The position numbers were made by a program, and so were the translations under genes. A stretch of 39,082 bases of DNA from Chamaesiphon sp. 341R_metabat_111 (GTDB taxonomy: Bacteria > Cyanobacteriota > Cyanobacteriia > Cyanobacteriales > Chamaesiphonaceae), in the NCBI GenBank assembly GCA_025351825.1, contig JANXVE010000064.1, forward strand, positions 1-39,082, written 5' to 3'. Below are positions 1-39,082 of this stretch, one piece after another. The notes under the pieces were generated by a model. That model had not been told where the DNA came from. It saw nothing but the letters and a program-made list of their open reading frames with translations, and did no database searches. Position 1 is the first letter of the stretch. Each line of letters starts with the position of its first letter.

Positions 1-97
1 TCTGTGACAGCAATCGAGAATGCTCAAAACAGATCCAGGCATCTCCACACAAATATTTCCCAGAATTGCGTGAACCCTAAATGGTGGGCAGTATCAT

Positions 98-163
98 CCT
101 CCCAGTCCCCCCTCTCCCTCCCACACTCCCCACACCTCCCACACTCCCCCATCCCCCCTCCCA
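98..163 (+). repeat. C-rich degenerate tandem repeat in the wecB leader
   Basis: This tract is made of short units such as CTCCCACA and CTCCCC, has almost no G, and ends three bases before the wecB ATG. No Shine-Dalgarno sequence lies between it and the start. Similar tracts precede natD, ribH and the MFS gene in the same sense orientation. No gene is visible in positions 1-166. Confidence 0.7.
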
Positions 164-166
164 CTC

Positions 167-1270
167 ATGATCCGCGTCTGTTTTACCCTGGGAACTCGTC
201 CTGAAGCGATCAAATTAGCTCCTGTCATTCGGACATTCAAAGCATCGAGCAAATTTTCCACCCAGGTAGTTTTAACTGGACAACATCGGGAGATGGTGGC
301 GCAGGTGATGGAGATTTTTGGGTTGACAGCCGATCGAGATTTGGATATCATGCAGCATCAACAAACACTGACAGATATTACCTACCGCAGCTTGCAGGGG
401 CTAGAGCTGCTGTTTCAAGAGATTAGTCCGCAACTAGTCATCGTCCAAGGCGACACCACTACGGCGTTCGCAGCAGCCTTAGCAGCATTTTACCAACAAA
501 TCCCGATCGGACACGTCGAAGCTGGATTAAGAACCGACAATTTATTCAATCCCTATCCAGAAGAAGCCAATCGGCGATTGATTTCCCAAATCGCTCAGTT
601 ACATTTTGCGCCGACTAGTCTAGCTGTCGAAAATCTCCACAAATCTGGGGTGACAGGCAAAATCTACGAGACAGGCAATACCGTCATTGACGCGCTGCTA
701 ACTGTCGCCAAATCTCAGCCTGCTTGCGATATCCCTGGTTTAGATTGGCACAAATATCGAACTATTCTCGCAACTGTTCATCGCCGCGAAAACTGGGGCG
801 AACCATTGCAGAGTATTGCGGCTGGAATGCTTCAAATCCTAGAGCAGTTTCCCGACACAGCACTACTACTACCGTTGCATCGGAATCCGACGGTAAGAGA
901 GCCGCTGACACAAATTTTGGGCAACCATCCCCGCGTGTTTTTGACTGAGCCGCTCGACTATAGTCAACTCGTGGGTGCCATTCAACGCAGTTATCTGGTA
1001 CTTTCTGATTCTGGTGGACTACAGGAAGAAGCTCCGAGCTTGGGTAAACCTGTGTTGGTATTGCGAGATACCACCGAGCGTCCTGAAGCCGTCACTGGTG
1101 GCACGGCAAAGTTGGTAGGTACCGATGCTGCGAGGATTTTCTCCGCCGCGAGTGAATTACTCAGCAATCCAACAGCCTACCAAACGATGGCGACTGCAAT
1201 CAATCCATTCGGAGATGGAAGTGCTTCAACTCAGATTTTAGCTGCCGTAGAGAAGTTGTTTGGAGTTTAA
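167..1270 (+). CDS. wecB: UDP-N-acetylglucosamine 2-epimerase (non-hydrolysing)
   Basis: The product is 367 aa, the usual length for the family, which interconverts UDP-GlcNAc and UDP-ManNAc in the cytoplasm for surface polysaccharide synthesis. The N-terminus has the typical GTRPEAIKLAPV start of the first Rossmann domain. GDTTTA lies at residues 95-100, GHVEAGLRT at 115-123, and the second domain has HRREN and SDSGGLQEEAP, which in this family contact the UDP-sugar. The ATG at 167 is chosen because the family motif begins within ten residues of it. The leader is a C-rich repeat tract with no ribosome binding site. The next gene, a phosphate transporter, begins about 100 bases downstream and is functionally unrelated. 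The assignment to the family is secure; the polysaccharide it serves cannot be told from here. Confidence 0.93.
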   Translation: MIRVCFTLGTRPEAIKLAPVIRTFKASSKFSTQVVLTGQHREMVAQVMEIFGLTADRDLDIMQHQQTLTDITYRSLQGLELLFQEISPQLVIVQGDTTTAFAAALAAFYQQIPIGHVEAGLRTDNLFNPYPEEANRRLISQIAQLHFAPTSLAVENLHKSGVTGKIYETGNTVIDALLTVAKSQPACDIPGLDWHKYRTILATVHRRENWGEPLQSIAAGMLQILEQFPDTALLLPLHRNPTVREPLTQILGNHPRVFLTEPLDYSQLVGAIQRSYLVLSDSGGLQEEAPSLGKPVLVLRDTTERPEAVTGGTAKLVGTDAARIFSAASELLSNPTAYQTMATAINPFGDGSASTQILAAVEKLFGV

Positions 1271-1373
1271 TAATCGATAGGCAACAAAAGTCAAGATACC
1301 GTCTATTGCCGCAGTCTCCCAGTTTTCCAGTTCCCCCTAAATAGTCACTCCATACCCGTGCTGATTTAGATCG

Positions 1374-2630
1374 ATGCTATTTCTCCTTTTTGTCTGCTGT
1401 CTGGCTATCTATGTTGCCTGTAATCTGGGAGCCAATGATGTTGCCAACTCGATGGGCACTTCTGTTGGCTCGAAAGCCGTTACCCTCACCCAAGCGATTG
1501 TGATTGCGGGGGTGTTGGAATTTGCAGGTGCGGTGTTGTTTGGGCGACGAGTCTCTTCGACGTTGGCAACCAGTATTACCAATCCCGATCTGTTTGTCAG
1601 TCAGCCCCAAATGCTGCTGCTGGGGATGATTGCGGTGTTGATTAGCTGTGGATTGTGGTTGCAAATTGCGACTGCCAAACAATTACCTGTAGCATCTTCT
1701 CATGCTGTTGTCGGTGCAATCGCGGGATTTAGTTGGGTGGCTGCGGGTGTCCAAGCGGTAAAATGGTCGGCACTGAGGACAATTTCGATCGCGTGGGTGG
1801 TTACACCTGTAGTGAGTGGGTTGGTAGCTGCTGGCTTTTACTTATTAATTAAACACTGGATTGTCGATCGAGAACAGCCATTGCTGCAATTAGAGCAATG
1901 GATACCGTGGCTGTCACTGATTCTAGTGAGTGTGTTTGGAACGATCGTTTTACCAACTATGGTGGAGACATTGCCCTCAGACTTTTTACCTGCTGTTCCC
2001 CGCTATAATTTCGCGCTGGGAATAGGTGGACTGGCTGCGCTGTCGATTACATCGGTAGGCTGGCGAAGACTAGCGCGCGAGACTGTCGCAATTGAGTCTG
2101 GGGCTAGTGTAGAAGTTACTCAAGTTGTCGAGCGTCAACTCGCAAGATTTCAATTGTTGAGTGCTTGCTGTGTGGCATTTGCTCATGGTTCCAATGATGT
2201 GGGCAATGCCATCGCCCCATTAGCAACGATTCTCTATATTCAGAATACTGGCACTGTGCCCCAATCCAGTCTAGAAATTCCGCTGTGGGTGCTAGTGCTC
2301 GGTGGAGTCGGGATTGTGACTGGACTGGCAATTTGGGGCAAACAAGTAATCGAGACAATTGGCGAAGGCATCATCAAACTCGAACCTAGCAGTGGTTTTG
2401 CCGCAGAGTTAGCCACCGCTGCGACGATTCTGATTGCTTCGAGCTATGGATTGCCCGTCTCGACTTCTCATGCCTTGGTGGGAGCGGTAGTTGGGGTTGG
2501 TGCTGTCAAAGATTGGCGATCGGTTAACCTAAACACGCTAAAATCGATCGGTATGGCGTGGATCGTCACCATTCCGATCGCTACCCTGCTTAGTGCTGGC
2601 ATATTTTCAATCCTAAAATATTTCTTTTGA
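1374..2630 (+). CDS. PiT-family inorganic phosphate transporter
   Basis: The 418-aa product is a polytopic membrane protein whose two halves are repeated, as in PiT/Pho-4 low-affinity phosphate permeases driven by cation symport. Each half carries the family signature: GANDVANSMGTSVGSKA begins near residue 19, and HGSNDVGNAIAPLA near residue 270. A conserved LPVSTSHALVGAVVG segment lies near the end, mirrored by LPVASSHAVVGAIAG in the first half. The ATG at 1374 places the first signature in the first membrane segment, so no longer start is needed. There is no phoU-like gene next to it. Ion selectivity (phosphate or sulfate) is inferred from the family. Confidence 0.9.
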   Translation: MLFLLFVCCLAIYVACNLGANDVANSMGTSVGSKAVTLTQAIVIAGVLEFAGAVLFGRRVSSTLATSITNPDLFVSQPQMLLLGMIAVLISCGLWLQIATAKQLPVASSHAVVGAIAGFSWVAAGVQAVKWSALRTISIAWVVTPVVSGLVAAGFYLLIKHWIVDREQPLLQLEQWIPWLSLILVSVFGTIVLPTMVETLPSDFLPAVPRYNFALGIGGLAALSITSVGWRRLARETVAIESGASVEVTQVVERQLARFQLLSACCVAFAHGSNDVGNAIAPLATILYIQNTGTVPQSSLEIPLWVLVLGGVGIVTGLAIWGKQVIETIGEGIIKLEPSSGFAAELATAATILIASSYGLPVSTSHALVGAVVGVGAVKDWRSVNLNTLKSIGMAWIVTIPIATLLSAGIFSILKYFF

Positions 2631-2732
2631 ACGGTTCCCTGTTTAGAAAGGCTTCGCCAATCACAAAAGTATGCCAACACCTTTTAACGTAGAGGTTTGA
2701 CACAAAGTAGATTCGATTACCTTCGGTACGTT

Positions 2733-2768
2733 ATTGCCAGGGCAAACGCTCTGCTACCGCGAACAAGT
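2733..2768. repeat. Dispersed repeat containing GGGCAAACGCT, copy 1
   Basis: The sequence around AGGGCAAACGCTCTGCTACC recurs near 5845-5885 with a few changes (AGGGCAAACGCTCCGCTACC). Both copies lie in non-coding DNA. It resembles short palindromic repeats common in cyanobacterial intergenic regions. This one sits just past the stop of the minus-strand zinc-ribbon gene. Confidence 0.55.
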
Positions 2769-2772
2769 TCAC

Positions 2773-2952
2773 TCATTTTCTGCCAAATTGGTAAAAGCGA
2801 GTATCCAGGTTACATTCCAGACAGTAATATGGATAAAGATTTGCCAGTGACAATATCTGGTCTAATGTGCCAACGCGGTGAGTGCGCCGGACTTTGCCTG
2901 TTCGACATTTTGGACAGTTGTGAATGGCTTCCGAGTTACTGCCTGAATTCAT
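2773..2952 (-). CDS. Zinc-ribbon microprotein, copy A
   Basis: This 59-aa frame has two CxxC pairs, CPKC at residues 13-16 and CLEC at 44-47, separated by a basic stretch containing KVRRTHR, and ends in FGRK. Four cysteines at this spacing in so short a protein point to a single zinc ribbon. A paralogue of the same length lies just upstream at 3100-3276, and the two agree over nearly their whole length, which strongly supports coding. The ATG at 2952 is chosen because it aligns with the start of the paralogue; an in-frame TTG at 2967 would add five residues. No partner gene is adjacent. The function is unknown: binding of a nucleic acid or protein is only an inference from the ribbon and the basic charge. 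Confidence 0.75.
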   Translation of the reverse strand: MNSGSNSEAIHNCPKCRTGKVRRTHRVGTLDQILSLANLYPYYCLECNLDTRFYQFGRK

Positions 2953-3099
2953 GGATATAGCACCCAAATGTATAGAAATTTTGTACTCTTATCGTACCCG
3001 CGAAGTCAGGCTCAATAACGTAACATATTTGACATTTGACTAAAATTAATTATTTCTTCATAAACTAGGCAGTATTTTTATGAAGTTGAAATACCTCGA

Positions 3100-3276
3100 T
3101 TACTTTCTGCCAAAACGATGAGAGCGAACATCGCACTCTTGGCAATAATATGGATAAAGATTTATCTTTGAGAAGAGTCTGTCCATACCAGAGCTACGAT
3201 GAGTCCGCCGCACTTGACTCGATCCACAGTTTGAGCAATTACGAACGACTGCAATGTTACTTTCTGAATTTATCAT
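3100..3276 (-). CDS. Zinc-ribbon microprotein, copy B
   Basis: This 58-aa frame starts at the ATG at 3276 with an AGGA ribosome binding site about eight bases upstream. It has CSNC at residues 14-17 and CQEC at 45-48, the basic stretch QVRRTHR between them, and a YPYYC...RFGRK ending. It is a diverged tandem paralogue of the gene at 2773-2952: the N-terminal NS-SN, the VRRTHR, the NLYPYYC and the terminal FGRK are shared, and the 3' parts are also similar in nucleotide sequence. About 147 bases separate the two. They look like a duplicated pair, possibly co-transcribed. The role is unknown. Confidence 0.75.
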   Translation of the reverse strand: MINSESNIAVVRNCSNCGSSQVRRTHRSSGMDRLFSKINLYPYYCQECDVRSHRFGRK

Positions 3277-3399
3277 AGATGTTATTCCTAAAGAACCTAG
3301 AAATGTTTTATAGCTCTATGCTATCCAGAAAATATTACAAGTGTATCCGCCATTTTGCTTAAATTACAGCATTTTCCTCAATCGTGAAGTGTATTCTTT

Positions 3400-3420
3400 C
3401 CCCGCTCCCCGCTCCCCGCG
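3400..3420. repeat. Short CCCCGCT tandem repeat
   Basis: Three near-perfect 7-nt units (CCCCGCT, CCCCGCT, CCCCGCG) lie in the non-coding gap between the zinc-ribbon pair and the DCC-motif gene. Apart from this the gap 3277-3567 is AT-rich and holds nothing I can identify. Confidence 0.6.
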
Positions 3421-3567
3421 TTTCAAATCAATGTGCTTCATATTATTGGAAAGTGCTGTAGTTTGCTACGGTGATTCACCGAATGTTTTACATTTGTATA
3501 AATTGCAACAAAATTATTTAAAAGCTTGAACGGCAAATATCACAGCACACACATCAACAGCAAAAAA

Positions 3568-3969
3568 ATGTATCGAAATCTAATTTTATTTGACGGAGTT
3601 TGCAACTTTTGCAATACAGCCGTCCAAACAGTAATCGAAATTGACAATCGAAAGACTTTTAAGTTTGCAGCAATTCAGTCAAAATTGGGACAACAGCTAT
3701 ATCACCAACATGGACTCGATCCTGTTGATATTCAAACGCTGATGTTTGTTGATGGAGATCTGATTTTAACCAAGAGTGATGCTGTCTTGGCAGTATTGGC
3801 TCGGCTAGATGGCGGCTGGCAATTGTTGGCTGGTTTTAGAGCGATGCCACAGCCACTGCGCGATTGGGCATATACTGAGTTTGCTCGTCAGCGATTCGTA
3901 CTGTTTGGGCGACAAGAAACTTGCATGGTACCGACTCCAGAAGTGCGGGAGCGGTTTATTTTGGACTAG
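3568..3969 (+). CDS. DCC-motif thiol-disulfide oxidoreductase family protein (DUF393)
   Basis: The 133-aa product opens with LILFDGVCNFCN, the DxxCxxC signature (D9, C12, C15) that defines the DCC/DUF393 family of thioredoxin-fold-like proteins. The rest of the family pattern is present: a FKFAAIQS strand, a TLMFVDG segment, and SDAVLAVLARLDGGWQL. The start at 3568 is chosen because it places the signature at the usual distance from the N-terminus; the frame is open to a TTG at 3526, but those residues look non-homologous. The family is presumed to act in redox reactions, but substrates are generally unknown. It is convergent with the radical SAM gene, with a hairpin between them. Confidence 0.85.
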   Translation: MYRNLILFDGVCNFCNTAVQTVIEIDNRKTFKFAAIQSKLGQQLYHQHGLDPVDIQTLMFVDGDLILTKSDAVLAVLARLDGGWQLLAGFRAMPQPLRDWAYTEFARQRFVLFGRQETCMVPTPEVRERFILD

Positions 3970-4005
3970 GTAGGGTGCGTTATGATCCGCAGTAACACAC
4001 CCTAC
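3970..4005. terminator. Palindromic hairpin between convergent genes
   Basis: GTAGGGTGCGTTA at 3970-3982 pairs with TAACACACCCTAC at 3993-4005, with one mismatch and a ten-base loop. It starts directly after the DUF393 stop codon and faces the stop of the radical SAM gene. It resembles a common dispersed cyanobacterial palindrome and may end transcription from both sides. There is no clear T-tract. Confidence 0.5.
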
Positions 4006-4024
4006 GTTTCAAACCTGATTTGCG

Positions 4025-5584
4025 CTAGACTTTCGCTAGCTGTTTTACTTCAACAGGTGCGGTGAGAGCCTCCTCCAGCTCTGATTTACCCAGCCGTGCT
4101 TCGAGAATATTCATCACTTCTCGCCCAAAATCATTGGGATTGTCGCGGAAGGCTTGGAGACAAACTTCACCAAAGAATGAACCGAGTGGTTCGGGATTCC
4201 AGAGCAGTTTTTTGGCAACCCAGGGCATATGACTCATCGGGTTGTAGCCTGGTTTAATTATATTATTTTTAAAGGCGTATTCTTCCAGGTGAGTATGGGG
4301 TTGTAAGCCGATAAAAAATATTGCTGGTTCGACTTTATCGGCACCAAATATCTTCTCCATTTCTCGATGATAGGCGATCGTTTGGCGAATAGTTTCAAAC
4401 CGTTCATCGATCACATTAAAGGAATAATTGATCGATACCATATCTTCAAATCCAGCAGCTTTGAGATCGCGACAATTCTGGAGGACAGTACGGAGATTAT
4501 AGCCCATCCGCATTTTACGAACTAGTTCTTGAGAGCCGCTGGTAATGCCAATCTCAAAATAATTCATCCCTGTTTTGACCATCAGATCGCAGAGTTCGGG
4601 TGTGACATTATCAGCCCGAATATAGGCTGCCCATTTGATATCAGTCATACCGCTGGCGATGATTTTTTGGAGTAGCTCGATCGCATCATCTATGTATTTC
4701 CGAGCAGGGATAAATTGAGCATCGGTAAACCAGAAATTCCGAATGCCGCGATCGTATAGTTGACGCATTTCAGCTACTACTTCATCAGCCGGATTGATCC
4801 GTACTTGTTTGCCTTCAATTACGGTATAAACACAGTAGCAACAGTTGTGGGGACAGCCGCGCTTTGTTTGCACGCCCACATAAAAATCCCGATCTTGGAG
4901 ATAGTAACTAAATTCTGGCCAGATTGTCTCAATATAATCATAGTTGCAGGCGGTCTTCTCGATCGGAGCAGGCGGCTCGTGTACCAAGCCCTTGCGGGGT
5001 GCTTCCCCAACAACATAGCAGCGTTCGTGAGTCAGATCTTCAGCTCGAATAATCTTCTCTAGTAGGGCTTCACCCTCCCCAATGGAAACGATCGATCCCT
5101 TGGGCAAGCTTTTCGATAGCTGCTCGTAGAAGACGCTGACAGCACCGCCACCGACAACTAATTTACTGTCAGGATTATATTTCTTGGCACGTTTGATCCC
5201 GCGCTTAATCAACGACATATTCCGCCACAATTCAGTATAGTGACTACTGAGCATTCTCGCGCCACCTAGTGCTCCCCGTAGCTTCTTAAGCGGGTTGCGA
5301 TCGTAAAATACCTCAAAGGAGTTCTGGAGCGGATTACCACCCCGTCCACCCACGGGTGCATAGATCTGGATATCTCGCCACGAGTATACCAACAAATCGG
5401 GCTGGAATTCATCGATCGCGGCTTCCATTGCCGCACCATAATCCAGCGGTGGCACTGCTCCTAGATCGAATATCCGCTGCTGGACATCTGGAAACTGCTT
5501 ATGAACGTGGTCAGACAAGTATACAACCCCGATCGGAAAAATCGGATTACAGGGCAGGCGACAATAGAGAATTTTGGTAGTCAT
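4025..5584 (-). CDS. B12-binding-domain radical SAM protein
   Basis: The 519-aa product has an N-terminal region resembling the cobalamin-binding domain of this superfamily (residues about 1-200, with PIFPIGVVYLSDHV and VVGGGAVSVFYEQL) followed by a radical SAM domain. The 4Fe-4S/SAM motif is CPHNCCYC, with Cys244, Cys248 and Cys251 in the CxxxCxxC pattern. GIRNFWFTDAQFIP, ITSGSQELVRKMRMGY and a C-terminal extension complete the fold. Members of this superfamily methylate or rearrange unreactive carbons, often in lipids, pigments or natural products; the substrate here cannot be inferred. The gene stands alone, and its leader is made of AAGCCTAA-type repeats running up to the ATG. No cobalamin riboswitch is evident. 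Confidence 0.85.
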   Translation of the reverse strand: MTTKILYCRLPCNPIFPIGVVYLSDHVHKQFPDVQQRIFDLGAVPPLDYGAAMEAAIDEFQPDLLVYSWRDIQIYAPVGGRGGNPLQNSFEVFYDRNPLKKLRGALGGARMLSSHYTELWRNMSLIKRGIKRAKKYNPDSKLVVGGGAVSVFYEQLSKSLPKGSIVSIGEGEALLEKIIRAEDLTHERCYVVGEAPRKGLVHEPPAPIEKTACNYDYIETIWPEFSYYLQDRDFYVGVQTKRGCPHNCCYCVYTVIEGKQVRINPADEVVAEMRQLYDRGIRNFWFTDAQFIPARKYIDDAIELLQKIIASGMTDIKWAAYIRADNVTPELCDLMVKTGMNYFEIGITSGSQELVRKMRMGYNLRTVLQNCRDLKAAGFEDMVSINYSFNVIDERFETIRQTIAYHREMEKIFGADKVEPAIFFIGLQPHTHLEEYAFKNNIIKPGYNPMSHMPWVAKKLLWNPEPLGSFFGEVCLQAFRDNPNDFGREVMNILEARLGKSELEEALTAPVEVKQLAKV

Positions 5585-5618
5585 GATCTAGGCTTTAGGT
5601 TTTAGGCTTTGGGCTAGT
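5585..5618 (-). repeat. Heptad-like repeat in the radical SAM gene leader
   Basis: On the minus (sense) strand this reads as repeats of AAAGCCTAAAACCTAAAGCC and ends four bases before the ATG at 5584. The same unit forms the leader of the 40-aa membrane peptide gene at 13106-13142. Confidence 0.65.
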
Positions 5619-5948
5619 CGGTGGAAGCTTTCTACCGAGAAGGTTTGGGCGTAGTAATTAGAAAATATATATAGTATTTCGATCGTCTCACGCAGAGATC
5701 TGTAGGTTGGGTTGAAGAATGAAACCTGACACACCCAACTCAGTCGCTCTGCATGACAAAGTTTATGAATGCCTTTAATATAACTTTACACAAATTTTCA
5801 GCGGAAAGGTAGTGTCAGTAGCTATCAACTATTCTCTTTCAGAGAGGCTATTGCTAGGGCAAACGCTCCGCTACCGCCAACAACTATCAACTACCCAACG
5901 ATCCCCTCTGGGTGAAAAGGTAGTATATCTTACAGCTTTGAACTAAAT
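5619..5948. other. Non-coding region with dispersed repeats
   Basis: I see no gene here. Positions about 5702-5727 carry a repeat (GTAGGTTGGGTTGAAGAATG) found inverted at 10349-10378 beside thiG. Positions about 5845-5885 carry the second copy of the GGGCAAACGCT repeat seen at 2733-2768. Between them is AT-rich sequence that may hold the promoter of the radical SAM gene. Confidence 0.5.
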
Positions 5949-6005
5949 ATGAGTGATACCTTAATAGTGTCACTCTTTCTCTGGGCACCAGATGAACTCC
6001 TCATT

Positions 6006-6326
6006 ATGGCTCACGCACTCGATCCGTTACCGTCAGATCGCGATAACGATGACATTTGTTGCTGCTACGTCAACAGCACCAGCCAGATTCAAGTTGCCAG
6101 AATTACCAACGTTCATAATTGGTACTTTGAGCGAGTTGTTTTTCCTGGACAACGGCTAATATTTGAAGCTCCTAGCTATGGCTATCTGGAAATTCACACT
6201 GGGATGATGGCAAGTTCGATTTTGTCAGACAAAATCCCTTGTCAACAACTGACTGTGATGGGCGGCTGTGAACCAATTGGTTTATCAACACTAGCAGCAG
6301 CACCCCAGTTAGAATACGCTAGTTAA
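6006..6326 (+). CDS. DUF1830 domain protein
   Basis: The 106-aa product matches the cyanobacterial DUF1830 family: a CCCYVNSTSQIQVARITN segment near residue 18, then NWYFERVVFPGQRLIFEAP and LEIHTGMMASSILSDKIPC. Family members are small soluble proteins of unknown function found mainly in cyanobacteria. The frame is open to an ATG at 5949, adding 19 residues; I prefer 6006 because MAHALDPLP is like the usual N-terminus, but neither start has a good ribosome binding site. psbK follows about 160 bases downstream with its own promoter, so the two are probably not one operon. Confidence 0.8.
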   Translation: MAHALDPLPSDRDNDDICCCYVNSTSQIQVARITNVHNWYFERVVFPGQRLIFEAPSYGYLEIHTGMMASSILSDKIPCQQLTVMGGCEPIGLSTLAAAPQLEYAS

Positions 6327-6434
6327 TTAGTCGATCGGTGAGAGCTAAATTTTAGAGGAGAGTTTAAAACGTTACTCTTTATCAAAGGTTTTGTGGTGTG
6401 CTATTTGGCTGACGATCGCCCCGATCCGCAGAGA

Positions 6435-6443
6435 TGGTATAAT
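6435..6443 (+). promoter_or_regulatory. Extended -10 promoter of psbK
   Basis: TGGTATAAT is an extended -10 element (TGnTATAAT) 46 bases before the psbK ATG. No good -35 is seen at the normal spacing, which fits an extended -10. A second TATAAT at 6454-6459 is an alternative. AAGGA at 6475-6479 is the likely psbK ribosome binding site. Confidence 0.55.
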
Positions 6444-6489
6444 GTCTGTCAACTATAATAACCGTGTTAGAAACAAGGATTAACAAAAT

Positions 6490-6627
6490 ATGGACGCAGC
6501 ACTCGTCATTGCTAAATTGCCAGAAGCATATGCCATCTTCGATCCGTTAGTAGATGTGCTACCCATCATTCCTGTATTATTTCTAGCTTTAGCCTTTGTT
6601 TGGCAAGCTGCCGTTGGTTTTCGCTAA
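6490..6627 (+). CDS. psbK: Photosystem II reaction centre protein K
   Basis: This 45-aa frame encodes PsbK, a single-span thylakoid membrane subunit of photosystem II that lies near CP43 and helps keep the dimer and plastoquinone region stable. The first eight residues form the short cleaved presequence. The mature chain begins [17 protein letters not shown], followed by a hydrophobic span and the conserved [13 protein letters not shown] ending. The length matches the family exactly. An extended -10 promoter lies upstream and an intrinsic terminator downstream, so it appears to be a single-gene transcript. The identification is secure. Confidence 0.97.
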
Positions 6628-6663
6628 ATTTGGCTTTTGCTAAATATTCAGATTTTCGCTGTG

Positions 6664-6694
6664 AGACATCCTCAAATTGAGGGTGTCTATTTTT
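6664..6694 (+). terminator. Intrinsic terminator of psbK
   Basis: AGACATCCTC and GAGGGTGTCT form a ten-base-pair stem with one G-T pair around an AAATT loop. A run of T (TATTTTT) follows. It lies 37 bases past the psbK stop. Confidence 0.8.
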
Positions 6695-6794
6695 CGGCAA
6701 ATTTCTAGCGTCAGGATTGAATCTGACTGACCAAGAAAGGACTGCGAACGGCAAAAGCCATTTACAATCAAGAGGTACCCGATCGTAACAAGCC

Positions 6795-8237
6795 GTGACA
6801 GTCAGAGTTCGCATCGCTCCTAGTCCTACTGGAAACTTACACATTGGTACCGCTCGTACCGCTGTTTTCAACTGGTTGTTTGCCCGTCACAATGAGGGGA
6901 AATTTATCCTGCGAGTTGAAGATACCGATACCGAACGTTCCAAACCTGAATATACTCAAAATATCCTCGATGGGATGAAATGGCTGGGCTTGAATTTTGA
7001 TGAAGGGCCATTATTTCAATCTCAACGCCTAGATTTATATCGTCGATCGATCCAAACTTTATTAGATAATGGTAGTGCCTATCGTTGCTATACTAGCACT
7101 GCCGAACTTGACGAACTCAGAGCTGCACAAGAAGCCAGCAATCATGCTCCCCGCTACGACAATCGCCACCGCAATCTCACCCCAGCACAGATAGCCGCAT
7201 TCGTCGCTGAAGGTCGTCATCCGGTAATCCGGTTTAAGATTGAAGACGATCGAGAGATCGGTTGGCTGGATTTAGTTAGAGATAAAGTCACCTGGAAGGG
7301 TACTGACTTGGGTGGAGACATGGTGATTTCCCGCGCTGCTGAAGGCGAAGAACTGGGACAACCGCTCTACAATCTCGCCGTAGTCGTAGACGATATCGAC
7401 ATGCAAATCACCCATGTAATTCGCGGTGAAGATCATATTGCCAATACCGCCAAACAAATATTGCTGTATGAAGGCTTGGGTGTAGCAGTGCCAACATTTG
7501 CCCACACGCCCCTGATTTTGAGTCCAGAGGGCAAGAAACTATCCAAGCGTGATGGTGTAACTTCGATCGATGATTTCAAGCAGATGGGCTATATTGCCCC
7601 AGCCTTGGTTAATTATATGACCCTGTTGGGCTGGTCGGCTCCCGATGCTCAGGAGCTATTTACCCTCGATGTTGCTGCTGGGATGTTTGATTTCGATCGA
7701 GTCACCAAAGCTGGTGGTAAATTTGACTGGGACAAACTCAACTGGATCAATAGTCAGTACATCCACGCCATGCCTGCCGAAGAGTTGATGCCTCAATTGA
7801 TTCCCTACTGGCAAGCCGCTGGGTTTCAACTAGATGCCGACGCAAATCGCGCCTGGTTGCTCCAACTCACCAGCCTCATCGGTGCCAGCCTCGAACGTCT
7901 CGACGGCTGCGTCGAAATCAGCCGCACCTTCTTTACCCCCACAGTAACGCTGAATGAAGAAGCCACCGCCAAAGTCACTCAGCCTGGAGCTAAAGAAGTC
8001 TTAACTAGTCTCCTTGCAGCGATGAAAGCCACTCCAGAATTGAGTGCGATCGAAGCCCAAGAGCTAATCAAACAGGTGACAAAAGAGCAAGGGGTCAAAA
8101 AAGGTCTGGTGATGCAAAGTCTCCGCGCTGCCCTCACAGGGGAAGTTCACGGTCCAGATCTAATTCAATCTTGGCTGTTACTACACCAACATCAGTTAGC
8201 AGTGGCTCGAATCGAACAGGTTCTCGCATCGCTCTAG
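6795..8237 (+). CDS. gltX: Glutamyl-tRNA synthetase
   Basis: The 480-aa product charges tRNA(Glu), feeding both translation and, in cyanobacteria, tetrapyrrole synthesis through glutamyl-tRNA reductase. The class I signatures are present: [14 protein letters not shown] (HIGH motif, residues 16-19) and GKKLSKRDG (KMSKS-type) near residue 247. The catalytic domain also shows [10 protein letters not shown] and [14 protein letters not shown], and a helical anticodon-binding domain follows. The start is GTG at 6795, chosen because the catalytic motif begins a few residues later; no ribosome binding site is obvious. It ends about 35 bases before a strong hairpin and is convergent with the HNH gene. 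Confidence 0.95.
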
Positions 8238-8272
8238 ACTGCCACTCATAGCAGCCGTCATCTTGGTTAGGA

Positions 8273-8307
8273 CACAAACCCGACTTTTCCAAAAAGTCGG
8301 GTTTGTG
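8273..8307. terminator. Perfect hairpin terminator repeat, copy 1
   Basis: CACAAACCCGACTTTT (8273-8288) and AAAAGTCGGGTTTGTG (8292-8307) pair without mismatch around a three-base loop. It lies between the stops of gltX and the HNH gene, so it can serve both. A nearly identical sequence occurs at 29016-29048 and a shorter relative at 35707-35733. Confidence 0.75.
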
Positions 8308-8314
8308 GCTAGCA

Positions 8315-8989
8315 CTAATCTCCTAGATGATTGCGATACATTTTCTCCTGTTTGAGCAAGTAGATGATTACCTGACAATAAGGCTGATGCTGACCTTCTT
8401 CATCTGTGCAACTGTAATAGTGAATTAACTTATCGATCTCATCATCAGACAAGCTTGATAAAAAATTTGGTTCGTCGTAAAAACTATCGATCACTCCTTC
8501 TCTCCCTGCTTGCAGCTTGGGGATATTTAATCTCAATCTCTCGATCGTTTCTGTTGCGGCGACTGCTTTATCTATTCTGCGCGTTGGCAAAATTTCACCA
8601 ATATCTGTATACTCAAAAAAATCTGCACAGTCACCGATTAGCGGCGATACTAGTAATTCCTCATCAAACCAATCACTTTTACCCATCCCACAATGTATTG
8701 GGTGTTTCTTGGGAATCTTTTGCTGGCAGGAAGCCAGTAGATTGAAATAATCTAGTTCTAAATGTCTATAATCTGTCTGTGGCTGAAAATGTTCGATGTG
8801 ACTATCCGCCTGAACGATGCGTTCGCCACAATAACAACAAATATGACCTTGTTCGGTAATTAAATGGTGATGGAGTTGCTGCTTATCCTGACCTCGTAAT
8901 TCCTCATAACTGGGGTGCCAATCTTCATTCGCTTGTGCTTTAAAATTCGCCAAAGCTTCTGGCTCATTAGTCTTAGCAATATACTTCAC
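8315..8989 (-). CDS. HNH endonuclease, PtuB-like (TIGR02646 type)
   Basis: The 224-aa product has the zinc-binding and catalytic layout of the TIGR02646 HNH proteins found as PtuB in Septu defence systems and in some retron modules. CCYCG is at residues 51-55, HIEHFQP at 64-70 (catalytic His region), YFNLLASC at 81-88, and a further CG at 100-101. The start overlaps the stop of the ATPase gene by four bases (ATGA), so the two are translationally coupled. Together they match the ATPase plus HNH arrangement of PtuAB, which degrades nucleic acid on phage infection. No reverse transcriptase or retron RNA gene is visible next to it. The defence role is inferred from family and gene order. Confidence 0.82.
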   Translation of the reverse strand: MKYIAKTNEPEALANFKAQANEDWHPSYEELRGQDKQQLHHHLITEQGHICCYCGERIVQADSHIEHFQPQTDYRHLELDYFNLLASCQQKIPKKHPIHCGMGKSDWFDEELLVSPLIGDCADFFEYTDIGEILPTRRIDKAVAATETIERLRLNIPKLQAGREGVIDSFYDEPNFLSSLSDDEIDKLIHYYSCTDEEGQHQPYCQVIIYLLKQEKMYRNHLGD

Positions 8990-10284
8990 CGACCGATAAT
9001 CTCCCGCCGTTTAATTGTCGCTTCCGCTTTCACTAGTTCTGGCTCATTAATGCCGATTCGATCGCCTAATTCTCTCACAATTTCCTTGGCAGCTTCTAGA
9101 TCGTTATTATTGATAGTTCTGAATAGTTCCAGCATCCGTTCTTGAATTTCTTGCGGACGTTTCGAGACACCAAGGATATCTTCTAAGATTCGATTGCTAT
9201 CAAGTCCATAGGAACTCTCTGGACGTTTGACAACGACGTTATCACCATCATAATCGAGGATGTGAATACACTCAGGATCTACGTGGCTGAGGACTTGCGG
9301 TGAGTGGGTTGTAACGATGAATTGACAGTTGGGGAATGTTTTGGTCAGACGTGGAATTATCATTCGTTGCCATTCGGGATGAAGGTGTAATTCTATTTCG
9401 TCAATTAGTACGAGGGCGGAAGCTTCTAGAGAATTTACTAGATTTGGATTATATTCAGATAGTCTTCTTGATAAGTGACCAACCATCGCCAATAAGTTCT
9501 TCTCGCCATCAGATAGTAATTCTAATGCTATTTCCTTCCCCAATTTTCTAATAGTCATTTTATCTAACACTCTCTTGAATGTTAAGTTGTCATAACTTTC
9601 TCCCAACAGTGAGTATGTTGCCTGTCTGACTGCTGTAAGTATTGGATGGCGATATCCAATATCATCAGACAACCTATGTTCATTTTCTAAATTTTCTATC
9701 TCTTTAAACCATCTAGAAAAGTCTTCAAAATTGACAATATGTTCAAATCCCATCTCTGTGGGCATCATCAAATCTATCACTTGTCGGTTCGACAAGTAAT
9801 AAAAACAGCTATTTGTCAGCGGCTCTCTGCTAAATATTTCAGCACCTTGGGGGTTTTTATATATCTCCCTGCTATTAGTTGCAATGATCTCTCTTGATTC
9901 ATCATATATATTTTTCCAAAGCTTATTGTCACTATCTTGTTTGAACTTAGATATCTTCCATTCTAACTCTTGGTTATTCAATTCAACTCTTATCTGATTT
10001 AGAGTACTATTAGCATCAATGTGAATATCTGATATTGATAACAAGTTTTCACGATCGCGAAAAAGATCTTCATTCTGATATAAATAGAAATGTTCAGATA
10101 CAGTATCAACCGTATCATAAACAGTTTTGTGGAATTTGATTAGAGCATTGATACAATCTAGAATACTAGATTTTCCAACGCCATTAATACCCGCTAAAAT
10201 AATGACATTGTGTGCTGTATTAAATACTAGCTTTAGATCTTTAATTCCACGAAAGTTGTGGAGTTTTAATTCTTTAATACGCAT
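8986..10284 (-). CDS. AAA/ABC-type ATPase, PtuA-like
   Basis: The 432-aa product is an SMC/RecF-like ABC ATPase. Walker A is GINGVGKS at residues 32-39, an ABC-signature-like LLSDGEKNLL lies at 256-265, Walker B is VLIDEIE at 292-298, and the H-loop region TTHSPQ is at 325-330. The start RIKELKLHNFRGIKDLKL is typical of OLD/RecF-type ATPases. The insert between Walker A and the signature (about 45-250) is family-specific. It is the first gene of a two-gene operon with the HNH nuclease, as in Septu. The DNA from about 9,500 to 10,300 looks more AT-rich than its neighbours, which would fit acquisition by transfer. An OLD-family ATPase without TOPRIM is the alternative description. Confidence 0.82.
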   Translation of the reverse strand: MRIKELKLHNFRGIKDLKLVFNTAHNVIILAGINGVGKSSILDCINALIKFHKTVYDTVDTVSEHFYLYQNEDLFRDRENLLSISDIHIDANSTLNQIRVELNNQELEWKISKFKQDSDNKLWKNIYDESREIIATNSREIYKNPQGAEIFSREPLTNSCFYYLSNRQVIDLMMPTEMGFEHIVNFEDFSRWFKEIENLENEHRLSDDIGYRHPILTAVRQATYSLLGESYDNLTFKRVLDKMTIRKLGKEIALELLSDGEKNLLAMVGHLSRRLSEYNPNLVNSLEASALVLIDEIELHLHPEWQRMIIPRLTKTFPNCQFIVTTHSPQVLSHVDPECIHILDYDGDNVVVKRPESSYGLDSNRILEDILGVSKRPQEIQERMLELFRTINNNDLEAAKEIVRELGDRIGINEPELVKAEATIKRREIIGR

Positions 10285-10348
10285 GATTCAATAAACTGAA
10301 TTGATAGAATGCGATCGATCTCAACACATTACTAATAACATTGATGGC

Positions 10349-10378
10349 GTTGGGTTTCATTCTTCAACCCAACCTACG
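10349..10378. terminator. Hairpin repeat at the thiG stop
   Basis: GTTGGGTT (10349-10356) pairs with AACCCAAC (10366-10373), immediately before the thiG stop codon on the minus strand. The sequence is a copy, in inverted orientation, of the repeat at about 5702-5727. It may end thiG transcription; there is no long T-tract. Confidence 0.45.
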
Positions 10379-11171
10379 AATTAATTGTGCCCGTTGTGGG
10401 CGAACTTGCTGTCGCCATTTTCGAGATGGGAATTCTACCTGCGAGGTAGCCTAATCGTCCCGATACCGTAGCCATCCCCATCGCTTGCGCCATCAGGGCG
10501 GCATTCTCAGCGCAGGCGATCGCAGTGTTGATCAAAAGCGCATCTGCACCGAGTTCCATCGCTTGAGCGGCTTCGCTGGGGCTACCAATTCCAGCATCGA
10601 CGACGACGGGGACTTTGGCATTTTCGATGATGATTTGGATATTGGCTAGATTTCGGATGCCTTGACCCGATCCGATCGGCGAACCCAATGGCATGACGGT
10701 CGCGCAACCTGCTTCTTCGAGCCGTTTGGCTAGGAGCGGATCGGCATTTATGTAGGGGAGTACGGCAAAGCCCTCTTTGACTAGCTGTTCGGCTGCCTGA
10801 AGGGTACCGATCGGATCTGGCAATAGATATTTACCTGCGGGAATTACTTCTAGTTTGATGAAGTTATTATCTTCCTGTCCCAATAATTTGGCCATTTCCC
10901 GTCCCAATCTGGCTACTCGCACCGCATCTTCGGCGGTTTCACAGCCAGCAGTATTTGGCAGCATCCAGATCTTAGACCAATCGATCGCTTCTGCCAAGCC
11001 TTCATGTCCAGCGGCTTTGGTTTGGACTCGCCGCACGGCAACGGTGACAATTTCACAGCCACTAGCGATGATGCTCTGCTGCATTTCGGCGATGCTGCGA
11101 TATTTGCCTGTACCCGTCATCAGTCGGGATTTGAAGGTTTTACCAGCGATGATTAGGGGTTTGTCGGTCAT
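10374..11171 (-). CDS. thiG: Thiazole synthase
   Basis: The 265-aa product is a TIM-barrel ThiG, which builds the thiazole phosphate half of thiamin from deoxyxylulose phosphate, dehydroglycine and ThiS-thiocarboxylate. Typical segments are [12 protein letters not shown] at the N-terminus, [38 protein letters not shown] (bearing the lysine expected to form the Schiff base), and [20 protein letters not shown] near the C-terminus. It is a stand-alone enzyme; in some cyanobacteria ThiG is fused to ThiO, which is not the case here. thiS and thiO are not adjacent, and thiC lies 5 kb away on the other strand. The leader is a run of CCACCATCCACTATCC repeats ending at the ATG. Confidence 0.93.
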
Positions 11172-11205
11172 GAATTGGTGGATAGTGGATGGTGGATGGT
11201 GAGGG
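11172..11205 (-). repeat. C-rich repeat in the thiG leader
   Basis: On the sense (minus) strand the leader reads as repeats of CCATCCAC and CTATCCAC that end directly before the ATG, with almost no G. The polarity is the same as for the other start-proximal arrays in the window. Confidence 0.6.
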
Positions 11206-11218
11206 TAAACTGACTTCG

Positions 11219-11313
11219 GCGGAGATCTTTACCCCACCCCAACCCTCCCCTTGTAAAGGGGAGGGAGCCGGAAAAGCCCCCTTTCCAAGGGGGTTGGGGG
11301 TAAAGATCTCCGC
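11219..11313. repeat. 95-bp element with terminal inverted repeats, copy A
   Basis: The ends form a perfect 17-bp inverted repeat, GCGGAGATCTTTACCCC at 11219-11235 and its complement at 11297-11313. Inside are two further hairpins, one around CCCTCCCC/GGGGAGGG and one around CCCCCTT/AAGGGGG. There is no reading frame. The same structure, inverted, occurs at 26462-26553. Fragments of the ends are seen near 17,790-17,820 and 24,318-24,340. It looks like a non-autonomous MITE-like or palindromic repeat. Confidence 0.75.
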
Positions 11314-11336
11314 ATCCCTTCAAACAATTCTATATT

Positions 11337-12947
11337 TTAACCTGCTTCAAACTCTGGACAAAATCCGTCGGGAGTGACTTTAAACCCATTCAGGGGCGAT
11401 CGAAAGTTACCACAGCGAGACGCACGTTGATAGCGACAATTGCCGCAACAATGGATCTCTGGAGCTAGATTTAGTTCTTGTTGTCGATCGAGTATTTCGC
11501 GTTGGGAGATGCCTCTGATGACGATTTCTTCTCCTTGCCATCTTGCTTCTATTAGTCCAGTATCCCCGAAATTGTGCCAGCGTGGGTCACTGGCGATCGA
11601 ATTTGGTAGGGTAATATTGATTTCACGATCGGATTCAGCCAGTTCGCCTGGATAATTGGGATCTGGTGGTGGTGCTGGTTGGATGAAGGTGTCGCCGATG
11701 GGGAGGGAGACGAGGGTACCTGCGGCGGGTGAGTGGAGATGATAACGGTTTTGGAGTTCTTCTAGTCCAGTGAGATCGGCTAGGTAAGGTGCTGAACCAT
11801 GAACAAACACGACGTGTTTGGGGCGGAGGTTGTGGATTAGTTGGGCGGTACCAGCACCGTCGGAGTGTTCGCTCAGAAGATAGGTTTCGACGGCAATTTC
11901 TGGGGTGGTGGCTGGGAGTACGGTGATGCCATCTGGTTGAGCGGGACACAATATCAGCCAGGGGAAGGGATGTCCTGCTGTGTAAGTTTGGAGATCGCTG
12001 GTCGTATCGGTGATGATGATACACTGACGCTGATGAATGCTGGGCAATAGTTCTGGAGTGAGTTGGCGCACATGGGGGCGAACTTTTTCATCCCAAAATA
12101 GGGGCTGATGACGGGCAAAGTTTTGAACTGCGGGGGGAAAATGCGGCAGGAGCTGTAAATAGGCATCACAACCTGCGGCAATTGTACCATCCACCCAAAT
12201 ATCAATATCACGTCCGGTAAATAGGTGATGACTTCGCAATAAGATCAGCAATTCCTGGGCAATGCCGATCGTATTGACTGGTAAAATAATCGAATGCTGT
12301 TGCAAGATTGCTCGATCGATCCGCGCCATCAAGGTATTTTCTTGTTTGCGGCGATGAGGATGGCGCGAGGTGCCATAACTACCTTCGATCATCAAGACAT
12401 CGGGGTTGAGATGCCGAATCGACTCTAAGTGTAAGCCTTCAACTAAGCGAGAATTGGACAGGAAAAAGTCGCCCGTATAGAAAACACTATAGGACTGATA
12501 AAATCCGGTGTAGGTTAATAATATCGCCGCTGCTCCAGGTAAATGCCCAGCCGGAAACAGTTCGGCAGTCAAACCATCTTGAAACTCGATCGATCTCCGC
12601 CAGGGTAAGGCTTGACTAAATTGGGGCACTCCTTCAGTTTCAGCCAACCAATTCAGGGGCAATAATAGGCTAGTAACTTCGCTACAGTAAATCGGTAATT
12701 GCGGAAAAGCACGATGGAGCGGTAATAAACTTTTGGCTCGATCGGCATGAGCATGACTACATATTACCAGATCGCAGACAGGCAAACCGTCCTCTGTAAT
12801 CAGCGGTGAAATATCTGTCAGCCCACAATCGAGTAAGATTCGATATGGTCCCATTTTAACCAACAAACAGACCCCCTCGTCACCATGACCAACGCCATAG
12901 GGAAGGCAAACTAGATCTTCATTACTAGATTGGGGTAAGGTAGGCAA
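11337..12947 (-). CDS. Beta-CASP/metallo-beta-lactamase-fold hydrolase with C-terminal Cys cluster
   Basis: The 536-aa product has a metallo-beta-lactamase domain (residues about 15-200) with LLDCGL, CSHAHADRAKSLL, GHLPGAAA and YTGDF, then a beta-CASP-type region with IEGSYG, LPVNTIGIAQELL, SEHSDGAG and VVFVHGSAPYL. This architecture is that of nucleases such as RNase J and CPSF73. The metal motif reads HAHADR where HxHxDH is normal, so one metal-ligand histidine is replaced by arginine. The last 35 residues carry a cysteine cluster (CCGNC, RCGNF and GFCPEFE) that may bind zinc or an Fe-S cluster. Family membership is clear; activity and substrate are not. Confidence 0.82.
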   Translation of the reverse strand: MPTLPQSSNEDLVCLPYGVGHGDEGVCLLVKMGPYRILLDCGLTDISPLITEDGLPVCDLVICSHAHADRAKSLLPLHRAFPQLPIYCSEVTSLLLPLNWLAETEGVPQFSQALPWRRSIEFQDGLTAELFPAGHLPGAAAILLTYTGFYQSYSVFYTGDFFLSNSRLVEGLHLESIRHLNPDVLMIEGSYGTSRHPHRRKQENTLMARIDRAILQQHSIILPVNTIGIAQELLILLRSHHLFTGRDIDIWVDGTIAAGCDAYLQLLPHFPPAVQNFARHQPLFWDEKVRPHVRQLTPELLPSIHQRQCIIITDTTSDLQTYTAGHPFPWLILCPAQPDGITVLPATTPEIAVETYLLSEHSDGAGTAQLIHNLRPKHVVFVHGSAPYLADLTGLEELQNRYHLHSPAAGTLVSLPIGDTFIQPAPPPDPNYPGELAESDREINITLPNSIASDPRWHNFGDTGLIEARWQGEEIVIRGISQREILDRQQELNLAPEIHCCGNCRYQRASRCGNFRSPLNGFKVTPDGFCPEFEAG

Positions 12948-12982
12948 GGGGGAAATCCAAAGGTAGATTGGACAGTCACTAG

Positions 12983-13105
12983 CTAGTGAGCAGAGCCATT
13001 ACCATGATACTTGTCTGAATCATAAAAACCATTACGGGTGCCGAAAAATAGCACGCCTAATACAAAAGGAATTGTCAGAATTGGTAGGATAATTTGAACG
13101 CTCAT
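12983..13105 (-). CDS. Unidentified 40-aa single-span membrane peptide
   Basis: This short frame starts at the ATG at 13105. It has a hydrophobic stretch over about residues 4-21 (IILPILTIPFVLGVLFFG), followed by a polar tail with TRNGFYDSDKYHG and a C-terminal SAH. The layout, a single N-terminal span with a short soluble tail, is like the low-molecular-mass subunits of cyanobacterial photosystems, NDH-1 or cytochrome complexes, but I do not recognise it as any named subunit. It lies 35 bases past the start of the metallo-hydrolase gene, on the same strand. The leader consists of AAGCCTAA-type repeats. The coding call rests on clean composition and the membrane pattern. Confidence 0.65.
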   Translation of the reverse strand: MSVQIILPILTIPFVLGVLFFGTRNGFYDSDKYHGNGSAH

Positions 13106-13142
13106 AGTTTAGGGGTTAGGCTTTTAGGCTCTAGGCTTTAGC
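13106..13142 (-). repeat. AAGCCTAA-type repeat leader of the 40-aa peptide
   Basis: On the sense (minus) strand this reads AAAGCCTAGAGCCTAAAAGC and then CCTAACCCCTAAACT, ending at the ATG. It uses the same unit as the radical SAM gene leader at 5585-5618. Confidence 0.6.
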
Positions 13143-13232
13143 ATTATAGTTTGGAAACTACTTACTATTATCTGTCGATCTATCTACTAATTCAATGGTT
13201 GTTCATCATTCTTGGCAAACTTGTTGAAAGCA

Positions 13233-13616
13233 CTAGTCTTCCATTTTCATCAGTTTGTGATAAAAATGTTGTGGGAAATCAGGATTATTGGTATCGCGGA
13301 TATTCATCAGCCAATCAATCAGATAACTGATCAGCTCTGAATTCATCAGGTTTATATCATAGGTGAGATCGGCATTGTCATCAAACATCATCGTACAGCG
13401 GGTTAGATCTCCAGGGAGATTTTGGATCACCCAGTTGATTACATAGGGAATCTTTTCGCCACCTTCGATCGATCGATGACCACCAAGCCCACCTTTACTA
13501 TAAAGTGTAATTGCCTTGGGCAATACGTTGCGCTTGGCAGCAGACTTCATAAAGTATGGCGCGTACAAGTTCACCTTGTCTGGAGTTGCGGGGACGATTT
13601 CGTCAAATAAATTCAT
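13233..13616 (-). CDS. Conserved hypothetical protein, 127 aa
   Basis: I do not recognise a named family. The product is soluble, with no signal peptide or membrane segment. It opens with MNLFDEIVPATPDKVNLYAP, has a glycine-rich GGLGGHRSIEGGEK turn near residue 45, and ends in a helical region. Composition is regular and the frame has no competitor, so coding is likely. It begins at the ATG at 13616, preceded on the sense strand by ACCACTAA-type repeats. It lies downstream of dnaK on the same strand but beyond a strong terminator, so it is probably expressed separately. Confidence 0.7.
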   Translation of the reverse strand: MNLFDEIVPATPDKVNLYAPYFMKSAAKRNVLPKAITLYSKGGLGGHRSIEGGEKIPYVINWVIQNLPGDLTRCTMMFDDNADLTYDINLMNSELISYLIDWLMNIRDTNNPDFPQHFYHKLMKMED

Positions 13617-13650
13617 GGATTAGTGGTTTGGTGGTTTAGTGGTTTAGCCA
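13617..13650 (-). repeat. CCACTAAA-type heptad array before the 127-aa gene
   Basis: The sense (minus) strand reads repeated CTAAACCA, ending at the ATG with no intervening ribosome binding site. The same unit appears at 13851-13886 after the dnaK stop, on the opposite strand relative to the gene, and at 31386-31435. Confidence 0.7.
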
Positions 13651-13788
13651 GGGGAGCTGTAGGGTGGGCACTGCCCACAAGGGTTTCCGCATATTAATAT
13701 TCACCCACTCTACTTACTTGTGAAAACGATGGAGAGTGCTTAAGCTTAGTATTCACCAATTCGATCGAATAGTTACGATCCACACAAA

Positions 13789-13820
13789 AAAACTGGCTTC
13801 CAGTGTAGGAAGCCAGTTTT
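13789..13820 (-). terminator. Intrinsic terminator downstream of dnaK
   Basis: AAAACTGGCTTCC (13789-13801) and GGAAGCCAGTTTT (13808-13820) form a perfect 13-bp stem with a six-base loop. On the minus strand it is followed by a run of seven T. It lies 66 bases past the dnaK stop. Confidence 0.88.
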
Positions 13821-13850
13821 GCATATTTATTCGAGATAGCTTGGAAGTTA

Positions 13851-13886
13851 GCTAAACCACTAACAACCAAACCACTAAACCACTAA
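13851..13886 (-). repeat. TGGTTTAG-type array after the dnaK stop
   Basis: On the dnaK sense strand the sequence just after the stop is repeated TTAGTGGTTTAG, rich in G and T and nearly free of C. This is the reverse polarity of the arrays at start codons. Confidence 0.65.
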
Positions 13887-15800
13887 CTATTTTGTTTCCG
13901 AGAACTCAGCATCAATCACATCATCCGCACCGCTAGTACCACCGCCACCTGGAGGTGTACCTGCATCATCATCACTACCGCCGCCGCCGCCTTCAGCACC
14001 TGCTTGAGCGTAGATATTGCTACCAATCGCCATCAGGGTTTCTTGAACTAGAGGACTTACACGTTGAATTTCCGTGTCATCGTCCTTAGCGACAGCTTCC
14101 TTGAGTTCTTTGATTAGAGCTTCCAGCTTGGTTTTATCTGCTGCTGGTACTTTATCGCCGAGTTCTTGGAGTTGCTTCTCAGCTTGGTAGGAGAGAGAGT
14201 CAGCTTGGTTTTTGCGATCGATCTTGTCGCGGCTTTCTTTGTCGCTGGAAGCGTTGCTTTCAGCTTCCCGTACCATCCGTTCGACTTCGGTTTTGTCTAG
14301 AGTGGATGCACCAGTGATGCTGATGGATTGCTCTTTACCAGTACCTTTGTCTTTGGCGGTAACGTTCAAGATTCCGTTGGCATCGATGTCTAGGGTGACT
14401 TCGATTTGAGGTACACCACGCGGAGCAGATGGGATACCGTCGAGACGGAAGGTTCCCAAGCTCTTGTTGTCGCGAGACATTTCCCGCTCACCTTGGAGGA
14501 TTTGAATCTCTACGTTGCTTTGTCCATCTACTGCTGTCGAGAAGGTTTCAAACTTCTTGGTAGGAATAGTGGTGTTGCGAGGGATAATCTTGGTCATCAC
14601 ACCACCGAGAGTTTCTACACCCAGGGATAGCGGTGTAACATCGAGCAAGAGAATATCTTTGACTTCACCAGCCAAGACACCAGCTTGAACTGCTGCACCG
14701 ACTGCAACTACTTCATCAGGGTTAACAGTTTCATTCGGCTCTTTGCCCAAGATCCGTTTGACTAGCTCTTTGACCGCTGGAATCCGTGTAGAACCACCAA
14801 CGAGTACAACCTCGTCCAATTTGGTTTTATCGATTTTTGCGTCTCTGACAGCATTCTCAACTGGAATCCGGCAACGATCGATCAAGTCAGAACAGATTTC
14901 CTCAAATTTAGCACGAGTCAGAGTCAGTTCGACGTGCTTGGGGCCGTCCTGAGTTGCCGTGATAAATGGCAGGTTGATTTCGGACTGAGTAACACTCGAC
15001 AATTCGATTTTGGCTTTCTCAGCCGCTTCAGTCAGACGTTGGAGAGCTTGACGATCCTTACGGAGGTCAATTCCTTCATTTTTCATGAAGGTAGTTGCCA
15101 AGTGATCGACGATCTTCTTATCGAAGTCATCTCCACCCAAGTGGCTATCACCAGAAGTCGCTAGTACTTCAAATACGCCGTCGCCAACTTCGAGTACAGA
15201 TACATCAAATGTACCGCCCCCAAGGTCAAATACGAGGATTGTTTCGTTGCTCTTCTTATCCAAACCGTAAGCTAGGGCAGCAGCAGTAGGTTCATTGATA
15301 ATCCGTAAAACTTCAACACCAGCAATTTTGCCTGCATCCTTGGTAGCTTGACGCTGAGAGTCATTGAAATAAGCTGGTACGGTAATTACGGCTTGGGTAA
15401 CAGTTTCGCCCAAGTATTTACTCGCATCATCGACCAGTTTTCTCAACACAGAAGCCGAGATTTCTTCAGGTGCAAACTTCTTGTTCAAACCAGGCGATTC
15501 GATTCTAACGCTACCGCCGTCGTTAACAACCTTGTAAGAGATCTCAGTCGCTTCCTGATTTACTTCGTCAAATTTGCGCCCGATAAAGCGTTTAACCGAT
15601 GAGAACGTATTCTCAGGGTTCATTACCGCTTGACGTTTCGCGATTTGCCCTACCAGCCTGTCGCCATTTTTCGCAAATGCAACCACAGAAGGGGTAGTGC
15701 GGAAGCCCTCGGCGTTGGCGATTACAGTGGGTTTGCCACCTTCCATTACCGCAACGCAGGAGTTGGTAGTTCCTAAGTCAATGCCAACAACTTTTCCCAT
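13887..15800 (-). CDS. dnaK: Hsp70 chaperone DnaK (DnaK2-like)
   Basis: The 637-aa product has the full Hsp70 layout. The ATPase domain (residues about 1-385) contains [17 protein letters not shown], the [19 protein letters not shown] phosphate loop and [15 protein letters not shown] conserved linker, [13 protein letters not shown], leads to the substrate-binding domain, and a helical lid is followed by a Gly/Asp-rich tail ending [12 protein letters not shown]. Cyanobacteria usually have several DnaK paralogues; the acidic Gly-rich tail and EF-type end suggest the general housekeeping DnaK2 type, an inference. No grpE or dnaJ is adjacent, and no perfect CIRCE operator was found upstream. A strong terminator ends the unit. 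Confidence 0.96.
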
Positions 15801-16242
15801 AATACTTTAACTACTTCCTAAATAATGACAAGAATTTGGATAATGACAACGAGTGCTGGATCGCGCTCGCATGATTAATTGATATTACATATTAATCCCT
15901 ATATTCGCGCCATCTGAGACTCTTCAAAAAGGGTGGTTTTCCGTACCCCTTCTGTGGCTAACGGTCAATTGCTAGCTGGCTCGTTTGGTACCTCTCTACT
16001 TTATGTGAATTACACCAATACCGAAATTGAGGCGAACCGTATAGAGTAGTGGTGCTTACCGAAGGAATTGCTGGGCGTGGGTGCTTTGGGGCATGGGTGC
16101 CTGGGTGAAAGCAAGATACAAGTGTTTCCTATCTTCCGTACTCCCGCACCCCCGTGTTCCCACGCTCCCAAGCACCCAAAGGTGAACTTATCTTCACGTA
16201 CACCCCAAACTCAGTCGTAAATGTTAGAATCTATAGCCATAG
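15801..16242. other. Divergent non-coding region between dnaK and thiC
   Basis: I see no gene here. It should hold the dnaK promoter on the left and the thiC promoter on the right. Positions about 16071-16182 contain degenerate octamer-like repeats: G-rich on the left (GGGTGCTTTGGGGCATGGGT) and C-rich on the right (CTCCCGCACCCCCGTGTTCC), together a large imperfect inverted repeat. The C-rich side faces outward on the sense strand of each flanking gene. Confidence 0.5.
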
Positions 16243-17734
<1,492 letters not shown>

Positions 17735-17762
17735 TTCTTAAAATCATTCCTAGCTCTAGCAA

Positions 17763-17822
17763 AAAATCCCCTCCTCGGAGGGGTGCCCGTAGGGCGGGGT
17801 GGGTAGATCTTCGCTGAAATCC
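17763..17822. repeat. Partial copy of the inverted-repeat element
   Basis: The stretch contains a CCCCTCCTCGGAGGGG hairpin, a GCCC/GGGC hairpin and an end GGGGTGGGTAGATCTTCGC that resembles one terminus of the elements at 11219-11313 and 26462-26553. It looks like a decayed or related copy lying past the thiC stop. Confidence 0.45.
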
Positions 17823-17979
17823 AGTATTTTCATACCGGATCACACTTTAATTTGCTTGAAATGACCCAATCGTGAAGTTATCGATGTGGTTGGGCAGGTT
17901 TTGTACGAAGGTTGACTTCACGTTTGAATTAGTCGCATGAACCTGCCCCTACAGATTATTCTCGCTCTCTACACCTCCC

Positions 17980-18651
17980 ATGCCCCAAATGCTCCCCATC
18001 ATCGCCATCGACGGCCCCGCAGGTGCGGGCAAGTCCACCGTTACCAAACTCGTTGCAGCCCGATTAGGGCTGTTGTTTTTGGATACGGGTGCGATGTATC
18101 GGGCGATCGCATGGCTAGTCCTAGAAGCGCATCTAGCCCTCGATGACGAGCAAAAAATCGCGGAGCTAGTCAGTCAAGCTAAGATTGTGTTAACTGGAAC
18201 CCAAGTTGTGGTAAATGGGGTGGATGTGACGGGGTTGATTCGATCGCCAGAAGTGACTGGCAAAGTCTCGGCAATCGCCGCATTGGGGATAGTCAGAGCG
18301 GAATTAGTCAAGCAGCAGCAGGCAATTGGTGCCAGAGGGGGCATCGTCGCGGAAGGGCGGGATATGTGTAGCCATGTATTTCCTGATGCTCAGGTGAAGA
18401 TCTTTCTGACTGCATCGGTACAGGAACGAGCGAGACGACGACAGATGGATTTAGCAGAGAGTGGACAGGGTGAATTTAGCTTAGAAAAATTGGAGAGATC
18501 GATCGCCGAACGAGATTTAATTGATAGTACCCGTGAAATTTCTCCTCTAAAAAAGGCTGATGATGCAGTAGAAATTATCAGTGACAATCTGACTATTGAC
18601 GAAGTAGTCGATCGAATTGTCAGTATGTATCATCTTAAGACTGCTAGATAA
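17980..18651 (+). CDS. cmk: Cytidylate kinase
   Basis: The 223-aa product phosphorylates CMP and dCMP in the cytoplasm for nucleotide supply. The P-loop IAIDGPAGAGKST spans residues 8-20. LDTGAMYRAIAW, IVAEGRDMCSHVFPDAQVKIFL (GRD motif binding the base) and the RRRQMDL lid follow, all in family order. The ATG at 17980 is four codons before the P-loop strand and has a short C-rich leader. An in-frame ATG four codons in is possible. It is convergent with the EgtB-like gene, and the two coding regions overlap by eight bases at their 3' ends. Confidence 0.94.
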   Translation: MPQMLPIIAIDGPAGAGKSTVTKLVAARLGLLFLDTGAMYRAIAWLVLEAHLALDDEQKIAELVSQAKIVLTGTQVVVNGVDVTGLIRSPEVTGKVSAIAALGIVRAELVKQQQAIGARGGIVAEGRDMCSHVFPDAQVKIFLTASVQERARRRQMDLAESGQGEFSLEKLERSIAERDLIDSTREISPLKKADDAVEIISDNLTIDEVVDRIVSMYHLKTAR

Positions 18652-19870
18652 CATCGCTCGCTAATCGAATCCCTGAAAATTGCCAGCGGGTAGAGGGTGG
18701 GAAAAAGTTGCGATAGGTAGAGCGAATGTGATTGGCAGAAGTAATGCAAGAACCGCCGCGCAAGACCATTTGATTGCACATAAACTTGCCATTATATTCA
18801 CCGATCGCACCATCAGCAATTTTGAAACCTGGATAGGGCAAATAGGCACTTTGTGTCCACTCCCATACATCACCAAAAAATTGATGTTGATGACGATCGG
18901 CAGGGATTGGATGCAAACAATTACTATCCAAAAAGTTACCAGTTTGAGGCAGATTGACTGTAGCAATTTCCCACTCGGCTTCAGTTGGCAATCTTCTGCC
19001 TTTCCATGCTGCATAGGCATCAGCTTCGTAGAAACTAACGTGACAAACTGGCTCTGTCGGATTTAGTTGTCGCAATCCGCCCAGTGTCATCACGCACCAA
19101 TGACGATCGATCGATTCCCAATACAATGGTGCTTGCCATCCTTGACTTTGGACTGTTGCCCAGCCTTCTGCTAACCAGTACTTAGCCTCTTTGTATCCGC
19201 CTGCTTGGATAAATTCGAGATATTCACTATTGGTAACGAGTCGATTGCCTAGTTGATAAGCGGGTAAATATACTTGATGACGCGGGGATTCATTATCAAA
19301 AGCAAACTCAGTTCCAGTATGTCCGATCGAGTACAATCCACCTGGATATTCTAGCCACTCAAAAGTGCTGTTAGTCGTCGCTATATTTTCCTGTAAATCA
19401 TCGCGATAAACTGGATGAAGGGGATTGAGTGCGAGGATATGTTTGATATCAGTTAGCAGCAGTTCTTGATGCTGTTGTTCGTGGTGGAGTCCTAAAGTTA
19501 CTAGTTCTGCTAAATTGGGATCTTCAGGTATTTTTGCCAGCAATGTCTGCATAGCTCGATCGACATGCGCTCGATACTGATAAACTTCAGCTACCGTCGG
19601 ACGCGAAAGTATCCCTCTGCGATTGCGGGGATGGCGTGCGCCGACAGCCTCATAGTATGAATTAAATAGATAGCCAAATTGAGGATGAAAAACTTGATAC
19701 TCTGGTAAGTATGGTAATAGTAAAAAGGTTTCAAAAAACCAAGTCGTATGTGCCAGATGCCATTTTGGGGGGCTGACATCGGGCATACTTTGAATCGTGT
19801 AATCTTCGATCGCTAGCGGTTGACAAATCTTCTCGCTAATTTGTCGAATTTTCAGGTATGAGTCCAGCAT
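18644..19870 (-). CDS. egtB: EgtB-like sulfoxide synthase (DinB_2 plus FGE-sulfatase domains)
   Basis: The 408-aa product has an N-terminal DinB-like four-helix domain and a C-terminal formylglycine-generating-enzyme-like domain. This is the EgtB arrangement, a non-haem iron enzyme joining a thiol to trimethylhistidine with oxygen in ergothioneine synthesis. Likely iron ligands are in WHLAHTTWF (His41) and LHHEQQHQELL (His130, His134). The C-terminal domain shows GRRLPTEAEWEIA, WEWTQSAYLPYPGF and VLRGGS. No egtD methyltransferase is adjacent, so the pathway cannot be confirmed here; OvoA-like or other sulfoxide synthases are alternatives. It is convergent with and overlaps cmk. Confidence 0.82.
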   Translation of the reverse strand: MLDSYLKIRQISEKICQPLAIEDYTIQSMPDVSPPKWHLAHTTWFFETFLLLPYLPEYQVFHPQFGYLFNSYYEAVGARHPRNRRGILSRPTVAEVYQYRAHVDRAMQTLLAKIPEDPNLAELVTLGLHHEQQHQELLLTDIKHILALNPLHPVYRDDLQENIATTNSTFEWLEYPGGLYSIGHTGTEFAFDNESPRHQVYLPAYQLGNRLVTNSEYLEFIQAGGYKEAKYWLAEGWATVQSQGWQAPLYWESIDRHWCVMTLGGLRQLNPTEPVCHVSFYEADAYAAWKGRRLPTEAEWEIATVNLPQTGNFLDSNCLHPIPADRHQHQFFGDVWEWTQSAYLPYPGFKIADGAIGEYNGKFMCNQMVLRGGSCITSANHIRSTYRNFFPPSTRWQFSGIRLASDVI

Positions 19871-19989
19871 GAATATTTATAGTAGCAATAATTTAGTTAG
19901 TTAAGACAGCGCGATTGATTACAGTTTGAGCTGGAACTAAATTACGCTAAATTAGTTCATGTGAAGATACATAATCAGTCGCTGCATCC

Positions 19990-21294
19990 ATGTCAAAATT
20001 TAGTTCATTTCCTCACCGTATTTTCACACTAATCGGATTATTTATTACACCGATTGTCACCATCCTTGCGATTGCTTCCACTTCTGTCGCCTTTCCGAGT
20101 CAGACAATCGCTCAGAGAATCACGTCTCCAGGTTTGATCACACCTACAGCAGTGCCGACACCGCCAGCACCTGTAGAAGAATTACCTGTGATTATTCCTG
20201 TCCCCTTACCTAAGAATTCACTGCCTGGGAGTTCTGCAAAACCAGTTAATCCTAATCCGCCAAAATTTGCGATTAATAATGCTAATCGAGTATTTGCGGT
20301 GGGGGAACGGGATAAGATCGCCGCCTACCTGCGGAGTCGCAATGTCAATAGCAGTCCTGCTGTCAACAATCTGCCCGACCCAAAATTTATTCTACACGAT
20401 ACTTCATTCATTATGTCTCCCAGCTTACTCGATCGCGAGCGTCGATCGGGTCGCGGGCCATTAGGACTGGGAGTGAATGCCTATCTTCCAGGCAAAGATG
20501 CCACCGTTGTTGCCCGTCCTAATTTCTATGAAGCCCGCAGACCAACTACAACTGAATTTGAAAAAGCGAGTGATATTCTTGACAAGGCAGATCGAGAACA
20601 GTTCTTGCGCCAAGCGTGGAAATCGACAACTGATGTCGCTCGTCGTCAAGCTCTCGACACCGCACTCATCAATCTCGATCTCACTCCTGCCGAAATTGCC
20701 GCCGAAAAAGCAGGGGCGATTGAAAAATTATCAGCCGATAGTGGGCGAATTTTTACAGCAGCAACTTGGGCTGTAGAAGGCATCTGTACCCGCTACAACA
20801 ATGGCGACAGGTCTATTGCAGCTCCAAACCAAGAAGGTAGCCTCAGCGGTGCCTGTGCCCCCTTAGGTGACTATTTCAAAATCCGCAATAGTCGCGTCAA
20901 ATCTTCGGTAGCTGTCGAAATCATCCAAGTTGGTGCCCGTTCTGAATCAGGCAATCAAAATACCTGTAGTGCCAGCAATCCAAATATCGCCGAGCTGCCA
21001 AATCCGCCCTATTCGGACAATCAATACAGTTCGGCTACCAGCCTCTACCTCCGTGCCGCCCTAGCTTCTGGCAAATTCCCACAAACAACCACTCACTTTG
21101 CCCTCGATACTTTCGATCCAGCAGCTCACTGCGACCCGCGCTGTTTTAATCTCACGAAGCTCTATAATTCGATCGCATCCGTCATGGGACACCCCGCTGG
21201 TAGTACCTATGGCATTACCCCCAGCTATGGCACTCAAGGCGGCACCAATAATATCTGGTGGGATGACAACATCTGTCATGGTTCTGCACCTTAA
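19990..21294 (+). CDS. Secreted protein of unknown function, 434 aa
   Basis: I do not recognise a named family. The N-terminus has a signal-peptide pattern: basic residues, then a hydrophobic core (FTLIGLFITPIVTILAIA), then small residues before a polar region at about 35-42. A proline-rich linker (residues 45-95) follows, then a globular region. FILHDTSFIMS near residue 136 and TTHFALDTFDPAAHCDPRCF near 372 resemble the first metal-ligand strand and the core of amidase_2/PGRP-fold enzymes, and the C-terminal GGTNNIWWDDNICHG is distinctive. Six cysteines in the C-terminal third may form disulfides. A cell-wall amidase-like role is only a suggestion. The gene is monocistronic. Confidence 0.75.
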   Translation: MSKFSSFPHRIFTLIGLFITPIVTILAIASTSVAFPSQTIAQRITSPGLITPTAVPTPPAPVEELPVIIPVPLPKNSLPGSSAKPVNPNPPKFAINNANRVFAVGERDKIAAYLRSRNVNSSPAVNNLPDPKFILHDTSFIMSPSLLDRERRSGRGPLGLGVNAYLPGKDATVVARPNFYEARRPTTTEFEKASDILDKADREQFLRQAWKSTTDVARRQALDTALINLDLTPAEIAAEKAGAIEKLSADSGRIFTAATWAVEGICTRYNNGDRSIAAPNQEGSLSGACAPLGDYFKIRNSRVKSSVAVEIIQVGARSESGNQNTCSASNPNIAELPNPPYSDNQYSSATSLYLRAALASGKFPQTTTHFALDTFDPAAHCDPRCFNLTKLYNSIASVMGHPAGSTYGITPSYGTQGGTNNIWWDDNICHGSAP

Positions 21295-21296
21295 TT

Positions 21297-21325
21297 AGGC
21301 GTTGGGCTTTGGGCTTTAGACTTGA
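21297..21325 (+). repeat. G/T-rich repeat after the secreted-protein gene
   Basis: The repeat unit TTGGGCTT follows the stop within a few bases. It is G/T-rich on the sense strand, like the array after dnaK. Confidence 0.5.
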
Positions 21326-21365
21326 ATAGTGGTTTAGCTAATGGTGACATTAGAGCTACGTTTCA

Positions 21366-21430
21366 AGTTCCCAAGTCCCCCAGTCTCCCAGTCTCCCAAC
21401 TCCCACCTCCCAACTCCCACCTCCCAACCA
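21366..21430 (+). repeat. C-rich tandem repeat in the natD leader
   Basis: The tract is built of units such as CCCAGTCT and CCCAACTC and has four G in 65 bases. It ends three bases before the natD ATG with no ribosome binding site between them. Confidence 0.7.
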
Positions 21431-21433
21431 AAC

Positions 21434-22303
21434 ATGGATCCTCAATTAATCGTAAATGGCATTGCCCTCGGTAGTATTATCGCCCTGGGCGCGGTTGGTT
21501 TGACTTTGACGTATGGCATTTTACGGCTGTCAAACTTTGCTCACGGAGATTTCATGACATTAGGTGCTTTTGTCGCCTGGATGCTAAATATGAGTCCGAT
21601 TCCGGTGTTGAATAATATTTGGGTGTCAATGCTGGTGGGGATTGGGGCGACTGTGGGAGTAGCTTTATTATCTGAAGCAATTTTGTGGAAACGAATGCGG
21701 CGCGTGCGTGCCACTCCGACGACGTTGGTAATTATTTCGATCGGATTAGCCTTATTTTTACGGAATGGAATTCTGTTAATCTGGGGGAGCGAGGCTAAAC
21801 GTTATAATTTGCCAGTCAGTGAAGCGATCGATCTATTTGGGATTAAAATTAAGCTCTATAATTTAGTCGTATTAGGCTTGGCAATAGTCGCAATTGCGGG
21901 CTTACATTTCTTGTTGCAAAATACCAAAATTGGTAAAGCAATGCGGGCAGTCGCCGATGATATCGATCTCGCTCGTGTCACCGGAATTGATGTCGAAAAA
22001 GTCGTATTGTGGACGTGGATTATCTCGGCTAGTTTGACGGGATTGGGTGGTCAAATGTATGGGTTGATTACCAATGTTCGGCCTGAGATGGGTTGGTTTC
22101 TAATTATGCCAATGTTCGCAGCGGTGACATTAGGCGGCATTGGCAATCCTTATGGCGCAATCGCCGGAGCGTTTATTATTGGCATCGCTCAAGAGGTTTC
22201 TGTACCAATTGTTGGTTCTCAGTATAAACTTGCGATCGCCTTAATCCTGATGGTTTTAACTCTACTATTTCGCCCTCAAGGACTATTCAAAGGTACGGCG
22301 TAA
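21434..22303 (+). CDS. natD: Branched-chain/neutral amino acid ABC permease (LivH/NatD-type)
   Basis: The 289-aa product is a polytopic inner-membrane permease of the LivH family. The N-terminal LIVNGIALGSIIALGAVGLT and the following TYGILRLSNFAHGDFMTLGA are hallmarks of the family, as are AMRAVADDIDLARVTGID (cytoplasmic coupling loop) and TLGGIGNPYGAIAGAFIIG. In cyanobacteria the N-I neutral amino acid transporter is encoded by natA-E genes dispersed on the chromosome, and an orphan LivH-type permease is most simply NatD. The frame is open to an upstream ATG at 21341, but those 31 codons lie in the repeat tract, so the ATG at 21434 is chosen. The partner ATPases and binding protein are elsewhere. 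Confidence 0.82.
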   Translation: MDPQLIVNGIALGSIIALGAVGLTLTYGILRLSNFAHGDFMTLGAFVAWMLNMSPIPVLNNIWVSMLVGIGATVGVALLSEAILWKRMRRVRATPTTLVIISIGLALFLRNGILLIWGSEAKRYNLPVSEAIDLFGIKIKLYNLVVLGLAIVAIAGLHFLLQNTKIGKAMRAVADDIDLARVTGIDVEKVVLWTWIISASLTGLGGQMYGLITNVRPEMGWFLIMPMFAAVTLGGIGNPYGAIAGAFIIGIAQEVSVPIVGSQYKLAIALILMVLTLLFRPQGLFKGTA

Positions 22304-22348
22304 GACTGAACGTAATCGTAGTATAATCTCATTAATTACTTAATTTTT

Positions 22349-23074
22349 ATGATTCAGAAAATTAATGAAGCAACTAAGTTGCTATACTCAAATTTAATAT
22401 TGTTTAGCTCGATCTCACTGACTGTCTGGCTACCAGGATCGATACTGTTGGTATATTTGCGTTTGTATGTTTTACCTGGCACGACAGGAGGTGATGAAAC
22501 TAGAATGTTCCTTCAAGAATTTCGAGTATCCAATGCCATCGAGTTAGCTTTTGGACCAATTTATGTTGGTGCATTAATTCATGCTGCTTCTCAGTTAAAA
22601 CAAGGACTACCAGCTAGTTACAGTGCTTCGATGGCATATGCTGCAAAAAGAAGCTTCAAGCTTTTGGGAACACGAATTCTTAGTGGATTAATTGTGGGCT
22701 TGGGACTATTCTGTTTTGTGATTCCAGGAATTGTGATGGCACTACGCTTTGTCTTAATCGATGCGATAGTTATCTTGGAAGATCGATCGGGAGCAGATGC
22801 TCAAGCTCGTAGTACACATCTGACTCAAGGAAAAAGATGGAAAATATTAGGGACGATGACTTTAACTATTATCGCTGTAGCTCTGTTTATCTACTTGATA
22901 GTTTTTACTCTGTATTCACTCTTGGCACTAATTGGGCAACCAGATAATTTTATAGTTGCTGTAATCGTTGAATGTGTCAACAATGTTTTGTTTGTAATCC
23001 CAGTTATTGTCTTATTTCTATTTTATTGGGAAGCAAAGAATCAGCATCCTGAGGCGATAGATCGAGAGCCTTAG
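22349..23074 (+). CDS. Polytopic membrane protein of unknown function
   Basis: The 241-aa product has about five hydrophobic segments: residues about 15-38, 60-80, 105-135 (containing IVGLGLFCFVIPGIVMALRF), 160-190 and 200-228. The pattern, with a conserved-looking FVIPGIVMALRFVLIDAIVI segment followed by a charged SGADAQARSTHLTQGKRWK loop, is that of DUF975/GDPD-membrane-domain-like proteins of unknown function. The gene begins 45 bases after natD on the same strand, so co-transcription is possible, but a functional link is not shown. I give no name. Confidence 0.72.
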   Translation: MIQKINEATKLLYSNLILFSSISLTVWLPGSILLVYLRLYVLPGTTGGDETRMFLQEFRVSNAIELAFGPIYVGALIHAASQLKQGLPASYSASMAYAAKRSFKLLGTRILSGLIVGLGLFCFVIPGIVMALRFVLIDAIVILEDRSGADAQARSTHLTQGKRWKILGTMTLTIIAVALFIYLIVFTLYSLLALIGQPDNFIVAVIVECVNNVLFVIPVIVLFLFYWEAKNQHPEAIDREP

Positions 23075-23104
23075 TAAAATAGTGTAGGGTTGTCGTTACT
23101 CACC

Positions 23105-23130
23105 AGCTAGGTTTTAATCAAAATCTAGCT
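23105..23130. terminator. Bidirectional hairpin between convergent genes
   Basis: AGCTAGGTTTT and AAAATCTAGCT pair over 11 bp with one G-T wobble around an AATC loop. The A/T-rich inner part gives a T-run on both strands. It separates the membrane protein gene from the convergent manC-like gene. Confidence 0.55.
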
Positions 23131-23155
23131 GATAAATATTTACAGATCCAGTAAT

Positions 23156-24217
23156 CTAAAGTAATCGATCGAGTGCTTTATCTTCTTTGATTTTAGCTAA
23201 GACTTGTTTGATTTCTTGAGTACGATGTTTGGCAACAATGAGGGTGACATCACCATCGCGGACAACTACTAGATCTTCTAAGCCAATCGTTACGACTACT
23301 TCATCAGGATTGCTGGCATAGAGTACCGATCCTTGCGTATCGATACAGACATGGTTGGCAAGTTCGACATTAATATTGTCGCCTTTCATCAGTCGTTCGA
23401 TCGCATTCCAATCGCCCAAATCATCCCACCCAAATTTAGCCGGAATTACGTGGGTGAGTTGAGTTTTTTCCATTAGGGCATAATCGATACTAATTTTAGG
23501 TAAAGTAGCATAGATACTCACACCTTGCTCAATTAATAGCTTCATCAATTCTGGGGAATAAGTCTGAAGTTCAGAGATCGCCACCTTGGCTTTGAAAATA
23601 AAGATGCCACTATTCCAGGTATAGTTACCATTAGTAACAAAATCTTTTGCAGTTGCGAGATCTGGCTTTTCGGTAAATCGATCGACCTGGTAGGTTGCTA
23701 AACCCTGATACTCACCACTCGATTTTCCTTGCTGAATATAACCATAGCCGATCGAAGGGAATGTAGGTGTAATTCCGATCGTGACGATCGCACTTTGAGT
23801 ATCAGCTAATCCTACCGCCGCACCGATCGTTTTGGCAAAAGCCCCCACATCATCAATCCAGGCATCGGCAGAGAAGAACCCAATAATCACATCATCCCCA
23901 TACCGCTTGGCAACTTCCAAACTCGCCCAAGCCACTGCTGCTGCTGTATCCCTGCCTTCCGGCTCGACGAGTAAATTAGCCACTGGCAAGCTGGGTAACT
24001 GTTCCTGTACCCCCGTCGCTAGAGTTCCCGACGTAATCACCCAAATATCATCCCAACTGCCTACAATCGGCAGCAATCTGTTAGCAGTGGCTTGGATCAA
24101 ACTTTCGCCGCTACCATCAAGACAGAGAAACTGCTTGGGGCGATGTTTGCGACTGAGTGGCCAAAACCGTTCGCCTTTACCGCCAGCAAGAATTACAGGG
24201 ACAAATTTTGGTTGCAT
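23156..24217 (-). CDS. manC: Mannose-1-phosphate guanylyltransferase
   Basis: The 353-aa product has the nucleotidyltransferase start VPVILAGGKGERFWPLSRKHRPKQFL, the signature of GDP-mannose pyrophosphorylases (GTP plus Man-1-P to GDP-Man). Further family blocks are LVEPEGRDTAAAVAWASLE, VDRFTEKPD, NSGIFIFKA and the KFGWDDLGDWNA sugar-binding segment. It is the short form without the C-terminal phosphomannose isomerase domain. GDP-mannose serves polysaccharide and glycolipid synthesis; wecB and a phosphohexomutase at the other ends of the window act in related sugar pathways but are not linked to it. The gene symbol follows the family and is less sure than the function. Confidence 0.88.
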   Translation of the reverse strand: MQPKFVPVILAGGKGERFWPLSRKHRPKQFLCLDGSGESLIQATANRLLPIVGSWDDIWVITSGTLATGVQEQLPSLPVANLLVEPEGRDTAAAVAWASLEVAKRYGDDVIIGFFSADAWIDDVGAFAKTIGAAVGLADTQSAIVTIGITPTFPSIGYGYIQQGKSSGEYQGLATYQVDRFTEKPDLATAKDFVTNGNYTWNSGIFIFKAKVAISELQTYSPELMKLLIEQGVSIYATLPKISIDYALMEKTQLTHVIPAKFGWDDLGDWNAIERLMKGDNINVELANHVCIDTQGSVLYASNPDEVVVTIGLEDLVVVRDGDVTLIVAKHRTQEIKQVLAKIKEDKALDRLL

Positions 24218-24390
24218 GAAAAAAAGGTGGTGGGATGGCTAAATGTCGATCGCAGATAGCTGCAATTAATTTAGATTATCACGACGACCTAGTTAATGAG
24301 ATCCACAAATTCAAGCAGGGTAGGGTGAAGATCTCCGCAGCACCTCAAAAGAACTTATCGGTGCGCGGTAGATGTTTGGTGTCACTAGTC

Positions 24391-24753
<363 letters not shown>

Positions 24754-24816
24754 TTAGATCCGATTTTTAGCTGCACCAACTCGATCTTTTGTATCATTGT
24801 TAGACCAGAAAAACAT

Positions 24817-24830
24817 GTAACTTTGGCTAC
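24817..24830. promoter_or_regulatory. NtcA-type binding site upstream of glnB
   Basis: GTAACTTTGGCTAC is a perfect GTA-N8-TAC palindrome, the consensus for the cyanobacterial nitrogen regulator NtcA. It lies 88 bases before the glnB start. A weak -10-like GATACA/TACAAA follows at about 23 bases on the minus strand, the class II activator spacing. NtcA control of glnB is established in cyanobacteria; that this site is used is inferred. Confidence 0.72.
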
Positions 24831-24936
24831 AAAATAAAAAGATCGCTGTCTTTGCCAATCTAGATCTTTGCACATCTAATCTCGAATTGGTAGCGATCGA
24901 TACCGATTGTAATGTCTGTTGGTAGGTAGCTAGCAA

Positions 24937-26433
24937 TTAGCTACTGCGACCACAGATTGAGGTGAGATTTTTCAACTGTAATGCTAGTGGTTCATTGAGT
25001 ACGGCGGGATCGTATCGCCATTCCCAATTCCCCTCGGCAACACCTGGAAAATTCATCCGCGCTGTCCCATCCAAACCCAACACATCTTGGAGTGGAAAGA
25101 TCGCCAGATTTGCCACTGAAGTCATCGCCAGTCGGATCAGATCCCAGTGAATTCCGGCTGGACAAACGCCACCCGAATACAACAGCAATCGATCGCGTTC
25201 TCGATCGTCTAGTCTCTCAAACCAACCGACCGTTGTATCATTATCATGAGTACCCGTGTAAACGACAAAATTAGGCTGATGATTGAATGGTAAAAATGGG
25301 TTGCCATTATCCGAGCCAAACGCAAATTGCAGAACTTTCATGCCTGGAAAACCAAACTGATCCCGCAGAGCTTCCACATCAGGTGTGATCACCCCCAAGT
25401 CCTCAGCCAAAATTGGTAAGTGCTCCCATCTCTGTTGAATAGTCGCAAACAGATCTGCACCTGGTGCTTTGATCCAGCGTCCATTCATGGCAGTCTCTTC
25501 GCCTTGCTCGACTGCCCAAAATGCCTGAAAGCCACGAAAGTGATCGACTCGAATTACATCAACTAATTTCAGCAGGGATTCAAATCTTTGAATCCACCAG
25601 TTGAATTGAGTATGGGCTAATTCCGCCCAGTTATAGACCGGATTTCCCCACAGTTGACCAGTTTCGCTGAAGTAATCCGGTGGGACACCAGCCATTAGTG
25701 CGGCGGCACCCGTTTCGGGGTCGAGTTCAAAGAACTCTTGATTTGCCCAAACATCGGCACTATCATGAGCAACATAAATCGGAATATCACCAATAATTTC
25801 AATCTCATGTTTGTGGGCATAATCTTTTAATTCTGACCACTGCTCGAAGAACTTAAACTGGATAAATTTGTGGTAACTAATTTGATGCTTGAGATGATTT
25901 TGCCAGTGAATTAGAGCAAGTGTTTCACGCTTGATTAGGTCGGTTTGTTCCCATTGATGCCAGCTCTTATCGCCCTGTTCTTCCCGCACTGCCATAAATA
26001 AGGCATAGTCGTCCAACCAATAAACCTGACTGTGGCAGAAGTTATCGAAGTTGGTTTTCTGGACTGGATCTGCAAACGTTTGAAATTGCTCGAATGCTAG
26101 ATGAAATAGTTTGGTCTTGATTTCGATCGCCAGTGGAAAATTGACTTTATGATGGGAAAAATCTGGTAAGTTTTCTAAATCTGAAGCAGTTAATAATCCA
26201 TCTTCTAAGAGTTTAACCGGACTCAGCAGTAGGGGATTGCCTGCGATCGCGGAATAGCACATGTAGGGTGAATTACCATAGCCTGTTGGCCCTAATGGTA
26301 ATATCTGCCAATACTTTTGGTTGGCATTGTGTAGAAAGTCAATGAATGTATAAGCATCTTCACCCAGATCGCCAATCCCAAAGGGACTAGGTAATGAGGT
26401 GGGGTGGAGGAGAATTCCGCTGTGGCGAGTCAT
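24937..26433 (-). CDS. malQ: 4-alpha-glucanotransferase (amylomaltase)
   Basis: The 498-aa product is a GH77 disproportionating enzyme that transfers maltodextrin segments in glycogen turnover. It opens with RHSGILLHPTSLPSPFGIGDLG, then WQILPLGPTGYGNSPY, IIGDIPIYVAHDSADVW, VIRVDHFRGFQAFWAVEQG (nucleophile Asp in the VDHFRGF block), ILAEDLGVITPDVEALRD (acid/base Glu) and YTGTHDNDTTVGW (third carboxylate). All conserved GH77 regions and three catalytic acids are present, and the length fits. It begins at the ATG at 26433, next to the inverted-repeat element. Its neighbours do not belong to glycogen metabolism. Confidence 0.95.
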   Translation of the reverse strand: MTRHSGILLHPTSLPSPFGIGDLGEDAYTFIDFLHNANQKYWQILPLGPTGYGNSPYMCYSAIAGNPLLLSPVKLLEDGLLTASDLENLPDFSHHKVNFPLAIEIKTKLFHLAFEQFQTFADPVQKTNFDNFCHSQVYWLDDYALFMAVREEQGDKSWHQWEQTDLIKRETLALIHWQNHLKHQISYHKFIQFKFFEQWSELKDYAHKHEIEIIGDIPIYVAHDSADVWANQEFFELDPETGAAALMAGVPPDYFSETGQLWGNPVYNWAELAHTQFNWWIQRFESLLKLVDVIRVDHFRGFQAFWAVEQGEETAMNGRWIKAPGADLFATIQQRWEHLPILAEDLGVITPDVEALRDQFGFPGMKVLQFAFGSDNGNPFLPFNHQPNFVVYTGTHDNDTTVGWFERLDDRERDRLLLYSGGVCPAGIHWDLIRLAMTSVANLAIFPLQDVLGLDGTARMNFPGVAEGNWEWRYDPAVLNEPLALQLKNLTSICGRSS

Positions 26434-26461
26434 AAATTAAGGAGAGGAGGGTTTGACTTCG

Positions 26462-26553
26462 GCTAAGATTTTTACCCCCAACCCCCTTTCCAAGGGGGCT
26501 TTTGCTCCCGCCCCTTTCCAAGGGGAGGGCTGGGGTGGGGTAAAAATCTACGC
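26462..26553. repeat. Element with terminal inverted repeats, copy B
   Basis: AGATTTTTACCCC (26466-26478) and GGGGTAAAAATCT (26537-26549) form the ends, with internal hairpins around CCCCCTTTCCAAGGGGG and CCCCTTTCCAAGGGG. The sequence is the reverse complement of the element at 11219-11313 in layout and closely similar in sequence. It fills the gap between malQ and trpB and has no reading frame. Confidence 0.75.
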
Positions 26554-26567
26554 AGTAACTCGAAAGA

Positions 26568-27812
26568 TTAGAACTTCAATACCTTAGCAACAGTCTGCAC
26601 ATCCTTATCACCCCGTCCCGAACAATTGATCACGATCTTGGGACTACCGGAAAGTTGAGGACAGAGGGTTTCTAGATACGCGATCGCGTGGGATGTTTCC
26701 AGCGCGGGTATAATGCCCTCTAGCTGGGAGAGTAACTGGAAAGCGGTCAAAGCTTCAGCATCCGTCACACTATAATACTCCGCTCGTCCCATATCCTTGA
26801 AATAGCTATGCTCGGGGCCGACACCAGGATAGTCTAATCCAGCACTGATCGAATGTGCCTCGGTCACTTGGCCATCATCATCTTGCAACAGGTAGCTCAT
26901 CGCGCCATGCAGAACCCCTGGACGACCTTTGGTGAGGGTTGCCGCATGTTTGGCAGTTTCCACACCTTCTCCAGCCGCCTCGACCCCAATCAGCCGCACT
27001 GATGGCTCCTGAACGAACTCGTGAAATAGTCCCATTGCATTAGAACCACCGCCGATACAAGCCAGCAAAATATCTGGTAAACCGTTCCATTTTTCCAGAG
27101 CTTGTTCGCGAGTCTCCCGACCAATGATCGCGTGGAAGTCACGCACAATCATCGGGTAGGGATGCGGCCCAGCCACAGAACCGAGTATATAGTGAGTAGT
27201 CTCTACATTTGTGACCCAATCGCGAATCGCTTCGGAAGTCGCATCCTTGAGCGTACCAGTTCCCGCTGATACTGGGTGTACCTCTGCCCCCAACAGCCGC
27301 ATCCGAAACACATTTAGCTCCTGGCGTTCCATATCCTGAACGCCCATGAAAATCACGCAATCTAGCCCAAATCGCGCACAGGCAGTCGCAGTAGCTACTC
27401 CATGTTGACCAGCTCCTGTCTCTGCAATTACCCGCTGCTTACCCATTCTTTTCGCAAGTAGCACTTGTGCGAGAGCATTATTAATTTTATGAGCACCAGT
27501 ATGGTTTAAGTCTTCTCGCTTGAGGTAAATCTGAGCACCAGTACCGTCGGGACGCGAATAACGTTCGGTTAGACGTTCGGCAAAATACAGGGGGCTAGGT
27601 CTGCCAACATAATCCTTCAGCAGTCCATCGAGTTGCTTTTGAAATTCTGGATCTTTGGTATGCCGATAATAGTCAGCTTCAAACTCCAGCAGTGCTGGCA
27701 TCAAAGTTTCTGGCACATATTTCCCCCCAAACTTACCAAACCGACCGAGACTGTCTGGTTGTTGGAGCGATAACTGGCGATTTTGGCTGGGAGAGAGGGG
27801 CGTTTGAGTCAT
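26568..27812 (-). CDS. trpB: Tryptophan synthase beta subunit
   Basis: The 414-aa product is the PLP-dependent subunit that joins indole and serine to make tryptophan. The PLP lysine is in [14 protein letters not shown], followed by [17 protein letters not shown] (catalytic Glu in AETGAGQHG), [13 protein letters not shown] (phosphate-binding), and [18 protein letters not shown] at the end. It is the TrpB1 type that works with TrpA. trpA is not next to it, which is common in cyanobacteria. The ATG at 27812 overlaps by four bases the stop of a short open frame lying between it and nadA. A TATAAT at 27884-27889 (minus) could be its -10. Confidence 0.96.
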
Positions 27813-27916
27813 GAGGAGAGCGGGTTTAGATTGTGAATGCCTTGGTTTAATCGCAAGAATATCTCAGACCGATTAGACCAACTATTATACTGTTGCTCGA
27901 CCTGCAACGGCAGCAC
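27809..27916 (-). CDS. Possible small protein or gene remnant between nadA and trpB
   Basis: The minus-strand frame between the two genes is open and reads like protein ([20 protein letters not shown] and then [11 protein letters not shown]). Its TGA stop overlaps the trpB ATG in the coupled ATGA form. In-frame starts are poor: the GTG at 27916 gives 35 residues with no ribosome binding site, and the more protein-like part continues upstream (to about 27955, DIYSTLRDGE) without an ATG, GTG or TTG. It may be a short gene with a lost start, a rare start codon, or chance. A TATAAT inside it suggests it may instead be promoter DNA. Confidence 0.25.
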
Positions 27917-27951
27917 TTCGCCATCGCGGAGCGTACTGTAGATATCTCGAT

Positions 27952-28914
27952 TTAACTCATCTCTAGCATCCGTTGCATCGGACGTAAAGCGGCTAATCTA
28001 ACATCTTCAGGCATTGTAATTTCTGGAGTCCGATCGCGCATTGCCAGATACAATTTCTCTAGGGTATTCAGTCGCATGTGCGGGCATTCATTACAAGCAC
28101 AATTAGTCGTCGGCGGTGCGGGAATAAAATGCTTATCGGGTTGAGCCTTTTGCATCTGATGGATGATTCCTGGCTCAGTGGCGATGATAAATTGGCGGCT
28201 AGAACTTTCAGCAGTGTATTTTAATAACGCACTAGTCGAACCGATAAAATCGGCATGTTGTAATACAGCTTCCTCGCATTCTGGATGGGCGATTACTTCA
28301 GCATTGGGATGATTAATTTTGAGCTGAATTAACTTTTTCTCGGAGAAAATCTCATGCACCATACAGCTCCCTTGCCATAGTACCATCTCTCGATCGGCTT
28401 GCTGCAGCACATACCGACCAAGATTGCGATCGGGTGCGAAGATAATTCCCTGTTCTGGGGGGATTTGTTTAACAATTTTGACCGCATTAGAACTTGTACA
28501 GATAATATCACTGAGGGCTTTAATATCTGCCGTACAATTAATATATGAAATCACAATATGGTCGGGATATTTAGCCTTAAACTCTGCAAATTCTTGCGGC
28601 GGACAGCTATCAGCCAGCGAACATCCAGCGGCTAAATCTGGTAATAATACCAACTTTTGAGGATTTAAAATCTTGGCAGTTTCCGCCATAAAGTGAACAC
28701 CAGCGAAGACGATGACATCGGCATCGGTACTAGCCGCTCGGCGGGACAGTTCCAACGAGTCACCGATAAAATCTGCTACATCTTGGATCTCTGAATCCTG
28801 GTAATAGTGTGCCAAGATCGCCGCATTCATCGATTTTTTTAGCTCCTGAATTGCAGCTACAACATCTACAGGAATTCGATCTTGACTAGCAGTTGGGCGT
28901 GCGGTGACAAACAT
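27952..28914 (-). CDS. nadA: Quinolinate synthase A
   Basis: The 320-aa product condenses iminoaspartate with DHAP to quinolinate in NAD synthesis and carries a 4Fe-4S cluster. The three cluster cysteines are expected in [20 protein letters not shown] and [19 protein letters not shown]. Other family blocks are [37 protein letters not shown] and [11 protein letters not shown]. The ATG at 28914 is the only start that gives the family length. It is downstream of the dihydroorotase-family gene on the same strand but beyond a strong hairpin. nadB is not adjacent. Confidence 0.95.
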
Positions 28915-29015
28915 TTGGATTGCAGATATTAGACGATTGGATTCAACTTATCTCAATTATAGTAGATTCTACCAAAATGCCAAGCGATCGAGATCGATTT
29001 GTCAGTGGTTAAGAC

Positions 29016-29048
29016 ACAAACCCAACTTTTCCAAAAAGTCGGGTTTGT
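29016..29048. terminator. Hairpin terminator repeat, copy 2
   Basis: ACAAACCCAACTTTT (29016-29030) and AAAAGTCGGGTTTGT (29034-29048) pair with one mismatch. The sequence, with flanks, is almost identical to 8273-8307. It lies ten bases past the stop of the dihydroorotase-family gene (minus strand). Confidence 0.72.
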
Positions 29049-29057
29049 AGCTAGGGC

Positions 29058-30383
29058 TTAAGCATTTCCGTCAAATCTGAGAGCCTTGCCTTTGATTTCC
29101 GATCGAATCGTCCCCTTTTCATACACAATATTTCCATTGACGATCGTGTAAACCGGATACCCAGTTAGATTCCAGTCCTCAAAAGGACTCCAGCCGCATT
29201 TGCTAACGATATCTTTGCGTTCGACTAGGTGATAATTTTCGACATCTACTAAGACTAGATCCGCATCATAGCCGACCGAGATTGCGCCCTTATTAGGAAT
29301 ATCATAAGCCTTGGCGACAGCGGTAGACATCCAATTTGAGACTTGCTCGATCGTGCATTTACCCGCAACTGCTTGGGTGAGCATGATGGGCAGCGATGTC
29401 TCGACTCCAGGCATCCCCGATGGAGTGTTGGGATAACCTTTAGCTTTTTCGTCTAATGTATGGGGGGCGTGATCTGTAGCAATGAAATCGATCGTGCCAT
29501 CCAATAATCCCGCCCACAAGACCTGATTATCATGGTGACTCCGCAGCGGTGGATTCATCTGAGCGAGGGTGCCAATGGCTGCATAAGCATCGGTATTGAG
29601 CATTAGATGCTGGGGTGTGACTTCGGCTGTCACCCAGGCTGGTTTGTCCTGACGGAGCAATTCGACTTCTTCGGCGGTGGAGAGATGGAGGATGTGCAGC
29701 CGTCGTTGATATTTTTTTGACAATCCCAGGGCGAGTTGGGTGGCATTTAGAGCGGCTTGATTGTCTTGAATTTGGGAATGGACTGCCGGATCTTTACTAC
29801 CTGCAAACTCCAGCTTGCGTTGATTAATCCGAGCTTGATCTTCGGCATGAACGGCGATTAAGCGTTCTCCTTTGGCAAAGATCGGCTCTAAAGCTTCAGC
29901 CGTACTCACGAGCAGATCGCCATGTGCCGAACCCATGAATATTTTGATGCCACAGGCAGGGCTGGCAGTCAGAATATCTGGTAAGTTCGCGGGTGTTGCC
30001 CCGATAAAGAAGCCATAATTGACAATACTCTTCTGGGAAGCTCGATCGAGTTTATCGTCCAGAGCTGCCTGGGTAATCGTCAACGGTACTGTATTGGGCA
30101 TCTCTAGAAACGATGTCACCCCACCTTTGGCACACGCTCGACTGGCAGTAGCTAGATCCTCCTTGTGCTCCAATCCAGGCTCCCGAAAATGGACTTGTGG
30201 ATCGATGACTCCAGGCAACAAAACCAGTCCAGTTGCGTCAATATCTCTACTTACCTCAGTAGTGGCGATCCTCGCCGCAATCTCGACAATTCGTTCATCC
30301 CGCACCAAGACATCGCCCGTTAGCCACGTTCCATCAGCCAAGAGGATTCGAGCATGACGGATTAGCAAAGAATTGACGTTCAT
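29058..30383 (-). CDS. pyrC: Dihydroorotase-family amidohydrolase
   Basis: The 441-aa product matches the class I dihydroorotase family (pyrimidine synthesis): LLPGVIDPQVHFREPGLEHKED, SFLEMPNTVPLT, GIKIFMG (lysine expected to bridge the metals), ILHLSTAEEVELL, VTAEVTPQHLML, FIATDHAPHTLDEKAKG and SGMPGVETSLPIML. The first metal motif reads DPQVHFR rather than DxHVHxR, so one histidine ligand is glutamine. Similar Q-containing sequences exist among annotated dihydroorotases, so it may be active with an altered site, or may be a different amidohydrolase. The ATG at 30383 is chosen over an upstream start at 30446 because the upstream residues fall in a dispersed repeat (TTCGCGAAGCGTAGGCAAAG). Confidence 0.82.
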   Translation of the reverse strand: MNVNSLLIRHARILLADGTWLTGDVLVRDERIVEIAARIATTEVSRDIDATGLVLLPGVIDPQVHFREPGLEHKEDLATASRACAKGGVTSFLEMPNTVPLTITQAALDDKLDRASQKSIVNYGFFIGATPANLPDILTASPACGIKIFMGSAHGDLLVSTAEALEPIFAKGERLIAVHAEDQARINQRKLEFAGSKDPAVHSQIQDNQAALNATQLALGLSKKYQRRLHILHLSTAEEVELLRQDKPAWVTAEVTPQHLMLNTDAYAAIGTLAQMNPPLRSHHDNQVLWAGLLDGTIDFIATDHAPHTLDEKAKGYPNTPSGMPGVETSLPIMLTQAVAGKCTIEQVSNWMSTAVAKAYDIPNKGAISVGYDADLVLVDVENYHLVERKDIVSKCGWSPFEDWNLTGYPVYTIVNGNIVYEKGTIRSEIKGKALRFDGNA

Positions 30384-30384
30384 A

Positions 30385-30415
30385 TTCGTTCGCGAAGCGT
30401 AGGCAAAGCCTAATC
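30385..30415. repeat. Dispersed palindromic repeat (CGCGAAGCGTAGGC)
   Basis: TTCGCGAAGCGTAGGCAAAGCC is a familiar short intergenic repeat of cyanobacteria. It sits directly before the preferred start of the dihydroorotase-family gene. A related GGCTTCGCC lies near 2649. Confidence 0.45.
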
Positions 30416-30655
30416 GCTCAAATAAAAGGGCATAATTAATACACAAAGCAACTATATTAAAGACTAGATCGGCAGTTCGGACAATCTAGGCTTACTTAAA
30501 TGCTTTTGTTACCTAGTTAAAATTTTACAGCACAATTACTGAGTTCATTAACAAATCGACCGTGTATTTTTGAACAAGGTCGATTTTAGAGATATAAATT
30601 TAACTACATCTGAACTTAAACCCGTCCACTTACTTATTTCTCGTCAGTCATTTTT

Positions 30656-31336
30656 ATGAATTACGAACAGCCGCAGCCCGAATCCGAATCAGAAACCACC
30701 TCAGAACACCACGATAAATTTGCCGCAGACGGCAACAACGCCGATCCAACACCTAAAGATGAAAATCCGTGGGTAGAGACTCTAAAAACAATTGGATTGA
30801 GTGCTGTGCTGGCATTGGGGATTCGGGGTTTTGTAGCTGAGGCGCGTTACATTCCGTCTGGTTCGATGCTACCAACATTACAAATTAACGATCGATTAAT
30901 TATCGACAAAATTAGCTACCGCGTCACCAATCCCGTTCGTGGTGATATTGTCGTTTTCAACCCTACTGCCCAATTAGAAAGTGAAAAAGACGATGATGGC
31001 AAGCAGAAGTTCAACGAAGCTTTCATCAAAAGAGTAATCGGTTTACCAGGCGATAAAATTGATGTCAAAGGCGGTAAAGTTTACATCAATGGCAAAGTTA
31101 TCGTTGAAAAGTATCTGGGTGAAGCTCCCCAATACAACTGGAGTAGCACCGAACTAACACCCGATGGAATTGTCCCTGAAGGTCACTATTTAGTATTGGG
31201 TGACAACCGCAACAATAGCTATGATAGTCACTACTGGGGCTTTGTACCCAAAGAAAAAATCGTCGGCAAAGCAACAGTTAGATTTTGGCCAATTAATCGT
31301 GCAGGTGGCATCAATCCGCAGCCGGATTATAAGTAG
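30656..31336 (+). CDS. lepB: Signal peptidase I
   Basis: The 226-aa product removes signal peptides from exported proteins at the plasma or thylakoid membrane. The catalytic serine is in IPSGSMLPTL (Ser70) and the general-base lysine in FIKRVIGLPGDK (Lys125). The final box LVLGDNRNNSYDSHYWGFVP is typical. An acidic, disordered N-terminus of about 38 residues precedes the single membrane span (TIGLSAVLALGIRGF). The start at 30656 is the first ATG after a 200-base AT-rich upstream region. Cyanobacteria usually have two such enzymes; which one this is cannot be told. Confidence 0.94.
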   Translation: MNYEQPQPESESETTSEHHDKFAADGNNADPTPKDENPWVETLKTIGLSAVLALGIRGFVAEARYIPSGSMLPTLQINDRLIIDKISYRVTNPVRGDIVVFNPTAQLESEKDDDGKQKFNEAFIKRVIGLPGDKIDVKGGKVYINGKVIVEKYLGEAPQYNWSSTELTPDGIVPEGHYLVLGDNRNNSYDSHYWGFVPKEKIVGKATVRFWPINRAGGINPQPDYK

Positions 31337-31376
31337 GTGGGGGATTGGGGGACTGGGGGACTTGGGGACTGGGAGA
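31337..31376 (+). repeat. G-rich tandem repeat after lepB
   Basis: Units of GGGGGACT and GGGGACTT begin at the lepB stop and contain few C residues. It is the G-rich partner of the C-rich leaders, here on the sense strand after a stop. Confidence 0.65.
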
Positions 31377-31385
31377 GATTAATTG

Positions 31386-31435
31386 CTAAACCACTAAATC
31401 ACTAAACCACTAAACCACCAAATCACTATCCACTA
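31386..31435 (+). repeat. CTAAACCA heptad array before the DUF72 gene
   Basis: Six to seven degenerate copies of CTAAACCA/CTAAATCA end five bases before the DUF72 ATG. The tract has no G in 50 bases. No ribosome binding site is present. Confidence 0.72.
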
Positions 31436-31439
31436 AAAA

Positions 31440-32294
31440 ATGTCTATCTCAATTGGCTGTGCAATTTGGTCTTATCCTGGCTGGGTGGGTGAAGTTTATC
31501 CACCTAAAACGCCAGGGAAGGATTTTTTGCGGGTGTATAGCCACCATTTCCCCGCAGTCGAGGGAAATACCACTTTTTATGCAATTCCAGATCGCGCAAC
31601 TATCGATCGTTGGATCGCCCAGACACCACCTGGCTTTAAGTTCTATCTCAAGTTTCCGCGATCGATTACTCACAATGGTTTATTAGAACCTTGCATTCTG
31701 GCGGCTCAAGCATTTATTTCCCAGATGCAAGAATTGGGCGACAAATTGGGAGTGATGTTTATACAATTGCCGCCTAATTATACGCCTGAGAGATTTGTAG
31801 ACTTAACTGCATTTCTAATAGCTTTATCGAGACAAGATGTTTCGCTCGCATTAGAAGTTCGACAGCTAGATTGGTTCAAATCTCCCCATCGAGAGCGGTT
31901 AAATGAGTTATTGACTAAATTGGATATTGGTCGAGTGATTCTTGATTCACGATCGATTTATGAGGCTGATAAAAGTGGTGAAGTTGTTATTGCTTGCAAG
32001 AAACCGCAGGTACCGATCGATCTGACACTGACGGCACCTTTTACTCTAATTCGGTATGTTTCTCATCCGGTGCAATCTGCAAATCAGATCTGGCTGGAGG
32101 GATGGGCAAATCAGATTCACACATGGTTGCAGCAAGATATTCAAGTATCAATGTTTTTTCACTGTCCGATCGAGGTGAAATCCCCGATTAATGCGCGTTA
32201 TTTCCATGAGATGTTGGTGGACTATGGTGTGGAGATAAATTCATTACCACTAAAACTTATAGATGATTCACCAGTGCAATTAAACTTGTTTTGA
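31440..32294 (+). CDS. DUF72 domain protein
   Basis: The 284-aa product matches the DUF72/YecE family, TIM-barrel-like proteins of unknown function. It opens with SIGCAIWSYPGWVGEVYPPK, then FPAVEGNTTFYAIPDRATID and GFKFYLKFPRSITH, and continues with LALEVRQLDWF and VILDSRSIYEADKSG. The WSYPGWxGxxYP start and the EGNTTFY segment are diagnostic. The ATG at 31440 follows directly on a CTAAACCA repeat array. lepB is 100 bases upstream on the same strand but separated by the repeat arrays, so co-transcription is possible yet unsupported. Confidence 0.88.
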   Translation: MSISIGCAIWSYPGWVGEVYPPKTPGKDFLRVYSHHFPAVEGNTTFYAIPDRATIDRWIAQTPPGFKFYLKFPRSITHNGLLEPCILAAQAFISQMQELGDKLGVMFIQLPPNYTPERFVDLTAFLIALSRQDVSLALEVRQLDWFKSPHRERLNELLTKLDIGRVILDSRSIYEADKSGEVVIACKKPQVPIDLTLTAPFTLIRYVSHPVQSANQIWLEGWANQIHTWLQQDIQVSMFFHCPIEVKSPINARYFHEMLVDYGVEINSLPLKLIDDSPVQLNLF

Positions 32295-32426
32295 TTATTG
32301 TTAACGCCGCAGAATAAACCTGAAAATAACCGTTGGACAAACCTGTCCAACCCCGCCAGAAACTTACGCATGTCTATTTTATCAACGAAATTAAAACCCG
32401 ATCGAGCAATCCATTATCCAGTTATT

Positions 32427-33683
32427 CTAGGTCACATCTTCCAAGACATGGCGATTGTTATTCCACGTCCAAATACCCGCGATAATCACAATCAAACTCA
32501 CGCCCCACAAGACTGGCTGTAGTCCAAATTCATCAGTGGCAGGACCAGTAATGATTAGGGGAATAGCTACTGCAATATTGACCGCATTATTTTGAAATCC
32601 AAAGACTTTTCCCCGCATTGATTCTGGAGTTTTCTCTTGGATCAGAGTCTGCATGGGTACCGCGATTAGTGAAGCACCCAACCCTAGAACTCCAGCGCAT
32701 AGTAAGCCGACTAATAAATTATTTACAAACGTGAATATTGCTAGCACAATACTCATGCTGATGAAGCCAATTAGGGGTAAAGACTTTTGTTGAATCCGAC
32801 TGCCCCAATGACCTAAAATTCCAGCTCCAAGTACCAGTCCAATTCCCATTGCTGCGACTAAAAATCCAAATTGTTCTGGCCTCAAACCAACTTTCTCCGT
32901 GAGCTTAATCGAGAGAATTGGCAGAGCAGCTATTGTCGAAAACAACACAGCCAATTGCACCATTGCATTTAACAATATTTTATTACTTTGTAGATATCTT
33001 AGACCTATCTTTAATTCTTCCCAAGGCCTAATTTTCTCAGCATGTCTACTGGTATCAATGTTTTCATTTACTCGAACTAGCTGCCCTAATCCAGCAGCGA
33101 TGAAATAAAGGACTGCGACTAAGACTTCTCTGCCGCCAGTTTGACTAATACTACTTGCCGCAGTCAAAAGTGGTTCGCCGATCGCAAATCCGACAATCAG
33201 GGAAGCCATTGTGGTGGTTGTAAATAAGGCATTTGCTGTCAGTAAGTTTTCTGGCTTAACCACTAGTGGAATTGCTGACTGTTCGGCTGGAGCAAATGCT
33301 TGAGTTACTACCGAGATCGCAAAAGTGATTAGCAATAAAATCACAAATTCTTTTGGTAAAATTGGCAATAATAAGATTAATCCACCGCGAATAATATCTG
33401 AAAATACCATAATCTTCTTTTTGGGATATCGATCGACAAATATCCCCGCTGCTGCACCAAATAAAATTGCTGGAATAGTTGTAGCAATCATCAGGTAAGA
33501 GCTAGAAGATGCGGCATACTTGATTGGGACGTTGTAGCTAGTTAATAAAGCAATTGACATCACCAACAGCACTTTATCAGCAACCTGTGAGACAATCTGC
33601 CCCATCCATAAGAATAAAAATGCTTTGTTTTTGAGCAGAGCCTTAAATCCACTCGCCTCTGTAGGGGTTTTCGCAGGTATCAT
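32427..33683 (-). CDS. MFS transporter (EntS/MFS_3-like)
   Basis: The 418-aa product has the two-times-six-span layout of the major facilitator superfamily. The first span follows FKALLKNKAFLFLWMGQIVSQVADK, and VDRYPKKKIMVFSDIIRGG is the conserved loop between spans 2 and 3. A second-half GAGILGHWGSRIQQK and GKVFGFQNNAVNIAVAIPL complete the fold. The pattern suggests a drug or siderophore exporter, but no substrate can be assigned. The frame is open to 33740, but those 19 residues lie in a G-rich repeat tract, so the ATG at 33683 is chosen. It is divergent from argS and convergent with the DUF72 gene. Confidence 0.85.
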   Translation of the reverse strand: MIPAKTPTEASGFKALLKNKAFLFLWMGQIVSQVADKVLLVMSIALLTSYNVPIKYAASSSSYLMIATTIPAILFGAAAGIFVDRYPKKKIMVFSDIIRGGLILLLPILPKEFVILLLITFAISVVTQAFAPAEQSAIPLVVKPENLLTANALFTTTTMASLIVGFAIGEPLLTAASSISQTGGREVLVAVLYFIAAGLGQLVRVNENIDTSRHAEKIRPWEELKIGLRYLQSNKILLNAMVQLAVLFSTIAALPILSIKLTEKVGLRPEQFGFLVAAMGIGLVLGAGILGHWGSRIQQKSLPLIGFISMSIVLAIFTFVNNLLVGLLCAGVLGLGASLIAVPMQTLIQEKTPESMRGKVFGFQNNAVNIAVAIPLIITGPATDEFGLQPVLWGVSLIVIIAGIWTWNNNRHVLEDVT

Positions 33684-33687
33684 AGGC

Positions 33688-33765
33688 TGAGTTAGGGAAA
33701 GGGGGGGAGGGGGCGTGGGGGCGCGGGAGCATGGGAGCATGGGAGCATGGGAGCATGAGATTATC
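33688..33765 (-). repeat. C-rich (sense) tandem repeat before the MFS gene
   Basis: On the plus strand this reads GGGAGCAT repeated four times at 33725-33758, with more degenerate G-rich units (GGGGGCGT, GGGGGAGG) down to about 33695. On the MFS sense strand it is C-rich and ends just upstream of the preferred start. Perfect repeats of this kind are prone to slippage. Confidence 0.7.
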
Positions 33766-33925
33766 TATTCACTATCCATTACTCCGAACTCCCAACTCCC
33801 ATCTGTAGCGATTGTACTCACTTATGGATCGAAAAGTTTGGTGGGGTGTGACAGTCGAGTTAGTGGACAGTCGATCGGGGATGGGGGATAGTGAGTAGTA
33901 AGCATTAATTCGTCCCACGCCTGAT

Positions 33926-35683
33926 ATGAACCCCACTATTGCATATTTGACTACTCAACTCGATCGAGCGATTGTTGCGGCATTGGGGGCTGATTATGCG
34001 GGCACAGATCCACTATTAGGGCTGTCGAGCAATCCGAAATTTGGGGATTATCAGGCAAATATGGCGATGGGATTGTCTAAGCAGTTGGGACAGTCGCCGC
34101 GCGCAATTGCTCAATCGATCGTCGATAATCTGGATGTGTCGGAACTCTGCGAAGTTCCGCAAATTGCTGGGCCAGGATTTATTAATTTTACTGTTAAACC
34201 TAGCTATCTCACCACCCAATTGCAAGCGATGCATTTGGATAGCCGTTTGGGTGTAGCTATGGCGGAGAAACCGCAGCGAGTAGTAGTCGATTTTTCGAGT
34301 CCGAATATTGCTAAAGAAATGCACGTTGGACACTTACGATCGACTATCTTGGGTGATTGTATCGCACGGGTATTGGAATTTCGCGGACATGATGTCCTGA
34401 GGCTCAATCATGTGGGTGATTGGGGTACGCAGTTTGGGATGTTAATTCTCTATTTGCGGGAGGCTTATCCTCAAGCTTTAATTACTGCTGATGCACTGGA
34501 TTTAGGCGATCTAGTTGCTTTGTATAAAAAGGCTAAACAACGGTTTGATGAAGATCCAGAATTTCAGGAGGCAGCTAGAAAAGAGGTAGTCAAATTACAG
34601 GCAAAAGATCCAGATACGATTAAGGCTTGGAACCTGCTATGCGATCAGTCGCGACGGGAATTTCAGGTGATTTATGACAGGTTGAATATTCAGATTGCCG
34701 AACGGGGTGAGTCTTTTTACAATCCTTATTTAGCTGCGGTAGTTGACGATTTACGCACGTCGGGATCATTAGTCGAAAGTAATGGCGCGCAGTGCGTTTT
34801 TCTGGATGGATATGTCAACAGAGAGGGCGATCCATTACCGCTGATCGTACAGAAGACTGATGGTGGCTATAACTACGCAACTACTGACTTAGCGGCTGTC
34901 AGATATCGGATTGAGATCGATCGAGCAGATCGAATTATCTACATCACTGATTCAGGACAATCAGATCATTTCGCTCAGGTATTTCAGGTGGCGAAACTAG
35001 CTAATTGGATTCCCGCAAATGTTGAAATCACCCACGTTCCATTTGGGTTAGTATTAGGTGAAGATGGTAAAAAGATCAAGACTCGATCGGGTGAAACTAT
35101 TAAGCTCAAGGCATTGCTCGATGAGGGCATCGCTACTTTCCGCAAGGATCTAGAGGCTAGATTAGTCGCCGATACCAGACAGGAAACTCCAGAATTCATC
35201 GCCAATAGTGCAGAAGTTGTCGGATTGAGTGCGGTTAAATATGCCGATCTGAGTCAAAATCGGTTGAGTAATTATGTCTTTAGTTATGACAAAATGTTGG
35301 CTTTGCAAGGCAATACTGCACCTTATATGATGTATGCCTATGTGCGAGTACAGGGAATTAGTCGAAAGGGTGGGATTGATTTTGAGCACTTGGGCGACAA
35401 TGCTCTAATTATTCTCAATGAAGAACTAGAGCTTACTCTCGCCAAACATCTGCTGCAATTAGGATCGATTATTACAGAAGTCGAACGAGATTTATTACCA
35501 AATCGATTGTGTCAATACTTGTTTGAACTCAGTCAGAAATACAATCAATTTTATGACAAACACTCTGTGCTTCAAGCTGAAGAACCAGTCCGCACTTCAC
35601 GGCTAATCTTGTCAGATTTGACTGCCAAAGCATTGAAATTAGGACTAGATTTACTCGGTATTCCTGTATTAGAACGGATGTAA
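33926..35683 (+). CDS. argS: Arginyl-tRNA synthetase
   Basis: The 585-aa product charges tRNA(Arg). The class I HIGH motif is [21 protein letters not shown] (HVGH) and the KMSKS equivalent is [19 protein letters not shown]. An N-terminal Add-1-like domain (residues 1-105), [36 protein letters not shown] and the C-terminal DALR anticodon-binding domain (near 460-585, ending [14 protein letters not shown]) are in family order. The ATG at 33926 starts [13 protein letters not shown], the usual beginning. It has its own promoter region, divergent from the MFS gene, and ends at a hairpin. Confidence 0.96.
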
Positions 35684-35706
35684 CTATTTAGACTAGTGTT
35701 GCCATA

Positions 35707-35733
35707 AAACTGACTTCTTGAAGAAGTCGGGTT
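35707..35733 (+). terminator. Hairpin terminator after argS, repeat copy 3
   Basis: AAACTGACTTC (35707-35717) pairs with GAAGTCGGTTT-like sequence (35723-35733) over 11 bp with one G-T pair, loop TTGAA. The right arm GAAGTCGGGTTTGT is the same as in the repeats at 8273-8307 and 29016-29048. Confidence 0.6.
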
Positions 35734-35762
35734 TGTATATTTCAACCAAACCTTAAAATCAA

Positions 35763-35981
35763 ATGAAACGGACAGATAATAAAACACTTAGCGATATCAA
35801 TGATGCGCCAGATCTACAAAAGCTAGTGCATGACAAGCGATCTCAAAAACGTGCCACCAGTGCTAAAGCTAGTCGTCGCAATCGTCGCTATGAAAATCGG
35901 ATTCTCAGCGCACATACGGCAGGTGAATTTGACGATCGAGAGGATGAAATTGTACCTGAAGATGACGAGGAACCGATCTAA
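35763..35981 (+). CDS. Small basic/acidic hypothetical protein, 72 aa
   Basis: The product has a polar start, a strongly basic middle (KRSQKRATSAKASRRNRRYE, about residues 26-45) and an acidic tail (DDREDEIVPEDDEEPI). It has no cysteines, membrane segment or signal. The ATG at 35763 opens the gene 80 bases after argS, past a hairpin. Its stop overlaps the stop of msrA on the other strand by four bases. I do not recognise a named family; the charge pattern would suit RNA or ribosome contact, an inference only. Coding is supported by the clean frame and the position filling the whole gap. Confidence 0.6.
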   Translation: MKRTDNKTLSDINDAPDLQKLVHDKRSQKRATSAKASRRNRRYENRILSAHTAGEFDDREDEIVPEDDEEPI

Positions 35982-36700
35982 ATCTTCTGTCTCACCAGAT
36001 TTGGAAACTGCTGTTTTAACCTGTTGAGTTTCGGCAGGTCATGCATCACCACATAAGGATAAACAGGATTGCGCTCGATAAAATTTTGATGATAATCTTC
36101 AGCCGGATAAAAGTTGGTTAATGAGACTAGTTGCGTTGCGATCGGTTGAGGAAAAATTTTAGACTGATTAAGCTTTTCAATGTAAGCTTTTGCTACCCGT
36201 TGTTGATCTGCATTAGCAAAGAAAATAGCAGATCGATATTGCTTCCCTTGATCGGGTTCCTGTCGATCTACCTGAGTTGGATCGTGAGCAATAAAGAAGT
36301 AAATCTTCAATAATTGTCCCAAAGAAATTTGGCTGGGATCGTAAGTGATTTTTACTGCTTCTGCATGACTAGTCGAACCACGACTAACGATATCATAGTG
36401 AGCATCACTAGCACTTCCACCCGAAAAGCCAGATACAACATCAGAGACCCCTTTAAGCTGCTCAAATACCGCCTCTACACCCCAAAAGCACCCGCCAGCT
36501 AGGACGATAGTTTGTGTGCCCTTTACTTTCGTTTTTGGCAAATCTATCGCTGGATCGATCGTTTTAATCACTTGAGCCGCTGCGGTGCTGGAACTCGTGA
36601 TAGAGTTGGAAGCTGGTAATCCACAGGCACTAATTATCAGCGGTAATAAAATAACGCTCAAAACTAGACTGGGATAACGATGGAAGTTAGAGGAGAACAT
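35978..36700 (-). CDS. msrA: Peptide-methionine (S)-S-oxide reductase, predicted lipoprotein
   Basis: The 240-aa product repairs methionine-S-sulfoxide. The catalytic cysteine is in LAGGCFWGVEAVFEQLKGV (Cys71), followed by SGFSGGSASDAHYDIVSRGS, HAEAVKITYDP and the NFYPAEDYHQNFI block. The ATG at 36700 is chosen because it begins a lipoprotein signal: basic start, hydrophobic core (SLVLSVILLPLIISACG) and the lipobox ISAC with Cys26. An upstream start at 36793 would bury this signal. The enzyme should be anchored in the plasma or thylakoid membrane facing the periplasm or lumen, unlike most bacterial MsrA, which are cytoplasmic. Confidence 0.88.
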   Translation of the reverse strand: MFSSNFHRYPSLVLSVILLPLIISACGLPASNSITSSSTAAAQVIKTIDPAIDLPKTKVKGTQTIVLAGGCFWGVEAVFEQLKGVSDVVSGFSGGSASDAHYDIVSRGSTSHAEAVKITYDPSQISLGQLLKIYFFIAHDPTQVDRQEPDQGKQYRSAIFFANADQQRVAKAYIEKLNQSKIFPQPIATQLVSLTNFYPAEDYHQNFIERNPVYPYVVMHDLPKLNRLKQQFPNLVRQKI

Positions 36701-36807
36701 ACTAAATCGGCAAAGTGCGATACCGTTACTTTTAATACACAAGCTGGATCGAGCAATGGATTTACGCACATTTCGCCCATCAGGTGAGTTCACTATTTAC
36801 CAATGTT

Positions 36808-37377
36808 CTAGGCATGGCTGAATACAGTCAGCTCTTGATTAGATGGCTCAGTGACATTTGGTAAGTCTAATTTAAAATCAGACGGTGAAACAGGCTCAAT
36901 CCCCATACCTCTACTTGCCAACCGATCTGTGACAGCTACTAAGTCAGATTGAAGCTGACGATTTTCGCTCTGCAATGACATAATCTTGTTCTTGATTGGT
37001 GCCAATCGTTCGGCAAATTTGCGCGTATAAACCTTGGGTAATTCTCTAATTACTTGCTCCAACATGTGACCACGTTCGCTGAGTTCGCTGATAGTTTGGC
37101 GCAATTGCTGGATCTCCAAATCTCGCCGCTGGAGCTGGTGCTGATAGAAGTGAACTTGTTGTTCGACTCCCTGAAGCTGTTCGCGGAGCAATCTAACTTC
37201 AGCTCGATAGTCACCAGCTACTTCAGGTCTGGGCGCGTAGGCTGTATTATCCTTAACTAATCGAAATAGCTCTTGGGATAACTGCTGGACGAGTTTGTCA
37301 CGAATGCTCAGTTCTTCACGAAATCTAGCGACTTCAGCTTTGAGTGTCGATACACTGGTAGTTTGAGTTTGGTTCAC
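36808..37377 (-). CDS. Coiled-coil protein of unknown function
   Basis: The 189-aa product is helical and rich in heptads over about residues 10-150, with LKAEVARFREELSIRDK, YRAEVRLLREQLQGVEQQV and QRRDLEIQQLRQTISEL as clear coiled-coil stretches. There is no signal peptide or catalytic motif. The C-terminus is less charged and probably disordered. The start is GTG at 37377, decided by an AGGTGAT ribosome binding site about six bases upstream. It is on the same strand as ribH and psbZ, 150 bases further on, but a shared transcript is not shown. It may be a structural or cell-shape protein; this is only a guess from the coiled coil. Confidence 0.75.
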   Translation of the reverse strand: MNQTQTTSVSTLKAEVARFREELSIRDKLVQQLSQELFRLVKDNTAYAPRPEVAGDYRAEVRLLREQLQGVEQQVHFYQHQLQRRDLEIQQLRQTISELSERGHMLEQVIRELPKVYTRKFAERLAPIKNKIMSLQSENRQLQSDLVAVTDRLASRGMGIEPVSPSDFKLDLPNVTEPSNQELTVFSHA

Positions 37378-37527
37378 GGGGTATCACCTGGAATGCGATC
37401 GAGGAAATATCATGACTGTACCAGTTTGTTCGGTTTGTCGCAACATAGCAAAGAGTCAAGTAGCATCCAGCCGCCGCCAGTCCGTAAGCCTTTAGCAAAC
37501 TGCGCCAATTTTAACTATGGATTAGTT

Positions 37528-38022
37528 CTAGGCATCTCTTTTGGTTGGAGGTAATGTCTTCATCAGAGTTGCCATTTCGATCGCATTTAGGGCATAGCCC
37601 CAGCCATGATTGCCTTTGATTCCGGCACGTTCTAGGGCTTGAGTCATGGTATCGACAGTGAGCACACCAAACACAACAGGTGTGCCACTTTGGAAGGCAA
37701 CGGCAGCAATACCTTTGGAAACCTCTGAAGAAACATAATCAAAGTGGGGCGTATCACCGCGAATTACTGCACCCAAACAAATAATCGCATCATATCGATC
37801 TGTATAAGCAAGTTTCTTGGCTACCAGTGGCACCTCAAAGCAGCCTGGTACCCATACATAGTCTACTTGAGTCCCATTGGGGTCAACATCAATTCCGTGG
37901 CGTTTCAGGCAGTCCTGACAGCTTTCTAGAAGTTTATTGGTAACAAGGTCATTGAATCGACCGACAACGATCGCAAACCGGAGCGAATCGTCACAGACTA
38001 GAGTGCCTTCAAAGGTTGCCAT
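37528..38022 (-). CDS. ribH: 6,7-Dimethyl-8-ribityllumazine synthase
   Basis: The 164-aa product makes lumazine in riboflavin synthesis and assembles as a 60-mer or pentamer. Family blocks are [57 protein letters not shown] (catalytic His in the GDTPHFD block), [20 protein letters not shown] and the final [12 protein letters not shown]. The ATG at 38022 starts MATFEGTL. psbZ lies 140 bases upstream on the same strand, an arrangement conserved in cyanobacteria. The gap between them holds a C-rich (sense) repeat. Confidence 0.96.
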
Positions 38023-38023
38023 T

Positions 38024-38097
38024 TGGGGGTGTGGGAGTGTGGGAGATAGGGGGACTTGGAGACTGGGGGACTGGGGGACTGGGAGACTTGGGGAAAG
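38024..38097 (-). repeat. C-rich (sense) tandem repeat in the ribH leader
   Basis: The plus strand reads GGGGGACT, GGGAGACT and GGGAGTGT in degenerate tandem; on the ribH sense strand it is C-rich, ending within a few bases of the ATG. The unit is the same as in the natD and lepB arrays. Confidence 0.7.
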
Positions 38098-38161
38098 AGG
38101 TAGATCGGTTGCGGTTGAGACAATACAGTCATCCTAGCAACCGATTGAGGAGATTGGTAAT

Positions 38162-38350
38162 CTAAACTACCAAGAAGTTCAAGACACCAACGACGACTAC
38201 TAGCAGTCCCCAGGCTCCCGAACCGACGAACAGGAGTTTTTTCGATCGATCCCAGCTTTGTGGTGCTGCATAAGCAACAGGCACACCGACGACCATCACG
38301 AAAGAGAGTAGCACTAGGGCAAATAGTGCCAGGTTGAAAATTACGATCAT
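38162..38350 (-). CDS. psbZ: Photosystem II protein Z
   Basis: The 62-aa product is PsbZ (Ycf9), a two-span photosystem II subunit near CP43 that stabilises the supercomplex and affects energy dissipation. Span 1 is [20 protein letters not shown], a lumen/stroma loop with SWDRSKKL follows, and span 2 is [20 protein letters not shown]. The length is exact for the family. The ATG at 38350 is chosen over an upstream one at 38374 because [13 protein letters not shown] is the usual start and GGGAG lies about ten bases before it. It heads a psbZ-ribH unit. Confidence 0.96.
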
Positions 38351-38447
38351 TGTATTACGCTCCCAAAACAGCAAAATTTTAAATCAGCTATCTAAAAATT
38401 TAACACCTCTTTGGCTTGGTTGCTGGTTATTTGTCGGTTATTTCTCG

Positions 38448-38477
38448 ATCGCCCAAGCGGCGGTGAGATTGGGCGAT
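38448..38477. other. Inverted repeat upstream of psbZ
   Basis: ATCGCCCAA (38448-38456) pairs with TTGGGCGAT (38469-38477) around a 12-base loop. It lies about 100 bases before psbZ, in the promoter region, and could be a regulatory hairpin or chance. The rest of 38375-38611 is AT-rich with no gene. Confidence 0.35.
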
Positions 38478-38611
38478 TGGCAGAAATAAATGATCTCCTC
38501 ACTTCTTTTACCAGTATAAAAATATTAGTAGTTAGCCTAGATTTTAGGGTACCCTAGATCTACGCTTAGTAATAGTATCTATGCATTGGTGCAAGATTCG
38601 GAGTAAATATC

Positions 38612-39082
38612 TTAAAAATTAGCTAGATCTAGATCTGTTTGGGTTTTTAAGAATGATAATAGTTTGGCTTCGATCCGATCAATACCACCTGCTGTATTAG
38701 ATTCAATATTTACTGGAATCACCGGATCGTGTAGGGATAACCGCAGCAAAAACCAACCATCTTCGCTGTCAGAGGTACAAGAAACTCGCACTCCTTCATA
38801 GTTGTTGGGGACAATTTTCCAATCTGGCTGACTTACTGCAAATGCTTGCATCTCGGCGATAACTCGATCGCCAACTGATTGAAAATCATCAGCATTAATT
38901 TTAATTCGTAGCTCTTTGCTTTCGACTGGCTCTTGTAAATTAGCAATTAGATCTGTCAATCTTTTACCTGCCAACCTAGATTTAGCAAGTTCGATTAGGA
39001 GTTTACTGACTAAGTATGCACCATCATCGAGAAAGTGATTTTCTTTCATTGCGGCATGTCCAGAAGTCTCGATCGCTACCCA
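38612..39082 (-). CDS. Phosphohexomutase (phosphomannomutase/phosphoglucomutase), 3' part
   Basis: The frame runs off the window at 39082, so only the C-terminal part (156 codons) is seen. The visible start, VAIETSGHAAMKENHFLDDG, is the sugar-binding loop plus the DDGAYL box of the alpha-D-phosphohexomutase superfamily. The C-terminal domain with GVRVSCTSDSEDGWFLLRLS (phosphate-binding loop equivalent) follows. The catalytic serine loop lies outside the window. The substrate, mannose or glucose phosphate, cannot be fixed from this part; with manC and wecB it may serve nucleotide-sugar supply. Confidence 0.85.
   Translation of the reverse strand, partial: WVAIETSGHAAMKENHFLDDGAYLVSKLLIELAKSRLAGKRLTDLIANLQEPVESKELRIKINADDFQSVGDRVIAEMQAFAVSQPDWKIVPNNYEGVRVSCTSDSEDGWFLLRLSLHDPVIPVNIESNTAGGIDRIEAKLLSFLKTQTDLDLANF

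What the first reader, a model, noticed from the sequence alone, without database searches (positions are those of the whole stretch)
8315..10284. Septu-like ATPase/HNH defence operon in a housekeeping region
A PtuA-like ABC ATPase and a TIGR02646-type HNH nuclease overlap by four bases. Walker A, signature, Walker B and H-loop are intact, as are the nuclease Cys/His/Asn positions. The operon sits between gltX and thiG, bounded on one side by a portable hairpin repeat and on the other by another dispersed repeat, and appears more AT-rich than its neighbours. It may be an active, recently acquired defence module.
Basis: partly seen in the sequence, partly recalled or inferred. Interest (0 to 1): 0.55.

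Follow-up and report, generated by a model that had tools for sequence, protein, structure and literature searches.

The report
Septu anti-phage gene pair in Chamaesiphon
Two adjacent genes in what is most likely a Chamaesiphon cyanobacterium look like an intact, ordinary Septu (type I) anti-phage system sitting between two housekeeping genes where one close relative has nothing, so this is a new member of a known defence family rather than something new.

Summary
In detail: ptuA (8986-10284, minus strand, 432 aa) and ptuB (8315-8989, minus strand, 224 aa) overlap by four bases, with the named motifs intact. Profile searches, fold comparison and the absence of a reverse transcriptase on the contig place the pair in Septu type I. 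The host is most likely a Chamaesiphon. One genome of the genus (G008) has gltX and thiG adjacent, 135 nt apart, without Septu, so the pair is accessory at this site. Two other genomes of the genus carry a related pair (PtuA 65%, PtuB 72-73% identical) at two further sites, with a shared ~40-nt upstream block.

'Recently acquired' is not shown. The three copies in the genus and one family-level copy form one clade that branches like their hosts. All four are AT-rich against their flanks, and codon usage (tested for this copy) is not foreign. The thiG-side repeat is also in the empty site, so it did not come with the operon.

Likely mechanism, by homology: the PtuA ATPase restrains the PtuB nuclease until infection. 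Whether it cuts DNA or tRNA-Tyr cannot be told here. New member of a known kind; low interest.

The parts
8986..10284 (-). ptuA, ABC/SMC-type ATPase of Septu type I, 432 aa, ATG start
   Evidence: PADLOC PtuA PDLC00271 E 1.6e-110 over residues 1-430; structure model pLDDT 82.2 matches E. coli Septu PtuA 8eea_C at Z 34.2, rmsd 4.4, 398 aligned
8315..8989 (-). ptuB, HNH nuclease of the TIGR02646 family, 224 aa, GTG start overlapping ptuA by 4 nt
   Evidence: PADLOC PtuB PDLC00346 E 2.1e-70; TIGR02646 99.9 bits, cut-off 52.15; structure model pLDDT 91.3 matches E. coli Septu PtuB 8eea_G at Z 20.9, rmsd 3.4, 210 aligned
10285..10324 (-). upstream (probable promoter) block that accompanies ptuA at three different chromosomal sites
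   Evidence: -45..-1 alignment to G004 and to G005: 0 of 2000 simple base shuffles reach the score in either case; no sigma-70-like hit falls here
8274..8306 (.). dispersed hairpin repeat between convergent gltX and ptuB; probable bidirectional transcription end (inferred)
   Evidence: RNA fold of 8238-8314: z -5.81 and -4.80 on the two strands; 25 distinct genomic sites counted by hand; the terminator scan did not list it
10353..10377 (.). dispersed repeat reaching into the thiG stop codon, independent of the Septu insertion
   Evidence: 107 genomic matches at up to 3 mismatches; present in the empty site of G008
8237..10328 (.). segment without a counterpart in G008 (2092 nt here, 91 nt there)
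   Evidence: blastn blocks 7161-8236 and 10329-11240 of the window align to G008 C123 1-1076 and 1168-2075

Best explanation
This is a complete Septu type I system of a Chamaesiphon-like cyanobacterium. Inferred from homologues: PtuA (ATPase) and PtuB (HNH nuclease) form a complex held inactive in healthy cells. [quoted passage not shown] Shown here: two intact, overlapping genes, conserved catalytic residues, fold and family membership, no reverse transcriptase on the contig, and an accessory location. Not shown: expression, trigger, target, antiphage activity. The pair is an accessory cassette that occupies different chromosomal sites in different genomes of the genus, with a ~40-nt upstream block; the inserted segment has room for little beyond ptuA and ptuB, so it carries no recombinase of its own.
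For: Family. PDB sequence relatives: Ec83 149.1, Ec78 120.2 and E. coli Septu 8ee4 119.3 bits for PtuA; 22bv 41.1, 8ee7 36.9 and Ec78 36.6 bits for PtuB. Folds. Conserved residues. Walker A/B and H/N residues of this kind are needed for Septu EcB88 immunity (PMC13096335, passages). No RVT_1 match on contig C151; the three matches in the assembly lie on C73, C19 and C12. Empty site in G008. 3 of 9 genomes of the genus carry a match at E<=1e-20, at different sites.
Against: NCBIfam's retron Ec78 PtuA and PtuB equivalog models match below their cut-offs (242.6 of 500; 122.7 of 150), as expected of a non-retron Septu but also a sign of divergence. By sequence PtuA's best solved relative is a retron PtuA (Ec83), and by Foldseek E-value retron chains rank above E. 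coli Septu for PtuA (8eea at rank 7). Identity to the solved E. coli Septu proteins is about 22-28%. No Pfam family matched PtuB at E<=0.1. No sigma-70-type promoter was found in the 40-nt upstream block. Activity is untested.
Confidence: 0.88

Rival explanations
1. Effector half of a type I-A retron (Septu type II) whose reverse transcriptase and msDNA lie elsewhere or were lost.
For: PtuA's best PDB sequence match is retron Ec83 (149.1 bits) and its best Foldseek hits are retron chains; the PADLOC retron ATPase_I-A and HNH_I-A models also match.
Against: No RT on the contig; the three RVT_1 matches of the assembly are on other contigs. The retron equivalog cut-offs are not met. In the Z-scored second look E. 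coli Septu chains rank first for both proteins, but within 1 of retron chains, so tied. No Rfam family but a TPP riboswitch reached its threshold in the window; whether Rfam holds a model for this retron RNA was not checked.
Confidence: 0.05
2. Non-functional remnant or repurposed housekeeping ATPase-nuclease pair.
For: Other relatives show decay: one in-frame stop each in PtuB matches of G020, G085 and G132 and in a PtuA match of G131.
Against: Both frames are full length with the catalytic residues intact; patchy presence (58 of 148 genomes for PtuA at E<=1e-20, 51 of 148 for PtuB at E<=1e-10) does not fit housekeeping.
Confidence: 0.07
3. Within Septu: PtuB of this system cuts host tRNA-Tyr, as in Septu EcB88 and retron-Eco7, rather than DNA as reported for Septu of E. 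coli ATCC 25922. (This is a question inside the best explanation, not an alternative to it.)
For: A standalone Septu with tRNA-Tyr cleavage is published (PMC13096335, abstract and passages).
Against: Sequence does not discriminate: PtuA scores 120.2 bits against Ec78/Eco7 (tRNA-Tyr) and 119.3 against 8ee4 (E. coli Septu; that this is the DNA-targeting ATCC 25922 protein is recalled). Retron-Eco4 PtuAB, from the same subfamily and the best match here, likely does not target tRNA (PMC11555353, passages).
Confidence: 0.45

Closest known systems
Septu type I (PtuA-PtuB), E. coli (PDB 8eea, 8ee4)
   Same: ATPase and HNH pair; whole-length fold match (PtuA Z 34.2, rmsd 4.4, 398 aligned; PtuB Z 20.9, rmsd 3.4, 210 aligned); no RT.
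   Different: About 25-26% identity over those alignments; cyanobacterial chromosome; target unknown.
Retron type I-A / Septu type II (Ec78 = Eco7, Ec83 = Eco4)
   Same: Homologous PtuA and PtuB with the same folds.
   Different: No reverse transcriptase on the contig; PtuA is 432 aa rather than 542-550; retron equivalog cut-offs not met.
Septu EcB88 (E. coli JBBDAGI-19-0041)
   Same: Standalone ptuAB with Walker A/B and H/N residues required for immunity (PMC13096335, passages).
   Different: Shown there to cleave tRNA-Tyr; nothing known here. I had no EcB88 sequence to compare.
PtuAB of Chamaesiphon sp. 336R (G004) and GL140_3 (G005) MAGs
   Same: Closest relatives found: PtuA 65% identical, PtuB 73% and 72%; shared 40-nt upstream block.
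   Different: Lie at other chromosomal sites: DUF2288/ureC in G004; in G005 ptuA ends a contig that carries a phosphoketolase gene, and ptuB lies beside an uncharacterised ORF on another contig.

Membership tests
Septu type I | PtuA-family ATPase | tested here: met
   PDLC00271 E 1.6e-110; fold match to 8eea_C
Septu type I | PtuB-family HNH nuclease adjacent to ptuA | tested here: met
   PDLC00346 E 2.1e-70; TIGR02646 over its cut-off; 4-nt overlap
Septu type I | No reverse transcriptase beside ptuAB (which would make it type II / retron I-A) | tested here: met
   RVT_1 matches in the assembly only on contigs C73, C19 and C12, none on C151; the definition of type II as RT-containing is from PMC8565338 (passages)
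Septu type I | Intact catalytic residues (Walker A K, Walker B D/E, HNH H and N) | tested here: met
   K38, D295/E296, H67, N83, invariant in both alignments
Septu type I | Protects against phage | not testable with these tools
   needs a plaque assay
Retron type I-A | Reverse transcriptase in the operon | tested here: not met
   no RVT_1 match on the contig
Retron type I-A | msr-msd RNA in the operon | tested here: inconclusive
   no Rfam retron family reached its threshold in the window, but whether Rfam models this type was not checked

The most novel reading that the evidence does not exclude
The Septu unit of this genus (about 40 nt of upstream DNA plus ptuA and ptuB, ~2.0 kb) may relocate between intergenic sites without any recombinase of its own, using the over-represented CGATCGAT/GATCGATC octamers as recombination points. 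The shared upstream block contains GATCGATC (10313-10320), the empty site of G008 has CGATCGAT two bases from the point where homology resumes (sequence printed), and only about 1.9% of 30-nt stretches of the window hold such an octamer. This is a single junction seen after the fact.
Probability: 0.06. Interest if true: 0.5.

Novelty: new member of a known kind. Interest (0 to 1): 0.15.

Why it matters
It adds a clean, intact cyanobacterial Septu with a natural empty site and two near relatives at other sites, useful for asking how small defence gene pairs move and whether the tRNA-cutting or the DNA-cutting mode applies outside E. coli. It does not change the picture of Septu.

Tried and rejected
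Retron membership: rejected for lack of an RT on the contig.

Repeats as ends of a mobile element: rejected for the thiG-side repeat (present in the empty site). The hairpin was not found, at up to 7 mismatches, in the seven stretches looked at: the Septu regions of G004, G005 (two contigs), G010 (two) and own C33, and the empty site of G008.

Codon usage as a sign of foreign origin: ptuA 1.144 and ptuB 0.996 negative log-likelihood per codon against 1.152 +/- 0.055 for 25 reference ORFs, so not foreign-looking.

Plasmid or phage carriage: 17 plasmid records (E<=1e-30) and 7 phage records (E<=1e-10), all under 60% identity, no close relative.

TTGAGATCGATC as a Septu-specific box: rejected as specific, since it occurs 53 times in the genome.

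Upstream homology: the -90..-46 block is not shared with G004 (821 of 2000 shuffles as good) and is borderline with G005 (18 of 2000); G010 shares neither block (784 and 962 of 2000). The shuffles are simple base shuffles.

Direction of change at gltX-thiG (gain here or loss in G008) could not be decided, since only these two genomes were seen to have the two genes adjacent.

A published account of a cyanobacterial Septu was looked for in listings only; the papers listed were not opened for this, except PMC13096335.

Rows dropped: the tree left out duplicate loci and hand-named fragments, rows under 150 bits and rows under 380 aa; one own-genome row (L081) entered twice, giving 50 rows of which 49 differ; its bootstrap had not settled. 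The alignments used 22 PtuB and 23 PtuA rows picked by hand, the window plus some of the 46 loci; weaker and truncated ones were left out, so 'invariant' holds for those rows.

Papers: PMC13096335 and PMC11555353, abstract and found passages; PMC8565338, found passages; others, search listings only. The Li 2024 Septu paper (PMC12318543) is not held, so its DNA-target result is taken from passages in PMC11555353.

Full report
Observation. The window holds two minus-strand ORFs, 8986-10284 (432 aa, ATG) and 8315-8989 (224 aa, GTG), overlapping by four bases. Motif positions are PtuA Walker A 32-40, LSDGEK 257-262, Walker B 292-296 and His327; PtuB CCYC 51-54, HIEH 64-67, Asn83, Cys88, Cys100. 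The H67-N83 spacing of 16 equals that of the H75/N91 pair shown to be needed in Septu EcB88 (PMC13096335, passages). These residues are invariant in hand-picked alignments of 23 PtuA and 22 PtuB rows.

Identity. PADLOC: PtuA1 (PDLC00271) E 1.6e-110 over nearly the whole protein; PtuB1 (PDLC00346) E 2.1e-70. NCBIfam: TIGR02646 99.9 bits against a cut-off of 52.15; the retron Ec78 PtuA and PtuB equivalogs score under their cut-offs. Pfam gives AAA_21, AAA_15, SMC_N and others for PtuA and nothing for PtuB at E<=0.1. AlphaFold2 models (pLDDT 82.2 and 91.3) match E. coli Septu and type I-A retron PtuA and PtuB over nearly their whole length. By Foldseek E-value PtuB's best hit is E. coli Septu 8eea_G, while PtuA's first six are retron chains with 8eea at rank 7. 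In the Z-scored second look the E. coli Septu chains rank first: PtuA 8eea_C Z 34.2, rmsd 4.4, 398 aligned; PtuB 8eea_G Z 20.9, rmsd 3.4, 210 aligned. Retron chains lie within 1 of that and count as tied. Fold therefore places the pair in the PtuAB family but does not part Septu from retron; the reverse transcriptase does. Of three RVT_1 matches in the assembly none is on this contig. By the PADLOC definition (PMC8565338, passages) it is Septu type I.

Host. The window is a whole contig (C151) of a 4.06-Mb, 202-contig assembly. The genus is therefore most likely Chamaesiphon (inference).

Accessory location. In G008 the gltX and thiG homologues lie on one contig with 135 nt between them and no ptuAB. 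Window segment 8237-10328 (2092 nt) is replaced by 91 nt there. In the genus, 3 of 9 genomes (own, G004, G005) have a PtuA match at E<=1e-20. The six without one include G001, G007 and G008, which are 77-89% complete, so their genome-wide absence is uncertain; the empty site in G008 is contiguous and firm. In G004 the pair sits between a DUF2288 gene and ureC. In G005 ptuA runs off the end of a contig that carries a phosphoketolase gene, and its last residues with ptuB start another contig, beside an uncharacterised ORF (P0002); that the two pieces are one gene is inferred. The G004 Septu stretch aligns to eight ureC loci of seven other genomes of the genus only within and just around ureC, and the G005 ptuB stretch aligns to the P0002 loci of the eight other genomes only from positions 830-872 on, that is at or after the end of ptuB; these loci held at most about 1.5 kb of flank, some less. 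So neither of those sites holds ptuAB in the others. Among 148 genomes searched (own included), PtuA matches 58 (E<=1e-20) and PtuB 51 (E<=1e-10).

History. PtuA of this window is 65% identical to those of G004 and G005 (for G005 over residues 1-403) and 52% to that of G010; GltX of the same genomes is 94%, 86% and 73% identical. In a PtuA tree the own and G004 proteins pair (99/94), G005 joins (100/99), then G010 (100/100): the order of host kinship. Low GC is shared: G004 0.356 against 0.451 in its flank; G005 ptuA 0.343 against 0.462 and ptuB 0.382 against 0.461; G010 0.408 against 0.469. Codon usage of this copy does not deviate. A long-resident family lineage that changes site, or moves between close relatives, fits better than a recent arrival from afar. 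Gain here or loss in G008 is undecided.

Boundaries. The 45 nt before ptuA are similar in own, G004 and G005 (0 of 2000 simple base shuffles as good for each of the three pairs), while farther upstream own and G004 are unrelated (821 of 2000) and own and G005 borderline (18 of 2000). Similarity to the empty site of G008 resumes at 10329. The unit is thus roughly 8315-10324. A GATCGATC octamer lies in the shared block and CGATCGAT lies at the matching place in G008. These octamers are common in this genome (35 strand-wise CGATCGAT in the window; about 1.9% of 30-nt stretches hold one of the set), so this is only a hint. The 33-nt hairpin (8274-8306) between convergent gltX and ptuB folds strongly on both strands and is dispersed; the terminator scan did not list it. 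The repeat at the thiG end is also in the empty site.

Mechanism. From homologues: PtuA and PtuB are solved as a complex (8eea), and the ATPase and HNH residues are both needed (PMC13096335, passages). Published targets differ: DNA, particularly phage genomic DNA, for Septu of E. coli ATCC 25922 (as told in PMC11555353); [quoted passage not shown] Similarity scores do not choose between them. That infection changes the PtuA nucleotide state to release PtuB is recalled and inferred, not shown here.

A second Septu. The same assembly holds a distant PtuA-PtuB pair on contig C33, between the specificity and restriction genes of a type I restriction-modification operon. The same gene order, with PADLOC PtuA (1.5e-161) and PtuB (5.3e-96) matches, is on a conjugative Enterobacter plasmid.

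Verdict. An intact, accessory Septu type I system; new member of a known kind; low interest.

Noticed in passing
G000:C33 (locus L081 4181-12823): The same genome carries a second, distant PtuA-PtuB pair (34% and 33% identical to the window's) inside a type I restriction-modification operon: HsdM-HsdS-PtuA-PtuB-HsdR. A conjugative Enterobacter plasmid (NZ_CP072963.1, locus L173) shows the same order beside Tn7-like genes, its two middle genes matching PADLOC PtuA and PtuB (PtuBs 28% identical). So Septu nested in a type I RM operon occurs in two phyla. One listing search was run for prior accounts and its papers were not opened.
   Followed up: partly
window 16235-16346: TPP riboswitch directly upstream of thiC (16349-17734).
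   Followed up: no
window 31330-31429, 38032-38112, 13854-13886: Arrays of 8-nt units (GGGGGACT-like and ACCACTAA-like) repeated at several distant places of the window.
   Followed up: no
whole window: The commonest octamers are TCGATCGA and CGATCGAT types, while the HIP1 octamer GCGATCGC (name recalled) occurs only 5 times.
   Followed up: no
L086 (G010:C45): Another family-level PtuAB pair lies next to a Cas3-like helicase gene.
   Followed up: no
G020, G085, G132 (PtuB); G131 (PtuA): Matches with one in-frame stop each, suggesting decay of Septu in other cyanobacteria.
   Followed up: no
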